DNA of 64,000 nucleotides, from NCBI RefSeq assembly GCF_003073375.1, contig NZ_CP029002.1, positions 2,342,001-2,406,000 on the forward strand, written 5' to 3'. Origin of the DNA: Lysinibacillus sp. 2017 (GTDB taxonomy: Bacteria > Bacillota > Bacilli > Bacillales_A > Planococcaceae). A program made the translations under genes and the position numbers. Below the pieces are notes generated by a model, which saw only the letters and a program-made list of their open reading frames with translations, was not told the origin of the DNA and did not search any database. Positions 1-64,000 of the stretch are shown piece by piece. The number at the start of each line of letters is the position of its first letter. Positions within the stretch are counted from its first letter, which is position 1.

Positions 1-301
1 AAAAATGGACGCGTAATCGCTTATACACCTTTTCCTTCGATGGTTTAAGCTTTGCAGATTGTGAATGATAAATCGTCCACTTACCAGTACTTGATGCTTC
101 CTGCCACCCTGCTTGTGCTACTTGTTCTTTATTCGAACGGTAGTCAATAACATAATTTTTTTCACAGCGTTCCCCTTGTTCAAACACAAACTGACGCTTC
201 ATTTTGATTCGCTTCAAATGATAGCCCCGCGCCGACATTTCATGTAGCCATTGCTCTGTTTCTTCTACTCGATAACTCCAAAGCGGTCGCCATTTTTTCA
301 T
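1..301 (-). CDS. DUF2812 domain protein, N-terminal part (cut by window edge)
   Basis: Reading leftward from an ATG at 301, 100 codons are open to the window edge. The protein begins MKKWRPLWSYRVEETEQWL and continues with the W/H/E-rich segment ending in a G-Y-H-L turn that is typical of DUF2812 proteins, which usually have this soluble N-terminus followed by membrane helices. The start overlaps the stop of the PadR gene (ATGA at 298-301), so the two are translationally coupled. PadR-DUF2812 pairs are common in Firmicutes and the regulator is thought to control its membrane partner. The substrate or role is unknown. Confidence 0.75.
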   Translation of the reverse strand, partial: MKKWRPLWSYRVEETEQWLHEMSARGYHLKRIKMKRQFVFEQGERCEKNYVIDYRSNKEQVAQAGWQEASSTGKWTIYHSQSAKLKPSKEKVYKRLRVHF

Positions 302-621
302 ACTTCCCCCTCCTCAAAGCGTAAAATATTGGCATGTAATTCATTGATACGTTGCATTTCTTGCTGTAATACTTGCTTACCAAGTGTCGTTATTTCATAT
401 ATAGTTTTTCGTTCTTCATCAGAAAATAATTGAATCAATCCGTCTTGCTGCATTTTTGTTAATGTACCGTAGATTGTACCGGATCCGAGTTTTAACCGAC
501 TATTTGTTAATGCCTCAATATTTTTAATAATGCCATAGCCATGCCGAGGCACTCTTAATGAAAACAAAATATAAAACGCTGTCTCTGTCATCGGATGATA
601 TTTTTTTAGAATTTTATCCAT
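298..621 (-). CDS. PadR family transcriptional regulator
   Basis: A 107-residue winged-helix repressor. The PadR hallmark is present: a DKILKKYHPMTE lead-in, the FYILFSL helix, HGYGIIKNIE, then LGSGTIYGTLTKMQQDGLI as recognition helix and wing. I chose the ATG at 621 because GGAGGGA lies just upstream; an in-frame GTG at 633 sits inside that ribosome site. It is the first gene of a two-gene operon with the DUF2812 gene, and an inverted repeat at 634-668 is a plausible autoregulatory operator. The inducer is unknown. Confidence 0.88.
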   Translation of the reverse strand: MDKILKKYHPMTETAFYILFSLRVPRHGYGIIKNIEALTNSRLKLGSGTIYGTLTKMQQDGLIQLFSDEERKTIYEITTLGKQVLQQEMQRINELHANILRFEEGEV

Positions 622-633
622 AAGTCCCTCCAC

Positions 634-668
634 TATGTCGTAGCTCGACTATATCACGACGCGACATA
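634..668. promoter_or_regulatory. Inverted repeat upstream of padR, candidate PadR operator
   Basis: TATGTCG (634-640) and CGACATA (662-668) are exact reverse complements 21 bases apart; a second GTCG/CGAC pair (637-640 and 645-648) lies inside. It sits directly in front of the padR ribosome site. PadR proteins commonly bind ATGT/ACAT-type dyads, but the half-site spacing here is wider than usual, so two overlapping sites are possible. Confidence 0.4.
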
Positions 669-772
669 TAATTTCAATTATATTCCAATAAATTATTTCC
701 ACAACTTCTCCTTTGCATTCTGAATCACTCGCGTTCTCCAGTTAGAGCTTGGCTACGAGGTAAAATAATCGG

Positions 773-812
773 AAACGCCCCTTCTGAACTATGATCAGAA
801 GGGGCGTTTTTT
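773..812. terminator. Strong hairpin with T-run, no matching upstream gene
   Basis: A 15-bp perfect stem (773-787 with 795-809) and a 7-base loop, flanked by T-rich sequence on the right. It lies between the divergent padR and membrane-protein genes, so neither gene needs it as a terminator. It may be left from a lost gene or shield the downstream promoter from read-through. Confidence 0.75.
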
Positions 813-888
813 GTAATCTTCACAAAAAGTAACCTTTTATTTCCATTAGCGTCTAATAAAAACAAATTCATTGAAGGGAGCTTTTATC

Positions 889-1224
889 ATGACCTTGACC
901 TTACTCCTTGCTCTAATCGCCATGATCTTACTTTTAATCATTCCAGTTACATTGATGTTCGGTACGATTCACAAGCCACCTATGCGAATTTCTTATGTAT
1001 TTATTGGTTTTTATATACTGCATTTTATTCTTTTGGTGAGTAACCTTTATGCAAAGTTTCCTGTAATCATTTGGCAAGTTTCTACTGTTTTGTTACTACT
1101 TTTTGGCCTCATACTATTCACTTTAGAATTCAAGCGTAACAAAGCAATTGCGTTAACATTACTTTTATTAATTTACATTCTCGGTGCACTTGCCCTACTT
1201 TTGGCATTCATTAGTTCCATGTAA
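889..1224 (+). CDS. Small four-helix membrane protein
   Basis: A 111-residue, very hydrophobic protein with four predicted membrane segments (about residues 1-23, 34-52, 60-79 and 84-110) separated by short charged turns (HKPPMR, KRNKA). I chose the ATG at 889 because GAAGGGAG precedes it at good spacing; an in-frame TTG at 871 overlaps that site. I recognise no family. The reading frame runs straight into a gene remnant after the stop. Confidence 0.6.
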   Translation: MTLTLLLALIAMILLLIIPVTLMFGTIHKPPMRISYVFIGFYILHFILLVSNLYAKFPVIIWQVSTVLLLLFGLILFTLEFKRNKAIALTLLLLIYILGALALLLAFISSM

Positions 1225-1410
1225 GTTCTGTATAGTTCCCGTTTGGCTTTCAACGCCTCTTATGAACGTTCTATGCCCCACTGCCTCATCGTAGATCAAT
1301 CAGGTGAACATTATATGAATGAATCCGAATCCTATGTAGATGCGGGTCACGCCATTTTAGAACGTCAAGACTCACATGGAAAGGAAATCGTCCAGCTATT
1401 ATTTAATTAG
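1225..1410 (+). pseudogene. Remnant of an FAD-dependent dehydrogenase
   Basis: The stretch translates to a segment with CLIVDQSGEHYMNESESYVD followed by AGHAILERQD and ends at TAG 1408-1410. This pattern (a V/N-x-x-G-x-R/H-F/Y-x-N-E motif followed by S-Y) resembles the flavoprotein domain of 3-oxosteroid dehydrogenase or fumarate reductase-like enzymes. There is no start codon, ribosome site or FAD-binding GxGxxG part, so only an internal piece survives. Identification rests on motif recall. Confidence 0.4.
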
Positions 1411-1469
1411 CTAAACGATTTTATGAATCCTAAATAGCGTCTTACATTTCTACTTCCCTATACATATTC

Positions 1470-2441
1470 TTAATCATTCCACGTAAACGTATAATGATCA
1501 AACGTGTTCTTTATTATTTCAAAATACTCGTCAACTTCTTGTACCGCCTTCATTTTTTCTGGGTCATCATTCGAGTAGTTGGCAATGGCCTCGATGTACG
1601 CGTCAATAGACACACGTGCAATCTCCATTCCTACCGTACGCTCTAACTCATTAAAAATTGTCCAATAGCGCTCTTCCAATCGAAGTCCATATGGATATGC
1701 TCCTGTTGTAAAAATATAGTCTCCCTCAGCATCCATAGTCACAGTTAAATAGTCTACTTGTTGGCTAAATGACAGGGTTGGCTGGGGATCCATTGGTTGC
1801 AGGTCTTTTGGTATTTTGCTTGCTAAATTGTCTAGTTGTTCTTCCGTAATCCCCGTATATGGTAGATAATTTAATGCCACTTCAGTTTCAGCGAATGCAC
1901 CATCTTCATCTAATCCTATTCTTTTTTCAAACAAGCTAGCATATTTTGCATCATATTCTTTTCCCAATATTAAATAATTTAAATAATCTTCCTCTGTAAT
2001 ATCCAACATTTCAAAAAGCTCATCAAAATAATCTTGCAATAGTGGATTATTCATTTCATTTTGCATTAAGCCTTCACTTGCAGAACGATTTAGCTCTGTA
2101 CGAAAATCATCCCAAATATACCCATTGTTTGTTAAATGATAGATAAGCGCTTTTTGTGCAATAATACTTTTCAAACCAGCGTATTTTGCTTGCTCTTGCG
2201 AAAGTATAAATTCACCTCGATAGAAAAATTCAAATGCAGCAACGTCGGCCATCCAAATCGGAAATGGTTCCTCTTCTTTTATTTCTTCTAATTCCATCTC
2301 GTCTACTTCTTCGATATCATGCTGCTTTACATCCGTATCTTCACCTAAAATGATTAGAATTCCACTAACTCCACCCACTAAAAAAATGAGGGATAGAATA
2401 AATTTTAGGACTGTTTTCTTCGATTGCTGTTGCATCATCAT
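1470..2441 (-). CDS. Membrane-anchored extracytoplasmic protein, SurA-N-like
   Basis: 323 residues. A short basic N-terminus is followed by one membrane helix (about 12-32), a very acidic linker (VEEVDE-type, residues 40-58) and a soluble domain outside the membrane. The region around FILSQEQAKYAGLKSIIAQK with a following ALIYHL helix resembles the N-terminal helical part of SurA/PrsA-type proteins, but no parvulin domain is visible. There is no lipobox cysteine. It is a single gene with a weak ribosome site (AGAGAGGG). The function is unknown. Confidence 0.6.
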   Translation of the reverse strand: MMMQQQSKKTVLKFILSLIFLVGGVSGILIILGEDTDVKQHDIEEVDEMELEEIKEEEPFPIWMADVAAFEFFYRGEFILSQEQAKYAGLKSIIAQKALIYHLTNNGYIWDDFRTELNRSASEGLMQNEMNNPLLQDYFDELFEMLDITEEDYLNYLILGKEYDAKYASLFEKRIGLDEDGAFAETEVALNYLPYTGITEEQLDNLASKIPKDLQPMDPQPTLSFSQQVDYLTVTMDAEGDYIFTTGAYPYGLRLEERYWTIFNELERTVGMEIARVSIDAYIEAIANYSNDDPEKMKAVQEVDEYFEIIKNTFDHYTFTWND

Positions 2442-2681
2442 TTTCCCTCTCTTTCTCTAACTTAACAATTCGATATTCTATGCTAAAATACCTTTTTACC
2501 GCTATATACGAATAAATTTTTAAACGTTTAGAAAAACAAATCCCGCAAAACTATGTCTGTTCTTAAGTGAATCCCCTTGAAAATCCATACTTTTTTGCCA
2601 CAAAAAAAGCCTATCCCTAAATGTCAAAATCGACTTATTAAAGACAAACTTTAAAAATATATTCAAATTTCTTTATACTAG

Positions 2682-3632
2682 TCAAACAAACATTGCTTCT
2701 TTATTTAAATTTTTTTGAGCATACATGATTTGATCTGCTTCACAAAATAGCTGTTCCATCCTACCTAAAGAGTTTTCACTATAAGTACAGCCTAAGGAAA
2801 CGTTCACTGAAGAGGTTGTTGTTGCATTATATTTCTCGATTTCAAAAACAATTTTCTCCATTAATTGGTCCACTTCAAATCGATTGAAATACGTTACTAA
2901 CAAAGTAAACTCGTCTCCACCGATTCGACTAACAATTACTTGATCACTTGAGAACTGATTAAAAATAGTTGAAGCTGTTTTAATTATTACGTCACCTTGC
3001 AAGTGACCATATTGATCATTTGTCCATTTTAAATCATTCAAATCACCAACAATGATTGCTACGGGAGCGTTTTCCTCTTGATCAAAATGTTTCATTTTCG
3101 CTTGGAAAAATTCCCGATTATATAGCCCCGACATCGTATCAACATGCGCCTTATACTCTAACTGTTGTTGAAGCACTCTCTTTTCCTGAACATTTCGAAG
3201 CACACCAATAAGTGCATTTAACTTACCATCTTTATAAATCGGCGTTACATATTCTTCAAACCAAATATAATCGCCATTTTTATTTCTAAGTCGGATTTGA
3301 ATAGGTTTTGAATAGTCTAATAGTCCAGACACCTTTTGATGACTAACTTGTAAGTCATCTGGATGAAGAAAATCAAAAAAGTTCTCTGGATTCTTCACTT
3401 GTTCTTCATATGTATTTGCACCTAAAACCTCGTCTATACTTTTACTCAAATATATATACTTCATTTTAGGGCTCACTTCTCCGTAATATGTAATATCGTG
3501 TATATTTTCAACTGCGTGAAGTAATGGTTTCAAAAGATCTACTTGCTGTTGTAATTTTTGTTTTTCTAAAATAGTTTTTATCACAATAATGACGAGAATA
3601 ATACATAAACTTGAAACAGCTAATAACCCCAT
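2682..3632 (-). CDS. PAS-GGDEF diguanylate cyclase, membrane anchored
   Basis: Makes c-di-GMP from two GTP. The 316-residue protein has one N-terminal membrane helix (about 3-20), a short coiled segment, a PAS domain with PAC motif (about 45-155, IWFEEYVTPIYKDGK) and a GGDEF domain (about 160-316) with intact RIGGDEF and the upstream GDLNDLKWTND metal/GTP site. The RxxD allosteric inhibitory site usually five residues before GGDEF is absent (the sequence reads SSDQVIVS), so product inhibition at that site is not expected. AGGAGG precedes the ATG. No EAL partner is adjacent. Confidence 0.92.
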   Translation of the reverse strand: MGLLAVSSLCIILVIIVIKTILEKQKLQQQVDLLKPLLHAVENIHDITYYGEVSPKMKYIYLSKSIDEVLGANTYEEQVKNPENFFDFLHPDDLQVSHQKVSGLLDYSKPIQIRLRNKNGDYIWFEEYVTPIYKDGKLNALIGVLRNVQEKRVLQQQLEYKAHVDTMSGLYNREFFQAKMKHFDQEENAPVAIIVGDLNDLKWTNDQYGHLQGDVIIKTASTIFNQFSSDQVIVSRIGGDEFTLLVTYFNRFEVDQLMEKIVFEIEKYNATTTSSVNVSLGCTYSENSLGRMEQLFCEADQIMYAQKNLNKEAMFV

Positions 3633-3783
3633 ACATTTCCTCCTGAAAAAGCGCAGTGTATTACTTTATGACAGCGCACTATATGAAAGCTCAATAATAT
3701 ACTATATATTTTTATATTTGCTGAAAATTATATTACACTAGTTTACAACAAATGTAAATATACCTATATATTTAACAGATTAA

Positions 3784-3863
3784 TGGTTCATCACCGTAAC
3801 ATGGGGTGGATTTTAATTTGTATTCGTTTTGTCTAGCTATTGGCGGGCTACGGCATGAGGTAC
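3784..3863. repeat. Left fragment of dispersed palindromic repeat (family 1)
   Basis: The segment TGGTTCATCACCGTAACATG at 3784-3803 is the reverse complement of the right end of the repeat copy at 9662-9871. The repeat-like sequence stops where the IS3-type element begins, suggesting the element landed in or beside a copy. Confidence 0.5.
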
Positions 3864-3909
3864 TGCACCCCAAAAGTTAGAGCTAAAAACGAACTTTTGG
3901 GGTGATGTT

Positions 3910-4467
3910 ATGCCTAAGGCGAAGTATAGTGAAGAATTTAAATTAAAGGTCGTTCAGGAATATTTAAATGGCCCATATGGTTATCGATTAATTGCAAATA
4001 AATATGCACCACTTGTACCCTCACAAGTAAGACGTTGGGTAAGCGCCTATAAAGCATTTGGGCGAAATGGGTTAGCGGTGAAAAAGAAGGATCAAGTTTA
4101 TTCTGTTCAATTCAAGTTAAATGTACTAAACTTTATGAAACAAACAGGTGCTTCTTTACAGGAGACAGCGATTCAATTTGACTTGAACGACCCTAATTTG
4201 GTCTCGAAATGGAAAGCTAAATTTTCAAAGGAAGGTATAGAAGGCCTGGAACGCGTGAAAGGATGGCCAACTATGCCTAAAAAAACAAATAAAACGAAAC
4301 AAGAAATAATGTCACGCGAAGAACAGCTAGAACGAGAAGTGGAACTACTTCGTTTAGAGGTCGCTTATTTAAAAAAGTTGAGGGCTTTTCGGGAGAACCC
4401 AAAAACATTCCTCGAAAAGCACAAGCAACCATTGCCTTCGAGCTTAAAGAAGAAGGATTCCGATTAA
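3910..4467 (+). CDS. IS150-type transposase OrfA
   Basis: A 185-residue DNA-binding subunit with two helix-turn-helix modules (about residues 5-55, YSEEFKLKVVQEYL; and 62-115, YSVQFKLNVLNFMKQTG), then a leucine-zipper-like coiled coil (about 133-155, EEQLEREVELLRLEVAYLKK). GGGGTGAT precedes the ATG. Near the end of the zipper lies the heptamer A_AAA_AAG (4371-4377), where -1 frameshifting would join it to OrfB. Confidence 0.92.
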   Translation: MPKAKYSEEFKLKVVQEYLNGPYGYRLIANKYAPLVPSQVRRWVSAYKAFGRNGLAVKKKDQVYSVQFKLNVLNFMKQTGASLQETAIQFDLNDPNLVSKWKAKFSKEGIEGLERVKGWPTMPKKTNKTKQEIMSREEQLEREVELLRLEVAYLKKLRAFRENPKTFLEKHKQPLPSSLKKKDSD

Positions 4468-5294
4468 TCGATGTCTTAAAACAAGTAGCGATTCCAGAAG
4501 CAACGTACCATTATCACATCAAGCAACTCAAAAACGAGAACCCGGATGAAGCTTGGAAAGCCTTGATTTTAGAGACGTTTGAGAAACATGAAGGGCGATA
4601 TGGTTACCGTCGGATTCATGCGGAATTAAAAGCACAAGGGTACATGGTTAATCACAAGAAAGTACAGCGCCTCATGCAGGAATTGAACTTGAAATGTGAG
4701 AAATTTGTACGCAAGTCACGCTATAAATCGTATAAAGGGACTGTTGGAAAAGTGGCTAAAAACCGTATGAATCGTCGCTTCAGTACACCACATGCCTTAC
4801 AGAAAGTCGTAACGGACGTAACAGAGTTCAAGTGTACAAATGACGAAAAACTGTATTTAAGTCCGCTTATGGACTTATATAATGGAGAGATAATTGGATT
4901 TAGTATCTCAAAACGGCCGACACTAGAGTTCGTCATGGCATCACTGAAACAAGCGCTCCCAGTCCTACAGGATGGCGCAAACTATCGAATAACAATTCAC
5001 TCTGATCAGGGCTGGCACTATCAACATAAGGCATGGGTACGCACGTTAAAGCAGAACAAGATTTTCCAAAGCATGTCTCGCAAAGCAACTTGTGCAGATA
5101 ATGCGGCCATGGAAAACTTCTTTGGCTTATTGAAACAAGAAATGTATTACGGTGAGGAATTAACCTCTTATGAAGCGTTAAAGAAGAAAGTCGAAGACTA
5201 TATCGATTACTATAATAACGAACGAATTAAACAGAAACTGGGTGGCATGAGCCCAGTAAAATACCGAACTCATGTCAACCAATTAGCTGCATAA
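4371..5294 (+). CDS. IS150-type transposase OrfB (rve integrase catalytic domain)
   Basis: This frame is -1 relative to OrfA and is open from the slippery heptamer at 4371-4377, so the active product should be an OrfAB fusion. It has the HTH_21 region (EGRYGYRRIHAELKAQGY) followed by the retroviral-integrase fold with D in VVTDVTEF, D in HSDQGWHYQ and E in NAAMENFFG, the complete DDE triad. An ATG-less internal entry at 4563 is possible, but the fusion is typical of the family. Confidence 0.9.
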   Translation, partial: KKVEGFSGEPKNIPRKAQATIAFELKEEGFRLIDVLKQVAIPEATYHYHIKQLKNENPDEAWKALILETFEKHEGRYGYRRIHAELKAQGYMVNHKKVQRLMQELNLKCEKFVRKSRYKSYKGTVGKVAKNRMNRRFSTPHALQKVVTDVTEFKCTNDEKLYLSPLMDLYNGEIIGFSISKRPTLEFVMASLKQALPVLQDGANYRITIHSDQGWHYQHKAWVRTLKQNKIFQSMSRKATCADNAAMENFFGLLKQEMYYGEELTSYEALKKKVEDYIDYYNNERIKQKLGGMSPVKYRTHVNQLAA

Positions 5295-5318
5295 TAAAAC
5301 TCTAACTTTAAGGGGTCA

Positions 5319-5639
5319 CTACCTGACCGCATTATGGCCACGTGGTACGTGTCCATACTACTGTCTTTAATGGCGCATGCAAGGCCCTCCAATACAAAGT
5401 GTCATTCATTTAACCTGGTTAAATGCGTCTGATAATACCGCTTGCGCTATCGCGAGGCGGCGGGGATTGATCAAGTTCATCCTCTATTCTAAGTGAATTT
5501 TGAATCCTATTTCGTTATTGAAATGAAAGTGAATGCCATGGTTTCAGTTATGATGAACACTCTTTCATTTAAACTATTTTCACGTTTATAAAAGATACTT
5601 TATCGAATAAGCCTTATCTAAAACACCTTATTAGAAAAA
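5319..5639. other. Gene-free stretch beside the IS element
   Basis: No credible reading frame. It contains a perfect 19-base palindrome centred on one T (CATTTAACCTGGTTAAATG, 5407-5425) and several short self-complementary words near 5338-5356. It is probably a scar of earlier insertions between the IS element and the repeat that follows. Confidence 0.5.
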
Positions 5640-5869
5640 AATTTTATTCCAAAATAGAGTGCCGCGAAGCGCAGGGGGCGACCCCTTGGGGATTAAGCGT
5701 GCGCGGAATATCCACTTGTTGCTTGCCGCCGTAGAGGCAAGTAACAAGTTAGATGGAGCCACGCCCCCAGGAAAGCGTCCCCCGTAGCGTAGCAGAACGG
5801 ACTAGATTAAAAAGGAATCACTTTGAATTCTAAAGTTATGTCATCTCCAACTTATGGTGATGAGCCAGA
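5640..5869. repeat. Dispersed palindromic repeat, family 1, copy A
   Basis: About 230 bases without coding capacity. The centre holds a hairpin around CTTGTTGCTTGCC/AGGCAAGTAACAAG, and the right end is ATGTCATCTCCAACTTATGG followed by TGATGAGCCA. The last 80 bases are nearly identical to copy C at 10290-10380, and the centre resembles copy B at 9662-9871. Such GC-richer intergenic elements are common in Bacillales; no transposase is encoded. Confidence 0.75.
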
Positions 5870-6018
5870 TTAATACATGATTTCAATGCAGAAAGATGCA
5901 ACAATTCATCTTTTGAAGTGTTACATCTTTACATGGATAACCATTATATTAAAATACACAACTACCAATTTATCAAAGGTCTTCATTTAAAGAGTTTCGC
6001 CTGAATCCCCCTAAATAT

Positions 6019-6747
6019 TTAGCCCTTTACCCAATAACTAGCCCCGTTATCACTACGTTCCATAAAGCCGTACTCAATTAAATGACGGCGTAGTGACACG
6101 AAATCTGCATTGACCACTTTTAATAGTTCATTTACTTCTTTTTCTGAATACGTTTTCCCCTTTTCAAAACGTAATAAAATGTGCTGCAATATAATAAGCT
6201 TTTTCTTTTCTTTACTAGGAATCGTATCAATTCCACCATCTAAACCGTTTTTAAAATAAGTTTTTAACACCTTTTCACGCTCTGCTTGTTCAATCCCGTA
6301 ACGTTCGTCCACTTGTCTCGCTCCTTTATGTACCGCGTATTTTTGCGGATCTTTTAAAATTCTCATTAATGCTAAAAATAATTTCGCTTGTCTTTCCTTT
6401 TCACGCAGCTTAAATCGATGCTGGCGTACAGTGGATACACTATTAACGCTACTATTTTTAACGATCTCTTGATCACCAGTTTGGTCATAAAAATGCGTCA
6501 TCATTTCGATTTGCACATCTGATAAACCCGTCAACTTTTTATCTAGCTGCAAAATTGCATGAAATGGTGAACTGTGTTTTGCTACGATGTGCTGTTTCAC
6601 CATACCCTCAGCTGATAAAAATCGCCCTTCAATCGGAAATACCTCATGCTCATAAAACTTTTCTTCACAAAACAAACAGCAAAAATGATTCTCTTCCACT
6701 TGGTAGCCTTGGATTAAATGCTCAACCTCAATATTTTGTAATTCCAT
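6019..6747 (-). CDS. DUF2087-type regulator with N-terminal zinc-finger-like motif
   Basis: A 242-residue cytoplasmic protein. Residues 20-60 contain CCLFCEEKF followed by H-x4-H (QHIVAKHSS), a possible C2H2-type zinc site. The middle has a helix-turn-helix-like stretch (VNSVSTVRQHRFKLREKERQ), and the C-terminus carries the DUF2087 signature (FEKGKTYSEKEVNELL, then FVSLRRHLIEYGFMERSD). The ATG at 6747 is chosen because GGAG lies 8 bases upstream; an upstream TTG is unlikely. It is probably a transcription factor with unknown targets. Confidence 0.8.
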   Translation of the reverse strand: MELQNIEVEHLIQGYQVEENHFCCLFCEEKFYEHEVFPIEGRFLSAEGMVKQHIVAKHSSPFHAILQLDKKLTGLSDVQIEMMTHFYDQTGDQEIVKNSSVNSVSTVRQHRFKLREKERQAKLFLALMRILKDPQKYAVHKGARQVDERYGIEQAEREKVLKTYFKNGLDGGIDTIPSKEKKKLIILQHILLRFEKGKTYSEKEVNELLKVVNADFVSLRRHLIEYGFMERSDNGASYWVKG

Positions 6748-6863
6748 AAACAAAACTCCATTTCGTTTATTAATTTAAAACAATTATATAATTTGTTTAT
6801 TTATTTGTAAACAAAAAGAGAGATGTTACAATTCAAATGAATCGTAAGCTCTCCCTTTTATCA

Positions 6864-7103
6864 TTATTTAATTGCTTCCTGTACTGCCCAGCAATGATGG
6901 TCGAAAATCAATTTCCGTATTGCTTCATGAATTTCTTCCCAAACGACAAAATGCTCCTCTAAGCCGCCACCAGGAAGAAAATAATCATTTTTTTCATTCC
7001 TAATAATTGCCACTTTATTTTGTGAAGCGTTTAAAATGACGCCATATGCAGCTACTCTATTTAGATAAGGTTTATTCCCCTCCAGTATACCGAATGTTCT
7101 CAT
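6864..7103 (-). pseudogene. Nudix hydrolase gene with in-frame internal deletion
   Basis: The 79-residue frame starts like a Nudix protein (VAAYGVILNASQNKVAIIRN, then YFLPGGGLEE) but jumps directly to a C-terminal-like tail (VWEEIHEAIRKLIFDHHCWA). The catalytic Nudix box (G-x5-E-x7-R-E-U-x-E-E-x-G-U) that should follow GGGLEE is missing, so no hydrolase activity is expected. Its start overlaps the stop of the methyltransferase gene by four bases, a remnant of an intact operon. Confidence 0.75.
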
Positions 7104-7864
7104 TCCGATTCACCTTCAATATTTGAGGAAATCTTTTTCGCTCTAACAATTAAAAAAGACGGTCGCCGAAATTCTTTTTGAATACTTGGTAACTTTTCAA
7201 TTGCCTCGTTCGTCGGTGTGGGCTCAACTATTTTTTCAATTTGCAAGCCATGTTCAATCAACGTATTCAGTATTGTTGAAAGCGTCCGATGATACATGAT
7301 CACATTATCAACAAGCCAATTCAACGTACGCATTCCTTCTTGCTGATAACGATCAATCGCAAAATGAAGTAAATTTCCTGCTTCATCTACTGGCCAGTCA
7401 ACCCCGCCTTTATTCGCTGTTGAGATTGGATGCTCAATTGAAAATAGTAAAGTACCTTCATCACATAATCCCGCGCTGATTTTCTTCATAAGTGTAGTAA
7501 AATCAGCCACATAATGAAAAGCTAGCGAGCTACTAATAAAATCAACTTCTCCAATTGGTATGTTCAAATCTTCAACTGCAGAGTTTTTAAAGTATAATCC
7601 TTCATGGGTATGTCGTAGTTTTGCTTTAGAAATCATATTGGCGGAAATATCGATGCCTGTAACTTGTTTGGCCCCATTTGTTATACAATACGAAGCAAAA
7701 TCCCCCATACCACAGCCAATGTCCAACACGACTTTATCAGTTAAGTTTGGAACAAGAGCGATAAAGTTTGGCTGTTCCAATAAATTATTATAATTATTTT
7801 CACGTGCTCGTATGGCTTCGTAGCCTTGAAAAAATTGGTCGTTATCATAAATATTTTGTTTCAC
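7100..7864 (-). CDS. Class I SAM-dependent methyltransferase
   Basis: 254 residues. Motif I is VVLDIGCGMGDFA (about residues 45-57), the acidic motif II is VTGIDIS, and motif post-I/III lies around FISSSLAFHYV. The overall pattern matches Methyltransf_11/UbiE-like small-molecule methyltransferases. The start is GTG at 7864 with GAGG upstream. It is coupled by a 4-base overlap to the broken Nudix gene. The substrate cannot be inferred. Confidence 0.85.
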   Translation of the reverse strand: MKQNIYDNDQFFQGYEAIRARENNYNNLLEQPNFIALVPNLTDKVVLDIGCGMGDFASYCITNGAKQVTGIDISANMISKAKLRHTHEGLYFKNSAVEDLNIPIGEVDFISSSLAFHYVADFTTLMKKISAGLCDEGTLLFSIEHPISTANKGGVDWPVDEAGNLLHFAIDRYQQEGMRTLNWLVDNVIMYHRTLSTILNTLIEHGLQIEKIVEPTPTNEAIEKLPSIQKEFRRPSFLIVRAKKISSNIEGESE

Positions 7865-8024
7865 CGTTGTCCTCGATTCATCATAACGTTATGAAAGATT
7901 TGCGCATATTAATTATCACATGGACAGAAAATTATAAATAGACTTATAATTTAATTTTTGATAGGATGTAGATAGAGGCATGTCAACTTTTCAAAATCGC
8001 ATCATTTTCTATGAAACTTTAGAA

Positions 8025-9041
8025 TTAATTCCAACTAAAATATTTTCCATGTCCATCTGTATTTTTCAGTTCCTTCAAATTTATGATCGATCCCTGCTTA
8101 ATTAAATCTACATGTAAATTTGTGTCGTACATATTGTTATATACGTGATACAACGGAACATTTCTACTTAACTGACGAATCATAGTTAATAAGCTTTCCT
8201 TTAACTCATTTGAAAATTGATTTGCTACATGAGTATGAAAGATTACAATTTGCGAATCGTCATTTCGTATTTCTAAATAATTCGGTATAATCTCTAGAAA
8301 ATCCCCTTCAACTAATGTCTTCGAACAGTTTATATTTACATCTTTAATCTTTTCTAGGAGCGCCTTTCTTTCCTTATGTTCAGGCCAAATTAAAGATTGC
8401 ATCCAGCGATAATCATCCTCATGTTCCAACTGAATAATATTCAAATCAATTCCGATACGATTTTGAATGACAAGTTCATTCGAAATATTTAATGGTTGTC
8501 CATTATTAATTGAACGAATCGTAATATCACTTGATGAATCCCCCAATATTTTAGTATTGTTTCCTTCAGTAATTTCATAATTGAATAGATCAACACCTAG
8601 CAAAATCCCTGCACTCGTTCCAATTTCAATTAGCGTTAAAGGTTTTTTTATGCTTTGATAAATTTCCGCAAAAATTGGGTACAAATAGGATGCTCGATTT
8701 ATTTCATTTGTTTGAACTAACCTTGTATGAAATAGTTGAATTAATTCATTCTCATATTCACTACATAGCTGTTTCAACAATCGAAAACTTTCTTCTAAGT
8801 TCGCTGCTTCCGGATGCATAAAAACTTGAAATAATTCATGTTTTTTTTGTAAAGCAAGCCATTGAACGGAGGCAAAGAATAAATTTGGTTTTGGTTGTGA
8901 TTGTGGCATTTTTGAAATTAAACTTATTAATCTTTCATCCGATAAGATTTCATTACTCCAATACGAATAAAGTACACTATTCCCTTTTGCTTCTAATTCT
9001 GCAAAGCGCTTAAAAATCATGATTATTTTTTCATTTTCCAC
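8025..9041 (-). CDS. DUF2332 family protein
   Basis: 338 residues with the family pattern: an N-terminal helical region (FKRFAELEAKGNSVLYSYWS), then a Rossmann-like core with LIEIGTSAGILLGVDLFNYE and an IVIFHTHVANQF segment near the C-terminus. The G-T-S-A-G-I-L-L loop resembles a SAM-binding motif I, so a methyltransferase-like activity is possible but unproven. The start is GTG at 9041 preceded by GAAGGG. It is monocistronic. Confidence 0.8.
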   Translation of the reverse strand: MENEKIIMIFKRFAELEAKGNSVLYSYWSNEILSDERLISLISKMPQSQPKPNLFFASVQWLALQKKHELFQVFMHPEAANLEESFRLLKQLCSEYENELIQLFHTRLVQTNEINRASYLYPIFAEIYQSIKKPLTLIEIGTSAGILLGVDLFNYEITEGNNTKILGDSSSDITIRSINNGQPLNISNELVIQNRIGIDLNIIQLEHEDDYRWMQSLIWPEHKERKALLEKIKDVNINCSKTLVEGDFLEIIPNYLEIRNDDSQIVIFHTHVANQFSNELKESLLTMIRQLSRNVPLYHVYNNMYDTNLHVDLIKQGSIINLKELKNTDGHGKYFSWN

Positions 9042-9133
9042 TTAAATCCCTTCTTTCATTTCGTTTTCAAAATTGTATAATAAATACTACATTATTAAAA
9101 TGATAGAAATAGAGATAAATGAGGTGAAAGTAT

Positions 9134-9586
9134 ATGTTTAAAAATACGAATAAATTATTTCTTATAATTGCGCTAATTATTCTTGTTATTGCAGGGAGAT
9201 TTATGTTATTAAAAGATGAAGTCGTGGAAATCCCTACTGTAACCGCCGTGACAAATGCTCAAGAGATTGAAACGGTTCGAGGTAGTTATTGCTGGCATTC
9301 TGATGGGGAAAGTATTTGTGTGGATACTGCTGCTCCTCATGAAATGATAGTGGAAAAAAAGATGCCTTATATCAAAGTAAAACCGAATGAGGAGATTGCA
9401 TTTCACTTTAGCCAAAATCCAACAAGTATCACCATCCAACAATGGGAACAGGATTATGATTACAAAGAAATCGCTTCTTCAGAACGCTTTACAGCTCCAG
9501 CTGAAAAAGGGAAATACATAATCTCCGCTCTTACTCGATTTTCAAATGGAGACATCACAGATACGATTGCTATTGAAGTGGAATAA
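9134..9586 (+). CDS. Secreted or membrane-anchored small protein, function unknown
   Basis: 150 residues with one N-terminal hydrophobic helix (about 7-26) without a lipobox, then a beta-rich extracytoplasmic domain containing VRGSYCWHSDGESICVDTA. The two cysteines flanking this loop could form a disulfide. Similar short proteins with this CW...C pattern occur in Bacillales, but I know no function. GAGGTGAAAG precedes the ATG, and a terminator follows at 9609-9643. Confidence 0.7.
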   Translation: MFKNTNKLFLIIALIILVIAGRFMLLKDEVVEIPTVTAVTNAQEIETVRGSYCWHSDGESICVDTAAPHEMIVEKKMPYIKVKPNEEIAFHFSQNPTSITIQQWEQDYDYKEIASSERFTAPAEKGKYIISALTRFSNGDITDTIAIEVE

Positions 9587-9608
9587 TTAAAATCTTTTAA
9601 AATGAAAC

Positions 9609-9643
9609 AAGCAGTATTCCTTCATAGGGATACTGCTTTTTAT
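9609..9643 (+). terminator. Intrinsic terminator after the 9134-9586 gene
   Basis: AGCAGTATTCC pairs with GGGATACTGCT around a short loop, followed by TTTT. Confidence 0.8.
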
Positions 9644-9661
9644 GGAATATTTTAAATTTTT

Positions 9662-9871
9662 ATGGCTCTCCACCATAAGTTGGGGATGACAAAACTTGAT
9701 AGAAAAACGAGTTGATTGGAATGGAGGGAAGGCGACTCCTGCGGGAACAGCACGAGCGGAAAATCCATTTTTTGTGCCGCCGTAAGAGGCACAAAAAATT
9801 AGTTGGAGCCGTGCCCGCGGAAAGCGTCCGTACCGGAATGGAAATCAACCCCATGTTACGGTGATGAACCA
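9662..9871. repeat. Dispersed palindromic repeat, family 1, copy B (most complete)
   Basis: About 210 bases whose ends are inverted: the left reads GGCTCTCCACCATAAGTTGG and the right CCCATGTTACGGTGATGAAC. The centre has the GGCGACTCCTGCGGGAACAG block and the GCCCGCGGAAAGCGTCCG block seen in intergenic repeats of Bacillaceae and Planococcaceae, plus a hairpin (TTTTTTGTGCC/GGCACAAAAAA). It is non-coding and lies directly upstream of the receiver gene. Confidence 0.8.
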
Positions 9872-9937
9872 TTTTTATTTAGTTATCAAAAAGAAAACGT
9901 TATCATTAAAGTAGTACATATCAAATGGGGGATGGAA

Positions 9938-10318
9938 ATGAACCAAAAATTATTAATCGTCGATGCGGATGTCCAATGGGCAACAACGCTTAAAAACTTT
10001 TTAGAACAACATCATTTCGACGTCACGATAGCGCGTTCTGCAGAAGAAGGTAAAAAAAGATTTGTGTCTGACTACCCCTGTATGATTATTTTAGAACTCA
10101 TTTTACCTCAAATGAGTGGTGAAGACTTCTGTAAATGGGTCCGTCAACAACAAACAACGGATGTTTCGATTATTATGGTCAGCCAAAAACATGCGGTTGA
10201 AGATAAAATACATGGACTTACAATTGGCGCAGATGATTACTTAACAAAGCCCGTAGACCTTCATGAATTATTAGCACATATGCAAGCTGTGGGGATTAAG
10301 CGTAGCAGAACGGACTAG
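9938..10318 (+). CDS. Truncated response-regulator receiver domain with Glu at the phospho-site
   Basis: A 126-residue lone receiver fold. LLIVDADVQW gives the acidic pocket, VSQKH the switch Ser and YLTKPVD the invariant Lys. The phosphoacceptor strand reads IILELILPQMSG, with Glu where OmpR-type proteins have Asp, a substitution that often mimics phosphorylation. No DNA-binding domain follows: codons after HMQAV (GIKRSRTD, stop) are encoded by repeat copy C, so the gene was probably cut by that repeat. The start at 9938 is set by GGGGGATGG. No kinase is nearby. Confidence 0.8.
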   Translation: MNQKLLIVDADVQWATTLKNFLEQHHFDVTIARSAEEGKKRFVSDYPCMIILELILPQMSGEDFCKWVRQQQTTDVSIIMVSQKHAVEDKIHGLTIGADDYLTKPVDLHELLAHMQAVGIKRSRTD

Positions 10319-10380
10319 ATTAAAAAGGAATCACTTTGAATCCTAAAATTATGTCATCCCCAACTTATGGTGATGAGCCA
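10290..10380. repeat. Dispersed palindromic repeat, family 1, copy C (internally deleted)
   Basis: GGGGATTAAGCG is followed by the block TAGCAGAACGGACTAGATTA and the TCATCCCCAACTTATGGTGA end, matching the ends of copy A with the centre missing. It supplies the last codons and the stop of the truncated receiver gene. Confidence 0.75.
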
Positions 10381-10381
10381 C

Positions 10382-10423
10382 AAAAAAAGCCATTCTCTCC
10401 ACGTTCGGAGAAAATGACCTTTT
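10382..10423 (-). terminator. Intrinsic terminator of the HEAT-repeat gene
   Basis: Reading leftward, AAAGGTCATTTTCTCC pairs with GGAGAGAATGGCTTT around GAACGT, followed by a T-run. Confidence 0.8.
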
Positions 10424-10444
10424 GATATTTATTATAGAACGGTA

Positions 10445-10873
10445 TTACAACTTAGCCCAACGTTCCTCTAACCAAGTCATAAATTGTGCACCTTTGTCGC
10501 CTTCATACGCATCATAAACATCTGAACGCATACGTTTTAACTTATCCGCAAAGTCAGCCACAGTGTGGTCTTTTGGTAAGCTTTTTTTCACACGTAGGAA
10601 AATTTTATCTGTACCTTTGATAATATCAAAACGAGCAGGTTTTGGTTTTTCTACATCTTCACCGAATGCTGCAAGTGCTTCATATGCAGCCGTTTGAACT
10701 TTATAAACCGTATCATTTTTCATACGATTTGTTAATAAATCAATTACTTTTTCATTTTGGTAAGCCGATAACGTTTTAACTGCGTCTAAACGTTCACGCC
10801 AGCTTGACGTATAATTCGCTTGTTTTTTTAATGCATCGTATTGTTCTGGTAATTCTTTGTTAAATTGTTTCAA
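10445..10873 (-). CDS. HEAT-repeat domain protein
   Basis: A 142-residue cytoplasmic, all-helical protein. Residues 20-75 form one or two HEAT-like helical pairs (WRERLDAVKTLSAY, then KVQTAAYEALAAFG), and the C-terminal half is charged (KKSLPKDHTVADFADKLKRM). HEAT repeats are scaffolds for protein contacts; the partner is unknown. The TTG start at 10873 is supported by AGAGGTG upstream. It is single, with its own terminator. Confidence 0.75.
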   Translation of the reverse strand: MKQFNKELPEQYDALKKQANYTSSWRERLDAVKTLSAYQNEKVIDLLTNRMKNDTVYKVQTAAYEALAAFGEDVEKPKPARFDIIKGTDKIFLRVKKSLPKDHTVADFADKLKRMRSDVYDAYEGDKGAQFMTWLEERWAKL

Positions 10874-11073
10874 GTAGTTGCACCTCTTTTTTTAACTAGA
10901 GGAAAAAATGAATTCTTCTTCTGCTATCTTCATTATACGTTGTCTTCGTAGAAAAAGCGATAAATCGTCATTAGTTAGCTACCAATCAAATTTCATTCAA
11001 TAGTCTAATGTTGCCATTTTAACCCTATTGTTAAAATGAGCATATAACTTGGTTTAATAAGGGAGTTTTCGAA

Positions 11074-11760
11074 ATGGATATTAAGCATGTGCAATTGCAA
11101 ACAAATAAATTACAAGAAATGAAAATTTTCTATGGAGAACTGCTCGGATTCACTATCCTAAATGCATCTTCAAACTGTTTTCAAATTCAAGTAGGCATCA
11201 GTATTATTGAATTCACAAATCAGGGTGTCGAAGGTAAACCCTTTTACCATTTTGCACTTGATATTCCGGCCAATCAGTTTGTCGAAGCGAAAGAATGGCT
11301 AAAGTCTAAAACGGTATTATTAAAAGAAGATGGTGACGATGAAGTCTATTTTTCATTTTTTGTTGCTAAGTCTTGTTACTTTGAAGACCCTTCAGGCAAT
11401 ATTATTGAATTTATCGCTAGATTAAACGATACTCCAGAAAGCGAAATTCCTTTCTCAATCACTTCTATTCGAAAAATTTCCGAGCTGAGCCTCGTTGTTC
11501 CAGATACACTTTCTGCTGCCGAACAACTAGCGCAAATTCAAATTATGAAACGCGAACATTCTGTGATATCAAAGAATTCATTAAATTTTATGAGTGATCA
11601 AAAAACGAAAGTCTATTTATTATTAGTCGGTCCAGGACGAACATGGTATTTTTCAGATAAACCATCAGAAATTTTCACATTAACGATTACATTAGATTCA
11701 GGTCATGTAATAGGGATAAATCAGCATAAGCAATTTTTTGTAAACAAATCTATAAGTTAA
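11074..11760 (+). CDS. VOC family (glyoxalase/dioxygenase-like) protein
   Basis: 228 residues with the N-terminal betaalphabetabetabeta module: DIKHVQLQTNKLQEMKIFYG, a central FYHFALDIP strand and CYFEDPSGNIIEFIARL, where H5 and the final E are likely metal ligands. The second half (about 125-228) is a weaker, possibly degenerate VOC module. VOC members include lactoylglutathione lyase, fosfomycin resistance proteins and dioxygenases; the substrate is unknown. AAGGGAG precedes the ATG. Confidence 0.82.
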   Translation: MDIKHVQLQTNKLQEMKIFYGELLGFTILNASSNCFQIQVGISIIEFTNQGVEGKPFYHFALDIPANQFVEAKEWLKSKTVLLKEDGDDEVYFSFFVAKSCYFEDPSGNIIEFIARLNDTPESEIPFSITSIRKISELSLVVPDTLSAAEQLAQIQIMKREHSVISKNSLNFMSDQKTKVYLLLVGPGRTWYFSDKPSEIFTLTITLDSGHVIGINQHKQFFVNKSIS

Positions 11761-11771
11761 AACAACAATAA

Positions 11772-11812
11772 AAGCAGCTACATTAGCAATGACTAATGTA
11801 GCTGCTTATCAT
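11772..11812 (+). terminator. Hairpin terminator after the VOC gene
   Basis: A perfect 15-bp stem AAGCAGCTACATTAG/CTAATGTAGCTGCTT with a weak T-run. The same AGCTACATTA/TAATGTAGCT stem appears at 19123-19162 and 25296-25335. Confidence 0.75.
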
Positions 11813-11834
11813 TTTTATTCGTTGAAAAGGCTAT

Positions 11835-12134
11835 TTAAAGTCTAAAGAGACTCATAATTCCACCTACCTGCCTCATCATATTAATTCCATTTGTGATAGT
11901 TCCCATATGGCCCATCATCGTATTTAGATTATCCGATACCATTCCAAATCTAGAAGGTTGCGGTTGTTGTTGATAGGGATTAAACATTTGTTGATCTTGT
12001 CTTGGGTCAAATTGATTACCGTTATAAAAGGCTCCATTATTCGGTCTACTAAATGCATTTGGTGGAGGAGGTCCAAATCGTTGTCTTTGTATAGGGTATG
12101 GCCCTCTTCTTCCTGCTGGTGGATAAAATGGCAT
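11835..12134 (-). CDS. Pro/Gln/Asn-rich small protein, YppG/VrrA-like
   Basis: 99 residues. The N-terminal 60 are low-complexity (PPAGRRGPYPIQRQRFGPPP, then N/Q-rich), and the C-terminal third is an amphipathic glycine/methionine-rich helix (NTMMGHMGTITNGINMMRQV). This architecture resembles YppG or YqfQ/VrrA-type spore-associated proteins of Bacillales, but I cannot assign it firmly. GGGGTGAGC precedes the ATG. A spore coat or surface role is inference only. Confidence 0.6.
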   Translation of the reverse strand: MPFYPPAGRRGPYPIQRQRFGPPPPNAFSRPNNGAFYNGNQFDPRQDQQMFNPYQQQPQPSRFGMVSDNLNTMMGHMGTITNGINMMRQVGGIMSLFRL

Positions 12135-12240
12135 GTTTGCTCACCCCCTTACAAGTTTAGACTTCTAAGTAGTATATGTTCAGTTGTTATAGCAGTTTAG
12201 ACTTTTAGAGGAAGTTTTCACCATTAACTGAGTTCGATTT

Positions 12241-12464
12241 GATGGAGTAGGTGGGCTAATCTTTAATAGAAATTTTACATTTTGTCAGTTGAGTGGCGTG
12301 CAGGTGTGAGTGAATTACGTCTAGTGCCTTTTGTATTAAGTAAAGCTTTCTGAGGGAAAGCACATGCTTATTCACGACGAACGTGATGCAACAGGAGTAA
12401 GGCCTGAAACTACGCGTTTGGCTGTATCCCAGGAAGCATAATAAGATAAGACTTCTTCAAAATC
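12241..12464. other. Unassigned structured non-coding stretch
   Basis: A GC-richer island with several potential hairpins (CTTTCTGAGGGAAAG, CACGACGAACGTG, CAGGAGTAAGGCCTG) and a long-range pairing of ATGCTTATT with AAGCATAATAAG. No start codon with ribosome site gives a reading frame over 35 codons, though two short open stretches look protein-like (ending VSELRLVPFVLSKAF). It could be a mobile-element end or a decayed gene. Confidence 0.35.
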
Positions 12465-12695
12465 TTATTTAAATCTATCCTTTCTAGCTTGGAAAGCCGC
12501 TTCGTCCTTAATTTGATCTTCCATTATGTTAATTGAGTGTCTACGACGAGCATTTTTTTCCTCTAGATTTTCTAGTTCTTCGGGAATCGCAAATTCCATA
12601 CTAATTTCTGCTTCTTCAATATTTTCTTTCGTATTTTCAATCATTTTCCCTACACTTAGCGCGTTATTAGATTTTTGTTGCTTCTTATTTTTCAT
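12465..12695 (-). CDS. Tlp-like small acid-soluble spore protein
   Basis: 76 residues. The core MIENTKENIEEAEISMEF and the ending EKNARRRHSINIMEDQIKDE match the thioredoxin-like Tlp spore protein (usual pattern NTIENIEEAEETMEF followed by EKNKRREESI and EIKDEA). The ATG at 12695 is set by GGGAGGAAATAAC. It is made in the forespore in other Bacillales; no clear sigma-G promoter was recognised here. This supports a spore-forming host. It may be a divergent paralogue. Confidence 0.8.
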   Translation of the reverse strand: MKNKKQQKSNNALSVGKMIENTKENIEEAEISMEFAIPEELENLEEKNARRRHSINIMEDQIKDEAAFQARKDRFK

Positions 12696-12914
12696 GTTAT
12701 TTCCTCCCTCTATAAATGTTGATATATCAATGGCTCGCGCCATTTTTGAGTGTTCAAAAATTTTTTTTCGACACGTACATCTATCTTTATTTTGTAATTA
12801 TTGATTTTTTTAACAATACACCTGAAAGCTTCGCTAAATTAATTCCCTTTTAATGGTAATTAATCCCTTGATCCAGTACGTTATTTTGATGCACATTTGG
12901 ATCTCTGCGTTGCT

Positions 12915-13078
12915 TATGATGACGGACCCTCCCATGTCTCTAGGCGTCTAATTGCGCGTACATTCCTTCGTTCGGTCTATTCATAAGGCAGAGGCTGGCG
13001 ATGCTCCTCAGGGGACTCGTTGCTATTTGTGCACGGTCGAATGGAATAAATAGTGCCGGCTTCTCCGTGTCATCCTCT
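12915..13078 (-). ncRNA. Candidate bridge RNA of the IS110-family element
   Basis: On the minus strand an outer stem (GATGAC..GGA at the 5' end with TCCGTCATC at the 3' end) encloses several hairpins with open loops: CTATTT/AAATAG and GAGG/CCTC stems and a GCG/CGC hairpin. Its length of about 160 bases and position next to the recombinase match bridge RNAs described for IS110-family elements. The folding was judged by eye. Confidence 0.45.
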
Positions 13079-13103
13079 TGGTTGGACTTTTGATGAAGTA
13101 CGT

Positions 13104-14381
13104 TTAAGCAGCTGCTTGAAGACTGGCGAAATCGTTCATCATTTGTTGTACGTTAAACATTGTTTTCTTTTTACACAAGGCATGTAAAATCTTGAGTAAC
13201 TTGCCACACAGGACGACAATCGATTGCTTCTTGCGAAGTGGATTCACTGTACGTGTTGTGTAGTATTCATGTAATTGCTTAAATGCTTGATTATGTCGAA
13301 TTAGGGGCATCATCACACGAAACAAGAGTGCTCGTAGCTTACGTCTTCCTCGTTTAGAAATGCGCTTTTGTCCCTTTTGCTTACCAGAAGAGTTTTCACG
13401 CAATGTAAGTCCCGCGAGTTTAATTAATTGGCGTGGATGCTCATATTGTGTTAAAGAACCGACTTCTGAAAGTAAATCGACAACCGTTACATCCCCGATT
13501 CCTGGTATAGATGCTAAATAATCATAATCTGTCATTTGTTTCGCTAGCTCTGTGAGCTGAACCGTTAATTCATCAAGTTGAGCTTGCATCAATTTGATTT
13601 GCGAAAGCAGTGTGGCGATTTCATATTTGGCCATCACTAAACCTTCTGTTAATCCAATCGAGTTTTGAGCCGCTTCAACTAATTGTTTTGCCTTTGGTAG
13701 TTGTGGGCTTTTCATTCCTTCTACTTGGCGATATAAGAAGAGTAGTTCATCTGGTGATTTCCCTTTAATATCCGAAGGTAGTGGCGTCATTTCGAGCGCC
13801 GCATACGCCATTTTCCCGAACTTCTTAAAGACTTGTGGAAACTCGGGAAAGAAGCGATCTAACCAACGAATCAGGCGATTTCGAAGGGCATTTAAATCTT
13901 CTTGAATTTTCGAGCGCAATGTCGCGCCATTTCGTAATTCCGCTTCCACACCTTCTAAAAGACGAGGATAACTGAAGCGTCCATCTCGCATTAAACGTGC
14001 GATGACGAGTGCATCTTTTTGGTCATTTTTAGTTTGGAGATTATCGTCCAATTCCTTTGAACGGTTGACGTGCATCGGATTGACCATCACAAACGGAATC
14101 CCGTAGTTCGTTAAAAACGCTGCTAAGTTCATCCAATAGTGACCTGTTGGCTCGAAACCAACAAGGATTCCCTGTTTTTCATGGGCTACTTTTAACGTAA
14201 GTAGACGTTCATAAAAGCCTTCAAATCCAACGCGCGATTGCAGTATTGGAAATGATTTTTGGAGCACACGGCCACGATCATCAATTGCACAAGCGAAGTG
14301 TTTGTGTTTGGCAATGTCGATGCCGATGACTAAAGTATTTTCAGAAACTTGATTAATTTTTTCATTCGTATTAAAATTCAT
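13104..14381 (-). CDS. IS110/IS1111 family transposase (DEDD recombinase)
   Basis: 425 residues. The N-terminal RuvC-like domain has D in VIGIDIAKHKHFA, E in GFEPTGHYW and the paired acids in KNDQKDALVIARL. The C-terminal Tnp_20 domain carries LASIPGIGDVTVVDLLSEVG and the presumed nucleophile serine in LTLRENSSGKQKG. Both domains are complete, so the enzyme looks functional. AGAGAGGAC precedes the ATG, and that site lies at the end of a long hairpin (see 14392-14463). Confidence 0.93.
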   Translation of the reverse strand: MNFNTNEKINQVSENTLVIGIDIAKHKHFACAIDDRGRVLQKSFPILQSRVGFEGFYERLLTLKVAHEKQGILVGFEPTGHYWMNLAAFLTNYGIPFVMVNPMHVNRSKELDDNLQTKNDQKDALVIARLMRDGRFSYPRLLEGVEAELRNGATLRSKIQEDLNALRNRLIRWLDRFFPEFPQVFKKFGKMAYAALEMTPLPSDIKGKSPDELLFLYRQVEGMKSPQLPKAKQLVEAAQNSIGLTEGLVMAKYEIATLLSQIKLMQAQLDELTVQLTELAKQMTDYDYLASIPGIGDVTVVDLLSEVGSLTQYEHPRQLIKLAGLTLRENSSGKQKGQKRISKRGRRKLRALLFRVMMPLIRHNQAFKQLHEYYTTRTVNPLRKKQSIVVLCGKLLKILHALCKKKTMFNVQQMMNDFASLQAAA

Positions 14382-14391
14382 TTTTGGAAGT

Positions 14392-14463
14392 CCTCTCTGT
14401 AGATGTGCGAGTCAATGGCTGTTGACACTCAAGCATCATACAAGAGGGCTTTTTTATTTTCAA
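14392..14463 (-). promoter_or_regulatory. Transposase promoter inside a hairpin that would mask the ribosome site
   Basis: On the minus strand TTGAAA (14458-14463), a 17-base spacer and TATGAT (14435-14440) form a good promoter. The sequence 14448 to 14392 folds into a long imperfect stem whose 3' arm contains the GAGAGG ribosome site. A transcript from this promoter lacks most of the 5' arm, whereas read-through RNA carries both arms. On the plus strand the same hairpin ends in a T-run and may act as a terminator. Confidence 0.55.
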
Positions 14464-14714
14464 GTCCCCGAAAATGTTTCTAACAGGAATGCTCCTAATG
14501 CAGTTCTAGATTGCGTAATTAGTTTGTTTTTCTTTTTTTAATTTATACAAGAAACGAATTCCAATGTTAGGAATCCGTTTTCTATCTTTATCTGCTGAAA
14601 AGTTTCATCCATGGGAAAAAGGGTAATTGTTTAGGGTAGGTATTAGAGCTATTCGAAAAATACCAATTTTACTTTTGAAGAGATGTAGCTTACAGAAAGG
14701 ATAAGGATAAGAAA

Positions 14715-16685
14715 ATGAAAAAATATTTATACATAGGCATTATTGTTTTTAATTTGTGTCTTTTCACCATAATTAATGAAGTAGAAGCTAATGAAAATCA
14801 AGAACCTGATAGAAAGGTCATACTTATCTCGATTGACGGAATGAAAAATGACTATACTAATCAATATGTAAAAGAGAATAAATTGCCTCATATTAAGCAG
14901 ATGCAAGACAATGGGATTTCATCAATAAATCCTTCAACTATTACTCCTTCTCTTACAGCACCTTCACACGCAGCAATTGCCACAGGGGCTACACCTAACC
15001 AGACCGGAGTTGTAAGTAATCATTGGCACGAACCAAATACAGCCTTAGATAATGAAGAAAGCGGTTTCCAGTCGAAAAGCCAAGTACCTCCATTGTGGAT
15101 AGAAGCTAGCAAACAAGGGAAAACAACAGCCACTATTGCTTTTCCAGGGGCCAATCTTAAAGAGGGACAACAAGGAGATTATTCTATTTATTCTGGAAAA
15201 ACACGGTCTCCAAGCAATTTGGAGTCGTTATCTTTTTCCTATATAAAAACTGCTGGATGGGTTAATTCTCCAAAAAGCTTCAGTTTTTTAAAGGAAACTA
15301 AATTCTCTATTATCATGAAAAATGAAAAGAATCGAGTCATCCACATTTTGGCGATTGACTCAACTGATGATCAAAAACAAAATTATGACACCTTTATATT
15401 TTCTGATGATAAAAAGGTAGATCCTAAAGACTCCATTGTAAAGGGAAAACAATGGGGATCTCTTTCATTACATATGAACGATCATCAGCCTGCTGGTTTT
15501 TGGTTCAAAATCAAACTAAATGACGCAGATCTTACCCTACCTGTACAGTTGTATCGGACAGCAGTAACCTCTAGTTTAATTAGTGGTCCTAAAGGATTTT
15601 CTGATGAAATCGAGAAGGAGTTTGGTTTTTATCCAGCACAAGACGATGATAATGCCCTTGAAAAGGGATGGATTACGAGAAAAGAATATGAAGAGATAAG
15701 TACACGATATGTCATGTGGGTCACTAAAGTATCACTTTATATAAAACAAAAATACAATCCTGATTTGCTAATGTTTTATAGTCCCCACATTGATCATGAA
15801 CAACATAAGTATTTATTAATAGACCCTCGGCAGCCAGGATATTCACGTGAAAAATCAGAAAAATATATGAGCTATATCGAATGGTCATATCAGTTAGCAG
15901 ACAAGGTCGTCGGTGAAACATTGAATTCGTTAAACAAGAATGATTATTTGTTCTTAGTCTCCGATCATGGAATGGAACCTGCCCATTCTACCCTTTCGCC
16001 TAATAAAGTTTTAAAAGATGCTGGGTTATTAACTGTAGATAAAAAAAATCAAATCAATTTAAAAGAATCAAAGGCATATGCCATTCCAAGTGGATCAACA
16101 GCAAATGTATACATTAACTTACAGAACCGTGAAAAAGGTGGGATTGTCCCTCTCGATGAATATGAGAGTGTCCGTGATGAGATTATTCAGGCATTTAAAG
16201 ATGTAAAAGTCTCAAACAAAAATGGAAAGGTCATTCAACATAACCTAGAAGACATCATGTCTATGATTAAAACAGACAACTTCTCGTTCAATAAGGTTAA
16301 AGAGCATATGAAAGATATTAGGAAACATACTTTCACCAAAAAAATCCATCCTTATGAAAAAGTTATGAAAAATATAAATAAAAATATAACCGTTTTGAAT
16401 CATCAAAATTCAGGCGATGTTATGCTAATTGGGGCTTCTGGCTATGTAATGGGTAGCGGCATTGAAAAAAATATAACTCCCCCTATTGAATTAGGAACAC
16501 ATGGAGGAAATGGAGAAAGAAGCATGCTTCGACCTGTTTTTATAGCTACTGGGGCGGAATTTCACAAAGGAAAACAAATTAGCTCCACCTCTAATTTAGA
16601 TATAGCGCCTACTATTTATGATTTACTAGAGTTAGATGTCCCTTCATTTGTTGAAGGTAAGAAAATCGAAGGTATTGGACATTAA
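14715..16685 (+). CDS. Secreted alkaline-phosphatase-superfamily phosphodiesterase
   Basis: 656 residues with a signal peptide (about 1-26, ending EVEA-NE). The nucleotide pyrophosphatase/phosphodiesterase fold is clear: first metal Asp in ILISIDGMKND, nucleophile Thr in TPSLTAPSHAAIATGATP, D and H in YSPHIDHEQHK, DH in LVSDHGMEP and the last His in LGTHGGNGE. The length exceeds typical NPPs because of an insert around residues 130-290. It probably cleaves phosphodiesters or nucleotides outside the cell. It is monocistronic with a terminator at 16755. Confidence 0.88.
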   Translation: MKKYLYIGIIVFNLCLFTIINEVEANENQEPDRKVILISIDGMKNDYTNQYVKENKLPHIKQMQDNGISSINPSTITPSLTAPSHAAIATGATPNQTGVVSNHWHEPNTALDNEESGFQSKSQVPPLWIEASKQGKTTATIAFPGANLKEGQQGDYSIYSGKTRSPSNLESLSFSYIKTAGWVNSPKSFSFLKETKFSIIMKNEKNRVIHILAIDSTDDQKQNYDTFIFSDDKKVDPKDSIVKGKQWGSLSLHMNDHQPAGFWFKIKLNDADLTLPVQLYRTAVTSSLISGPKGFSDEIEKEFGFYPAQDDDNALEKGWITRKEYEEISTRYVMWVTKVSLYIKQKYNPDLLMFYSPHIDHEQHKYLLIDPRQPGYSREKSEKYMSYIEWSYQLADKVVGETLNSLNKNDYLFLVSDHGMEPAHSTLSPNKVLKDAGLLTVDKKNQINLKESKAYAIPSGSTANVYINLQNREKGGIVPLDEYESVRDEIIQAFKDVKVSNKNGKVIQHNLEDIMSMIKTDNFSFNKVKEHMKDIRKHTFTKKIHPYEKVMKNINKNITVLNHQNSGDVMLIGASGYVMGSGIEKNITPPIELGTHGGNGERSMLRPVFIATGAEFHKGKQISSTSNLDIAPTIYDLLELDVPSFVEGKKIEGIGH

Positions 16686-16754
16686 TACAGGATTATTCTC
16701 ATTTTATACTTTGAATTTTTCAATAACTAAGAGTTAGCCTACGAAACAGGGATT

Positions 16755-16795
16755 AAAGGACATTCGCGATGTACCATCATGAATGTCCTTTAATT
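16755..16795 (+). terminator. Intrinsic terminator after the phosphodiesterase gene
   Basis: The 11-bp stem AAAGGACATTC/GAATGTCCTTT is followed by a T-rich tract. Confidence 0.8.
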
Positions 16796-16923
16796 TTGGC
16801 ATTCAAAACCAAATTGCATTATGACAATTAATACATATCTTTTTAATTTAATCCTAGTATATTCTTCTTATTATGTAACAAAATATTAGGGAATTAGTTT
16901 AACAAAATTTTGGAGGTTATTTT

Positions 16924-17487
16924 ATGTCATTAATCGGAAAAGAAGTATTACCCTTTAAAGCACAAGCATACAAAAACGGTGAATTTGTAGAAGTTACAGA
17001 ACAAAATTTCACAGGGCATTGGAGTGTTATCTGTTTCTACCCAGCAGACTTTACATTTGTTTGTCCAACTGAACTTGAAGATCTTGAAGGACAATATCCA
17101 GAACTACAAAAACTTGGTGTTGAAGTATATTCTGTTTCAACTGATACTCATTTTGTTCATAAAGCTTGGCACGATTCATCAGAAGCAATTGGTAAAATTA
17201 CGTATACAATGATTGGCGATCCTTCACACCAAATTTCTCGTAACTTTGATGTGTTAATCGAAGAAGAAGGTGCTGCTGATCGCGGTACATTCATCATTGA
17301 TCCAGATGGTGTCATTCAAGCTCTTGAAATTAATGCAGGCGGAATTGGGCGTGACGCAAGCACTCTTATTAACAAAATTAAGGCAGCACAATATGTTCGT
17401 AACAATCCAGGTGAAGTGTGTCCAGCAAAATGGCGCGAAGGCGACGAAACCCTTAAGCCAAGCCTTGACCTTGTAGGTAAAATTTAA
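16924..17487 (+). CDS. ahpC: Alkyl hydroperoxide reductase subunit C (typical 2-Cys peroxiredoxin)
   Basis: 187 residues, standard length. It reduces H2O2, organic peroxides and peroxynitrite in the cytosol. The peroxidatic Cys is in [16 protein letters not shown] and the resolving Cys in [10 protein letters not shown] near the C-terminus; the GGIG motif of redox-sensitive 2-Cys enzymes is present. TGGAGG precedes the ATG. It is co-transcribed with ahpF, which starts 13 bases after its stop. In Bacillus the operon is under PerR control, but I saw no convincing Per box. Confidence 0.97.
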
Positions 17488-17500
17488 GGAGGGTGACTCA

Positions 17501-19030
17501 GTGGCACTTGATGCAGAAATCAAATCTCAATTAAATCAGTACCTACAAATGTTAGAAAACGATATCGTGCTCAAAGTAAGCTTAGGCTCTGACAAAGTTT
17601 CCGACGAGGTGCTAGCTCTAATTAATGAGCTAGCTTCTATGTCATCTAAAATTACAGTAGAAAATGTAGAACTCGTGAGAACACCTAGCTTTAGCGTTAA
17701 TCGCGTTGGAGAAGATACCGGTGTTACTTTTGCTGGAGTCCCTTTAGGTCATGAATTTACCTCTTTGGTGTTAGCTTTGCTTCAAGTAAGCGGACGCGCA
17801 CCAAAGATAGATCAAAATGTTATTGATCAAATTAAAAAAATTGATGGTGAGTATCACTTTGAAACATATGTTAGTTTAACTTGTCACAATTGTCCTGATG
17901 TTGTCCAAGCCTTAAATATCATGAGTGTACTAAATCAAAACATTACACACTCTATGATAGATGGCGCAGCATTCAAGAAAGAAGTGGAAAGCAAAGATAT
18001 TTTAGCTGTCCCCGCTGTCTATTTAAATGGTGCGCCATTTGGAAATGGTCGTATGACGATTGATGAAATCCTAGCTAAATTAGGTACTGGTCCAAAGACA
18101 GAAGAACTTTCAAACAAAGAACCATACGATATCCTTGTTATAGGTGGCGGTCCTGCAGGATCTAGTGCAGCTATCTATTCAGCACGTAAAGGAATTAGGA
18201 CAGGTATTGTAGCAGAACGTTTTGGTGGCCAAATTTTAGATACACTAACAATAGAAAATTTTATTAGTGTAAAAGAGACGGAAGGACCAAAACTTGCACA
18301 AGCCCTTGAAGAGCATGTGAAGGATTATAATATCGACGTCATGAACCTACAGCGTGCAAAACGTTTAGAAAAGAAAGAATTTGTTGAGGTTGAATTAGAA
18401 AACGGGGCTATTCTAAAAAGTAAAGCAATTATCATTTCAACTGGTGCTCGTTGGCGCAATTTGAATGTTCCAGGTGAGGAAAAGTTTAAAAATAAAGGTG
18501 TGGCCTATTGCCCTCATTGTGATGGTCCATTATTTGCAGGAAAAGATATTGCAGTTGTCGGTGGCGGTAACTCTGGTATCGAGGCAGCCATTGACCTTTC
18601 CGGTATAGTTCATCATGTAACGGTTCTTGAATTCGGTGCAGAACTAAAAGCGGATGATGTATTAAAAAAACGTTTACTTAGTCTTTCAAATGTGACTGTC
18701 TTAACAAATGCTCAAACGACAGAAATTACAGGGGACGAGAAAGTAAATGGGCTGACTTATGTAGATCGTGAGTCAGGTAAAGAAAAACAGCTCGAATTAG
18801 CTGGTGTGTTTGTCCAAATCGGATTAATACCAAACACTGACTGGTTAGATGGCATACTTGAACGCAACAAGATTGGTGAAATTATTGTCGATAAGCGTGG
18901 TGCTACTACAATTCCTGGTGTATTTGCTGCAGGTGATTGTACTGATAGTGCCTACAACCAAATTATTATTGCTATGGGATCCGGTGCAACTGCTGCATTA
19001 GGGGCGTTTGATTATCTAATTCGAAATTAG
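17501..19030 (+). CDS. ahpF: Alkyl hydroperoxide reductase subunit F
   Basis: A 509-residue flavoprotein that passes electrons from NADH to AhpC. Residues 1-195 are the tandem thioredoxin-fold domain with the redox pair in LTCHNCPDV. Then come the FAD site VIGGGPAGSSAAIYSARKG, the active disulfide AYCPHCDGP, the NADH motif VVGGGNSGIEAAIDL and the C-terminal FAD motif GVFAAGDCTD. The GTG start at 17501 is fixed by GGAGGGTGA. It forms an operon with ahpC. Confidence 0.97.
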   Translation: MALDAEIKSQLNQYLQMLENDIVLKVSLGSDKVSDEVLALINELASMSSKITVENVELVRTPSFSVNRVGEDTGVTFAGVPLGHEFTSLVLALLQVSGRAPKIDQNVIDQIKKIDGEYHFETYVSLTCHNCPDVVQALNIMSVLNQNITHSMIDGAAFKKEVESKDILAVPAVYLNGAPFGNGRMTIDEILAKLGTGPKTEELSNKEPYDILVIGGGPAGSSAAIYSARKGIRTGIVAERFGGQILDTLTIENFISVKETEGPKLAQALEEHVKDYNIDVMNLQRAKRLEKKEFVEVELENGAILKSKAIIISTGARWRNLNVPGEEKFKNKGVAYCPHCDGPLFAGKDIAVVGGGNSGIEAAIDLSGIVHHVTVLEFGAELKADDVLKKRLLSLSNVTVLTNAQTTEITGDEKVNGLTYVDRESGKEKQLELAGVFVQIGLIPNTDWLDGILERNKIGEIIVDKRGATTIPGVFAAGDCTDSAYNQIIIAMGSGATAALGAFDYLIRN

Positions 19031-19122
19031 TTATTCAATGTTAATCATAGCTTATAAGGTACTTCAAAAAAGTTAGAGCCAGATGCCTAATGTGACGCTT
19101 CTTCATCTGCACATCTGACAAT

Positions 19123-19162
19123 AAAAACAGCTACATTAATCATAGTTAATGTAGCTGTTTTT
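19123..19162. terminator. Symmetric hairpin terminator after ahpF and the decayed permease
   Basis: AAAAACAGCTACATTA and its complement TAATGTAGCTGTTTTT form a perfect stem with T-runs readable on both strands. It is nearly identical to the hairpin at 25296-25335. Confidence 0.8.
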
Positions 19163-19188
19163 CGTCATTTCTCTATACAATAACTCAA

Positions 19189-19261
19189 CTAAATCAAAAA
19201 CATAGCGACAATCGTTGTGACAAAATGGACTTACGTTACAAATCGCAGCGGCTGGTATAAA
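19189..19261 (-). pseudogene. Decayed 3' end of a permease gene (copy of 25363-26754)
   Basis: On the minus strand it reads IPAAAICNVS, then skips about 15 codons and ends VTTIVAMFLI-stop, matching the last residues of the permease at 25363. Flanking sequence (19060-19165) also matches 25215-25340. It is a rearranged, non-functional duplicate. Confidence 0.75.
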
Positions 19262-19370
19262 ACGGGCTTACCTTACTCATAAAACCCCTCCTATCTAGAG
19301 AAAGTAGTTGAAACGTCCCCTTTCATCGGGGGTAAAGACATCCGCGAATCCATCCATCTTAATAAATTAA

Positions 19371-19416
19371 AAACTTACGATACGGTTCTCCGTGATAAAG
19401 CTAAATGAGGTTTTAA
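19371..19416 (+). repeat. Short hairpin repeat, family 2, copy 1 (degenerate)
   Basis: AAACTTACGATACGGTTCTC followed by CGTGATAAAG and TGAGGTTTT. It shares the GATACGGTTC core and flanks of the other five copies. Confidence 0.6.
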
Positions 19417-19667
19417 ACTGCACTAAAATATAAATCTAATGACGCTCCTACTTCTTTCGCAACTAGTTCTAAAAAATCTATCATCAATTCCTTTAAAAAT
19501 AAGGTGACATAAGTTTTAAATTTGCCACAAGGAAATTTCGATGAATTAACGAATTATATAATATGGCAGTTAAAGTTAACAACAGCGAGTTTCATAGCAA
19601 GAAAGCAATGTTGCTTCCTGCATCATTATTATCAAAGCGAAATCATGCTAAAATCGGAGGATATAAA

Positions 19668-20045
19668 ATGGAAACAATACAATCTGTATTAGACAATTAC
19701 TTTGCTGGTTGGAATGAGGGGTTTATTAGTAAAGATGGGGACGCAATTAAACAATTTATGTCATCAAAATTTATTGGATATTGGGCGCATTCTAATATCG
19801 ATGAGCCTGAGGTTTATGGCTATGACTATGATATTAACGGTGTTTTGATGCAGACAGACGATACAACAAAAAGCTTTGAAATTTCTTCTATTACAAGTCG
19901 AAAAAACGGACTAGAGTATTTAATTTTAGGAAAAGAAATAAACTTAATAAACGGTACTCCTTATTGCGCACAATGTATGTTCATCTGGCGAAAAGAACAA
20001 CAATCTTGGAAATTGTTACGAGAATATATTGAATTAGAAAGATGA
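19668..20045 (+). CDS. SnoaL/NTF2-like small protein
   Basis: 125 residues. The opening IQSVLDNYFAGWNEGFISKD, the acidic and aromatic middle and the C-terminal FIWRKEQQSWKLLREYIELE strand resemble cone-shaped NTF2/DUF4440 domains, which bind small hydrophobic ligands. The ATG at 19668 is supported by CGGAGG; upstream in-frame starts lack a ribosome site. It is a single gene in an accessory zone. The fold assignment is tentative. Confidence 0.6.
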   Translation: METIQSVLDNYFAGWNEGFISKDGDAIKQFMSSKFIGYWAHSNIDEPEVYGYDYDINGVLMQTDDTTKSFEISSITSRKNGLEYLILGKEINLINGTPYCAQCMFIWRKEQQSWKLLREYIELER

Positions 20046-20268
20046 TTAACACCGTTATTTATAAAACCGTATATTAGTACATTTCAAGCAGCATGTTCAT
20101 GTAATCTTTTCATCATCGGAGGTTTTTGCAAATGAATATAAAAATTCTAACTCATTAGAATTAAGCAATAATCAAGGAAATACGGTTTTAACTTATACTA
20201 ATGAATCTAGTTTGTTTCTCCAAAAGATTTTATGTACTTTAAATAAAATCACGAATGGTTGTGATATT

Positions 20269-20739
20269 TTGAAATCACAAAAAGTTATAGTAGGTCTTGC
20301 TAGTATACTGTTATTATCGGGATGTGCGACTTATCAAAAGATTAATACCGCGGATAGTCGTGAACTTTCAAATGAACTCAAAGATCAGTTTGACGACATT
20401 AAAAAAATAAAGTTGCAAATGCATAGACATGGTGGAATCGAGTGGAATATCACTTGGAGAAATCCCCCGTCTGAGGAAGAATCTTTTGAAGTCTTTCATT
20501 TAATTCGAGATTATATAAATAGTGAGGACTTTGAGCAAAATATTCTGGAAGATACATTTATTGAAGCGTATCAATCTGACACCCTTAGAGATCCTGATGT
20601 AAGAATTAACTTTGATATGAATAATGACAAAAAGTTTGACAGACAATTTACCTCTTTCTACAATGAGCTAACTAAGTATAGGATATGGTATTACAGTGAA
20701 GACTATATCTCTAATGGCGTCTTAATAGAAAATAATTGA
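20269..20739 (+). CDS. Lipoprotein of unknown function
   Basis: About 156 residues. The TTG start gives a compact lipoprotein signal (KSQKVIVGLASILLLSGC) with a good lipobox LLSG-C. The mature part is acidic, with WNITWRNPPSEEESFEVFHL and NFDMNNDKKFDRQF segments. The frame is open further upstream (to about 20150) with a non-hydrophobic extension that looks like a remnant of another protein, so the true start is a judgement. It is presumably attached to the outer face of the membrane. A terminator follows at 20824. Confidence 0.65.
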   Translation: MKSQKVIVGLASILLLSGCATYQKINTADSRELSNELKDQFDDIKKIKLQMHRHGGIEWNITWRNPPSEEESFEVFHLIRDYINSEDFEQNILEDTFIEAYQSDTLRDPDVRINFDMNNDKKFDRQFTSFYNELTKYRIWYYSEDYISNGVLIENN

Positions 20740-20823
20740 CGTCTTAATTTAGATTCATGACCTAAGTGATAGTAGCCACCGTTAAATATTGCCTAGTTTT
20801 TGAAAACACCTGATAAAACAAGC

Positions 20824-20855
20824 AACCACTTAGAATTTTCTCTAGTGGTTTTTTT
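20824..20855 (+). terminator. Intrinsic terminator after the lipoprotein gene
   Basis: AACCACTTAGA pairs with TCTCTAGTGGTT around ATTT, then a long T-run. Confidence 0.8.
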
Positions 20856-20860
20856 CATAA

Positions 20861-20913
20861 ACCTCACTTATTTATGATACGGTTCAACGTAGCATAGCTA
20901 AGGGCGTTTTTTC
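20861..20913 (+). repeat. Short hairpin repeat, family 2, copy 2
   Basis: CCTCACTTATTTATGATACG, GTTCAACGTAGCATAGCTAAG, GGCGTTTTTT. The inner GATACGG/ACGTA stem has decayed relative to copy 4. Confidence 0.7.
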
Positions 20914-20939
20914 ACATACTCTATTAAAGATTAAAACTT

Positions 20940-21329
20940 CTAACCTTTATTTCTCTCTAAGAGCTGCTCCATTTTATGATTTGCATTTAATAATACTTGT
21001 TTTATTTGTTTAATATGATTTTCCTGTTGTTCAATTTGCGCATATTTATTTTGGAATATCTCTTTAATTTGAAGAACATTTTGAATTTCCATTTGTGTTA
21101 ACTTTTTATGTTGATCTAAGTTTTTTGACCAATCAAAAAGTATTTTAATTTCTAATAATGAAAATCCAGTTTGTTTAAGTTTGATAATGGTATTTATTAA
21201 AATTGCGTCATTATCTTTATAATTACGATGTTTATTCTTTATTTCTGGCTCCAACAAACCTATTTTTTCATAGTAACGAATAGTATCCTTACTAATCCCG
21301 GTAAGATCCGCATATTCACCAATTTTCAC
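20940..21329 (-). CDS. MerR family transcriptional regulator
   Basis: About 129 residues. The N-terminal winged HTH is typical (KIGEYADLTGISKDTIRYYEKIGLLEPE), followed by a long dimerisation coiled coil (MEIQNVLQIKEIFQNKYAQI and on). No metal-binding cysteines are present, so it is not a mercury- or zinc-type sensor. Four clustered GTG/GTA codons make the start ambiguous; the GTG at 21329 has AGGTGG at the best spacing. It is second in an operon behind a small membrane protein, with a MerR-type promoter at 21689-21719. Confidence 0.88.
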   Translation of the reverse strand: MKIGEYADLTGISKDTIRYYEKIGLLEPEIKNKHRNYKDNDAILINTIIKLKQTGFSLLEIKILFDWSKNLDQHKKLTQMEIQNVLQIKEIFQNKYAQIEQQENHIKQIKQVLLNANHKMEQLLERNKG

Positions 21330-21341
21330 CACTACCACCTA

Positions 21342-21659
21342 CTATTTTATAAATTTATAAACCATTAGAATAATTATACTATGGAAAATGAAGCGGATGA
21401 TATGGTGACTATAATTAATTCTCCCATTTGTTACCACCCCTTGAATAATCGTCAACATATGGAGTACTACAAATGCGACAATTAACAAAATAAATAACAA
21501 GTCTTTATTTTGTATAAATAAAATTAAAATTATGCATATTGACGTAATAACAAATAAGAAAGCTCGTGTATGATATCCTAGGTCCTTCCACTGTTTGATC
21601 CCTGCTATCCCTGTTAAAGATGCATATAACCCAATCAATATATAAGTTAAAATCACCAT
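21342..21659 (-). CDS. Small membrane protein in MerR-controlled operon
   Basis: A 105-residue protein with three or four helices (about 3-20, 32-49, 55-72 and 86-103) and little else. GGGGTGG precedes the ATG. The merR start lies a few bases after its stop, so the two are co-transcribed. The position behind a MerR operator suggests that it is the regulator's main target. It resembles no family I can name. Confidence 0.65.
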   Translation of the reverse strand: MVILTYILIGLYASLTGIAGIKQWKDLGYHTRAFLFVITSICIILILFIQNKDLLFILLIVAFVVLHMLTIIQGVVTNGRINYSHHIIRFIFHSIIILMVYKFIK

Positions 21660-21688
21660 TTAATCCACCCCACCCCTATAATATCTTC

Positions 21689-21719
21689 ACTATAAAAGAT
21701 GGAGTGAACTCCATGTCAA
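21689..21719 (-). promoter_or_regulatory. MerR-type promoter: 19-bp spacer with central dyad
   Basis: Leftward, TTGACA (21714-21719) and TATAGT (21689-21694) are separated by 19 bases containing the perfect dyad TGGAGTTCACTCCA less its outer pair (GGAGT-TC-ACTCC). An over-long spacer with an operator between -35 and -10 is the defining MerR arrangement. Confidence 0.85.
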
Positions 21720-21723
21720 TAAA

Positions 21724-21757
21724 TAAAAAACGGTCTACTTTTAATTCGTAGACTGTC
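21724..21757 (-). terminator. Terminator downstream of the Fic remnant
   Basis: Leftward, CAGTCTAC pairs with GTAGACCG and is followed by TTTTTTATTT. It probably served the now-decayed gene at 21783-21986. Confidence 0.65.
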
Positions 21758-21771
21758 TTATATTATAAAAA

Positions 21772-21824
21772 ACCTCACTTACTTATGATACGGTTCTGCG
21801 TAATGTAGTTAAGTGCGATTTTAA
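21772..21824 (+). repeat. Short hairpin repeat, family 2, copy 3
   Basis: CCTCACTTACTTATGATACG, GTTCTGCGTAATGTAGTTAAG, TGCGATTTT. The outer CACTTA/TAAGTG stem is intact. It overlaps the 3' end of the Fic remnant. Confidence 0.7.
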
Positions 21825-21986
21825 ATTGCGATGTTCTCGCATCATTTTACCACTGACAGTAATACCCTTAAGTACAACTTTTGTTTCATTAATTGTTAAT
21901 GTATTACCTGCTATGGCATTTGGGTTATATGTCCATTCTAAAAAAAAGCTGTTCTCGCAAACTGGGAAGCATGTCATTAAAAGCAT
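21783..21986 (-). pseudogene. Fic family protein, N-terminal remnant
   Basis: The open stretch reads LEWTYNPNAIAGNTLTINET, then KVVLKGITVSGKMMREH. This matches the N-terminal region of Fic proteins, whose usual form is TYxSNAIEGNTLTLxETKVVL followed by GITIGGKxLREH. In the inhibitory (S/T)xxxE(G/N) motif both key residues are changed (SNAIEG to PNAIAG). The catalytic HPFxxGNGR domain is absent. The frame runs into hairpin repeat copy 3. Confidence 0.65.
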
Positions 21987-22015
21987 TTATGTTTTTTATA
22001 TTAGTTGAACGGTTA

Positions 22016-22723
22016 CTATTTTTTACGAACAACAATCATGACAAAGTTTAATAACTCATTTAAGCCACGGTTTAAAAATTTCGCATCATTTAACGCATAT
22101 TCGTTCCCCGTATTTATCCAGTCCTGCCAACACACTTCGAATTGATCCGATTCATATACCGTCACCTCGATTAAATCATCACAGCCTTGTTGAATATGTT
22201 TTCCCCACCAATTTGCACTGTGGAAAGTATCAACAGCATCTTCAAGCCACTCATTCATAATCTCTGGTACTTGTTCAAGCTCTGATTTCAAACCAGGAAC
22301 ACTAATTAGTGCGTACCCACCACTTTTTAAAAGGGGAAGCATTTTTTTCGCAAAAAATTCTTCCTCACAGCCGTAATAATGGTAAGAGTCAATGCTCACA
22401 ATTGCATCAAAAAAATCATTCGCAAAAGGTAAGTCTAGTGCGTTCGCATGAATTGGAATCATTTTATCCTCAAGCTTCCACTCTTGTATTGTTTCCCAAT
22501 TTTCTGTTGCAGAAATCCATAAATCTGTTGCATAGACAGTATTTGCATTCGTTTCATTGGCAATATAAACCGATGTTAGTGCTTTACCGCAGCCAAGATC
22601 AAGAATTGTTCCACCCGTTATGGCATCTGGATTTTTAACTAGGAGCTCCTCGAGAAGTCGTATCGAATTTGGCCCCATCAAATAGTCTTTTGTAAAATAA
22701 TCTTTATACTTGTTACTGTTCAT
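22016..22723 (-). CDS. SAM-dependent methyltransferase
   Basis: 235 residues. Motif I is GGTILDLGCGKALTSVYIA (about 37-55), motif II ends TVYATDLW, and the post-motifs are FDAIVSIDSYHYYG and LPLLKSGGYALISVPGL. The pattern fits a class I small-molecule methyltransferase with cyclopropane-synthase-like features. GGTTGGAG precedes the ATG. It is monocistronic; the substrate is unknown. Confidence 0.85.
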   Translation of the reverse strand: MNSNKYKDYFTKDYLMGPNSIRLLEELLVKNPDAITGGTILDLGCGKALTSVYIANETNANTVYATDLWISATENWETIQEWKLEDKMIPIHANALDLPFANDFFDAIVSIDSYHYYGCEEEFFAKKMLPLLKSGGYALISVPGLKSELEQVPEIMNEWLEDAVDTFHSANWWGKHIQQGCDDLIEVTVYESDQFEVCWQDWINTGNEYALNDAKFLNRGLNELLNFVMIVVRKK

Positions 22724-23184
22724 TTTTCTCCAACCTTTTATTAAAAATCTAATGCTTGGAAACTAAATATGTCCATCTTTATGAAATCACACTACTTTTC
22801 GTTTGCATGTTTTTCAATCTGTAATCTTAATTGTTTGCAGTAGTTCGTTCTACGTAAATTTTCATTTACAAATAACCTATAAATTTCCAAGTATTTTCAT
22901 CGTACTTTAATTAATATATACATGTCAATGTTGATAGGTTCTTAAGCACCTTTGATGAAGCCGTACTTCATTATTTTCTAAGCAAACACAGGGTTCATAT
23001 TGAAAAGATGATATTTAAATTTAGAAGGATGGAAAAAAAGCTTAATTTACATTCTCTCTAATAATGAACAAATATTAATTACTAACTTTACAAATAAATT
23101 TTCAAAAAAATTATTTAGAATAACAGAGACTAATAACACTTCAAGAACAAAAACAAGCATTCATACAACAAATGTCTATCTAAA
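22724..23184. other. AT-rich gene-poor stretch
   Basis: No gene with a ribosome site. On the minus strand 22792-22896 is an open piece (KYLEIYRLFVNENLRRTNYC and on to EKHANEK-stop) that looks like the C-terminus of a lost protein without a start codon; I cannot name it. The rest is unremarkable AT-rich DNA. Confidence 0.35.
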
Positions 23185-23226
23185 AAAATAGCACCCTCCT
23201 ATCAATAGGGGATGATGCTATTTCTG
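23185..23226. terminator. Isolated terminator-like hairpin
   Basis: AAATAGCACCCTCC pairs imperfectly with AGGGGATGATGCTATTT. No gene ends just upstream on either strand. Confidence 0.5.
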
Positions 23227-23240
23227 TATTTCAGAAAAAA

Positions 23241-23292
23241 TCGCACTTATTTATGATACGGTTCACCGTAATAAGTATAAGTGCGGTTTTTT
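23241..23292 (+). repeat. Short hairpin repeat, family 2, copy 4 (best conserved)
   Basis: The outer stem CGCACTTA/TAAGTGCG encloses an inner stem TTATGATACGG-TTCA-CCGTAATAA and is followed by TTTTTT. It has the shape of a double-tiered intrinsic terminator and lies 30 bases upstream of the mntA start. Confidence 0.8.
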
Positions 23293-23325
23293 CCGTTAAC
23301 GTTTATAATATAGAAAAGGATGGTG

Positions 23326-23742
23326 ATGCGAATGTTATCGGAAGAATTGCAGCAACAATTAATTGAAATGTTAAAGCAGCATACACAGCCAGATTTCATA
23401 CTTTTATTTGGCTCTTTCTCAAAAGGTAATGCTCGTGAAGATAGTGATATTGATTTAGCTTATTTTAGTAAGCATTCGTTATCATCATATGAACGTTATA
23501 ACTTAGCTGGTGAATTGGCAGCTATTGCAAATCGAGAGGTCGATTTAATCGACTTAAAACAAATTGACACCGTATTTACGATGCAAATTTTCGAACACGG
23601 TACCCCTATTTATATTCAAAACTCAAATGAATTTACGCGTCAAAAAATGCGTGCATATAGTATGTATGCTACATTAAGCGAGCAACGGGCACCCATTATT
23701 GAAGCGATAAAAGAAAGAGGGAGTGTTTTTGGAGATGAATGA
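23326..23742 (+). CDS. mntA: MntA-type nucleotidyltransferase antitoxin
   Basis: About 138 residues. The minimal nucleotidyltransferase signature is intact: LLFGSFSKGNAREDSDIDLA fits GSx10DxD. In HepT/MntA systems this protein AMPylates the toxin on the tyrosine of its RNase motif and so neutralises it. TATAAT and AAAGGA lie upstream; the ATG at 23326 is preferred, and 23320 or 23332 are possible. It overlaps hepT by 8 bases, giving coupled expression. Confidence 0.9.
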   Translation: MRMLSEELQQQLIEMLKQHTQPDFILLFGSFSKGNAREDSDIDLAYFSKHSLSSYERYNLAGELAAIANREVDLIDLKQIDTVFTMQIFEHGTPIYIQNSNEFTRQKMRAYSMYATLSEQRAPIIEAIKERGSVFGDE

Positions 23743-24142
23743 TGTAATCTTAAATAAGACGACTACAATCGAACGCTGTGTGAATCGAATTCATGAGGTG
23801 TATGCCGGCAACCCAAAAAATTTAGAAGATTTCACAAAGCAAGATAGCATTATTTTAAATATTCAACGTGCGTGTGAGGCAAGTATTGACTTAGCCATGC
23901 ACATTGTTAGTGAACGAAAATTAGGCGTTCCAAAAGCAAGCCGTGAAGGATTTAAGCTGCTACAGGAGGCTGGCTTACTTGATGCAACATTAGCCAAAAC
24001 ATTGATGAACATGGTAGGCTTTCGTAACATCGCTGTACACGACTATCAATCGCTTGAATTGGAAATTTTACAAGCTATTTTAGAGAAGCATATTAATGAT
24101 TTTAAAGATTTCACGAAGGTAATTTTGCAGTTAGAGAAATAA
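23735..24142 (+). CDS. hepT: HepT-type HEPN ribonuclease toxin (DUF86)
   Basis: 135 residues, all helical. The catalytic HEPN motif Rx4HxY is present as RNIAVHDY (about residues 104-111), and the opening NKTTTIERCVNRIHEVY is typical of DUF86. It cleaves RNA (tRNA in studied cases) when not AMPylated. The ATG at 23735 matches the family start; an upstream GTG at 23723 is less likely. Together with mntA it forms a stress or phage-defence type toxin-antitoxin pair. Confidence 0.9.
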   Translation: MNDVILNKTTTIERCVNRIHEVYAGNPKNLEDFTKQDSIILNIQRACEASIDLAMHIVSERKLGVPKASREGFKLLQEAGLLDATLAKTLMNMVGFRNIAVHDYQSLELEILQAILEKHINDFKDFTKVILQLEK

Positions 24143-24208
24143 TTGGGAAATTTTAATTAGACAACTAGAATGAAACGAACTTAAAATACTTCTTCATTAG
24201 GAGGATTT

Positions 24209-24814
24209 ATGCTCATATCTTCTGTAATCTTTAGTTGGCTCGGACTATTTCTATTTTTAATTTTAATTGTTATTCATAAACAGCTAGTAAGCCGAAATGA
24301 ATATGCCTTAATACATACAATAATGGCTTTAAAATTTGCTTTTTGGATGCCGCTACCTATCGCATTATATCTCTACTTAGACTCTTCCATATTATTAGCC
24401 GGAACGATATTTGGTTTACTCTATGTTTTCATGCAGCTAATCACAATGACTATTCAAGCTGGACATAATATTTTTGTTATTAAACAAACCTCGAGAGATG
24501 CTACTTTTAATGCTACGAGTGATTTTTTATTTGCAGCAATTTCAAAGCCTTTCGAAGCCATAGCAAATGTATTTAAAAGTATATGGTCACTTTTTCTCGG
24601 CATTGCATTTTGGCAAAGTGGCGAGCATGTTTTTGCTAGCTTCATGTTTTTATTCAGCCTGCTCATAATTTATTATTTTGCCCTTGCCGTTAAAGAAAGC
24701 CTTCTCCACTCCAATACGGTTCTCTCTAAATTCAAAAACAATATGATTTTCACCAATCTAGAAACGTTATTATTATTTATACTATTAACAACCTACATTA
24801 CATTACATCTTTAA
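24209..24814 (+). CDS. Multi-spanning membrane protein, function unknown
   Basis: 201 residues with about five to six hydrophobic helices (4-25, 33-55, 62-84, 122-160 and 180-199) and a basic, aromatic-rich cytoplasmic loop (about 93-120, QTSRDATFNATSDFLFAAIS). AGGAGG sits at ideal distance from the ATG. It is a single gene between the toxin-antitoxin pair and a terminator at 24817. No family recognised. Confidence 0.7.
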   Translation: MLISSVIFSWLGLFLFLILIVIHKQLVSRNEYALIHTIMALKFAFWMPLPIALYLYLDSSILLAGTIFGLLYVFMQLITMTIQAGHNIFVIKQTSRDATFNATSDFLFAAISKPFEAIANVFKSIWSLFLGIAFWQSGEHVFASFMFLFSLLIIYYFALAVKESLLHSNTVLSKFKNNMIFTNLETLLLFILLTTYITLHL

Positions 24815-24816
24815 CG

Positions 24817-24859
24817 AAAAATCCTACTACAAAATTTTTAATGTGTAGTAGGATTTTTT
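24817..24859 (+). terminator. Intrinsic terminator after the membrane-protein gene
   Basis: The 13-bp stem AAAATCCTACTAC/GTAGTAGGATTTT is followed by further T residues. Confidence 0.85.
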
Positions 24860-24882
24860 AGACCTAAATTGAATAGTTTTTT

Positions 24883-24915
24883 CCGCACTTACTTATGATA
24901 CGGTTCACCATATCA
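24883..24915 (+). repeat. Short hairpin repeat, family 2, copy 5 (3' half lost)
   Basis: CGCACTTACTTATGATACGG followed by TTCACCATAT; the right arm of the outer stem is missing. Confidence 0.65.
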
Positions 24916-24919
24916 CATA

Positions 24920-25097
24920 CTAACCCTCCCCAAATATAGCTCGTTTTTTGCAAGTATCACAGCTCATCCAGTACATTAAATTGCGGTATTCTACCTGTTT
25001 AATATAATCCAATCGTAGGCCTACTTTTTTGCTTCTGTTCGAGATTTTTAACGCTTCCTTCAACTTATCGTTTAGGCAAAACGAGAATACCTACCAT
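24920..25097 (-). pseudogene. Small frameshifted gene, identity unknown
   Basis: GGGGGTAAGCTCA precedes an ATG at 25097 whose frame ends after ten codons. A neighbouring frame is open for 56 codons to TAG at 24920 and reads LKEALKISNRSKKVGLRLDY, IKQVEYRNLMYWMSCDTCKK, RAIFGEG. The CDTCKK end looks like a real zinc-type or redox motif. A one-base shift would join the two. I do not recognise the family. Confidence 0.35.
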
Positions 25098-25295
25098 TGA
25101 GCTTACCCCCTTTCCTAAAACATTGTTCGTGCTCATATATTGATAGTTAGAAGGCTTGATTCGTCAACAATCTACATGTAGATTGGACGGCTTGCCCGTT
25201 CATTGCACTCACTTCCAAAAAGTTGTAGACAAATGCCCTAAGTGACACTTCTCCATCTGCAATTCGGAAGTCGCGATTACTCTCTGCAATACAAT

Positions 25296-25335
25296 AAAAA
25301 ACAGCTACATTAATCATAGCTAATGTAGCTGCTTA
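25296..25335 (-). terminator. Terminator of the permease gene
   Basis: GCAGCTACATTA pairs with TAATGTAGCTGT, with a T-run on the minus strand. It was duplicated together with the permease 3' end at 19123-19162. Confidence 0.8.
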
Positions 25336-25362
25336 TCGTTATTTATCTATACAGTATTTCAA

Positions 25363-26754
25363 CTAAATCAAAAACATCGCAACAATCGTTGTAACCACTA
25401 ACCCAATAATAACTGGAACAAGATTACGTCTCGCGAGCTCAAACGGACTTACGTTACAAATTGCTGCAGCTGGTATAAGCGCCCAAGGAATTAAAGTTCC
25501 TCCACCAACCCAGATTGCGGCTATTTGACCAAGTGCGGTTAATGTAGCTGTCCCCTCACCTATCGCCGTACCAAATAGATTCCCAATAGAACCGACTAAT
25601 GAAATGCCTGAAAATCCAGAACCATCAAGTCCTGTAATCGCCCCAACACCTGTTAATGTCACAACCGCAATCTCTTTTGTTATGGGTACGACTGCAGCTA
25701 AGGATGCACCTAAATCATTGACAATTCCATTCGATGCCTTCGGTAAATAATCCCCAATAATCGCGTTAAATCCAGAGTCCCCAAGATAGAAGAAAGCGGC
25801 AATCGGTATTACTGGACCAAACACCCTAAACCCAAATTGGAAACCTTTTATGAAATAATTGGTCGTTTCATCTAAGCCCTTCTTTTTATGTGCAACCATA
25901 CATAGTAAAAGCAATATAAATACGGCCGTTCCTCCGATTAAGGCGGTAGCGTCGCCGCCTTGTAGCTTGAACACAGCCATTGCTACAACATCTAATAGAA
26001 ACGCGACAGGAATTAAAATAGCAAAGAATCGTTTTTGCGTGAGCGTTAGTAAATCCTCTGGTGTTTCCACATCAATATTTCCTTCATAGGAACCTACCAT
26101 GTCCATCTTCCCGCGCTTCATATCACGTCTCAACATTATAAATGCCACAATGGTCGTCACTACGCCCATGACAATAACAAGCGGTATACTTGCCGAAATA
26201 ACATCACCTACTGGAATTCCCGCTGCATCCGCTGTAATCTTCGGCGCGCCTTGAATGACAAAATCGCTTGATAAAGCAATACCATGGCCAAATAAATTCA
26301 TGGCCATTGCAACACCAAGTGCAGGAAGTCCCGCGCGAATCGCCACTGGCAATAAAACAGCCCCTAAAAGTGCCACAGCTGGTGATGGCCAGAAGAACCA
26401 AGAAATAATCATCATCAATATCCCAATCGTCCAATAGGCAAGTGTTGGTGTTCTAATAATTTTCGTAAACGGTGCAATCATTACTTCATTAATACCCGTT
26501 TTTGATAATACTCGGCTCATTGCAACAATAATTGAAATAATTAAGATGGTCGATAACAATTCCGTAATCGCATAAATAAAACTCGAAAAAATACCACTAA
26601 TTGAAGCAGTAAGATTACCTGTTGCCACAAATGCAATAATGAAAATCCCTAAAATACAAATAAGTGATGTATCCAATCGTCTCACCATAAAACCGATAAT
26701 GAGAACAATAAATAAAACATATATCCAATGGAGTGCAACTAACTCAATCGCCAC
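25363..26754 (-). CDS. Ion transporter superfamily permease (GntP/CitMHS-like)
   Basis: 463 residues, about 11-12 membrane helices. The helices contain polar turns such as SWFFWPSPAVALLGAVLLPV and NLFGHGIALSSDFVIQGAPK, which resemble the substrate loops of IT-superfamily carriers for organic acids or Na+/H+ exchange. The GTG at 26754 is chosen because GGAGAAGG lies upstream; a longer in-frame start would add a soluble tail with no ribosome site. The substrate is unassigned. It is monocistronic, and a decayed copy of its 3' end lies at 19189. Confidence 0.75.
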   Translation of the reverse strand: MAIELVALHWIYVLFIVLIIGFMVRRLDTSLICILGIFIIAFVATGNLTASISGIFSSFIYAITELLSTILIISIIVAMSRVLSKTGINEVMIAPFTKIIRTPTLAYWTIGILMMIISWFFWPSPAVALLGAVLLPVAIRAGLPALGVAMAMNLFGHGIALSSDFVIQGAPKITADAAGIPVGDVISASIPLVIVMGVVTTIVAFIMLRRDMKRGKMDMVGSYEGNIDVETPEDLLTLTQKRFFAILIPVAFLLDVVAMAVFKLQGGDATALIGGTAVFILLLLCMVAHKKKGLDETTNYFIKGFQFGFRVFGPVIPIAAFFYLGDSGFNAIIGDYLPKASNGIVNDLGASLAAVVPITKEIAVVTLTGVGAITGLDGSGFSGISLVGSIGNLFGTAIGEGTATLTALGQIAAIWVGGGTLIPWALIPAAAICNVSPFELARRNLVPVIIGLVVTTIVAMFLI

Positions 26755-26902
26755 ACTTTTTTCCTTCTCCCTTTTTGAATAGCATATGGGGAAAAATAGT
26801 GGAGGTGCGCACCCAAACATAATAATTTATTATTTTCATTTGAGGCAATCGCCTAATCTTTTTGTCATTTAACTAGCCTGTATTCAGTTACTTTTGTAAA
26901 AA

Positions 26903-26946
26903 CAAAAAAGCAGCATCTCCCACAAGCGATGGAAGATACTGCTTCA
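26903..26946 (-). terminator. Intrinsic terminator of rlmN
   Basis: Leftward, AAGCAGTATCTTCC pairs with GGGAGATGCTGCTT and is followed by TTTTTG. Confidence 0.8.
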
Positions 26947-26971
26947 TTGTTATTAAAAATTTATTTTTAAT

Positions 26972-28039
26972 TTATTGTACAGCATCTTTCTTAAGCTGTT
27001 TACTGCGTAGCTGACCACATGCTGCATCAATATCCGTACCGTGTTCTTGACGGATTTTACAATTGACGCCGTTCTTTTTCAACGTATCATAGAATGCTAA
27101 CACCGATGCTTGTTCACTTCTTTGATATTGGCTATGTTCATCTACTGGGTTGTACGGAATTAAGTTGACATACAGTTGATCTTTAATATCAACAAATAGT
27201 TCTGCAAGCTCTATTGCTTCTTGTTTATGATCGTTTACATCTTTTAATAAAATATATTCAATCGTCAATCTACGGTTCGTTTTTTCTAAATAATATTTCA
27301 ATGACGCCATTAATTTTTCAATTGGCATTGCACGGTTAATTTTCATAATGCGCGTTCTCAGTTCATTATTCGGCGCATGTAAAGAAATCGCTAAATTTAC
27401 TGGTAATCCTGCATCCGTAAAGTCATAAATCTTGTTAATAATTCCACTTGTCGATACAGTAATTTTTCTACCCGCAATCGCTAGGCCTTTATGATCCATC
27501 ACGACATTTAAAAAGTCTAATAAATTTACGAAGTTATCAAATGGCTCGCCAATACCCATTACAACAATATGACTTACTAGCTCATCATTGCCTAATTGAT
27601 CTAGATGAAGTTGCACATTCATAATCTGCTCGACAATTTCTCCAGCTGTTAAATCACGGCTTTTTGCGATGATTCCACTTGCACAGAAACTACAGCCAAT
27701 GTTACAGCCCACTTGTGTCGTAACACAAACAGATAAGCCGTATTTTTGGCGCATCATAACTGTTTCAATCAAACTGCCATCTTTTAATTTAAATAAAAAT
27801 TTAACCGTTCCATCCGCAGACTCTTGTTTAACATGTTGTGTTAATGTTTGAATGACAAAGTTATCTGCTAGTAGCTGCACAAATTCCGGGTTTACATCTT
27901 TCATCTCCGAAAAATCCGTTATACGCTTTCTATAAAGAAAATCCCATACTTGCAATGCTCTCGATGGTTTATGACCATGTGCTACAAGCCACTCCCTCAG
28001 TTGCTCTAATGTTAATCCATAAATGGATGATTTGTTCAT
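26972..28039 (-). CDS. rlmN: Dual-specificity RNA methyltransferase RlmN
   Basis: 355 residues. A radical-SAM enzyme that makes m2A at 23S rRNA A2503 and at tRNA A37. The cluster-binding triad is CNIGCSFC (CxxxCxxC), followed by MGIGEPFDN and ISLHAPN; the C-terminal mechanistic cysteine lies in DAACGQLR. Sequence around [20 protein letters not shown] follows RlmN rather than the Cfr resistance enzymes. The ATG at 28039 is supported by AAAGAGG. It is not in the usual prkC-linked position, so it may be a second copy. Confidence 0.9.
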
Positions 28040-28098
28040 AATGTGCCTCTTTCCTTGATCTTTAAAAATCACTTCTATTAATCATTATTTTTTATCTA

Positions 28099-28118
28099 AT
28101 CGCACTTATTTATGATGC
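28099..28118 (+). repeat. Short hairpin repeat, family 2, copy 6 (left arm only)
   Basis: ATCGCACTTATTTATGATGC matches the first 18 bases of the family, then diverges. Confidence 0.5.
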
Positions 28119-28246
28119 ATGCTTCTTTACTAGTCTAATCATATTACAAATTAGGCATGAAAAAAAGTAATTCGAAAAATGAAATCGAAAATCTTCACTA
28201 CTTGTTCTTTATTTCTCAATCCGCGCAAAGTACATCAGCATAAAAA

Positions 28247-28333
28247 AAGCAGTTCAAGATGAAGGTAAGTTATCAATAAGCAATTGGCTCAAACACTCTT
28301 TGATATCAAACACATCTTCTTGAACTGCCATTA
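28247..28333 (-). terminator. Long-loop terminator after ltaS
   Basis: Leftward, GGCAGTTCAAGAAGATG pairs with CATCTTGAACTGC, followed by TTTTTTT. The loop is about 50 bases and includes the palindrome TTTGATATCAAA, larger than a normal terminator loop. Confidence 0.6.
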
Positions 28334-28343
28334 AATTTAAAAA

Positions 28344-30296
28344 TTATTCAGATTCAACAGTTGCATCATTATTGTAATTGTATTGTGAAGGATCCACTGG
28401 TGTAAATCCTGTTGGCGTATAGAATCTCAATAAATCACCATTCACTACTTTATCGGAAAATTTTAATTTCTCATCCACTTTATTTTTGATTGCATTTGCC
28501 AAATCTAATTGACTATCATCTAATAGCAAACCAGTTTGATTATCGTAAAATTTTTCATTAATTGAATAAATCGTAGGGCTAACAAAATCGCCATTTCTAA
28601 ATGGAACAATTTCACTATGCTCTTGTGATAGTAGATCTGAACCAAATTGAATAAAGTTTTGCGTATTGACTCCTAATAAATGTAACACTGTTGGTAGGAC
28701 ATCCGTTTGACCACCATAAGTATCTTTTGTTCCGCCTTGCATTCCTGGAACATGGATTAATAATGGCACACGTTGTAAATTAGCACTTTCAAATGGTGTA
28801 ATTTCTTTTCCAATAATTTGTTCCATCGCATTATTATGATTTTCAGAAATACCATAATGGTCACCATAAAGAACAATCATCGTATTATCATATAAACCTA
28901 ATTCTTTTAATTGATTGACAAACTGTTCGATTGCTTCATCGGCATAACGTGCAGTTTGGAAGTAATTATCAACAGACGCATCGCCAGTCTGAGCTTTTTC
29001 AATTGTTACTAAATCTTGATCCATTTTATACGGATAGTGATTCCCTACCGTAATAAATTTCGTATAAAACGGTTGTGGTAATGCTTGTAAAAGATTTGTT
29101 GATTGTTCAAAGAATGGTTTATCTAACAAGCCATATTCAGCCATGTCCTCTGGAGAGCTTGTGTCATAGAAACTTGCATCATAAAATCTATCATATCCGA
29201 ATGATTTATAAATAACATTTCGATTCCAAAAGCTTCCGTTATTCCCATGGAAGACTGCTGATGTATAGCCATGATCTTTTAAAATACTAGGTGCTGCTTG
29301 GTACGTATTTTGTGCTTTTGTAATATAAGCCGATCCTTGTGGTAACCCAAATAATGAATTTTCCAACATAAACCCTGCATCTGATGTTTTACCTTGAGCT
29401 GTTTGATGGAAGAAATTATTAAAGTACAATGTATTATCATCTTTCGCTAGTGAATTTAAAAATGGTGTCACTTCTTCACCGTTTAATTTATAGTCAAAAA
29501 TAAAGTTTTGGAATGACTCTAAATGTAAATAGATAACGTTCATTCCTTTTGCTGCGCCAAAATATTGTGCATTTGGTTCGGCATAGTTGGATTTTGTATA
29601 GTTGATTACTTCTGTAATATCACTACTATCCGCTAAAGCACGTTCTGATGATGCTTCTATTGTTTTAACTGAATCATAAATCACATAGTTATACATACCT
29701 AAATATTTCACAATATAAGTTCTGTCAAAACCGCGACTTAATAATTGCGGACGATCCGCTTCAGCTAATTGTAAATTTGTGATTAATACGATAAATGCCA
29801 TCGCAATAATGGCAATTGCTTTTTTGAATCCAATACGATTTGTTTCTTTTTGAATTTTACGAGAGAATCGTAAGTAAAACATGACAATTACATCTAAGAA
29901 GAACAAAATATCATATGGTTTTAGTAATGAAACGATACTTCCACCTATATCCCCAAAGTTCTGTGTTTGGAAAATGGTTGGCAACGTAATGAAATCACTA
30001 AAGAATCGGTAATAAACCGCATTCGAATATAAAAGGATCGACATAAGCGTATATAAGATGACTAACGCCGAATATTTTCTCTTCCCTTTAAATAAAAATG
30101 AACATGCTAAAAATAGCATGATTGAACCTAGAGGACTTAGTATTAAAAGGAATTGTTGAAGAGATCCTTCTACACCTAAGTCAAATTGTGCTGATTGAGT
30201 TACGTATGTTTTTACCCATAACATCAAAACAGCTACTGAATATATCCATAAGAAGTTGTTTGCTCGTTCAGATTTTTTACTAAATAAATTTTTCAT
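28344..30296 (-). CDS. ltaS: LtaS-type polyglycerol-phosphate synthase (lipoteichoic acid synthase family)
   Basis: 650 residues: five N-terminal membrane helices (to about residue 185), a linker, and an extracellular sulfatase-fold domain. The catalytic Thr lies in QGKTSDAGFMLENSLFG, with metal residues in LYGDHYGISENHN and E in LHLESFQNF. It transfers glycerol phosphate from phosphatidylglycerol to build type I lipoteichoic acid. Bacillales often have several paralogues (LtaS, YfnI, YqgS, YvgJ), and which one this is cannot be told. Confidence 0.9.
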   Translation of the reverse strand: MKNLFSKKSERANNFLWIYSVAVLMLWVKTYVTQSAQFDLGVEGSLQQFLLILSPLGSIMLFLACSFLFKGKRKYSALVILYTLMSILLYSNAVYYRFFSDFITLPTIFQTQNFGDIGGSIVSLLKPYDILFFLDVIVMFYLRFSRKIQKETNRIGFKKAIAIIAMAFIVLITNLQLAEADRPQLLSRGFDRTYIVKYLGMYNYVIYDSVKTIEASSERALADSSDITEVINYTKSNYAEPNAQYFGAAKGMNVIYLHLESFQNFIFDYKLNGEEVTPFLNSLAKDDNTLYFNNFFHQTAQGKTSDAGFMLENSLFGLPQGSAYITKAQNTYQAAPSILKDHGYTSAVFHGNNGSFWNRNVIYKSFGYDRFYDASFYDTSSPEDMAEYGLLDKPFFEQSTNLLQALPQPFYTKFITVGNHYPYKMDQDLVTIEKAQTGDASVDNYFQTARYADEAIEQFVNQLKELGLYDNTMIVLYGDHYGISENHNNAMEQIIGKEITPFESANLQRVPLLIHVPGMQGGTKDTYGGQTDVLPTVLHLLGVNTQNFIQFGSDLLSQEHSEIVPFRNGDFVSPTIYSINEKFYDNQTGLLLDDSQLDLANAIKNKVDEKLKFSDKVVNGDLLRFYTPTGFTPVDPSQYNYNNDATVESE

Positions 30297-30575
30297 TTTG
30301 CACCTACTTTATTTACTTCTATTAAATTGAGATTTTACTGTCGAATAGCATATCAAATAAATATTAATTTATATTATTTTTCGCAACCAAAATATACTAC
30401 TTCTGATTGAGACTTCTGTCAAGATAAGTGTACTAATGTTCGACAATTCATATAGTTTCTACTATTAAGTCATACATTGGCAAGGAAGAAATGGAAGATA
30501 GGAACCCTTAAATTTTTAGTTCTAAACGCATTCTTTTAATCTTACAGTGTAAAAAAGAATTAAAGGGGAAAACAA

Positions 30576-31460
30576 ATGGAGGTTGACGGGGTATTCTCTG
30601 GCGGGGGCATTAAAGGATTTGCTTACGTAGGAGCATTACAGATGTTAGAGCAACGCGGGATACAATTTAAGCGCGTAGCTGGCACGAGTGCTGGCGCGAT
30701 TTTAGCAGCCTTTATTGCTGCGGGCTTTAATGCACAAGAGCTTGAAGACATTTTTGATGAACTTAACTTGAAAGTATTACTGGATCCACCGAAAATATGT
30801 ATCGGTATGCCCTTTTTAAAATGGGTCAATTTATATATGCGATTTGGGATGTATCGCGGAAAGTCGTTAGAAAAATGGTTCCTTCAAAAATTATCGACAA
30901 AAGGCATCTATTCATTTGGTGATTTACCAAACGGTGCATTAAAGCTCGTTGCTTCTGATTTAACGAATGGTAGAATTCTAGTACTACCAGACGATTTACA
31001 TCAATACGGAATTGATGGCAATTCATTCCCAGTTTCTCGCGCGTTACGTATGAGTTGCGGACTTCCTTTTTTCTTTGAGCCCGTTTATTTAAATGATGGC
31101 CAAAAGGAATGTGTTATTGTGGATGGTGGTGTATTGAGCAATTTTCCACTCTGGATTTATGATAACGGATTCAAAATAAGGCCTGTTATTGGGATAAAGC
31201 TAAGTAGTGCTAGTGATGAAATGGAACCGCATAAAATTAATAATGCGATTCAACTATTTGAAGCCCTCTTTTCAACGATGAAAAATGCACACGACAATCG
31301 ATATATCGGACGAAGGCATGAGAGGAACATCATTTTTATTCCAGTCGAAATGTATAGTGCCACCCAATTTGATATGGGGGATGAAGAGAAGCAAAAATTA
31401 ATAGGTATTGGCAAAGAACGGGCTCTTCATTTTTTAAAAACCTGGTCCCCGATTTGGTAA
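30576..31460 (+). CDS. Patatin-like phospholipase
   Basis: 294 residues. The serine-aspartate dyad is clear: oxyanion loop GVFSGGGIKGFAYVGAL, nucleophile in VAGTSAGAILAAF (GxSxG) and catalytic Asp in VDGGVLSNFP. It is cytoplasmic, without a signal peptide, and probably hydrolyses membrane lipids or acyl esters. AAAGGGG precedes the ATG. It is divergent from ltaS with about 280 bases between, in which I saw no special site. Confidence 0.9.
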   Translation: MEVDGVFSGGGIKGFAYVGALQMLEQRGIQFKRVAGTSAGAILAAFIAAGFNAQELEDIFDELNLKVLLDPPKICIGMPFLKWVNLYMRFGMYRGKSLEKWFLQKLSTKGIYSFGDLPNGALKLVASDLTNGRILVLPDDLHQYGIDGNSFPVSRALRMSCGLPFFFEPVYLNDGQKECVIVDGGVLSNFPLWIYDNGFKIRPVIGIKLSSASDEMEPHKINNAIQLFEALFSTMKNAHDNRYIGRRHERNIIFIPVEMYSATQFDMGDEEKQKLIGIGKERALHFLKTWSPIW

Positions 31461-31610
31461 TATCCATTTAGATGAGCGAATAGCGCAAAGAATTATCATT
31501 CCGATTTTTAATAACTTTTCAATAATAAAAAATTTTCTATTACAAACATCCATACGTATTAATATTTCTTACATATTCTGAACTAATCCTAAATAAAAGA
31601 GGTGATTTAT

Positions 31611-31745
31611 ATGGGTTCAGTTGGGTATGATAACGGCGGCGGCGGTAGTGGAGGATACGGCCAAGGTTTAAGTTTTACTCTTTTAGTTGTCCTTTTCATT
31701 CTGCTAGTTATTGTTGGAGCTTCTTTCCTTAATACCGGTTACTAG
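31611..31745 (+). CDS. YjcZ-type small sporulation protein
   Basis: 44 residues. A glycine-rich N-terminus (YDNGGGGSGGYGQG) is followed by one membrane helix and the family ending (FTLLVVLFILLVIVGASFL). This matches YjcZ/YhfH-like tiny proteins of Bacillales made during sporulation. AGAGGTGAT precedes the ATG, and a terminator follows at 31810. Its function is unknown. Confidence 0.85.
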   Translation: MGSVGYDNGGGGSGGYGQGLSFTLLVVLFILLVIVGASFLNTGY

Positions 31746-31809
31746 TATATATTTTAAAAATATGTATGTAACTATTATATAAAAATTTCTTTACCTATAC
31801 AGCAATCTA

Positions 31810-31842
31810 AAAAGAGTAGCCGTTTTATTGGCTACTCTTTTA
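31810..31842 (+). terminator. Intrinsic terminator after the YjcZ-type gene
   Basis: The stem AAGAGTAGCC/GGCTACTCTT is followed by TTA-rich sequence. Confidence 0.75.
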
Positions 31843-31905
31843 TATTTGGATACATCATGAAAAAGATTTACGGGGAGATTCTCGCACTGATAATGCACTA
31901 TTGTA

Positions 31906-33045
31906 TTATGGTTTTAGGATAAACTTAATGCTTTGGTCTTCATGATCATGAAACATACGGTATGCTTCACTTGCCTCTGATAGTGGCATTTTATGTGTAA
32001 TAATCTCTGTTGGGTCAATTTTCCCTTGGGCAACCATATCATAAAGCATCTTACTGTAATGAATAGCAGGAGCTTGTCCCATTTTTAATGTCACGTTGCG
32101 CTCAAACATATTGCCAAGGGGGAACATATTGTACATGGCCCCGTAAACACCTGTTAGTTGAATGATCCCAAACTTCCTTACTGCCTTAATGCCAACTTGA
32201 ATAGCACTTAATGTTCCGCCCTGTAGCTTCAGCTTCTGCTGCGCCTTCTCAAGCAGTGACATTTTACCGTCCATCCCTACACAGTCTATAACAACATCTG
32301 CACCGCCTCGCGTAATTTCATGTAGATGTCCGCCAATGTCATCAAAATCATCAAAATTGAATATTTCTACATTATTTGTACGCTTTGCATGTTCTAATCG
32401 ATAAGAAAGTGGATCTACGACTAGCACGCGACTTGCACCTTTCATCCATGCAAATTTCTGTACCATTAATCCAACGGGCCCCGATCCTATTACAATAACA
32501 GTATCACCCTTTTTGACACCAGCATGCTCCACACTCCAATAAGCAGTCGGCAACACATCCGAAATAAATAGCAATGCTTCATCTTCTAGCTCACAGGACT
32601 CTGGTACTTTAAACGGGATAAAATTCCCATATGGTACACGCATATATTCAGCCTGGCCCCCTGGAAAATTACCGTAGCGCTCCGTATAACCAAAATAAGC
32701 ACCCGAATCAATTTCTGGATTATCGTTTGAATTATCACACTGACTTTCCATTTTATTTTGGCAGTAAAAGCATTCCCCGCAAGACACATTAAAAGGAATA
32801 ACAACGCGGTCACCTTTTTTCACCTTCGTTACCTCAGGACCAACCTCTACCACAATACCCATCGGTTCATGCCCGATGACAAAGTCTTCTTTTGTCGGAA
32901 TGGATCCACGGAAAATATGAAGATCCGAACCGCAAATAGCAGTAGATGTAATGCGGACAATAATATCATCTGGTTTTTCAATTTTTGCATCTGGGACTTC
33001 CTTTACTTGCACATCTTTTGCACCTTGATATGTTACTGCTTTCAA
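31906..33045 (-). CDS. Zinc-dependent alcohol dehydrogenase, FdhA-like
   Basis: 379 residues. The catalytic zinc site is AICGSDLHIFRG with GHEPMGIVVEVG; the structural zinc cysteines are in CGECFYCQNKMESQCDNSN. The NAD fold has VIVIGSGPVGLMVQKFAWMK. The long form with an insert resembles glutathione-independent formaldehyde dehydrogenase-type enzymes. The TTG at 33045 is chosen because GGAGGG lies 6 bases upstream; an upstream in-frame ATG would overlap that site. The substrate is probably a short aldehyde or alcohol. Confidence 0.88.
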   Translation of the reverse strand: MKAVTYQGAKDVQVKEVPDAKIEKPDDIIVRITSTAICGSDLHIFRGSIPTKEDFVIGHEPMGIVVEVGPEVTKVKKGDRVVIPFNVSCGECFYCQNKMESQCDNSNDNPEIDSGAYFGYTERYGNFPGGQAEYMRVPYGNFIPFKVPESCELEDEALLFISDVLPTAYWSVEHAGVKKGDTVIVIGSGPVGLMVQKFAWMKGASRVLVVDPLSYRLEHAKRTNNVEIFNFDDFDDIGGHLHEITRGGADVVIDCVGMDGKMSLLEKAQQKLKLQGGTLSAIQVGIKAVRKFGIIQLTGVYGAMYNMFPLGNMFERNVTLKMGQAPAIHYSKMLYDMVAQGKIDPTEIITHKMPLSEASEAYRMFHDHEDQSIKFILKP

Positions 33046-33258
33046 ACAGTTCCCTCCTGCTGGATAAGTATTAGTAAATAACTTCAATAAAGTCATTCTT
33101 TTAGTTATTTACCCACTTACCTAAAAAATATACTTCACACTAAAAATGGGGCTGTCAAGGAAGATGTAAATTTCCAGAAAAATCATTACTTGAGTATTAA
33201 TTATCCGCTTAAGGCGGTACTCCTTCGGTGGTCAGAATAAATTCTCACCATCCTCATC

Positions 33259-33301
33259 GCAAAGGGGCTGTCCCGAAATATTTCCAGGACAGCCCCTTTG
33301 C
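33259..33301. terminator. 15-bp inverted repeat downstream of the ABC permease gene
   Basis: GCAAAGGGGCTGTCC and GGACAGCCCCTTTGC are exact complements around a 13-base loop. It closes the Bce-like operon. The words GGGGCTGTC recur at 33147. Confidence 0.7.
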
Positions 33302-33305
33302 AAAA

Positions 33306-35309
33306 CTAATTACTATTTTTAACTATATTCTTAATGCCGATATACGTTGCGTAAAAGTAGCCGCCATATATTATTGCAAGGAATAAAACACTAACTATTA
33401 TACTTTGGTAGCTAAAATTAAATAATTCCCTAACGGCACTTATTCCAATGATTGAATGAAGAATCGCTAGACTTAACGGTGCCATAAAATAGATGAAGGT
33501 TTGGCTCAATATGGCTTTGTTAATTAATTTTTCAGTGACACCAATTTTCTTTAGAGACTTATATCGTTCCAAGCTATCACTTGCATCAGATAACTGTTGC
33601 AATGCCAAAACGGCCGCGCTCGTGATGATAAATATAAGACCTAAAAATAGACCGAGAAATACAATTAATGCTGTTGCACCATTCTTTCTATCTTGTACTT
33701 GGTCCCAGGTACGCCCATAAACCGAAGCCGAAGAGACGTCTTTATATTGCTTTGTTTCAAGTTTGTTGAATAGCTTGATGAATTTCTCGTCCGACTTGTC
33801 GGAATATTTATCTTCGTATTTTACATTAACGCCTGAAACCTCTAGTTGTAGACCTCCAGCGAAGTTATCAGGAATAATCAGATAAAAGAATTGATTGAGA
33901 ACAGCAATATTTATAGTTTCCTCTATAGGAGATTCATTTTTGATGGTATAGGTGTTACCCTCTATATGAATAATCTTTTCCCTTCCTGTATCGTTTGAAA
34001 AAACCTGATCTGTCCCCTCGGAGTTAGTTACAACCAAAACCTCATTTCCCTTTAAATCAATAGCCTCCTGTCCCTTAAGTTTTATCATTGCATTATAATC
34101 CGATATTTTTATGGCAGATATCGGATAGTCATAAAATACACTTCCCTTTAATTCGATTCGCTCCTGCTCAGTTAAATACTTTGATAACATGTTTTCAGGC
34201 GTAACATTCAGTTTATATTCACCATAAAAAGCATGCTTCTCATAAGGTTCAAATTTAAAGTTAATTCTATTTAAAAATTCTTCGATATCATTGTCCTTAG
34301 GATCTTCCCTTTCATTATGAACAAACACCACTGCTGAAGCATCAAAAGTTTTATCACTTCTATCAATACTCCCTTTTAAATCAAACGCCGTAAATAACAG
34401 TGAAATCGTTAAAAAAAGCATTAGACAGATAACAGTCATAGACAGGAAATTCGTATTGATTTTGTTATTGATTTGTCTTATTACAAAAATGTTTATATCT
34501 TTTAAATAGATTTTTTTGTTCTTTTGCACAACATGGATAAAGAAACTAGAGAGACTGAAAAAGAAAAACAGTGTTCCAACCACGCCTAGTATGACAGTGA
34601 TTAACAACTCATTAACTTCAGCATTTATACCGCTCTTTAGAATCCTACTATAAGCAGTTACTAATAACCCTACAGATATCAGAAATATAAGGATTGATAT
34701 AAAAGAATTTTTTAACTTAACTTTTTCATTTCTCTTTGCTGCATTTAACATATCAATCAATTTGTATTTTGAAATTGTGACCTGATTGAAGCCCATTACT
34801 AAAAGATAAATGATGCCAAAGTAAATGACCGTTTTAATCATTGCACCAAATGAAATAATGAACTTAAATTTCTTCAAATCAAAGCCTAGAATATTGGCCG
34901 TAATGACTGACATTCCTTGTGAAACGATTATCCCGAGCCCAAGTCCAACCACAAGGGATATCACACCGATAAAAAGGGTCTCAAAAAGCAATATTTTAGA
35001 GATTGTACCTTTTGGCATGCCTAATGTCATGTAGATACCTAATTCTTTTTTTCGCTTTTTTATTAAAAAATTATTGGCATAAATGATGAGCCCACCAAGA
35101 ACCATTGATACAAATACAGATGTTCCAGCCATCAGTTTATTTAATGTTAAAATAACATTGGGATCTTTATTCATTTCTAAAATTGAATTTTGCGCTTCAA
35201 TTGAATTGAAACTGTAAAATATACATACGCCTAAGGTCAATGTGAGGAAATATATGGTGTAATCCTTAAAGCTTCTTTTGACATTGTTGATTGCTATTTT
35301 AAAGAACAT
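33306..35309 (-). CDS. Bce-type ABC transporter permease (FtsX family)
   Basis: 667 residues with the ten-helix BceB layout: helix 1 at about 17-36, helices 2-4 between 58 and 180, more at 200-300, a large extracellular domain of about 210 residues (about 315-525) between helices 7 and 8, and three C-terminal helices. The opening [20 protein letters not shown] is typical. BceB-type permeases bind peptide antibiotic-lipid II complexes and signal to the cognate kinase. The start overlaps the ATPase gene by 11 bases. Confidence 0.9.
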   Translation of the reverse strand: MFFKIAINNVKRSFKDYTIYFLTLTLGVCIFYSFNSIEAQNSILEMNKDPNVILTLNKLMAGTSVFVSMVLGGLIIYANNFLIKKRKKELGIYMTLGMPKGTISKILLFETLFIGVISLVVGLGLGIIVSQGMSVITANILGFDLKKFKFIISFGAMIKTVIYFGIIYLLVMGFNQVTISKYKLIDMLNAAKRNEKVKLKNSFISILIFLISVGLLVTAYSRILKSGINAEVNELLITVILGVVGTLFFFFSLSSFFIHVVQKNKKIYLKDINIFVIRQINNKINTNFLSMTVICLMLFLTISLLFTAFDLKGSIDRSDKTFDASAVVFVHNEREDPKDNDIEEFLNRINFKFEPYEKHAFYGEYKLNVTPENMLSKYLTEQERIELKGSVFYDYPISAIKISDYNAMIKLKGQEAIDLKGNEVLVVTNSEGTDQVFSNDTGREKIIHIEGNTYTIKNESPIEETINIAVLNQFFYLIIPDNFAGGLQLEVSGVNVKYEDKYSDKSDEKFIKLFNKLETKQYKDVSSASVYGRTWDQVQDRKNGATALIVFLGLFLGLIFIITSAAVLALQQLSDASDSLERYKSLKKIGVTEKLINKAILSQTFIYFMAPLSLAILHSIIGISAVRELFNFSYQSIIVSVLFLAIIYGGYFYATYIGIKNIVKNSN

Positions 35310-36066
35310 GGCCTACATCGCCTCCAAGTAAAGTAACCACTTCAATTATTTTATTGAAGAATTCCTTTCTCGTATCATCGCCACGTATTAGTTCAGTAAA
35401 AATCTTACCATCTTTTATAAACAAAATTCTATGAGCATAACTTGCTGTAAAGGAGTCATGAGTAACCATGAGGATCGTCGAATGAAATTCTTTATTCAAC
35501 TTTTCAAATGAGTCCAATAGTAATCTTGAAGATTTTGAATCCAAGGCGCCCGTAGGTTCATCTGCTAAAATAAGAGAGGGCTCCGTAACCAAAGCCCTTG
35601 CACATGCTACTCTTTGCTTTTGCCCCCCAGACAATTGAAACGGGAACTTGCTAAGTATCTCGGTAATTCCGAGTTTTTTCGCAACATCTTTAATCAGGTT
35701 ATCTATTTCAGTTATTTCCCTCTTTTGTATCGTTAGAGCTAAAGCAATATTTTCATAAGCAGTCAGTGTATCAAGAAGGTTGAAATCTTGGAATATAAAG
35801 CCGAGTTCATCACGTCTAAATGCTTCTAGAGCTTTTTTCTTAAGAGCCGTAATATCTTTGTTATTTATAATAATCTTGCCAGTTGTAACGTTATCAATCG
35901 TTGAAATACAATTCAAGATAGTAGTCTTACCGCTACCTGAAGGACCCATTATGCCTACAAATTCTCCCTCACTTACCTCAAAGCTTATATTATCAATAGC
36001 TTTTGTAATATTGCCCTTATTTCCATAATATTTTTCAATTTTATCGACGTTTAATATCGTGTGCAT
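35299..36066 (-). CDS. Bce-type ABC transporter ATP-binding protein
   Basis: 255 residues. Walker [16 protein letters not shown]-loop [10 protein letters not shown], signature [15 protein letters not shown], Walker [14 protein letters not shown] and switch His in [12 protein letters not shown] are all present. It powers the adjacent permease. GGAGG precedes the ATG, 19 bases after the small-protein gene. It fits the MacB/BceA subfamily. Confidence 0.93.
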
Positions 36067-36085
36067 TGTTTGCTACCTCCACTTT

Positions 36086-36562
36086 CTACTTTATTACATC
36101 AAATTCGGCCCTTGTTTGCATAAAGTCTGAACCTTCTACATAAATAGTGACACCGTAATGTCCTTCTTCAAGACCTTCAGGGGCTGGTAACTTAGCAGTG
36201 AAATAGCCCTCTTTGTTAAGCGCAACATTTTTCTCAACATGAATTCTGTTCTTTCTATCTATTTCTCCTTTATACCATACAATCTCTGCTTTTTTAATCC
36301 AAAATTGGTTCCCCTTTGCAGTAAAATAAACCGTATCCTCTGGAGTGAACATAGTCATTCCTACAGGCATTCCCTTGTCACTGAGATCTTTTGACACAAC
36401 ACCATTTAAGATTTTTCGTTCAGTAACGTATCCATACAGATTGGTAGTACCCACTGACAAAATGACAATTCCTACCAACAATAGTACTACCCTTTTCCAA
36501 TTGAACCATTTAATAAAATTCCTTACCAATGTCACTACTTTTTCCATCCCTAACGATTTCAT
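36086..36562 (-). CDS. Membrane-anchored accessory protein of Bce-like module, copy 1
   Basis: 158 residues: a cytoplasmic amphipathic start, one membrane helix (about 24-42) and a beta-rich extracytoplasmic domain ending EEGHYGVTIYVEGSDFMQTR. It is clearly paralogous to the protein at 36828-37259 (shared GVVSK, FWIKKAEIVWYK/FWIKNAEVVWYK, APEGLEEGHYGVTIYV). The ATG at 36562 follows GGGGGGAATTGAG. Its position directly ahead of the ATPase suggests a transporter- or sensor-associated role. No known family recalled. Confidence 0.7.
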   Translation of the reverse strand: MKSLGMEKVVTLVRNFIKWFNWKRVVLLLVGIVILSVGTTNLYGYVTERKILNGVVSKDLSDKGMPVGMTMFTPEDTVYFTAKGNQFWIKKAEIVWYKGEIDRKNRIHVEKNVALNKEGYFTAKLPAPEGLEEGHYGVTIYVEGSDFMQTRAEFDVIK

Positions 36563-36574
36563 CTCAATTCCCCC

Positions 36575-36665
36575 CATGTATTATTTGTACTCATTTTATC
36601 AGTGGGAAAGGTGATGACCTATTGGTTTACATTTTATTAATGTTACATTTTTGCAAGGATATAAA
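36575..36665 (-). promoter_or_regulatory. Conserved upstream region of accessory protein copy 1
   Basis: It shares with 37272-37362 the blocks TTGCAAAAATGTAAC, TTAATAAAAT, GTCATCACCTTTCCCACTGA. The repeated ATGTAAC/ATGTAAAC words about 16 bases apart could be a response-regulator site. Conservation between duplicates alone does not prove function. Confidence 0.35.
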
Positions 36666-36700
36666 GAAATGCACAAGCGCCCTCGCTAAGCCCCACGGAT

Positions 36701-36750
36701 TAAAAAAACGGATTTACAGCTAATACATACATTAGCCATAAATCCGTCAT
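36701..36750 (-). terminator. Terminator-like hairpin, duplicated copy
   Basis: ACGGATTTA pairs with TAAATCCGT, with an inner GCTAAT/ATTAGC stem and a T-run on the minus strand. It is a homologue of the hairpin at 37480-37529. Confidence 0.7.
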
Positions 36751-36759
36751 TAAGATATA

Positions 36760-36827
36760 TTACCGCATTAAGTTAATACTACCTAAGGGGGGAGTAATAC
36801 TAACCTTTGTTCCTTCCCCAACACCTT
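36760..36827 (-). pseudogene. Duplicated 3' tail of the histidine-kinase gene
   Basis: Leftward it translates GVGEGTKVSITPPLGSINLM-R-stop, almost identical to the kinase C-terminus (GEGTKVSITFPLGSVNLM-N-stop at 37537). It marks the junction of a tandem duplication. Confidence 0.9.
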
Positions 36828-37259
36828 CTACTTTTTCACATCAAACTCGTCTTTTGTTTCCATAATTTCTTTCCCATCTACATAAATAGTAACACCGTAA
36901 TGACCTTCTTCAAGACCTTCTGGTACGGATAGCTTCGCAGAAAAATACCCAGCTTTATTAACCTTCACTTTTTCCTCAACGTAAATTCTATTCGCTGTAG
37001 CGATTTCATCTTTGTACCAAACGACCTCTGCATTTTTGATCCAGAATCTGTTTCTCTTAGCAGAAAAATAAATCTCATCCTCTGGCGAAAACTCGGCCGT
37101 TACTTCTACAGGATTTCCTTTATCATCGACATTTTTTGACACAACACCATCTACTATTTTTGGTTCAGTAACGTATTCATAAACAAAGTAAACGCCTACT
37201 AATATAACAATGATCCCAACTACCTTTATTAATATTTTTTTCAGATCTAGTTGCTCCAC
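36828..37259 (-). CDS. Membrane-anchored accessory protein of Bce-like module, copy 2
   Basis: 143 residues: a single membrane helix (about 9-27), then an extracytoplasmic beta domain with FWIKNAEVVWYKDEIATANR and VPEGLEEGHYGVTIYVDGKE. It is the paralogue of 36086-36562, about half identical. The GTG at 37259 has GGGAGGAATTAGA upstream; the longer ATG frame overlaps that site. It lies between the kinase gene and its own duplicate. Confidence 0.7.
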   Translation of the reverse strand: MEQLDLKKILIKVVGIIVILVGVYFVYEYVTEPKIVDGVVSKNVDDKGNPVEVTAEFSPEDEIYFSAKRNRFWIKNAEVVWYKDEIATANRIYVEEKVKVNKAGYFSAKLSVPEGLEEGHYGVTIYVDGKEIMETKDEFDVKK

Positions 37260-37271
37260 TCTAATTCCTCC

Positions 37272-37362
37272 CACTGTATTATTTGTTTTCATTTTATCAG
37301 TGGGAAAGGTGATGACATATTAGTTTATATTTTATTAACGTTACATTTTTGCAAGGTTATAA
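37272..37362 (-). promoter_or_regulatory. Conserved upstream region of accessory protein copy 2
   Basis: A duplicate of 36575-36665 with the same TTGCAAAAATGTAAC and GTCATCACCTTTCCCACTGA blocks; it also contains the palindrome TAACGTTA. Confidence 0.35.
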
Positions 37363-37479
37363 AGAAAAGCGCAAGCACCCTCGCTAAGCCCCGAAAGAAG
37401 CTGGAGTTTCCGAGGGGCTAGGTAGCTGAAGCTAAACATTATTCCAACTTAAAATTTTATATTTTCTTTATTCTAAAAT

Positions 37480-37529
37480 AAATGACGGATTTACAGCCAA
37501 TAAGACACAGCCATAAATCCGTCATTTTA
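37480..37529 (-). terminator. Terminator after the histidine-kinase gene
   Basis: AATGACGGATTTA pairs with TAAATCCGTCATT, followed by a T-rich tract leftward. It was duplicated together with the kinase tail. Confidence 0.8.
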
Positions 37530-37536
37530 ATATGAA

Positions 37537-38550
37537 TTAGTTCATTAAGTTAACACTACCTAAGGGGAAAGTAATACTAACCTTTGTTCCTTCTCCCACT
37601 TTAGAGGTTAACGTAAGCCCTAGACCAAGCTGCTCTGCAAGTTTTTTGCACAAGTAAAGCCCTATGCCAGTGGACCCGCCAAACTTTCGTCCATTTTCTC
37701 CAGTAAATCCTTTTTCAAAAACTCTATTTATATCCTTATCTATAATACCTATGCCATTATCCGCTATGGTAAGTACGATATTGTTTTCATTTCTAATCGT
37801 ATGAATAGTTACTTTTCCATCACGTTCCCTAGTGTATTTAATCGCATTTCCAATGAGTTGATTTACTATAAATTCCAGCCACTTCGCATCACTGTACGCC
37901 ATTCCTTCTACTGCTTCTATATCGACTGTAATCCCTTTGCTAATAAAGTCTCTCGAATTTCTCTTGATAACTTGTCTAACCAGATCGGCTAAAGAGACCT
38001 CTTTAATAAGATAATCCTTACCGACATGATTACTTCTTGAATAATATAGAACCTGTTCTATATAGGCTTCAATTTTTTTTATTTCATCTTGAATATTTCG
38101 AGTAATGGCGTTTTGGTTGTTTTCGATTATTAACCTTGTTGATGCAATGGGCGTTTTGATCTCATGCACCCAGGTTTCGATATATTCCCTATACTCATTT
38201 TCTCGATTTCTATAGCTCTTTACATGCTCATGCATATCCTTATTTGTCTGTCGCAATATATCAAATAAAAGCTTACCTTCTATATTTTCAGGTTCTTTCA
38301 TAATTTCAGACAATAGATACTTTTGATCTAAACTGTCCATTATACTGTTTAACTCGTTATAAAACATTTTCTGTTTAAAAAACTCTAGCATGATATACGT
38401 AAGGATGGGGAAAAACCAAATACAGAAAACCAGGAGAATGATGTTGCTGCTTATATTCGTTATTAACATAATACCGCAAATGATGATGAATACTATAAAA
38501 TTGATGAGCAAGAATAACGTTCTATCTTTTAAATACTCTTTTAGCGTCAT
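37537..38550 (-). CDS. BceS-like intramembrane-sensing histidine kinase
   Basis: 337 residues. Two membrane helices (about 12-32 and 37-58) are joined by only a few residues, so there is no extracellular sensor domain; such kinases sense through their ABC permease. The phospho-acceptor His is in ETWVHEIKTPIAS, the N box is FIVNQLIGNAIKYT, and G boxes are IADNGIGI and GGSTGIGLYLCK. It overlaps the response-regulator gene by ATGA. Confidence 0.92.
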   Translation of the reverse strand: MTLKEYLKDRTLFLLINFIVFIIICGIMLITNISSNIILLVFCIWFFPILTYIMLEFFKQKMFYNELNSIMDSLDQKYLLSEIMKEPENIEGKLLFDILRQTNKDMHEHVKSYRNRENEYREYIETWVHEIKTPIASTRLIIENNQNAITRNIQDEIKKIEAYIEQVLYYSRSNHVGKDYLIKEVSLADLVRQVIKRNSRDFISKGITVDIEAVEGMAYSDAKWLEFIVNQLIGNAIKYTRERDGKVTIHTIRNENNIVLTIADNGIGIIDKDINRVFEKGFTGENGRKFGGSTGIGLYLCKKLAEQLGLGLTLTSKVGEGTKVSITFPLGSVNLMN

Positions 38551-39215
38551 GGAAGTATATACCCTAATCCACGTCTAGTTTCTACATTATCCTTCATCCC
38601 TAATCCTTCAAGTTTCTTTCTAAGCCTCGTGACATTAACAGATAAGTTATTATCATCTACAAAAACATCGGCATTCCACATAAAGTCCATTAAATCATCT
38701 CTTGAAACGATTTTCCCTTTACTTTTAATCAAGCAAGAAAGTATTTTTAATTCATTTTTCGTTAATTCCGCAGTCTGGTCGTTATACGTAACCGACCCAT
38801 TTAATAAATTTAACTTTAGGTCATTATACGCAATGGTATCCTGATTAGTCACTCCATTAACTCTTCTTAATATACTTTCAATTCTTGCTAGAAGAATTTG
38901 AGTATTATAGGGTTTTGTTATAAAATCATCCGCCCCTAAATTCATACTCATGAGTTCGTCCATTTCGTTATCCCTACTCGTCACTACAATTATAGGTACA
39001 GCAGATTCTTTTCTTATTTCTCTGCAAATATAGTATCCATCCGTTATAGGTAGGTTAATGTCTAAAAGAATTAGATTCGGCTTTTCCTTTAGCGTATCAT
39101 GAATTATATTTTCAAAATTCGTTAGCGCAACAGCCTCATACCCATATCTGATTAAAAAGGTTTTCAGTTCCTCTCTTATCTTTTCCGTATCTTCTATAAT
39201 AATTATTTTTGACAA
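38547..39215 (-). CDS. OmpR family response regulator (BceR-like)
   Basis: 222 residues. The receiver has IIIIEDTEKIREE, phospho-Asp in LILLDINLPITDG, and VVTSRD and ITKPYNTQ. The C-terminal winged helix has LTKNELKILSCLIKSKGKIV and ends RRGLGYILP. The TTG start has GGGGCGTG upstream. It presumably activates the downstream accessory and ABC genes. Confidence 0.93.
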   Translation of the reverse strand: MSKIIIIEDTEKIREELKTFLIRYGYEAVALTNFENIIHDTLKEKPNLILLDINLPITDGYYICREIRKESAVPIIVVTSRDNEMDELMSMNLGADDFITKPYNTQILLARIESILRRVNGVTNQDTIAYNDLKLNLLNGSVTYNDQTAELTKNELKILSCLIKSKGKIVSRDDLMDFMWNADVFVDDNNLSVNVTRLRKKLEGLGMKDNVETRRGLGYILP

Positions 39216-39537
39216 AGATTCACGCCCCTTTCTTATAAATCTGGTAATGTTAAATTTATCTTTATTTTGAATACCAGTTTTTAAAATAGCAAGAAAAAAG
39301 CAAAAATTTAACTACTAATGATTTTACCATATAAAAAAGCTTCTATCTTTTTCACACGATTTTAAACAGTTTGGTCAATTCTCCCTTTGATAACTTTAGG
39401 AAGACTACTAGTTCCTTCTAAATATTTCCTTAAAGAGAGCCTCGTTGGTTCACTATTCTCACCAACACCAATAATGAATATTCACAATTAACAAGTCACT
39501 ACCATTACATTTGAAAGACATATAGCTAAGATAATTC
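39216..39537. other. Intergenic region without gene
   Basis: Promoter region of the Bce-like regulator on its right side is implied but no confident elements were picked out. TTGGT/ACCAA near 39448-39468 could be a weak terminator for neither neighbour. AT-rich otherwise. Confidence 0.4.
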
Positions 39538-40434
39538 TTAAAGCCACGATATAAATGTGACATACATAACGCCCGTTTGAAACGCCATATTACAAAGTAA
39601 AGATAACTTGCGCCAGTTGTTGTTGCCATTTTTGTTTTCAAGCCATACATTAATTAAAAACGACACAAATAATAAAAGCACCACAACTAAAAAATGTAAT
39701 AATTCTACGCTAAAAAAGAGTGCCCCTACCAAAATAATTACTAAGATGACACTTACTGTTTGCCAATAGGTTGAATGTGCGCCATCTTTACCGTACTCAA
39801 GTGTAGTTTGTTTGATTTTCTTTTGAATGAAGGTTTGCAGTAAGCCAATAACAATACAGAACGCTAAAATAGCAAAAAGTGAAGAAGAATTGTCATTCCA
39901 GTTATACATCATTAAAAAATTCGCATAAAAATAGTAGTCTTTAGGTAGCTCAAAATACTGTTGCTGATTTACATCATAAAACGTCCATTTCCCGCTAAAT
40001 TGAATTTCTTGCCAGCGTTCGATTGAACCATCACTGTAAAGAATTTTCAACGATTGTTCGATTTCACGAGTTCCTTGCGGCTGATCAATTGGCACTAAAT
40101 AGTCGATTAACCGTTCCATTTTTTCAATAGATTCGCTATCTGTTTTCACATTAACTCCTAGTTGCCAGCGAGAATTCGGTTCCCCATCACCAGCAAATGA
40201 TAAAGTCTTTACCATTTGCCTTTCATCTTTTGATTGTACAAGCTGTTTATCCTGTACCGGCATAGAGACTAAGAGGAAGAAAATGATGCACGCGATGCCA
40301 AACGCAACGGCAGGAATTTGCCAATGAAATACTTTTTGATTAACGCGTTGCTCAATCCGATCAAAATCTTGCTCTCTTTTTGCTATGTCGATTTCAATGT
40401 CCCGCAATGCTATAAATGGCTCTTTTTCATTCAT
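39538..40434 (-). CDS. Membrane protein paired with ECF sigma factor (putative anti-sigma)
   Basis: 298 residues. A cytoplasmic N-terminus of about 35 residues (charged, DIEIDIAKREQDFDRIEQRV) precedes one helix (about 40-57), an extracellular domain of about 120 residues, and three further helices (about 183-205, 228-250 and 252-268). The gene overlaps the sigma gene by 8 bases, as anti-sigma factors do, but no zinc HxxxCxxC motif is present. The function is inferred from context. Confidence 0.7.
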   Translation of the reverse strand: MNEKEPFIALRDIEIDIAKREQDFDRIEQRVNQKVFHWQIPAVAFGIACIIFFLLVSMPVQDKQLVQSKDERQMVKTLSFAGDGEPNSRWQLGVNVKTDSESIEKMERLIDYLVPIDQPQGTREIEQSLKILYSDGSIERWQEIQFSGKWTFYDVNQQQYFELPKDYYFYANFLMMYNWNDNSSSLFAILAFCIVIGLLQTFIQKKIKQTTLEYGKDGAHSTYWQTVSVILVIILVGALFFSVELLHFLVVVLLLFVSFLINVWLENKNGNNNWRKLSLLCNMAFQTGVMYVTFISWL

Positions 40435-40903
40435 TCGTTTCCCCTCCTAACAATTCATGTAATGCTTTTAACCCGCGCACGGTATTATTTTTTACTTTCG
40501 TTTCATTCCACCTCAATATTTCAGCTGTCTCCTTCACCGAGTAATCCTCGATATAACGCAGCACAACTACTTCACGGTAATTCCATTTAATTTTTTGGAG
40601 CGCAGCATAAAGCTTCTGTACCTCATCATTTCGAACAATAATTTCCTCAGGCAATTTCATATTAGCGATTGGTTCTGTCTTTAACTGAAAAAACGAAATC
40701 AATTTTTTCCTACGATAATGGTCATACACAAGATTTCGTGCAATTTTTAATAAATAGGTACGTTCATGCTCGATATAATTTTTTTGATAAAATCGGTAAA
40801 AGGTTTCTTGCAATAAATCATGTGTCAACTCTGCATCATTCGTTAAATAGCGTATGTATTTATAAACAGCCTCATAATGGGCATCAAAAACTTGGTGTCG
40901 CAC
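40427..40903 (-). CDS. ECF RNA polymerase sigma factor
   Basis: 158 residues. Region 2 reads VYKYIRYLTNDAELTHDLLQ, then ETFYRFYQK and YLLKIARNLVYDHYRRKK; region 4 reads WNYREVVVLRYIEDYSVKET, then WNETKVKNNTVRGLKAL. AAGGAGGGG precedes the GTG start. It is co-transcribed with a membrane partner. Its regulon and stimulus are unknown. Confidence 0.92.
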   Translation of the reverse strand: MRHQVFDAHYEAVYKYIRYLTNDAELTHDLLQETFYRFYQKNYIEHERTYLLKIARNLVYDHYRRKKLISFFQLKTEPIANMKLPEEIIVRNDEVQKLYAALQKIKWNYREVVVLRYIEDYSVKETAEILRWNETKVKNNTVRGLKALHELLGGETNE

Positions 40904-41030
40904 ACTTTCCCCTCCTTAACGTTAAAGACGAATGACTTTCAATTTAGAATCACCTTTCCCTAAAATCAAGCCCAATCGAAAGAAACAATCTCATTTGGGC
41001 TTGATTCTATCAGTTGTTCTTTGATTCTAT

Positions 41031-42491
41031 TTAATAAGGAATAATTTCTATCGTTTTTGTCGCAATCTTTGAAAGAAATGTTTGATCATGTTCAACAAAT
41101 AAAAGGGTAGGTTTATAAGCAAGAACCATCGTTTCAATTTGCTTGTGGTTAAACACGTCCAAATAATTTAACGGCTCGTCCCATATAAACATTTCTGCGG
41201 ATGTTCCTAATGATTTGGCAAATTCGACCTTCTTCTGTTGCCCATTACTCATATATTCAATTGGAACATTAAACACATCACGTTCAAACCCTAGAATACG
41301 GAGATTATTTAAAAATAGCGTGTAATCAAGTTGATTTTCAACAGCAAAATCTTTTAATAACCCCGTATTGTCATTGTGAATTTGGCGAATATTACTTTTC
41401 GTCAATCCATGTGGAAGTATAACCTCACCGCTAATTGACCCAGAAAAACTTTGATCGATCAAGTATTTTAATAGCGAAGATTTACCGCTTCCATTCGGTC
41501 CAACAAGTGCGACTTGTTCACCTTGATAGAGTTCAAATGTAATCGGTTGAAAGAGTGGCTTTTCACCGTAACTTAATGAAAAATCTTTCACTCTAAGTAC
41601 AGGATTACGATGACTGAATAGACAATTGATTGTTAATGAGCTGACAGATTCAATATTGTGAAGTAGCTTTGTCTTTTCTTCAATTTTGAAGTTCATACGT
41701 TTTTCAATTACTTTCGATCGTTTCATCATCCGCTTAGCCTGTGCATTTCCAAAGGGGTCATTGCCTGATAGTTTTTCCTTTTTGATGGCCCAATCAGACT
41801 TTTCCCTTGCTGTTTGCTTAAGCCGATCAATTTCTGATTTCAATAGTTTATTTTGTTCTAATTCATACTGATCCTGATGTTCCTTTTGTTGCTCGTAAGT
41901 AGAAAAATCACCTTTAAAAATCGTTAATTGGCTTTTTTCAATAGCCAAAATGTGATCGACAACTTCATCGACAAAAGTGCGGTCATGGCTTACTACAATG
42001 AAGCCCTTTTTCTTTTTCAAATAGTTAATGACAATAGTTCTTGCCTGAATATCTAAATGATTCGTTGGCTCATCAAGAAGGGGGTAGCGAGATTCTTCAC
42101 AAAAAAGTGCTGCTAGCAACACTTTGGTTTGCTCACCTCCAGATAATTGTTCAAATGGTTGCCATAAAATCGCTTTATCTAATTGCAGGTATTGGCATTC
42201 TCTCTCTAGTTTCCATAATTCAACTGGCATTACTTCATCAATCGCATAGTATGTTAAGCTTTCCTTATTTACAATCGTTTGCGGGAAGTAAACAAACTCC
42301 ACATCACAAAGTATTTCACCTTCATAAGGGTACTTTTTCATCAGTAAGTCTAATAGCGTAGTTTTTCCACGTCCATTTCTTCCAATTAAACCAAGACGCC
42401 ATTTTGTATCTATATTTAAATCTACATTTTGAAATATCGGTTCATCCAGCGCATCAAATCCGAAATTCATATTTTTAATCTCTATCGGCAT
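41031..42491 (-). CDS. ABC-F ribosome-protection protein, Lsa-type
   Basis: 486 residues, no membrane segments, two ATPase domains joined by a charged coiled linker (about 205-285), the ABC-F plan. Domain 1: LIGRNGRGKTTLLDLL, LSGGEQTKVLLAAL, LLDEPTNHLD. Domain 2: LVGPNGSGKSSLLKYL, MSNGQQKKVEFAKS, WDEPLNYLD. The opening PIEIKNMNFGF and DTKWRLGLIGRNGRGK resemble Lsa/Eat-type proteins that protect ribosomes from lincosamides, pleuromutilins and streptogramin A. Resistance itself is inferred. The upstream leader indicates drug-induced attenuation. Confidence 0.85.
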   Translation of the reverse strand: MPIEIKNMNFGFDALDEPIFQNVDLNIDTKWRLGLIGRNGRGKTTLLDLLMKKYPYEGEILCDVEFVYFPQTIVNKESLTYYAIDEVMPVELWKLERECQYLQLDKAILWQPFEQLSGGEQTKVLLAALFCEESRYPLLDEPTNHLDIQARTIVINYLKKKKGFIVVSHDRTFVDEVVDHILAIEKSQLTIFKGDFSTYEQQKEHQDQYELEQNKLLKSEIDRLKQTAREKSDWAIKKEKLSGNDPFGNAQAKRMMKRSKVIEKRMNFKIEEKTKLLHNIESVSSLTINCLFSHRNPVLRVKDFSLSYGEKPLFQPITFELYQGEQVALVGPNGSGKSSLLKYLIDQSFSGSISGEVILPHGLTKSNIRQIHNDNTGLLKDFAVENQLDYTLFLNNLRILGFERDVFNVPIEYMSNGQQKKVEFAKSLGTSAEMFIWDEPLNYLDVFNHKQIETMVLAYKPTLLFVEHDQTFLSKIATKTIEIIPY

Positions 42492-42601
42492 ACTATTGCC
42501 ACCTCCAACTTTATTGATTACTTAGGGAATTGGAGATGATTTTTGTTTCATATTGCATACAATCATTCCAATCATTTGGTTTGAATGCATACGCATAGAC
42601 A

Positions 42602-42633
42602 AATAAAAAACCTCCTGAAAAAGCTTCAGAAGG
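42602..42633 (-). terminator. Leader terminator of the ABC-F gene
   Basis: CCTTCTGAA pairs with TTCAGGAGG (one G-T pair) around GCTTT, followed by TTTTTT; it lies 110 bases before the coding start. Confidence 0.85.
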
Positions 42634-42753
42634 ATTAGAATTCATTATCAAATAAGCCAAGAAAACGGCATGATAAAGGTAATAAGTGGGCAGACTAATC
42701 CTATTTTATGTGAAAATGCATATACATTTTACGTGTAAAATAGAATTATTTAA

Positions 42754-42765
42754 TCATTGTCCCAT
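42754..42765 (-). CDS. Three-residue leader peptide Met-Gly-Gln
   Basis: ATG GGA CAA TGA. GAAGGG ends 6 bases before this ATG; two further in-frame ATGs (42768, 42771) would give MMMGQ but lie too close to the ribosome site. Tiny leader peptides are a feature of ABC-F attenuators in Firmicutes. Confidence 0.55.
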   Translation of the reverse strand: MGQ

Positions 42766-42792
42766 CATCATCCCTTCAAATATATTACAATT

Positions 42793-42820
42793 ATTATATC
42801 ATTAGAAATTGAATTTTCAA
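42793..42820 (-). promoter_or_regulatory. Promoter of the ABC-F leader
   Basis: TTGAAA (42815-42820), a 16-base spacer and a perfect TATAAT (42793-42798), placing the transcript start near 42785. Confidence 0.7.
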
Positions 42821-42845
42821 TTATTTATTTTTTGAAAGTAAGAGG

Positions 42846-43637
42846 TTATTCAACTCTATTAAAAGCTTGATACGCTTCCTTTAAAAATTCGGATACCGCT
42901 TTTGTATTTGTTAAGGGCAGGTAATGCTGTCCATTCTTTATTTTCGTTACTGTTGCCTGCTCATATCTTTTACTAAATAATCGTGATTTTTCAACTGATA
43001 GTTCATCCGCTGAAGCTTCAGCAATGAGTAAATGTATCGGCAGTGTTGTTTTCTTTAAACAATAATCCACGGTCGAAATCTCTTTTGAAAGGGCATTATA
43101 CGCAACCTCATTGCAATGGTGCGCATAAAATTCACCTTGCTCGATATAGTTATTGAGGGTATATGATTCAAAATTAGCATAAGCCTCTTCTTCTAAATGT
43201 GGCATTGCATATGTGAGTTCTCGGACTGCCACCCTTATATCTTCAAAATCTTCAATATTTGAAGGCAATTCTACATCTTCATGGTCTTCATTTCGTTCAT
43301 CAAGAAAATAATGTCCTCCATCTAATAATGTAAGTGACTGTACAGATTGCGGATAAACGGCCGCAAATGCTTGAATAACCCAAGCGCCTAAGGAATTTCC
43401 CACAAAATGCGCCTGATTAATATGTAGTAATTCCATCGTTTGCTTCATAAATTCGCAAAAACTAGGAATGGAATAATCGTTTAACTGCTGCTTATTATTT
43501 CCTGGTAAATCAAATACAAGCCAACGATAGTCATTCATTTCATTTGCTAAAGGCTGAAACATTTCTTTTCTTTCACCTAGTGCTGGGATGGCAATAATAA
43601 CTTTGTCGCTTTCTTTATCCCCATAAAATTTATACAT
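42846..43637 (-). CDS. Alpha/beta hydrolase
   Basis: 263 residues. The nucleophile elbow is HFVGNSLGAWVIQ (GNSLG), the likely acid lies in LLIAEASADELS and the catalytic His in IKNGQHYLPL. The oxyanion region is AIPALGERKEMF. It is cytoplasmic and the substrate is unknown. It is last gene of a coupled three-gene operon; its ATG lies inside the end of the 61-residue gene. Confidence 0.85.
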   Translation of the reverse strand: MYKFYGDKESDKVIIAIPALGERKEMFQPLANEMNDYRWLVFDLPGNNKQQLNDYSIPSFCEFMKQTMELLHINQAHFVGNSLGAWVIQAFAAVYPQSVQSLTLLDGGHYFLDERNEDHEDVELPSNIEDFEDIRVAVRELTYAMPHLEEEAYANFESYTLNNYIEQGEFYAHHCNEVAYNALSKEISTVDYCLKKTTLPIHLLIAEASADELSVEKSRLFSKRYEQATVTKIKNGQHYLPLTNTKAVSEFLKEAYQAFNRVE

Positions 43638-43815
43638 CTATAAGCCACTCGCTTTCTAAAAATTTTTTAAGGATAGCTTCAGATGACAGATTTCCATTGT
43701 AAGTAACATGCCAACTTAAATATATTCCGACTGCAACACATTCATTCAGTAAAATTAAGAAGTTTTCTCCTCTCAAATACGGGTTGGTCAAATAATCCCA
43801 AAGTTGTTTTTTCAC
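43630..43815 (-). CDS. 61-residue protein coupled between GNAT and hydrolase genes
   Basis: The frame overlaps the GNAT stop by 4 bases (GTGA) and the hydrolase start by 8 bases, a strong sign that it is translated. It is rich in aromatic residues and Leu (QLWDYLTNPYLRGENFLILL) with a hydrophobic stretch about 18-36 that could be one membrane helix. The start is GTG with TGGAAA upstream. Not recognised. Confidence 0.55.
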   Translation of the reverse strand: MKKQLWDYLTNPYLRGENFLILLNECVAVGIYLSWHVTYNGNLSSEAILKKFLESEWLIDV

Positions 43816-44708
43816 TTTCCATTAGTGTGATGGTCTTTGTTCCATTCAAAGCTCCATAAAATGGCTTTCTTTTGAAATCCCGCTTTCAAATAAACATAAT
43901 TAGCACGATCGTTTGTATGATTTACTGTTAATGTAATTCCTTTTACCTCTTCATATGAAAAGATATCTGTTAATACTTCTCTTAATAATGTCGTGCCTAA
44001 CCCTAACCCTCTATATTCGGATGCAATCGCAATATACTCCAAATGGGCAGTCTGTTCACCCAAGTCTATTTCATAATAGACATAGCCCTGTGTAACGCCA
44101 TCTGATGACTTTAGTAACTTAAGTTTATTGGTATTGCTACGTTTGATTTTTTGTAAAATGGTAGCTGCATTATAATAGGTTTTTGGAAAGGCTTCTGTAT
44201 GGATATGTGTAAACTCTGCAAAATCTTGCTCTTCATATGATTTGCTTAAAATAGTAGTTACAGGTTCAAAAGTATCTCGGATAATTTCTAAATACAAATG
44301 TTCACCCGTCTTTTGCGTTTGAAGTTCGTTCATGAATTGCTGTTGAAGAATGTTATGTTCATTGATGAAAAATTGGAATTGCGTAACCTCTGGAAATTGC
44401 TCCATTAGAAATCCCCATAATTGATGCTGTCGCTCTAAATCTTCATTTATCGAAAAAGGGCCCCAAACTTCAGCGCAATCTTCATCGATATCTAAGCCAA
44501 TGATTGCTTGTAGTGTCTGCTCTAAGAAGCATGCAACTACTGTCGTTTCTGAATTATGTATGAAATCTTCTTTAAGCGCTTTTAGAATGTCGTCTTTTTC
44601 TGTGCCACAATAGCCAATATGATGTGTTTCTTTCGAATTTAAATTGGCAATAAACTGAGCCGCTTCATCTAGCTCTGAAATTGATAATTTGTTAAATGAA
44701 TAGTTCAT
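43812..44708 (-). CDS. GNAT N-acetyltransferase, two-domain
   Basis: 298 residues. The C-terminal half has the acetyl-CoA binding pattern LEYIAIASEYRGLGLGTTLL (R/Q-x-x-G-x-G) and the final motif NHTNDRANYVYLKAGFQKKA. The N-terminal half (1-150) looks like a degenerate second GNAT fold. GGAGGTTAAAG precedes the ATG. It heads the operon with the 61-residue gene and the hydrolase. The substrate is unknown. Confidence 0.85.
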   Translation of the reverse strand: MNYSFNKLSISELDEAAQFIANLNSKETHHIGYCGTEKDDILKALKEDFIHNSETTVVACFLEQTLQAIIGLDIDEDCAEVWGPFSINEDLERQHQLWGFLMEQFPEVTQFQFFINEHNILQQQFMNELQTQKTGEHLYLEIIRDTFEPVTTILSKSYEEQDFAEFTHIHTEAFPKTYYNAATILQKIKRSNTNKLKLLKSSDGVTQGYVYYEIDLGEQTAHLEYIAIASEYRGLGLGTTLLREVLTDIFSYEEVKGITLTVNHTNDRANYVYLKAGFQKKAILWSFEWNKDHHTNGK

Positions 44709-44746
44709 CTTTAACCTCCATCAAATTATTTACTATTATTGTAAAA

Positions 44747-44806
44747 CAAAAAAGAGCTTACATACAGATTTTTCAATATGAAAAATCGAATGCAAGCCTT
44801 TTCGTT
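44747..44806 (-). terminator. Terminator after the truncated chemotaxis receptor
   Basis: Leftward, GCTTGCAT and ATTTTTCA arms pair with AAAAAT and TATGTAAGC, followed by TTTTTTG. Confidence 0.65.
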
Positions 44807-44844
44807 TGGGTTGGTACGTCTCCAATATCCCAATATAAACTAAC

Positions 44845-45337
44845 TTATAAATCTATAGAAGTCGTTAACGCTCTCAATTCTTCTTGCAACTGCTTCATGT
44901 CATTTGTAGCAGAAGTTATCGATTTCACCATTTCATTTTCTTCATAAATCGATGAAGCAATTTCTTCAGTAGTTGCCGCATTTTCTTCAGAGATATGTGC
45001 TAAACTTTCCATTTGCGTCATCACATTTTCAACCATATCATTTGTTTCAATGATTGTTGTCATGTTCGTTGATAATTTTTTTTGGATTTCATTGAACGAT
45101 AGCTTAATATCATCAAAAGCTGTTTTAATTTCTTCTAAGGTCTCAACACCTGACACAACCGCTTCTTTCCCTTCATGCGATTGGGATTGGGCGATTTTTG
45201 CGCGATCTAATAATTGCTGTGTGACCGCCGTAATATCCGTTGCAATGACCGCACTTTGTTCTGCAAGTTTCTTTACTTCGTTAGCTACAACAGCAAAACC
45301 TTTACCATTCTCCCCTGCACGTGCTGCCTCATTTTTT
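44845..45337 (-). pseudogene. 5'-truncated methyl-accepting chemotaxis protein
   Basis: The frame opens directly in the conserved hairpin tip (NEAARAGENGKGFAVVANEV, KKLAEQS) and continues through the distal coiled coil to the stop at 44845. Everything upstream (sensor, membrane helices, HAMP, first half of the coiled coil) is missing, replaced by AT-rich DNA at 45338. There is no start codon with ribosome site. It cannot function as a receptor. Confidence 0.85.
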
Positions 45338-45433
45338 TACATTTTTATAGGACTATTATATTTATATATTAAACACATTTAGGTCTAATTAACTCACAAA
45401 AACTAAAATACTACAAAAAACTCAACATTATTA

Positions 45434-45470
45434 ATAAAAAAACATCCCTAATTTATAAATTAGAGATGTA
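45434..45470 (-). terminator. Intrinsic terminator of the NSS transporter gene
   Basis: ACATCTCTAATTTATAAATTAGGGATGT forms a near-perfect hairpin, split as ACATCTCTAATTTA and TAAATTAGGGATGT, followed by TTTTTTT leftward. Confidence 0.8.
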
Positions 45471-45504
45471 CGCGAGTCAATATTCGATTTTCTTTTACGG
45501 TATT

Positions 45505-46851
45505 TTAATATTGGAATACTAAATAACCTAACACAATGACTATGACAGTGGGGACAACAAATGTCATTAAAAAGCGGTACGTTTTATAAAAGCCTTCGCC
45601 CAATTTACTGCCTTCAAGTAATTCTTTTCTCACGATCTTCTTGTCCATCACATGCATAACAAAAATCGCAATTAGTAAATTTCCAACTGGTAGTAGAATA
45701 TTCGAGACAATAAAATCAGTAAAATTAAAAATGCTACGCCCAAAAATCTCCACTTCCGATAAGCTACTATAAGAAAGCGTTGACGGAATTGATGCCATAA
45801 AAATGAGTATCCCAATTAACGTCGCGATTTTGCCGCGTGAAATTGACCATTTTTCAATGACAGCTGCAACAATAATTTCGTACAAACTAAAGGCCGATGT
45901 TAACGTTGCGAATAAAAATAATAATAAAAACAGTGCTAAAAATAGTTCACCAAATGGCATTTGTGAAAACGCTGCTGGTAGTACCATAAATAATAATGGT
46001 GGTCCACTTGTGACTTCCATATCAAACGCAAAAACAACTGGGAATATTGCTAAGCCCGCTAAAAACGATACAAAGATGCTTAAGCCTACAACTGAACCCG
46101 CAGAATTCGGTAAGCTGACCTCTTTCTTTAAATACGAGCTATATGTAACTAAACATGAAAAACCAACCGCCAAAGCAAAAAACGATTGCCCTAATGCATA
46201 TAAAATCGATTCCCCTGTGATACTCGAAAAGTCAGGATATAAGAAAAACTTAATGCCTTCCATTGCACCATCTAAAGTGACCGCGCGAATAACTAAAACA
46301 AAGAACATAATAAATAACAGCGGCATCATAAACTTATTTGCTTTTTCAATGCCATTTTGAACACCCAGTGCGATAACAACTATATTCGCAATTGTGAATA
46401 ATGCTAAACCCAGTAAAGCAATCCACGGTGTCCCTGTAACTTGATCAAAAAACGCACCTGCGCCCACAGTAGGTTCAATGACTTTTCCCACAACGGAAAC
46501 GCCGCTATAAACAAAAATCCATCCACCAACTACACTGTAAAACGATAATAATAAAAAGCAACCGATAATGCCTAGCTTACCAATCCAAGCCCACGCCTTA
46601 GTGTTCGGTGCTAATACTTTATAAGCAGTTACTGCCTCTTTTTGTGAACCTCGTCCGATAATATATTCCGATAACAACATTGGTAAACCAATGATAACTG
46701 TTAAAATTACAAAAATTAAAAAGAATGCGCCGCCACCACTTTGCCCGGCTACATATGGCATTTTCCAAATCGCACCTAATCCGATTGCTGCACCTGCAGA
46801 CGCCAATACGAATCCTAACTTACTTGACCACTGTCCTTTACTCTTCTCCAT
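45505..46851 (-). CDS. Sodium-dependent transporter (NSS/SNF family)
   Basis: 448 residues, about 11-12 membrane helices. Helix 1 carries the family signature FVLASAGAAIGLGAIWKMPY with the sodium-binding unwound GxAxGLGxxWxxPY; helix 6 has YALGQSFFALAVGFSCLVTY. It imports an amino acid or related compound with Na+. GGAGTGAGAG precedes the ATG. It is monocistronic. Confidence 0.92.
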   Translation of the reverse strand: MEKSKGQWSSKLGFVLASAGAAIGLGAIWKMPYVAGQSGGGAFFLIFVILTVIIGLPMLLSEYIIGRGSQKEAVTAYKVLAPNTKAWAWIGKLGIIGCFLLLSFYSVVGGWIFVYSGVSVVGKVIEPTVGAGAFFDQVTGTPWIALLGLALFTIANIVVIALGVQNGIEKANKFMMPLLFIMFFVLVIRAVTLDGAMEGIKFFLYPDFSSITGESILYALGQSFFALAVGFSCLVTYSSYLKKEVSLPNSAGSVVGLSIFVSFLAGLAIFPVVFAFDMEVTSGPPLLFMVLPAAFSQMPFGELFLALFLLLFLFATLTSAFSLYEIIVAAVIEKWSISRGKIATLIGILIFMASIPSTLSYSSLSEVEIFGRSIFNFTDFIVSNILLPVGNLLIAIFVMHVMDKKIVRKELLEGSKLGEGFYKTYRFLMTFVVPTVIVIVLGYLVFQY

Positions 46852-47165
46852 CTACTCTCACTCCGCTCTATCTACTTGCCTGTAGTACTACTTTTCATAA
46901 ATATCAAGGACTCTAGCAAAACAGGAAACTTGCTCTTAGGCTAAATCTTTCACTTCTACCTAGCCACCTGTTCCATATGTGTCGAATTCTATCCACGAAT
47001 TTAATAATGATAACATATTTTTTATGAGGCGTTTTAATAATTAACTTTTCGAATAACCATCTACTTAATAATCATTATTTTCGCAAAGTTATTGCTTCTC
47101 TCGCTACTAACTTAATGGTAAATTGAATCTACCTATTTTGTCAAAGTATTCAAAAACTAAACATT
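46852..47165. other. Intergenic region without gene
   Basis: AT-rich upstream region of the NSS transporter. No reading frame with ribosome site, repeat copy or strong hairpin was seen. Confidence 0.5.
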
Positions 47166-47205
47166 AAAAAAGCCTGAACAATAATTGATTGTCCAGGCCT
47201 TAAAG
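47166..47205 (-). terminator. Terminator of the 62-residue gene
   Basis: AAGGCCTGGACAA pairs with TTGTTCAGGCTT, followed by TTTT leftward. Confidence 0.8.
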
Positions 47206-47245
47206 TTATAAGTTATTCAATTAATTAACTAACTAACTAACTAAA

Positions 47246-47434
47246 TTAAACACCCATTTTACGACGCGTGTTGCTTGTTTTTTTCGCTTGTTGGCTTTTC
47301 ATTTTTTTCGTTGATGTATCGCCTTTTAAATTACCTTTACCAGCACCTGCATTATTCTTTTTCGCTTCAAGTTGTTGCTTAACTAAGTCTTGTAGGCTCA
47401 TTTTCTTTTTTTCTGTTTGATTTTGTTCTGTCAT
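47246..47434 (-). CDS. Small basic protein, function unknown
   Basis: 62 residues, very rich in Lys and Gln (KKKMSLQDLVKQQLEAKKNN, later KKMKSQQAKKTSNTRRKMGV). An N-terminal helix is likely and the tail looks disordered and nucleic-acid-binding in charge. AAGGAGG precedes the ATG. The stop is followed by a TTAG tetranucleotide array and a terminator. Confidence 0.65.
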   Translation of the reverse strand: MTEQNQTEKKKMSLQDLVKQQLEAKKNNAGAGKGNLKGDTSTKKMKSQQAKKTSNTRRKMGV

Positions 47435-47534
47435 GTTTGTTTCCTCCTTACATAAATCGCTGTTACTTAAGTATAAACCACTTTTTACGAATTTGAAAAT
47501 GAAAACGGTAAATTTCCCTTTAGATTACGGGACT

Positions 47535-48596
47535 TTACTTTAACCATCGATTTTTTACGTCCGAATCTAAGGAACCAAGCTTATCAAAGTGACTCGCGGT
47601 AATTTCCATTAACATTTCTTCATGTTCTTCCACTTCAATGACACGCAGCACACGGTTGACGATTGTGGCGACTGCTTCACCATGCTCAAACATCGTATTA
47701 AACGCTCGAACTCGTAAGGATTTATCACTACTTAGCGCAGCTTGTTCTAATTCACTAACTGACACCATCTCACTAAAGTAAGCGTACGGATCTTCATAGG
47801 TATCGCAGTAAATACGCTCAATTGCTTGCTCCACTGTGTCGCCAAGAAAAATAGCGCCTGCATATATCCCATTATTCCGTTGTTCCAGTTCGCTTATACG
47901 AATTTCAACAAATTGAAATTGTTCCACGATATAATAGTGCAGTTTTGAATTGAGTGCTGACTTAAATTGATTCCACTCTGAATAGTGCTCTCTTTCATTA
48001 AAAGCATTTGGACGAAATAAATACTTAGCTGTGACATCTTTGAAAAAAATCGTCCATTGTAAATAAGGGGACCCAGAAAGCACACGCAATCCAAAACCTG
48101 TAGCTGTTTCAATCAGTTCATCATAAACATAGTTGTAATCTAATATGCCACTATCCTTCGCATCTATAAATGTCAGCTCAATCATAGACTTTGGCGTAAA
48201 ACCTCCACGCATATCAAGTAAAACTTTTACATTGTCACCTATTCGCTCCACTCTTAAAATGTCACCGTCATGAAGTGTTTCGCGAAATACTTGATTACCC
48301 GATTCACTCAGCTTTCCGATGATTTGCTGCCTACGATTAATTGCGCCTGTACGCATGTCTTCATAATCAGCCATTACTTGCTCACACCACAGCATGTAGT
48401 GGTTATAGCTTATTTTATTTTTATAGATGGTTTCATTTAAAATTGCCTCATGAAATTGGGTTGGTATGTATGAAAGCTGCTGTTTTAATGCCGCTAATTG
48501 AATTGCAACATATTCTGGATCTGGTTCTTCTTCTGAAAAATATAAAATATATGCTGTATCCACTTTGTTTTGGGTGTCGATTGATAAATCAAACAT
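47535..48596 (-). CDS. DUF4085-like protein
   Basis: 353 residues, soluble and without motifs of a known enzyme. The central part (VKVLLDMRGGFTPKSMIELT) is a beta domain characteristic of DUF4085-type Bacillales proteins, and the first 100 residues are helical. The assignment is from overall impression. A G-run lies immediately before the ATG. The function is unknown. Confidence 0.6.
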   Translation of the reverse strand: MFDLSIDTQNKVDTAYILYFSEEEPDPEYVAIQLAALKQQLSYIPTQFHEAILNETIYKNKISYNHYMLWCEQVMADYEDMRTGAINRRQQIIGKLSESGNQVFRETLHDGDILRVERIGDNVKVLLDMRGGFTPKSMIELTFIDAKDSGILDYNYVYDELIETATGFGLRVLSGSPYLQWTIFFKDVTAKYLFRPNAFNEREHYSEWNQFKSALNSKLHYYIVEQFQFVEIRISELEQRNNGIYAGAIFLGDTVEQAIERIYCDTYEDPYAYFSEMVSVSELEQAALSSDKSLRVRAFNTMFEHGEAVATIVNRVLRVIEVEEHEEMLMEITASHFDKLGSLDSDVKNRWLK

Positions 48597-48639
48597 TCAT
48601 TCCCCCCCTTTAACCTATTACAAGTATACTATAAAGCAA

Positions 48640-48672
48640 AAAGCCTCCTACATTTTGTAAGAGACTTCCTGT
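48640..48672 (-). terminator. Terminator of trhO
   Basis: AAGTCTCTTAC pairs with GTAGGAGGCTT around AAAAT, followed by TTTGC. Confidence 0.65.
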
Positions 48673-48685
48673 ACTTTATGAATGA

Positions 48686-49627
48686 TTATGCTTCTAATAA
48701 TTGAATTGCTTGCGCTACTTGTTCTTCCGTTAAGTTATGACGCACAATATAACGGTTCCGTTCATGCTTTGTACAGTCCATTGTACAACCACCTAAGTGT
48801 TTTGCTTCGTTTTCCTCTGATGCAATGATTTGTGCATTACATTCAGGGTTGGCGCAATTAATATAACGTTCACAAGGTGTTCCATCATAGTGGTCACGAC
48901 CAACTACAACATGTTCTACTTGGTTAATCGGCACGGTTAAACGCTCATCAAACACGTACATTTGCCCGTCCCATAATTGACCTTTCGCTACAGGGTCCTT
49001 GCCGTAAGTCGCAACACCACCGTGCAATTGACCTACATCGCCAAATCCTTCACGCTTCATCCAGCCTGAGAATTTTTCGCAGCGAATTCCGCCTGTACAA
49101 TACGTTAACACATTTTTCCCTTCGAAAAGCTCTTTATTCTCACGTACCCATTCTGGTGTATCGCGGAAGTTTTTTACTTCAGGTCGAATCGCACCACGGA
49201 AATGGCCGACATCATATTCATATGTGTTACGTACATCTAAAACAACTGTATTTTCATCTTGCATTTCTTCTAGGAATTGTTCAGGTGATAAATGACGCCC
49301 TGTTAATTCATGTGGGTTCACGTCTTCTTCTAAACCCAAATTCACTAGTTCTGGACGAGGACGTACATGCATTTTTTTAAACGTATGCCCTTCTACTACA
49401 TCTATTTTAAATACGATTCCATCAAATAACGGATCCGCTTTCATCATAGTCATATACTGTTCTGTTTGCTCTACAGTTCCAGAAACCGTACCGTTAATAC
49501 CTTCTGTCGCAACTAAGATACGACCTTTTAAACCAATTTCTTTACACGCTTGTAAGTGCACTTCAGAAAATGCCGCTGGGTCTTCGATTGTTGTGTAATG
49601 ATAATATAATAATACTTGATAATTCAT
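48686..49627 (-). CDS. trhO: tRNA uridine(34) hydroxylase, rhodanese family
   Basis: 313 residues. It uses oxygen to make 5-hydroxyuridine at the tRNA wobble position. The N-terminal domain has [15 protein letters not shown]; the rhodanese domain has [20 protein letters not shown] and the active Cys in [18 protein letters not shown]; a C-terminal cysteine cluster ([11 protein letters not shown]) may bind zinc. The ATG at 49627 is chosen for AGGTGG upstream. Confidence 0.93.
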
Positions 49628-49830
49628 GTTTTCCACCTATCATTCAATATATTTGCAGGATATACCTGATAGTTTAAAACTACTTTACAATAATAATGGA
49701 TTTACTGGCGATTTCCTATCAGTAATTAGGCTGATATTTTTTTCTAAACTATATGACTAACTATGTGCTGAATTGCCAAATTTCCTAACTTTTATTTAGA
49801 AACATTTTAACGAAAACATTGTATAACAGA

Positions 49831-49870
49831 AAAATCCCCCTTCAAACCATTCCGATTTAAAGGGAGATCA
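49831..49870 (-). terminator. Terminator of nrdJ
   Basis: Leftward, ATCTCCCTTTAAA pairs with TTTGAAGGGGGAT, followed by TTT. Confidence 0.75.
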
Positions 49871-49903
49871 ATTCAAAGCTATAAAAAGTTCATGATCTTT
49901 ATC

Positions 49904-52474
49904 TTATAATCCACATTTCAGCTGTGCACCACAGTTTGTACATGTATTGCAGCCACCCATTTCCTCTACCGTACCTTGACGGCAAACTGGGCATGTATTA
50001 CCTACTTCTGAGCCGATTGTTACGTCTGTATCTGTTAATGGTTTAATCGTATCCACTAATACTACTTGACGCTTTATTTCGACTTCTGATTGTTTTAATT
50101 CTTCAAATTCTAATTGGTTATCTACACTTGATTCTTCGGCTTTTAACGTTAATACTTGTGTATCACGAGAACCATCTACGTAAACAGTACCACCTTTAGC
50201 GCCACCATTGTATAAACGCTCGTACACTTTTTGTACTTGCTCTACACCGTAGCCCTTTGGTGCGTTTACAGTTTTCGAAATCGATGAATCAATCCAGTTT
50301 TGGATGATACATTGTACATCCGCATGAGCTTCCGCAGAAAGTTCCATTGAAGATTTGAACCAGTTTGGTAAGTTTGCTTCATCTACACCTGGATTTTTAT
50401 CTAAATATTCTTTTACGATTTCTGCCTTCACTTCAATGAACTTCCCTAAACGACCTGAACGGTAGTAAGTAAAGCTGAAGTAAGGTTCAAGTCCTGTCGC
50501 TACACCTACCATTGTACCTGTACTTCCTGTTGGTGCAACTGTTAATAAGTGTGAGTTACGAATACCGCTAGCAATAACGCCTTCACGAATATGCTGAGGC
50601 ATTTTCTTCATGAAGCCTGTATTAATAAATGCTTCACGTAAACGAGCTGTTTCCGCATCTGTTTCACCTTGTAAGAATGGGAAGCTTCCGCGCTCTGTAG
50701 CTAACTCGATTGATTGTTCATAAGCTGCAATCGCAATTGTTTTAAAGATTTCATCAACAAGTTTGTTGCCATCTTCTGAACCGTATTCTTTTTCACAGTA
50801 AATAAGTAAATCAGCAAGACCCATAACACCAAGACCAACTCGACGTTCACCAAGAGCTTGTTTTTTGTTATCTTCTAAGAAGTAAGGTGTTGCATCGATT
50901 ACGTTGTCTTGCATGCGTACGCCAACTTGAACCGTTTTACGTAAGGCATCAAAATCAACTGTTTTTGTTTCTTTATTAGCAAACTGCGCTAAGTTTACCG
51001 CAGCTAAGTTACATACTGAGTATGGTGCTAGTGGTTGTTCTCCACATGGATTGGTTGCTACAACTTGTTGACCATATGCTTTCGCATTTGTCATGTCGTT
51101 GGCGTTATCGATGAAGAAAATACCTGGCTCTGCAGCATATGTTGCACAAATATTAATTAAATTCCAAAGCTCTTTTGCTTTAATTGTACGGTATGTGCGC
51201 ACTGGATAACCAAGCTTTTCCCATTCACGAACGTCGCCTACTTCATGCCATTTTTCGTTGTAGTCTTTCATTTGCTCTGGTGTGTAGTTTGCTACATCTG
51301 GGAAACGTAATGGGAATTCACCATCTGTTTCAACAGCATCCATGAACTCTTTCGTTAATGTAACCGAAATATTCGCACCCGTTAAGAAATCTGGATTGTG
51401 TACAGAGAACGTACCACCATCACGAAGTTTTGTTTCAGCATCGCGGATAATAGCTTCGTTAAAGCCCCCGAAACCTTCAATGTTTTTGAAGTTTAAGATA
51501 CCTTGATACATTGCGTCTTCTTGTGATGTTAACGCTTTGAATTTTAGCTTTTCTTTCGCCATACGGATGATTGTTTCATCTTCTGTATTTTCCATTAAGT
51601 AGCGTAAAATACGTGGATTTTGCATTTTAGAAATGATGAACTCCACGATATCTGGATGCCAATCCGCTAACATGATCATTTGAGCACCACGACGTGATCC
51701 ACCTTGTTCAACAAGATGTGTTAACTTCGCAATATCATCTAACCAACTTACCGAACCAGATGATTTACCATTTACCCCACGTGCCAACGTGTTACGTGGA
51801 CGAAGTGTTGAACCATTCGTACCAACACCACCACCGCGACTCATAATTTCCATTACTTGCTTACGGTGATCACTAATGCCTTCACGAGAATCCGCAACAA
51901 ATGGCATAACGTAGCAGTTAAAGAATGTTACTTCGGTTTCAGAGCCAGCACCATAAATTACACGACCTGCAGGAATAAAGTTAAGTGCTACTAATTGTTC
52001 ATAAAACTTTTCAAACCATTCTTTGCGCTTTTCTTCTGTTTTTTCAACAGCAGCTAAGCCCGTCGCATTACGTTTGGCAATTTGCTCATAATAAATTTCT
52101 AAAGGTTTTTCGATTATATCTAAAGAGCGTTCGACAACACCTGTTGTTTGCTCGTCCCCATCTAATACATGTCGGTAATCTTCTTCAATTAAAATCGATG
52201 CCGTTTTTTTATCTAGATTAATCGATTGAATAATCCCTAATCCACGTGCAGGGAATTTTGGATCTTGTTTTACGGTTAATACAACAAAATCTCCTACTTT
52301 TAATGTTTTCTTTTCCGTATCTTTAAAAGAATAACGGTCAATCATAACCAGACGAGACACACCTCTATGGGTAATATGCATATCCGATGTAATCGGATGT
52401 ACTTGAGGAAACTGCTCGATATCTTGATTTAACTGATTGACTTGGATGGTTTCTTCTATAACACTTGCCACCAC
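49904..52474 (-). CDS. nrdJ: Vitamin B12-dependent (class II) ribonucleotide reductase
   Basis: About 856 residues. It reduces ribonucleotides using adenosylcobalamin. Key segments: VIPAGRVIYGAG-type entry (FIPAGRVIYGAGSE), the cysteine pair region FFNCYVMPF, active-site NPCGEQPLAPYSVCNL, and the C-terminal zinc motif CPVCRQGTVEEMGGCNTCTN with the CGAQLKCGL end. I prefer the GTG at 52474 because AAAGGGGG lies upstream; an in-frame TTG at 52519 is weaker. Two NrdR-box-like sites lie upstream. There is no B12 riboswitch in the short leader. Confidence 0.93.
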   Translation of the reverse strand: MVASVIEETIQVNQLNQDIEQFPQVHPITSDMHITHRGVSRLVMIDRYSFKDTEKKTLKVGDFVVLTVKQDPKFPARGLGIIQSINLDKKTASILIEEDYRHVLDGDEQTTGVVERSLDIIEKPLEIYYEQIAKRNATGLAAVEKTEEKRKEWFEKFYEQLVALNFIPAGRVIYGAGSETEVTFFNCYVMPFVADSREGISDHRKQVMEIMSRGGGVGTNGSTLRPRNTLARGVNGKSSGSVSWLDDIAKLTHLVEQGGSRRGAQMIMLADWHPDIVEFIISKMQNPRILRYLMENTEDETIIRMAKEKLKFKALTSQEDAMYQGILNFKNIEGFGGFNEAIIRDAETKLRDGGTFSVHNPDFLTGANISVTLTKEFMDAVETDGEFPLRFPDVANYTPEQMKDYNEKWHEVGDVREWEKLGYPVRTYRTIKAKELWNLINICATYAAEPGIFFIDNANDMTNAKAYGQQVVATNPCGEQPLAPYSVCNLAAVNLAQFANKETKTVDFDALRKTVQVGVRMQDNVIDATPYFLEDNKKQALGERRVGLGVMGLADLLIYCEKEYGSEDGNKLVDEIFKTIAIAAYEQSIELATERGSFPFLQGETDAETARLREAFINTGFMKKMPQHIREGVIASGIRNSHLLTVAPTGSTGTMVGVATGLEPYFSFTYYRSGRLGKFIEVKAEIVKEYLDKNPGVDEANLPNWFKSSMELSAEAHADVQCIIQNWIDSSISKTVNAPKGYGVEQVQKVYERLYNGGAKGGTVYVDGSRDTQVLTLKAEESSVDNQLEFEELKQSEVEIKRQVVLVDTIKPLTDTDVTIGSEVGNTCPVCRQGTVEEMGGCNTCTNCGAQLKCGL

Positions 52475-52532
52475 ATAAGCCCCCTTTGAACGATTTAATA
52501 ATTTATAAGTTCCCAACAAAAACGAGAATCAA

Positions 52533-52580
52533 ACACAATATGTAGTGTTTGATTCTTTTTAACTATCCTATATATTGGGT
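52533..52580. promoter_or_regulatory. Tandem NrdR-box-like operators upstream of nrdJ
   Basis: Box 1 (52533-52548, ACACAATATGTAGTGT) and box 2 (52565-52580, ATCCTATATATTGGGT) fit the NrdR consensus acaCwAtATaTwGtgt, box 1 at 15 of 16 positions and box 2 in its full core. Their centres are 32 bases apart, about three helical turns, as in known NrdR promoters. Box 1 sits in a larger perfect inverted repeat (52525-52555). Confidence 0.7.
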
Positions 52581-52727
52581 ATGTACTTCTTTACTTAAAA
52601 AAGAGTACAACATATAATTTTTTCAAACAAGGTCTTGATTTTTTTGAAATCGTGTTAACCGTACGTGTATCAAGGTTTTAAGTATCAAAAAATTTTTTTC
52701 AAAAAAATGAAAACAGATGTTCGTTTT

Positions 52728-53561
52728 CTATTTTTTGAAATTCCACTCATCCGATGCATATTTATTTTGTGCCAACTGTTCCACATATTGTAATTGTTTC
52801 TCCGATAGCTCATACGGAACGAGTTCAATATGCAACGCTTGTTCAAAACCTTTCGAAAAAGCTTCAACACATTGTTCAATTGTAAATGGTATTTCGGAAA
52901 ACTGATTCATCGCTACAGCTTTCTCTGGTAATTTTTTGCGCATTTTTTCCTTTGATTCTTCTGTCTCAAAGTTAAAAACAGATAATAATCGCTCTTCATC
53001 TAAATCTAAAAGAATTGCTCCATGTTGTAAAATAACACCTTTTTGACGTGTTTGGGCACTACCTGCTACTTTTTTCCCTTCCACAACGAGCTCATACCAA
53101 CTCGGTGCATCAAAGCAAACCGCACTTTTCGGCTTTTTTAAGTCATCAAATTTTTCTTGCGAATCAGGTACACTGAAATACGCATCTAAACCAAGATTCT
53201 GAAACCCAAGTAAAATTCCCTCACTAATAACACGATAAGCTTCTGTAACAGTCGTTGGCATCTCTGGATAAGCTTCTGATACGATTACCGAGTATGTAAG
53301 TTCTTGATCATGCAACACCGCACGCCCACCAGTAGGACGACGAACAAAGCCTAAATCTTGCTCTTTTACTGCTTGCATATTAATATCACGTTTGACTTGT
53401 TGGAAATAACCAATTGAAAGTGTGGCTGGATTCCATTCATAAAATCGAATAATTGGTGGAATACTACCTTCACTATGCCAATCGAGTAATGCCTCATCCA
53501 ATGCCATATTAAAAGATGGACTACATGGACCTGAATTGATAAAACACCACTGTTTTTTCAA
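52728..53561 (-). CDS. lipM: Octanoyl-[ACP]:protein octanoyltransferase LipM
   Basis: 277 residues of the BPL/LplA fold. It moves octanoyl from ACP to GcvH, the first step of lipoate synthesis in Bacillales. It has [20 protein letters not shown], the catalytic Cys in [20 protein letters not shown] and the lysine in [12 protein letters not shown]. The TTG start has GGAGGCG upstream. Its nearness to the gcv operon fits its substrate GcvH. Confidence 0.93.
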
Positions 53562-53661
53562 AATTTTCTCGCCTCCAATAGTTCATTTTAACAAACTCAC
53601 TCGACTATCTCTAGTTCATCTCTTATAATAGAAAATAGAGAAAGAAAGGGGCAATATCGCA

Positions 53662-54042
53662 GTGACAATTTTATACACACTATTGGCTATCTTAGTCATC
53701 ATCGTAGTTTACATTGTTGTAAACTCATTACGCTTAAAAAAAGCGGTGACAAACTTAACACAAGAACAATTTATCGAAGGCTACCGTAAAGCACAATTAA
53801 TCGATTTACGCGAACCTAAAGAATTTGAAGCGGGTCACATTTTAGGTGCTCGTAACATCCCGATGACGCAATTCAACAATCGTCATAAAGAAGTTCGTCC
53901 AGACTTACCCGTATATCTTTACTGCCAAAACTCTGGTCGCAGTGCACGTGCTGCATTAAACTTAAAGAAAAAAGGCTATACTCAAATTTACCAATTACAA
54001 GGCGGCTTCAAAACTTGGACAGGTAAAGTAAAATCAAAATAA
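53662..54042 (+). CDS. yqhL: Membrane-anchored single-domain rhodanese (YqhL-like)
   Basis: 126 residues. One N-terminal helix (about 3-22) is followed by a rhodanese domain: QLIDLREPKEFEAGHILGAR, then the active-site loop LYCQNSGRSARAAL with the catalytic Cys. It probably transfers sulfur. The GTG start follows AAGGGG. It is divergent from lipM, as in Bacillus. Confidence 0.88.
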   Translation: MTILYTLLAILVIIVVYIVVNSLRLKKAVTNLTQEQFIEGYRKAQLIDLREPKEFEAGHILGARNIPMTQFNNRHKEVRPDLPVYLYCQNSGRSARAALNLKKKGYTQIYQLQGGFKTWTGKVKSK

Positions 54043-54054
54043 TTTATGTCTCAA

Positions 54055-54083
54055 GCTCTCTACTTCTAGAGGGCTTTTTTTCA
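54055..54083 (+). terminator. Intrinsic terminator after the rhodanese gene
   Basis: AGCTCTCTA pairs with TAGAGGGCT, followed by a seven-T run. Confidence 0.85.
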
Positions 54084-54180
54084 TTTGTTTAAAAATTCGA
54101 TGAGTTTCTTCTATTATAATATGTATTTAAAAGAGGTCGAACATCCTGCAACCTCCGATAATTAAATTATTATATAAAAA

Positions 54181-54209
54181 TAAGAGACTGGGGAATACTC
54201 CCAGCCTCT
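54181..54209 (-). terminator. Intrinsic terminator of the gcv operon
   Basis: AAGAGGCTGGG pairs with CCCAGTCTCTT around a short loop, T-rich leftward. Confidence 0.8.
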
Positions 54210-54216
54210 TAATAAT

Positions 54217-55698
54217 TTATTGGATAGTCACTGCTTCTTGTTTTGTATAACGTAATACTGGGGTACGCGCAGCTCGTGTTTCATCTAAACGATTGACAAC
54301 TGTCGTATGTGGTGCTTCTTGTACGATTGATGGGTTATCAATCGTTTCTTGTGCAATTTGAATCATCGCATCACAGAATGCATCTAATGTTTCTTTTGAT
54401 TCTGTTTCAGTTGGTTCGATCATAATGCCCTCCTCCACGTTTAACGGGAAGTAAACTGTTGGTGGATGGTAACCAAAGTCAAGCAGACGTTTTGCAATAT
54501 CCAAAGTACGTACGCCTAATTTCTTTTGACGACGACCTGATAAGACAAATTCATGTTTACAATGACGGTTGTATGGAAGGTCGAAATGTTCTTCTAAACG
54601 ACGCATCATGTAGTTTGCGTTTAATACCGCATATTCTGTTACCGCTTTTAAGCCGTCTGGACCCATTGTACGGATGTATGTGTAGGCACGAACATTAATG
54701 CCAAAGTTCCCGTAATAAGGTTTTACACGACCGATTGATTGTGGACGGTTATAGTCAAAGTGGAATGAGCCATCTTCTAATTTTACTAATACTGGTTTTG
54801 GTAAGAATGGGATTAAACCTGCTTTCACCCCTACTGGACCTGAACCTGGACCACCGCCACCGTGTGGGCCAGTGAATGTTTTGTGTAAGTTTAAATGTAC
54901 ACAGTCAAAGCCCATATCACCAGGGCGCGCCTTGCTCATAACCGCATTTAAGTTGGCTCCATCATAGTAAACCTTACCGCCAACACCGTGAACGATTTCT
55001 GCCATATCTAAAATATTTTCTTCAAATAAACCTAGTGTATTTGGGTTTGTTAACATTAATGCTGCTGTATCAGAACCCACAACACGGCGCAGATCTTCTA
55101 AATCTACTAAGCCGTCTTCACCAGATTTAATTGTAATTGTTTCAAATCCTGCAACAGATGCAGAAGCTGGGTTAGTTCCATGTGCTGAGTCAGGGACGAT
55201 TACTTTATTGCGGTGACCTTCACCATTTGCTTCGTGGAATGCGCGAATCATCATTAAAGCTGTCCATTCACCGTGTGCTCCCGCTGCTGGTTGTAATGTC
55301 ACTTCATCCATGCCTGTAATTTCTTGTAAAGATGTTTGTAGGTCATATAAAAGTTCCATTGCCCCTTGTACTGTTGATTCGTCTTGCAATGGGTGAACGT
55401 TCGCAAAGCCAGAATAGCGAGCGACTGTTTCATTAATTTTTGGGTTGTATTTCATCGTGCATGAACCAAGTGGGTAGAAGCCTGAGTCTACACCGTGGTT
55501 ACGACGAGAAAGTGCTGTATAGTGACGCATAAGGTCCAGCTCAAATACCTCTGGAAGCTCGGCTGGCTCTTGACGTACTAACTCAGCTGGTAATAATTCA
55601 GATAAATCGAAGTCTGGCACATCAAGTGGCTCTAGGTTATATCCTACACGGCCTTCTTTTGTAATTTCAAAAATGAGTGATTGGTTATCGTTATTCAT
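54217..55698 (-). CDS. gcvPB: Glycine dehydrogenase (decarboxylating) subunit 2
   Basis: 493 residues, the PLP-carrying half of the split P-protein. The PLP lysine is in [39 protein letters not shown] is also typical. With GcvPA it decarboxylates glycine and loads the aminomethyl group on lipoyl-GcvH. I set the start at the ATG at 55698 because a GGGG ribosome site precedes it and homologues begin there. It overlaps gcvPA by 8 bases. Confidence 0.96.
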
Positions 55699-57037
55699 TG
55701 TGAGACCCCATTTCTGCAACTAATGCATCAATTTCTTCTTTTGTACGAATTTCCGTAACAGCGATTAACGCATGATTTTCTAATTCAGGGTAAACGCGAC
55801 CTAAATCAAAACCACCAATAATCCCTTTTTTGATTAAAGCTTTGTTAATTTCAGTAATTGATTTGTTTGCTTTTACTACGATTTCATTGAAGTGAGCGCC
55901 TTGGAAAACAACTTCAAATCCAGCTGCTTCAAATTCATTTTTTGCATAGCGCGTTTTAACGATATTTTGCTTCGCCATTTCTTGTACGCCTTGTTTACCA
56001 AGAGCTGACATCGCAACTGATGCTGCAAGTGCTAGTAATGCTTGGTTCGAACAAATATTCGATGTCGCTTTGTCACGACGAATATGTTGCTCACGTGCTT
56101 GTAAAGTTAAAACGTATCCACGACGACCATCTTGGTCTACTGTTTCACCAACTAAACGGCCTGGAACTTTACGCATTAATTTATTTGTTACGGCGAAGAA
56201 ACCACAGTGTGGACCACCAAACGCTTCAGAAATACCAAATGGTTGCGCATCACCTACTGTTATATCTGCGCCAAGTTTACCTGGAGGAGTTAATACGCCA
56301 AGTGCTAATGGGTTAGAAGAAACGATGAATAATCCTTTCGCATCATGCGCAATATCTGCAAGCGGTTGTAAGTTTTCAACTTGACCGAAGAAGTTTGGAT
56401 ATTGCACAATAACAGCCGCAGTTTGATCATCTACTAAGCCTTTAAGTGCTTCAATATCTGTTACTCCATCTTTTGTAGGAACCGTTACAACTTCAATTGA
56501 TTGGCCGTATGCATAAGTTGCCACAACATCTTTGTATTCTGGGTGGACAGCACCTGAAACAAGTAATTTTTTTCGACGTGTATGCCCTGCAGCTAGCATA
56601 CCTGCTTCAGCTAATGCTGTACCGCCATCATACATAGATGAGTTGGCAAGGTCCATTCCAGTAAGTTCAGCAATCATTGTTTGAAACTCAAAAATCGCTT
56701 GTAATTCGCCTTGAGAAATTTCAGGTTGATAAGGTGTATACGCTGTATAAAACTCTGAACGAGAAATGACATGATCAACTACAACTGGTTTGTAGTGATT
56801 GTAAACACCTGCACCAAGGAATGATACGTTACAAGCAGTATCTTTATTTTTCGCTGCAAGTTGCGCTAATTCTTTCATTAATGCTGCTTCAGATTTTGCT
56901 GCCTTAATGTTGTACTCACCTTGGAAGCGTACTTTTTCTGGAATATCCGCGAATAGCTCATCAATTGTAGAAACGCCAATTGTTTGTAACATTTCTTGCG
57001 CGTCTTGTTCTGTCATTGGTAAATAACGATGTTTCAT
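55691..57037 (-). CDS. gcvPA: Glycine dehydrogenase (decarboxylating) subunit 1
   Basis: 448 residues, standard length. The start [20 protein letters not shown] and the glycine-rich block [20 protein letters not shown] are characteristic; this half lacks the PLP lysine and forms the heterotetramer with GcvPB. AAGAGGG precedes the ATG. Second gene of the gcv operon, 24 bases after gcvT. Confidence 0.97.
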
Positions 57038-57061
57038 TACATAACCCTCTTTTCAAAAGTT

Positions 57062-58165
57062 TTATTTACTGCGTTTATAAAATGGAGTTTCCACAATAAC
57101 TGCCTTCGCAAATTTACTGCGAATTTCAACTTCTACTTCAATTCCGACTTCAGCGAATGTTGCGTCAATTAAAGCTAAACCAATATTACGTTTTGTTAAC
57201 GGCGATTGTGTACCCGTCGTAACTTCACCTATTTGTTTGCCGTCCTTAAACACTTTATAACCGTGACGTGGAATACCTTTATCAATCATTTCAATCCCAA
57301 CTGATTTACGAGGAAGACCATTTTCTTTTTGTTCGATTAGCGCTTGTTGACCAATAAATTGTGGCTCTTTTGCTAATTTCACAGCAAAACCGATACCTGC
57401 TTCAAGGGGGGAAATATCTTTTGATAATTCTTGACCATATAACGGTAAGCAAGCTTCAAAGCGTAATGTATCACGTGCACCAAGTCCAGTAGCAACTACA
57501 CCTTTGTCTTTGCCCGCTTCTAAAATTTTGTTCCAAAGATCTTTAATAGCTTCTGGTGCACCATAAATTTCAAAACCGTCTTCCCCCGTATAACCAGAGC
57601 GAGAAACAATTACATTATGACCAGCGACTGTTACGTTGTCTTGGAATTTGAAATATTTAATCGTTGAAAGATCTGTATCTGTTAATGTTTGTAATACTTC
57701 TTCAGATAATGGTCCTTGCAGTGCAATTTGTGCATAGTCAGCAGAAGCGTTCGTTAATGTAACTTCACCTTCTACATGTTGCTGTAACCAAGCGAAGTCT
57801 TTTTCAATATTTGCTGCATTGACACAAAGTAAATAACGGTTGTCTTCTAAACGATATGTTAATAAGTCGTCTACAACACCGCCTGTTTCGTAGCAAAGTG
57901 CGCTATATTGTGCACCGCAAACTGCGATTTTAGAAATATCATTGGATAACATTTTTTGTAAAAAAGGAAGTGCATCAGGACCTTCGACGAAGATTTCTCC
58001 CATATGCGATACATCAAAAAGGCCCGCACGATTGCGAACTGCATCATGCTCTTCTTTAATAGATGAAAACTGTACAGGTAACTCCCAGCCACCAAAATCA
58101 ATTGTTTTCCCACCATACTTAGCATACTCGTCGAAAAGTGGTGTACGTTTTAATTCATTTGTCAT
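57062..58165 (-). CDS. gcvT: Aminomethyltransferase (T-protein of glycine cleavage system)
   Basis: 367 residues. It releases ammonia from aminomethyl-lipoyl-GcvH and makes 5,10-methylene-THF. It has [29 protein letters not shown], and the folate-binding [15 protein letters not shown]-type motif ([16 protein letters not shown]), then [24 protein letters not shown] precedes the ATG. First gene of the operon behind a glycine riboswitch. Confidence 0.97.
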
Positions 58166-58219
58166 TTCAATGTCCTCCTTAAAAGTATGTATTTTGAAGA
58201 GCTCTTACCTTTCATTGCG

Positions 58220-58265
58220 AAAAAAAAGGACAGACGAATCCCGTAAATTGGGATTCTCTGTCCTT
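58220..58265 (-). terminator. Terminator of the glycine riboswitch expression platform
   Basis: AAGGACAGAGAATCCC pairs with GGGATTCGTCTGTCCTT around AATTTAC, followed by a run of seven T residues, ahead of gcvT. Confidence 0.9.
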
Positions 58266-58448
58266 GCACCTGAAAGTTACACCTAAATTTGAATTTCCAT
58301 CACAATTTAGGCTTTCCCCTTTGGTGGCTACAATTTAAGTTTGCAGCGCTCTCCAGAGTTGCGTCCAATACGAGTCTTTTTGCCTGAGAGATTCATAGCA
58401 TTTGCTATTTGCTCCTTCGGCGACGTGACTTCACGTTCTCTCCCCGTA
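58255..58448 (-). ncRNA. Tandem glycine riboswitch
   Basis: Leftward, aptamer 1 has GGGGAGAGAACGTGAAG, CGCCGAAGGAGCAAAT and CTCTCAGGCAAAAAGACTCG; aptamer 2 has CTCTGGAGAGCGCTGC, CCACCAAAGGGGAAAGCC and TTTCAGGTGCAAGGACAGAG. These are the conserved cores of the two cooperative glycine aptamers. The distal aptamer end overlaps the terminator stem, so glycine binding should allow read-through into gcvT. Confidence 0.95.
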
Positions 58449-58582
58449 CCATCATCCGCGTGAAATATATTGAACTAAGATTTTAAGATAACTCTTAGCC
58501 ATATCCTAACATTGAATGTGATGTAAACGCAATATTTTTTTGATTTTAGTCGAAAACACGAACATTAAAACAATAATACTAT

Positions 58583-59098
58583 TTACCATTCGCCTTTTAG
58601 TCGTTTTACTTGGAATGCAATGTATTCAACAATTTGACGCAATGTGCGATTAGCAGTTAATACTTGTATATGCCCTGCTTCCCGATAAAATTTCCGTCTG
58701 TGGTTAAATAGTTCTTCTAACTCTTGCTCCGATGATTTTTGAACAATAGGACGGTTTTTATCGTTTCTTATACGCATATAAATATCTTCGAAACGTGCAT
58801 CTAAGAAAAATACGAGTCCTGTACGACGCATGATTTTACGATTCGCCTCAATCATGGCAACGCCTCCACCTGTTGAAATGATACAAGCTTCGTCGCGAAA
58901 ACTTTGTAAAAATTCTTTTTCGATTTCGCGAAATCGCTGTTCCCCGTATTTCTCGAAAATTTCTGGAATTGACATTCCTTGTTGGCGTACAATTTCATGA
59001 TCCATATCATAATAGGGCATTTTCAAGTAATAACTTAATCGACGGCCTATTGCACTTTTTCCGCTCCCCATAAATCCAACTAAATATATTTTTCGCAT
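58583..59098 (-). CDS. aroK: Shikimate kinase
   Basis: 171 residues. It phosphorylates shikimate for aromatic amino acid synthesis. Walker A is LVGFMGSGKSAIGRRLSYYL; the shikimate-binding DMDHEIVRQ and the TGGGVAMIE segment are present, as is the LID arginine region RNDKNRPIV. The ATG at 59098 follows AAGGTGAT. It lies between comG and gcv as in related genomes. Confidence 0.94.
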   Translation of the reverse strand: MRKIYLVGFMGSGKSAIGRRLSYYLKMPYYDMDHEIVRQQGMSIPEIFEKYGEQRFREIEKEFLQSFRDEACIISTGGGVAMIEANRKIMRRTGLVFFLDARFEDIYMRIRNDKNRPIVQKSSEQELEELFNHRRKFYREAGHIQVLTANRTLRQIVEYIAFQVKRLKGEW

Positions 59099-59133
59099 GG
59101 CTATCACCTTCTTCTAATTACGAGTTGCTCGAT

Positions 59134-59310
59134 TCATCTATCTATACTATTTAGTATATTTATCGTAGCACGAACGTAAATAGATTCCAATGAATTATAA
59201 ATTTTTAATTCAGCTAAGTAGGCATTTGTATAGTGTAAGGCAGCTCCTGTGACAATAAAAAGTAAAATGATTGCAAGTGGAAAGATAACCCCGCGCTCAT
59301 TATTGTACAT
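59134..59310 (-). CDS. comGG: ComGG-like competence protein
   Basis: About 58 residues, shorter than the Bacillus protein (about 124), so divergent or truncated. It starts MYNNERGVIFPLAIILLFIV, a hydrophobic segment like the ComGG N-terminus, which lacks the classic prepilin Glu. It overlaps the end of comGF by 11 bases. Assigned by position as last gene of the comG operon; an upstream in-frame ATG (59346) is possible. Confidence 0.6.
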   Translation of the reverse strand: MYNNERGVIFPLAIILLFIVTGAALHYTNAYLAELKIYNSLESIYVRATINILNSIDR

Positions 59311-59767
59311 ACGGTTTAACGATTCTTCTTTCTCGTATGGAGCCATCTTTCATCACCACTTTCATCAAAATAGTTGAACCGTCAACGGTTAAATCCCAAT
59401 TTTCTACAAATGGTAACATGATTTCATAGCCTCCGTTTCTAGAACTTTTATACAAATGCGCGTCAGATAATTTAAAATTATACACTCGGTCATCTTGCTC
59501 ATTGGGGTCTGTTAAAAATACCATTTGCAAGGTTTCATTGTCAGTTAAAGTCCCTGATATGGACTGTTCATTATACTGATTTATATCATAAACGAAGAGT
59601 TCCCAATTTACATCATCCTTTTTCTTTTCAAGATTATACAAATCTCGAAACCAAATAATCATTAATACACTAATTGAGGCAAAAATCATAAAAACCATTA
59701 ATTGAAAAAGACTCTCCAACAATGTATACCCTCTATCATTTTGTAAAATATTTCGCATCATACGCAT
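59300..59767 (-). CDS. comGF: Competence pseudopilin-like protein ComGF
   Basis: 155 residues with a type IV prepilin-like start (NDRGYTLLESLFQLMVFMIF) followed by a soluble beta domain. A minor pseudopilin needed for DNA uptake. The start overlaps the comGE stop. The G-Y-T-L-L-E-S peptidase site (cut after G by ComC) is intact. Confidence 0.85.
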   Translation of the reverse strand: MRMMRNILQNDRGYTLLESLFQLMVFMIFASISVLMIIWFRDLYNLEKKKDDVNWELFVYDINQYNEQSISGTLTDNETLQMVFLTDPNEQDDRVYNFKLSDAHLYKSSRNGGYEIMLPFVENWDLTVDGSTILMKVVMKDGSIRERRIVKPYVQ

Positions 59768-60051
59768 AATTCCTCATGATTTTCCCCGTTTTTATAGAAA
59801 ACACAAATACCTACGCCTTCAAAAGACCATTCATAAACAATCCCATCTATTTCTTGTATTCCCGTTTGGTTACCGTAACGCGAATAGGTTAACGCACCGT
59901 TAAATGCAACTTCCGCGGCATGTGTCTGCATCTTTTGTGATGCCATTTCATGTTTCATATGAAAAGTAATAGGAATGATCGTGCCACATAGAAAAAATAA
60001 AATGATAACTCCTAGAAGCGTTTCAATAAATGAAAATCCATGTTCATTGAT
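59758..60051 (-). CDS. comGE: Minor pseudopilin ComGE with non-canonical ATC start
   Basis: About 97 residues. The prepilin signature NEHGFSFIETLLGVIILFFL is encoded only upstream of the first canonical start: the first ATG in frame (59958) would delete the entire signature and helix. Upstream of the signature only TTA, TCT and ATC precede an in-frame stop. The ATC at 60051 has GAGGG 9 bases upstream. Either ATC initiates, or a frameshift or base change has damaged the gene. It overlaps comGD by 8 bases. Confidence 0.7.
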   Translation of the reverse strand: MNEHGFSFIETLLGVIILFFLCGTIIPITFHMKHEMASQKMQTHAAEVAFNGALTYSRYGNQTGIQEIDGIVYEWSFEGVGICVFYKNGENHEELCV

Positions 60052-60499
60052 AGATAATCACCCTCTTTACAATACGGCCTTTCCCGATATTTATAGAATA
60101 GTTATGTGCCTCTTCTCCATAATCGTACGTAATTGCGCCAAAACTTCGTACATTCCCATTCGTACGAAAATATAATTGTGCATTATTTGTTGTCAGTATC
60201 ATTTCCTGCCCTATCGGCAAATCCAATATCATTAGTTCTTCATCTGCTTCGAGCCTTTTAATGCTAATGCGCGTACGGTTTTTTACAGTAAATGTATGAG
60301 GATAGCGTTCCTCAATCGCCAACATTTGTGTCATTCGAATAAGTAGCTCAAAGTGATTCATCGTTTGATAAGTGAGATGCTTTTGAAATTTTTCATGAGA
60401 ATAATAGACAAGTAGCGAGCTCATCACCATGACAATCGTTAGGACAACGAGCATTTCAATTAAAGTAAACCCCCGTTCATCACGAAAAAATCGTTTCAA
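60044..60499 (-). CDS. comGD: Minor pseudopilin ComGD
   Basis: 151 residues beginning FRDERGFTLIEMLVVLTIVM with the prepilin peptidase site G-F-T-L-I-E and membrane helix, then a beta-rich domain (LDLPIGQEMILTTNNAQLYF). The TTG start overlaps the comGC stop by 4 bases. Part of the DNA-uptake pseudopilus. Confidence 0.88.
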   Translation of the reverse strand: MKRFFRDERGFTLIEMLVVLTIVMVMSSLLVYYSHEKFQKHLTYQTMNHFELLIRMTQMLAIEERYPHTFTVKNRTRISIKRLEADEELMILDLPIGQEMILTTNNAQLYFRTNGNVRSFGAITYDYGEEAHNYSINIGKGRIVKRVIIYQ

Positions 60500-60813
60500 T
60501 TTGAGTTACTCTCTGGACCCACCACTTTACCTTCTGGTGTAATCGTTATACTATCTCCATTCGGACAAGTTGTATTGCCATCTTGCAAGTAATCCTCAGC
60601 GACTAAATCACCTACATCATTTGGATACTTATTTTCTTCTAATTTGTACGCCTCCACCTGACCTTGTACCATTAGGACATATGCATCGCAGCCTTTTTTA
60701 TCGATTGATGAGAAATGTTTGGCTACGTTTGGAATGGTTACTAAGATGAGCACTGAAATGATTAATAGTACGACTAGCATTTCAACTAATGTAAATCCAC
60801 GTTCGTTTTTCAA
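60496..60813 (-). CDS. comGC: Major pseudopilin ComGC
   Basis: 105 residues. KNERGFTLVEMLVVLLIISV gives a complete prepilin site and helix; TIPNVAKHFSSIDKKGCDAY and the second Cys in GNTTCPNGDSITITPEGKVV form the conserved ComGC disulfide. The TTG at 60813 has AAGGGGTG at good spacing; a GTG at 60822 overlaps that site. The main subunit of the competence pseudopilus. Confidence 0.93.
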   Translation of the reverse strand: MKNERGFTLVEMLVVLLIISVLILVTIPNVAKHFSSIDKKGCDAYVLMVQGQVEAYKLEENKYPNDVGDLVAEDYLQDGNTTCPNGDSITITPEGKVVGPESNSN

Positions 60814-60827
60814 TTGGTACACCCCTT

Positions 60828-61904
60828 TTAAATAAAATCAATTACGTCATACATTGGAATTAATATACTTAAATATGCGGCGATAACACATATCGCGATA
60901 ACGATAAATAACACGGGCTGAATGATCGCTAATAATATGTGAATGGTACTTTGAAGCCGTTCGTCTAGTAATTCACAATATAAGATTAGCTCTCTGCCTA
61001 ATAAACCACTTGTCTCACCGTGAGAAACAAAATGATCAAATTTCGGATAGAAATAGCCAACATTCCGAACAGACTGTGCGAGTGAATCCCCAACAATCAC
61101 TCGAGATTGTATGACATTAGAAACATAAGCGAGTTGTTTTTGATGCGTTTGATTTTTAATATGTTCTAACGAGTGCTGTAGCGAAAACCCTGCCAAAATC
61201 AAATTTCCTAGTACCCTTGAAAACTGTCGTGTTAATACTAATCGCCAAAACAAACCGATAAATGGTAACTTAAATAATAGTTTCAATTGTATATCGATCC
61301 GTTTTTTTCTAACATATAGAACAAAGCCACCAATTGTTAAACTTAAAAGAATCAAGGTCACAATAATATAATCTGGCGTATGCAAAAAAAAGGTAGACCA
61401 CTGAATACTAGTTGATTTCCCACTATCAACGCGCGATGACACCATTGAGGACATGTTCGGTAAAAAATACGTACGAAACGCTAAAAACAAGAAAATTAAA
61501 AAGATAAACAATACCACGGGATAAGCTAATACTTTCATTAATTTGGATTTTGCCTCTTGTTCAAAGGTTAATTGCTTTGCAACAATTTGCACCGTTTCCT
61601 GTAATTGTCCCGTCATTTCTGCTAGTTCTATTGAAACTAAATATTGATTGTCCAATCCTAATTGTTGAAATACTTGAGCAACACTACCTCCATTATGAAG
61701 AATAGACGAAATTTCTTGTTGTAAATTTTCATAGTTTTTCACATGGTAAGGTAGTAACATTTCAATACAATGAGCAAACGTATATCCTTCACCTAATAGT
61801 GTGCTAATTCGATGTAAAAATGTCGGTAGCTCACTTACTTTTGAGGTAGCCTTCCTTCTTTTAATTTTGGTAAAGGATCTATGTTTAATGATTGGTATAT
61901 TCAT
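60828..61904 (-). CDS. comGB: Competence type II secretion-like membrane protein ComGB
   Basis: 358 residues with two GspF/PilC-type domains and three membrane helices (about 125-145, 175-195, 330-352). The T2SSF pattern ELAEMTGQLQETVQIVAKQL and later SHGETSGLLGRELILYCELL is clear. GGAGGAG precedes the ATG. It overlaps comGA by 20 bases. Confidence 0.9.
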   Translation of the reverse strand: MNIPIIKHRSFTKIKRRKATSKVSELPTFLHRISTLLGEGYTFAHCIEMLLPYHVKNYENLQQEISSILHNGGSVAQVFQQLGLDNQYLVSIELAEMTGQLQETVQIVAKQLTFEQEAKSKLMKVLAYPVVLFIFLIFLFLAFRTYFLPNMSSMVSSRVDSGKSTSIQWSTFFLHTPDYIIVTLILLSLTIGGFVLYVRKKRIDIQLKLLFKLPFIGLFWRLVLTRQFSRVLGNLILAGFSLQHSLEHIKNQTHQKQLAYVSNVIQSRVIVGDSLAQSVRNVGYFYPKFDHFVSHGETSGLLGRELILYCELLDERLQSTIHILLAIIQPVLFIVIAICVIAAYLSILIPMYDVIDFI

Positions 61905-62901
61905 AGTCTTGCTCCTCCAACCTGCTCAATTGACCAACTATTGTACATTCTTCCGGCAATTCATAGTCTCTTTTTTCTTGAACATGTTGTAACGCGTTTT
62001 GTAATTGCTCGCCCATCAGTACTTCAAAAAGCGCTTTATACTCAGCTGTCTTTGTTGTAACTAAACTCTGAGTCACGATTGCTAACAACATTTGACGCAT
62101 ATCTTCAACCGAAATGGATAAATCTAATAGTCGATATAAACAATTCACCGTGTCTTTCGCGTGAATTGTAGAGATGACGAGATGCCCTGTAAAGGCCGCT
62201 TCCATCGCAATTTGCGCGGTTTCTTTATCACGTATTTCTCCGACCATAATCACTTCTGGCGAATGACGTAAAATTGCTTTTAATCCTGCTGAATAGGTCA
62301 CTCCAGCGCGCTCATTCACTTGAATTTGAAGGAGATCTTCCTGTGTACTTTCTACGGGATCCTCTAATGAAATAACATGACGTGACAATTCCTTCGCACA
62401 ATAGTGTAAAAGTGAATATAACGTCGTCGTTTTGCCCGAGCCAGTCGCACCACTAATTAAAAGCAACCCACTTGGATACTCCACAAGTTTGGTCAATGTC
62501 TCTGCACTCTTAGGATCATGACAGATGGTAGGAATTGGACGTGTGAAGTTCTGACGCAAAAATCGGATTGCCAAGCTTTCTTTGTGAAAGGTAGATGGTA
62601 AGGTAGAAATTCGGAAAGAATAGTTCTTATTTTGAATGGATTTTTGGAAGGCACCACTTTGAGGTTTACGCTTTTCACTAATATCTAACGAAGATAAAAA
62701 TTTAAAATAAGATATCATTCGTGCCGCCAAATCATTGGGGAATTCACCCATTTGAACGAACCGGCCATATTTTCGAAACAAAATTTTGAAATTTTTTTCA
62801 CGAGGGAGCAAGTGCACATCAGACGCCTCATATTCACTTGCTTGATGTAATAATTGGAGACATTTTTGTTCAATCATTGATTCTTGTTCGATGAAAATCA
62901 C
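61885..62901 (-). CDS. comGA: Competence pseudopilus assembly ATPase ComGA
   Basis: 338 residues. Walker A ISGATGSGKTTTLYSLL, Asp box ISLEDPVESTQEDLLQIQVN, Walker B HSPEVIMVGEIRD and His box TGHLVISTIHAKD are all intact. The C-terminus lacks the four-Cys zinc finger seen in many GspE proteins. GAGGTG overlaps the GTG at 62901; that site is better spaced for an ATC at 62892 or less well for an ATG at 62877, so the start is uncertain. First gene of comG. Confidence 0.92.
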   Translation of the reverse strand: MIFIEQESMIEQKCLQLLHQASEYEASDVHLLPREKNFKILFRKYGRFVQMGEFPNDLAARMISYFKFLSSLDISEKRKPQSGAFQKSIQNKNYSFRISTLPSTFHKESLAIRFLRQNFTRPIPTICHDPKSAETLTKLVEYPSGLLLISGATGSGKTTTLYSLLHYCAKELSRHVISLEDPVESTQEDLLQIQVNERAGVTYSAGLKAILRHSPEVIMVGEIRDKETAQIAMEAAFTGHLVISTIHAKDTVNCLYRLLDLSISVEDMRQMLLAIVTQSLVTTKTAEYKALFEVLMGEQLQNALQHVQEKRDYELPEECTIVGQLSRLEEQDYEYTNH

Positions 62902-63160
62902 CTCTAGTATTTTCTATATTCTTCTTGCACTCGAGCTTAGCGTTATTATAAATCGTAATTTTAAATAATCCTATGAAATAACAAATAATTTCTTTTTGGT
63001 CAATATTTTCTATATAAATGAACAATTTCAACGGTATTTCATGTAAAATAAGATGAAAGCTCCACTTATTACAAAACAATTTCTACCGAGTTTCTCAACA
63101 AATTTCAATACATTCTATTCATAACATCTTTTATAATTCCATCGAATGTGAGGTGAAATC

Positions 63161-63859
63161 ATGCTCCATCCTATAAAAATAACTAGTACGTTAGCAGACG
63201 AAACGCGCTTTTCTATTTATGAATACATGCTTCAGCACAAAAAATACTATACTGTACAAGAAATCGCGGATGAATTTAAGATTCACTCCAATGTGGCACG
63301 TTTACATTTAACAAAGCTCTCTGAAATTGGTGTTATATCTGCGGAGTTTTTAAAAACAGGTAAAGGTGGGCGACCAGGTCGTGTTTACCGAGCAAAACAA
63401 GAAGGTATCAATTTAAGCTTCCCTAGACGTGACCCTTCGTTATTAGTCAATTGGTCGGTCGAATTAATCCAAGAGCTAGGTGATGAAGCCCTGAAAAAAG
63501 CGATTCAAATCAGCTTTAAAGACGGCAAACAATCGATGCAACAATTTCTAAACGAACGCAAACATAAACGACCACCTTCATTCGAAGAAAAAATAAAAAT
63601 TTTAACAAATAGTGCCAAACTTATTGGCTATGTTCCGGAAATTCATGAACACCAACATTCAAAATCACTAATTTTCTCCATTTATAATTGCCCATTCCAT
63701 GATCGAATTTCTCAACATGGTGAAATTATTTGTAAATTACATGAGTCCTATTTACGGGGGCAGACAGAAATACTGTTTGAAACGAATGAGTTTGTTCAAA
63801 TTGAAAGCATGCTGCAGTCTTGCGATTTTTGTAAATATAAAATCACAGTTGGCGACTAA
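63161..63859 (+). CDS. Winged-helix regulator with C-terminal cysteine cluster
   Basis: 232 residues. The N-terminal HTH (TVQEIADEFKIHSNVARLHL, TKLSEIGVI) has the pattern of ArsR/SufR-like regulators and is followed by GKGGRPGRVYRA. The C-terminal domain holds C and H residues (YNCPFHDR, IICKLHESYL, SCDFCKYKI), which could bind iron-sulfur or zinc. GTGAGGTGAAATC precedes the ATG. Divergent from comGA with about 260 bases between; control of comG is possible but not shown. Confidence 0.8.
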   Translation: MLHPIKITSTLADETRFSIYEYMLQHKKYYTVQEIADEFKIHSNVARLHLTKLSEIGVISAEFLKTGKGGRPGRVYRAKQEGINLSFPRRDPSLLVNWSVELIQELGDEALKKAIQISFKDGKQSMQQFLNERKHKRPPSFEEKIKILTNSAKLIGYVPEIHEHQHSKSLIFSIYNCPFHDRISQHGEIICKLHESYLRGQTEILFETNEFVQIESMLQSCDFCKYKITVGD

Positions 63860-63979
63860 TGGAAAAAATCATTCGTTTGTCACAACTATTCCATAACTTG
63901 CAGTTTACATTGTAGAGACGATTGTTTTATAATAAATGAGAGATTATTCTATTTCTATGTAAAAGGAGGGGAATTTTTC

Positions 63980-64000
63980 ATGAGCAATATGTATAAAGTT
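63980..64000 (+). CDS. Start of a DUF2626 (YqgY-like) gene, cut by window edge
   Basis: AAAGGAGGGG precedes an ATG and seven codons MSNMYKV. DUF2626 proteins typically begin M-x-R-M-Y-R-V and lie next to comG in Bacillales, so the call rests on seven residues and synteny. Confidence 0.5.

Follow-up and report, generated by a model that had tools for sequence, protein, structure and literature searches.

A probable vmlR-type (ncr1575) attenuator before an Lsa-type ABC-F gene, and related leaders before other putative resistance genes

The vmlR leader and other described systems

The closest described system is the leader of the vmlR gene of Bacillus subtilis, which carries the short upstream open reading frame uORF(MIN). 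In PMC9226507 a toeprint is reported at the MIN start codon, and mutation of the start codon or of its Shine-Dalgarno (SD) sequence abolishes induction. The leader is described there as forming an anti-antiterminator (SL-1), a terminator (SL-3) and an SD-burying hairpin (SL-4), while SL-2 together with TTNTTT makes up a NusG-dependent pause signature. The drugs that induce vmlR are ones that arrest ribosomes at initiation. Three leaders of the subtilis group match the Rfam family ncr1575, that of Bacillus spizizenii (L097) with 197.7 bits, L061 with 185.7 bits and L108 with 178.0 bits, and their layout is that of the window leader. Both the SD (AGAAGGG) and the uORF (ATGATTAAC) of L097 are those quoted for vmlR in PMC9226507; ncr1575 is therefore the vmlR leader type.

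In Listeria, rli53 (RF01481), before lmo0919 (VgaL), is likewise a case of lincomycin-responsive attenuation of an ABC-F gene (PMC11550727). At the rli53 gathering threshold the window studied here (the whole 64,000-nucleotide stretch of DNA analysed) is not matched, and ncr1575 is matched instead. As in the window, short uORFs precede the ABC-F genes of LsaA, CplR and VmlR2, where PLSA drugs are thought to stall ribosomes; the consensus peptides MAGN (LsaA), MR[I/M] (CplR) and MK[L/Q] (VmlR2), given in PMC10201436, differ from the MIK of the window. No ncr1575 match at E 0.01 was found for the leaders of lsa(E), the Enterococcus raffinosus lsa-like gene and the Monoglobus lsa-like gene. The lsa(E) leader L200 and the leader L202 are of another kind, having a short ORF that reads M-Y-N-F-S-C or M-R-N-F-S-C, the TTCTTGC of which recurs downstream as GCAAGAA.

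The leader of the Lsa-type gene

On the minus strand of the window, a leader of ~190 nt lies between an alpha/beta-hydrolase-like gene (42846-43637) and an ABC-F gene (41031-42491, minus strand) for a ribosomal protection protein of 486 aa, identified as Lsa-type from NCBIfam models and the LsaA structure. The protein scores 450.3 bits against NF000355 (ribosomal protection-like ABC-F), above the cut-off of 380. Its top-scoring NCBIfam family is NF000167 (Lsa), at 645 bits with a curated cut-off of 750, and because this best match falls below the cut-off the gene is named Lsa-type rather than Lsa. The closest relative with a solved structure is LsaA (7nhk). An Lsa-type orthologue is present in 12 of the 16 genomes of the genus.

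From 42789 to 42603 on the minus strand the leader aligns with the entire model of Rfam RF02452, ncr1575 (positions 1-212 of 212), at 81.3 bits against a gathering score of 60 and an E value of 7.6e-11 for the whole window. Its homology, conservation, pairings and folding are direct observations, and the probability that it is a vmlR-type antibiotic-responsive attenuator is put at roughly 0.88. A first-pass annotation had proposed ribosome-mediated attenuation, with a three-codon uORF, before the Lsa-type gene, and the homology and anatomy of the leader point to such a mechanism. The attenuator is real and the coordinates first given for it were mostly right. The architecture, which had been thought possibly new, is a known one, that of vmlR (PMC9226507; Rfam ncr1575), and the uORF had been mis-picked.

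A sigma-70-type promoter-like site (TTGAAA-16 nt-TATAAT, with TG before the -10; 42820-42793) matches the consensus at 11 of 12 positions, and the ncr1575 match begins at 42789, approximately where transcription from this site would be expected to start. In all, 3 promoter-like sites were found and 2.7 are expected in shuffled sequence, so the promoter, which had been called a good one, is plausible, not proven. The uORF SD, GAAGGG (42777-42772), is 14 nt before ATG 42757, a spacing that is the same when measured on L097. This ATG opens the conserved uORF ATG-ATT-AAA-TAA (MIK, ATGATTAAATAA; 42757-42746), the positional homologue of vmlR uORF(MIN). It sits in a bulge of the anti-antiterminator SL-1 (42764-42687), placed by folding and pairing counts, in which folding gives a basal stem (42764-42753 with 42695-42687), an upper stem (42748-42736 with 42708-42696) and an apical hairpin (42732-42710).

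The antiterminator (AT) strand AGGATTAG (42702-42695) is also part of the SL-1 3' arm. Its exact complement, CTAATCCT (42638-42631), shares CCT with the 5' arm of an intrinsic terminator (42633-42605) that has a stem at 42633-42611 and a T-run at 42610-42605. These eight-base strands and the competition of the terminator for the same bases had been described in the first-pass annotation and are borne out. A small hairpin, GCCG...TGGC (42669-42656), resembles in its fold the SL-2 pause hairpin of vmlR, and TTATTT (42655-42650), which is invariant in the 12 genus orthologues, matches the vmlR signature TTNTTT. Beyond the terminator, ATGCGTATGCATT (42596-42584) is complementary, counting G-U pairs, to 13 nt of the SL-1 apical part (42728-42716), and in an SL-4-like hairpin (42537-42501) the pairing of 42537-42528 with 42510-42501 buries the ABC-F SD GGAGG (42506-42502). 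SL-1, the pause motif and the SD-burying hairpin had been missed earlier. One terminator-like hairpin was found where 0.2 are expected in shuffles. The leader folds better than 200 out of 200 shuffles (z -3.9); SL-1 has a z of -3.6, with 1 of 200 shuffles equally good.

Common to vmlR and the window are thus the SD (AGAAGGG and GAAGGG) and its spacing, a three-codon uORF in the SL-1 bulge, SL-1 itself as anti-antiterminator, the antiterminator pair, the terminator, a TTNTTT motif and an SD-burying hairpin. The window differs in its uORF (MIK, not MIN), in its gene, the product of which is Lsa-type and 31% identical to the vmlR-type protein of L097, and in an SD-burying hairpin whose sequence is its own and which does not include the SL-1 complement. 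The short SL-1 basal stem of the window and a score that is low compared with the best members in the scan of 261 family genomes (161.5 bits) could also indicate a decayed, unresponsive leader, with a gene that is silent or constitutive. The uORF, the AT strand, the SL-1 upper stem, the pause motif and the terminator are intact, as they are in the 12 orthologues, and decay is very unlikely; an intact vmlR-type attenuator is the preferred reading.

Conservation was followed in leaders from several scans. In the family, 195 of the 261 genomes have an ncr1575 match at E 0.001 and 183 exceed the gathering score; in the class the corresponding figures are 57 and 39 of 398 genomes. A uORF-region pattern scan of named genomes gave 50 stretches, 47 of which were leader-like by eye, including those of the Bacillus subtilis group; L078, L079 and L105 were left out, there being no leader in them. 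The set of 176 leaders is made up of 30 and a further 60 chosen among the listed matches in the family, 27 class loci, the 12 genus orthologues and the 47 pattern hits. Seven were dropped from the uORF count: five repeats (L190, L191, L192, L194 and L197), L183 at a contig edge, and L185, which was taken for a repeat but is none and has an intact uORF (MIN). The remaining 169 still hold repeats and represent 150 distinct cores.

The terminator pattern is missing in 4 of the 169 (L080, L115, L143 and L196), leaving 165 aligned leaders, 154 of them distinct. In these 154 the 8 bp AT helix is paired in 99.4% of cells and in 15–63% when slid, although admission to the alignment required a terminator and a matching motif, which favours AT pairing somewhat. 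The helix is also formed in all 12 genus orthologues (100% of cells, with one both-side change). This set alone says little, since 39 of 500 shuffles reach the observed pair counts. For SL-1 in the same 12, shuffles reach the observed counts in 41 of 500; here the basal stem is paired in 71.3% of cells, and the upper stem is uninformative because it never varies. Across 40 diverse cores SL-1 is paired in 88.0% of cells compared with at most 54.5% when slid, and has 16 both-side changes against 6.0 in shuffles, none of 500 being as high. A slide of -1 gives 18 both-side changes with far fewer cells paired, which is a warning against over-reading this covariation. The SL-1 structure used for the pair counts was named by hand, and RNAalifold, applied to the alignment of the 40 cores, predicted no base pairs.

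By analogy with vmlR, the window leader is likely to have a second layer of control, at translation. Each of the 12 orthologues carries, 3' of the terminator, a stretch of 11–14 nt complementary to the SL-1 apical segment, a length reached by 0–8 of 200 shuffles. This complement lies within the hairpin burying the ABC-F SD in 10 of the 12 (L033-L042, folds read by eye), while in the window it stands apart from that hairpin. Burial of the SD and the SL-1 complement together resemble the translational attenuation proposed for vmlR.

Choice of uORF and the proposed switch

The first-pass annotation had taken ATG-GGA-CAA-TGA (MGQ; 42765-42754) as the sensing uORF. This ORF is present; its ATG is preceded by two others in frame (MMMGQ), and its stop overlaps the MIK start by ATGA, so that MGQ might sense alone or coupled to MIK through stop and restart. 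ATG 42765 is nearer the SD (6 nt) than ATG 42757 (14 nt), and an ATG is present 5–16 nt before the uORF start in 141 of the 150 distinct leaders, with the stop of the upstream ORF overlapping the uORF start in 109. Most of this overlap follows from ATGA, however, since where ATGA does not give it free it is kept in only 1 of 24 leaders of the VmlR class (those in which the second uORF codon begins with a base other than A) and in 0 of 2 of the Lsa2 class. The window's own clade keeps the overlap in 10 out of 12, including 3 of the 4 cases without the free overlap, which speaks for MGQ.

The frame itself is not conserved. Within the genus the MGQ-position ORF is lost in L032 and starts with TTG in L042, the plasmid lsa(B) leaders L198 and L199 have no ATG at this position, and 9 of the 150 distinct leaders have no ATG in the upstream interval. 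The bases around the MGQ ATG of the window make up the 5' side of the basal SL-1 stem. In vmlR it is the second ORF, the one with the matching SD spacing, that gives the toeprint (PMC9226507). A different ABC-F gene, from Streptomyces, likewise has two overlapping uORFs, one of which was found not to be translated (PMC12421871).

At the MIK position, a three-codon ORF ending in TAA is present in 12 out of 12 genus orthologues, encoding MDK (4), MIK (3), MKL (2), MSK, MKF and MNL (1 each). A two- or three-codon ORF is found there in all 169 leaders, and so in all 150 distinct cores; three of the 169 start with GTG, L159 has two codons, and eight read ATGATGAACTAA (MMN or MN). The uORF-finding script searches for such an ORF and a control was therefore run in which the bases behind the SD were shuffled: a uORF was found in 157 of 157 real leaders against a mean of 12.9 and a maximum of 23 in the shuffles, the 12 genus leaders having been located by another anchor. 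The conserved uORF is MIK, not MGQ. When the leaders of relatives are compared, as had been suggested, the three-codon uORF and the pairing are both kept in 12 of the 12 orthologues, their loss from all close relatives thus not having occurred, while the ORF at the MGQ position is not conserved.

Folding separates the two ORFs in the window. When the RNA is truncated where the AT strand ends, P(AT) is 0.00 without a ribosome, 0.04 with one at the MGQ start and 0.97 with one at the MIK start. Eleven of the 12 genus leaders were testable; all of them have a P(AT) of 0.95–0.97 when the ribosome stands at the MIK position, and 10 stay below 0.5 when its edge is set as for the MGQ start of the window. 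Release of the AT strand by a ribosome on the upstream ATG is also predicted for several leaders of the VmlR, Lsa2 and Lnu classes, so that folding distinguishes MGQ from MIK only in the window's clade; in this comparison 31 of the 165 leaders, those without exact 8-mers, were left out. With a frame that is not kept in most classes and an AT strand that is not freed (P(AT) 0.04), MGQ was rejected as the sensing uORF, and a sensing role for it, alone or with MIK, is improbable.

Equilibrium folding with the complete terminator did not show a switch in the window's clade, P(AT) being at most 0.16 in the window (ribosome edges 24–61) and 0.00 in L037. The switch must therefore be kinetic, acting before the terminator is made, and a pause at the conserved TTATTT motif would naturally help in this.

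On the vmlR model, a ribosome in the absence of drug would translate MIK fast and depart, SL-1 would form and sequester AGGATTAG, and the terminator at 42633-42605 would form and stop transcription. A lincosamide, pleuromutilin or streptogramin A would hold the ribosome at the MIK start codon, where it would mask the 5' side of the upper SL-1 stem; AGGATTAG could then pair with CTAATCCT, blocking the terminator so that the ABC-F gene would be transcribed. Drug dependence, arrest at initiation, pausing and the translational layer are carried over from vmlR in this scheme and would apply by analogy. The predicted inducers are drugs that arrest ribosomes at initiation (lincosamides, pleuromutilins and streptogramin A), largely whatever the peptide. 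The earlier suggestion that the uORF predicts the inducing drugs does not agree with vmlR, where the variants MDN, MDK and MRK are still inducible, MRK less efficiently (PMC9226507).

Leaders of this kind before other genes

The genes behind the 176 leaders, repeats included, are VmlR-like in 108 cases, of a second Lsa clade in 33, of the window's Lsa type in 13 and lnu(G)-like in 11; none was assigned for 11, several of which are at the end of a stretch. The ncr1575 scores are 110.3 bits for the plasmid lsa(B) leaders and 136.1 for lnu(G). Matches to the lnu(G) unit occur in 119 plasmid records, and in 103 of these 80% or more of the query lies at a single place. All 20 listed matches begin at query base 1 and therefore include the leader; the listed matches are from Exiguobacterium, Providencia, Proteus, Moellerella and Morganella. 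Mobile lnu(G) genes with a complete attenuator (L203, L020 and L180) include one on a conjugative plasmid of the Gram-negative Providencia (L203).

Two further models were built. R1 is made from the 40 cores and, as RNAalifold gave no pairs, is sequence-only. R2 is made from 20 leaders of MFS, Vat, Vgb-like, Lmr(B)-like and SDR genes, with no ABC-F leader and with a structure named by hand. Matches were found in 78 (R1) and 72 (R2) of the 398 genomes. R2 recovers the window (E 1.5e-6), the Bacillus spizizenii leader L097, lnu(G) and lsa(B), but not the lsa(E) and Enterococcus raffinosus leaders included in the same test; this indicates that the leader types are related.

A set of 118 loci was drawn from 91 of 100 R1 rows and 27 of 29 further R2 places; of the nine R1 rows left out, five run antiparallel to another match and four have E values around 1e-3 or 1e-4. 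The genes behind them were assigned by BLAST to references drawn from the same loci and named by NCBIfam. There are 63 ABC-F genes, 30 MFS genes like TIGR00900, 5 Vat (one a 94-residue piece), 4 Vgb-like, 2 Lmr(B)-like, 1 Lnu, 1 Tet-like MFS, 1 hydrolase, 1 SDR and 10 unclassified (L218, L271, L288, L291, L298, L300, L339, L340, L341 and L349). The Lnu(G), Vat and ABC-F references score over their curated cut-offs, while for Vgb, Lmr(B), Tet and TIGR00900 the name is that of the best-scoring family, below its cut-off, and many of the MFS loci stem from one genus. Resistance by these MFS pumps is presumed. The R1 match at L298, before a gene that is Erm-like by eye, is probably due to chance, as there is a T-box on the other strand.

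The Rfam type of ncr1575 is 'Gene; sRNA' and a short terminated transcript is predicted, as would suit a leader of ~185 nt acting mainly in trans as a small RNA. The next gene, however, is ABC-F, Lnu, Vat, Vgb-like, Lmr(B)-like or MFS in 106 of the 118 loci, and vmlR is regulated in cis (PMC9226507). Action in trans is extremely unlikely, and attenuation of the following gene is preferred.

Type II leaders (L246-L295 and L321-L350; stem TAATCCTAT/ATAGGATTAG) precede MFS, Vat, Vgb-like and Lmr(B)-like genes. They are below the Rfam gathering score and a few have weak rli53 scores (24–36 bits in L280, L287 and L080; gathering score 70), so that ncr1575 and rli53 may be one superfamily. In 12 of 25 type II leaders an exact complement of 7–8 nt to the SL-1 3' arm is present 58–82 nt downstream, at a terminator-like hairpin; any hit is found in 13 and none in 12, and shuffles give 1.6 on average and at most 6. 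This is the same logic in another register. In L284 and L345 the stop or the start of the uORF is lost and the gene that follows gives only a short match (94 and 121 residues), as though the two were decaying together.

The attenuators with a tripeptide uORF, vmlR's being the known one, probably form a single family that serves bacteria of this class as a general initiation-arrest sensor before many unrelated resistance genes: ABC-F genes, among them those of VmlR and Lsa, Vat acetyltransferases, Vgb-like lyases, Lnu(G), and MFS pumps, Lmr(B)-like ones included. On this reading the sensor is mobile with lsa(B) and lnu(G) and usable to find new resistance genes. This use of one leader family by many mechanisms is a more interesting result than the window leader itself. 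In the open-licence literature, as far as it was available, no report was found of an ncr1575-type leader on lnu, vat or vgb genes, and none of one leader family serving many resistance mechanisms. An RNA signature recognisable from sequence would mark about five mechanisms (target protection, acetylation, lysis, nucleotidylation and efflux) and would offer a way to pick out resistance genes not yet known. Joint control of protection, drug modification and efflux by a single sensor thereby becomes testable.

A GNAT-type acetyltransferase gene of a genus relative (L152/L205, genome G161) is headed by such an attenuator (95.7 bits) and is a candidate new resistance gene. Its homologue in the window (43812-44708, upstream of the alpha/beta-hydrolase gene) has no such attenuator, and among seven GNAT homologues of the genus, its own included, the motif GGATTAG occurs within 420 nt upstream only in L152/L205. 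Elsewhere in the window, a tandem glycine riboswitch (two RF00504 matches) is present at 58455-58256 on the minus strand.
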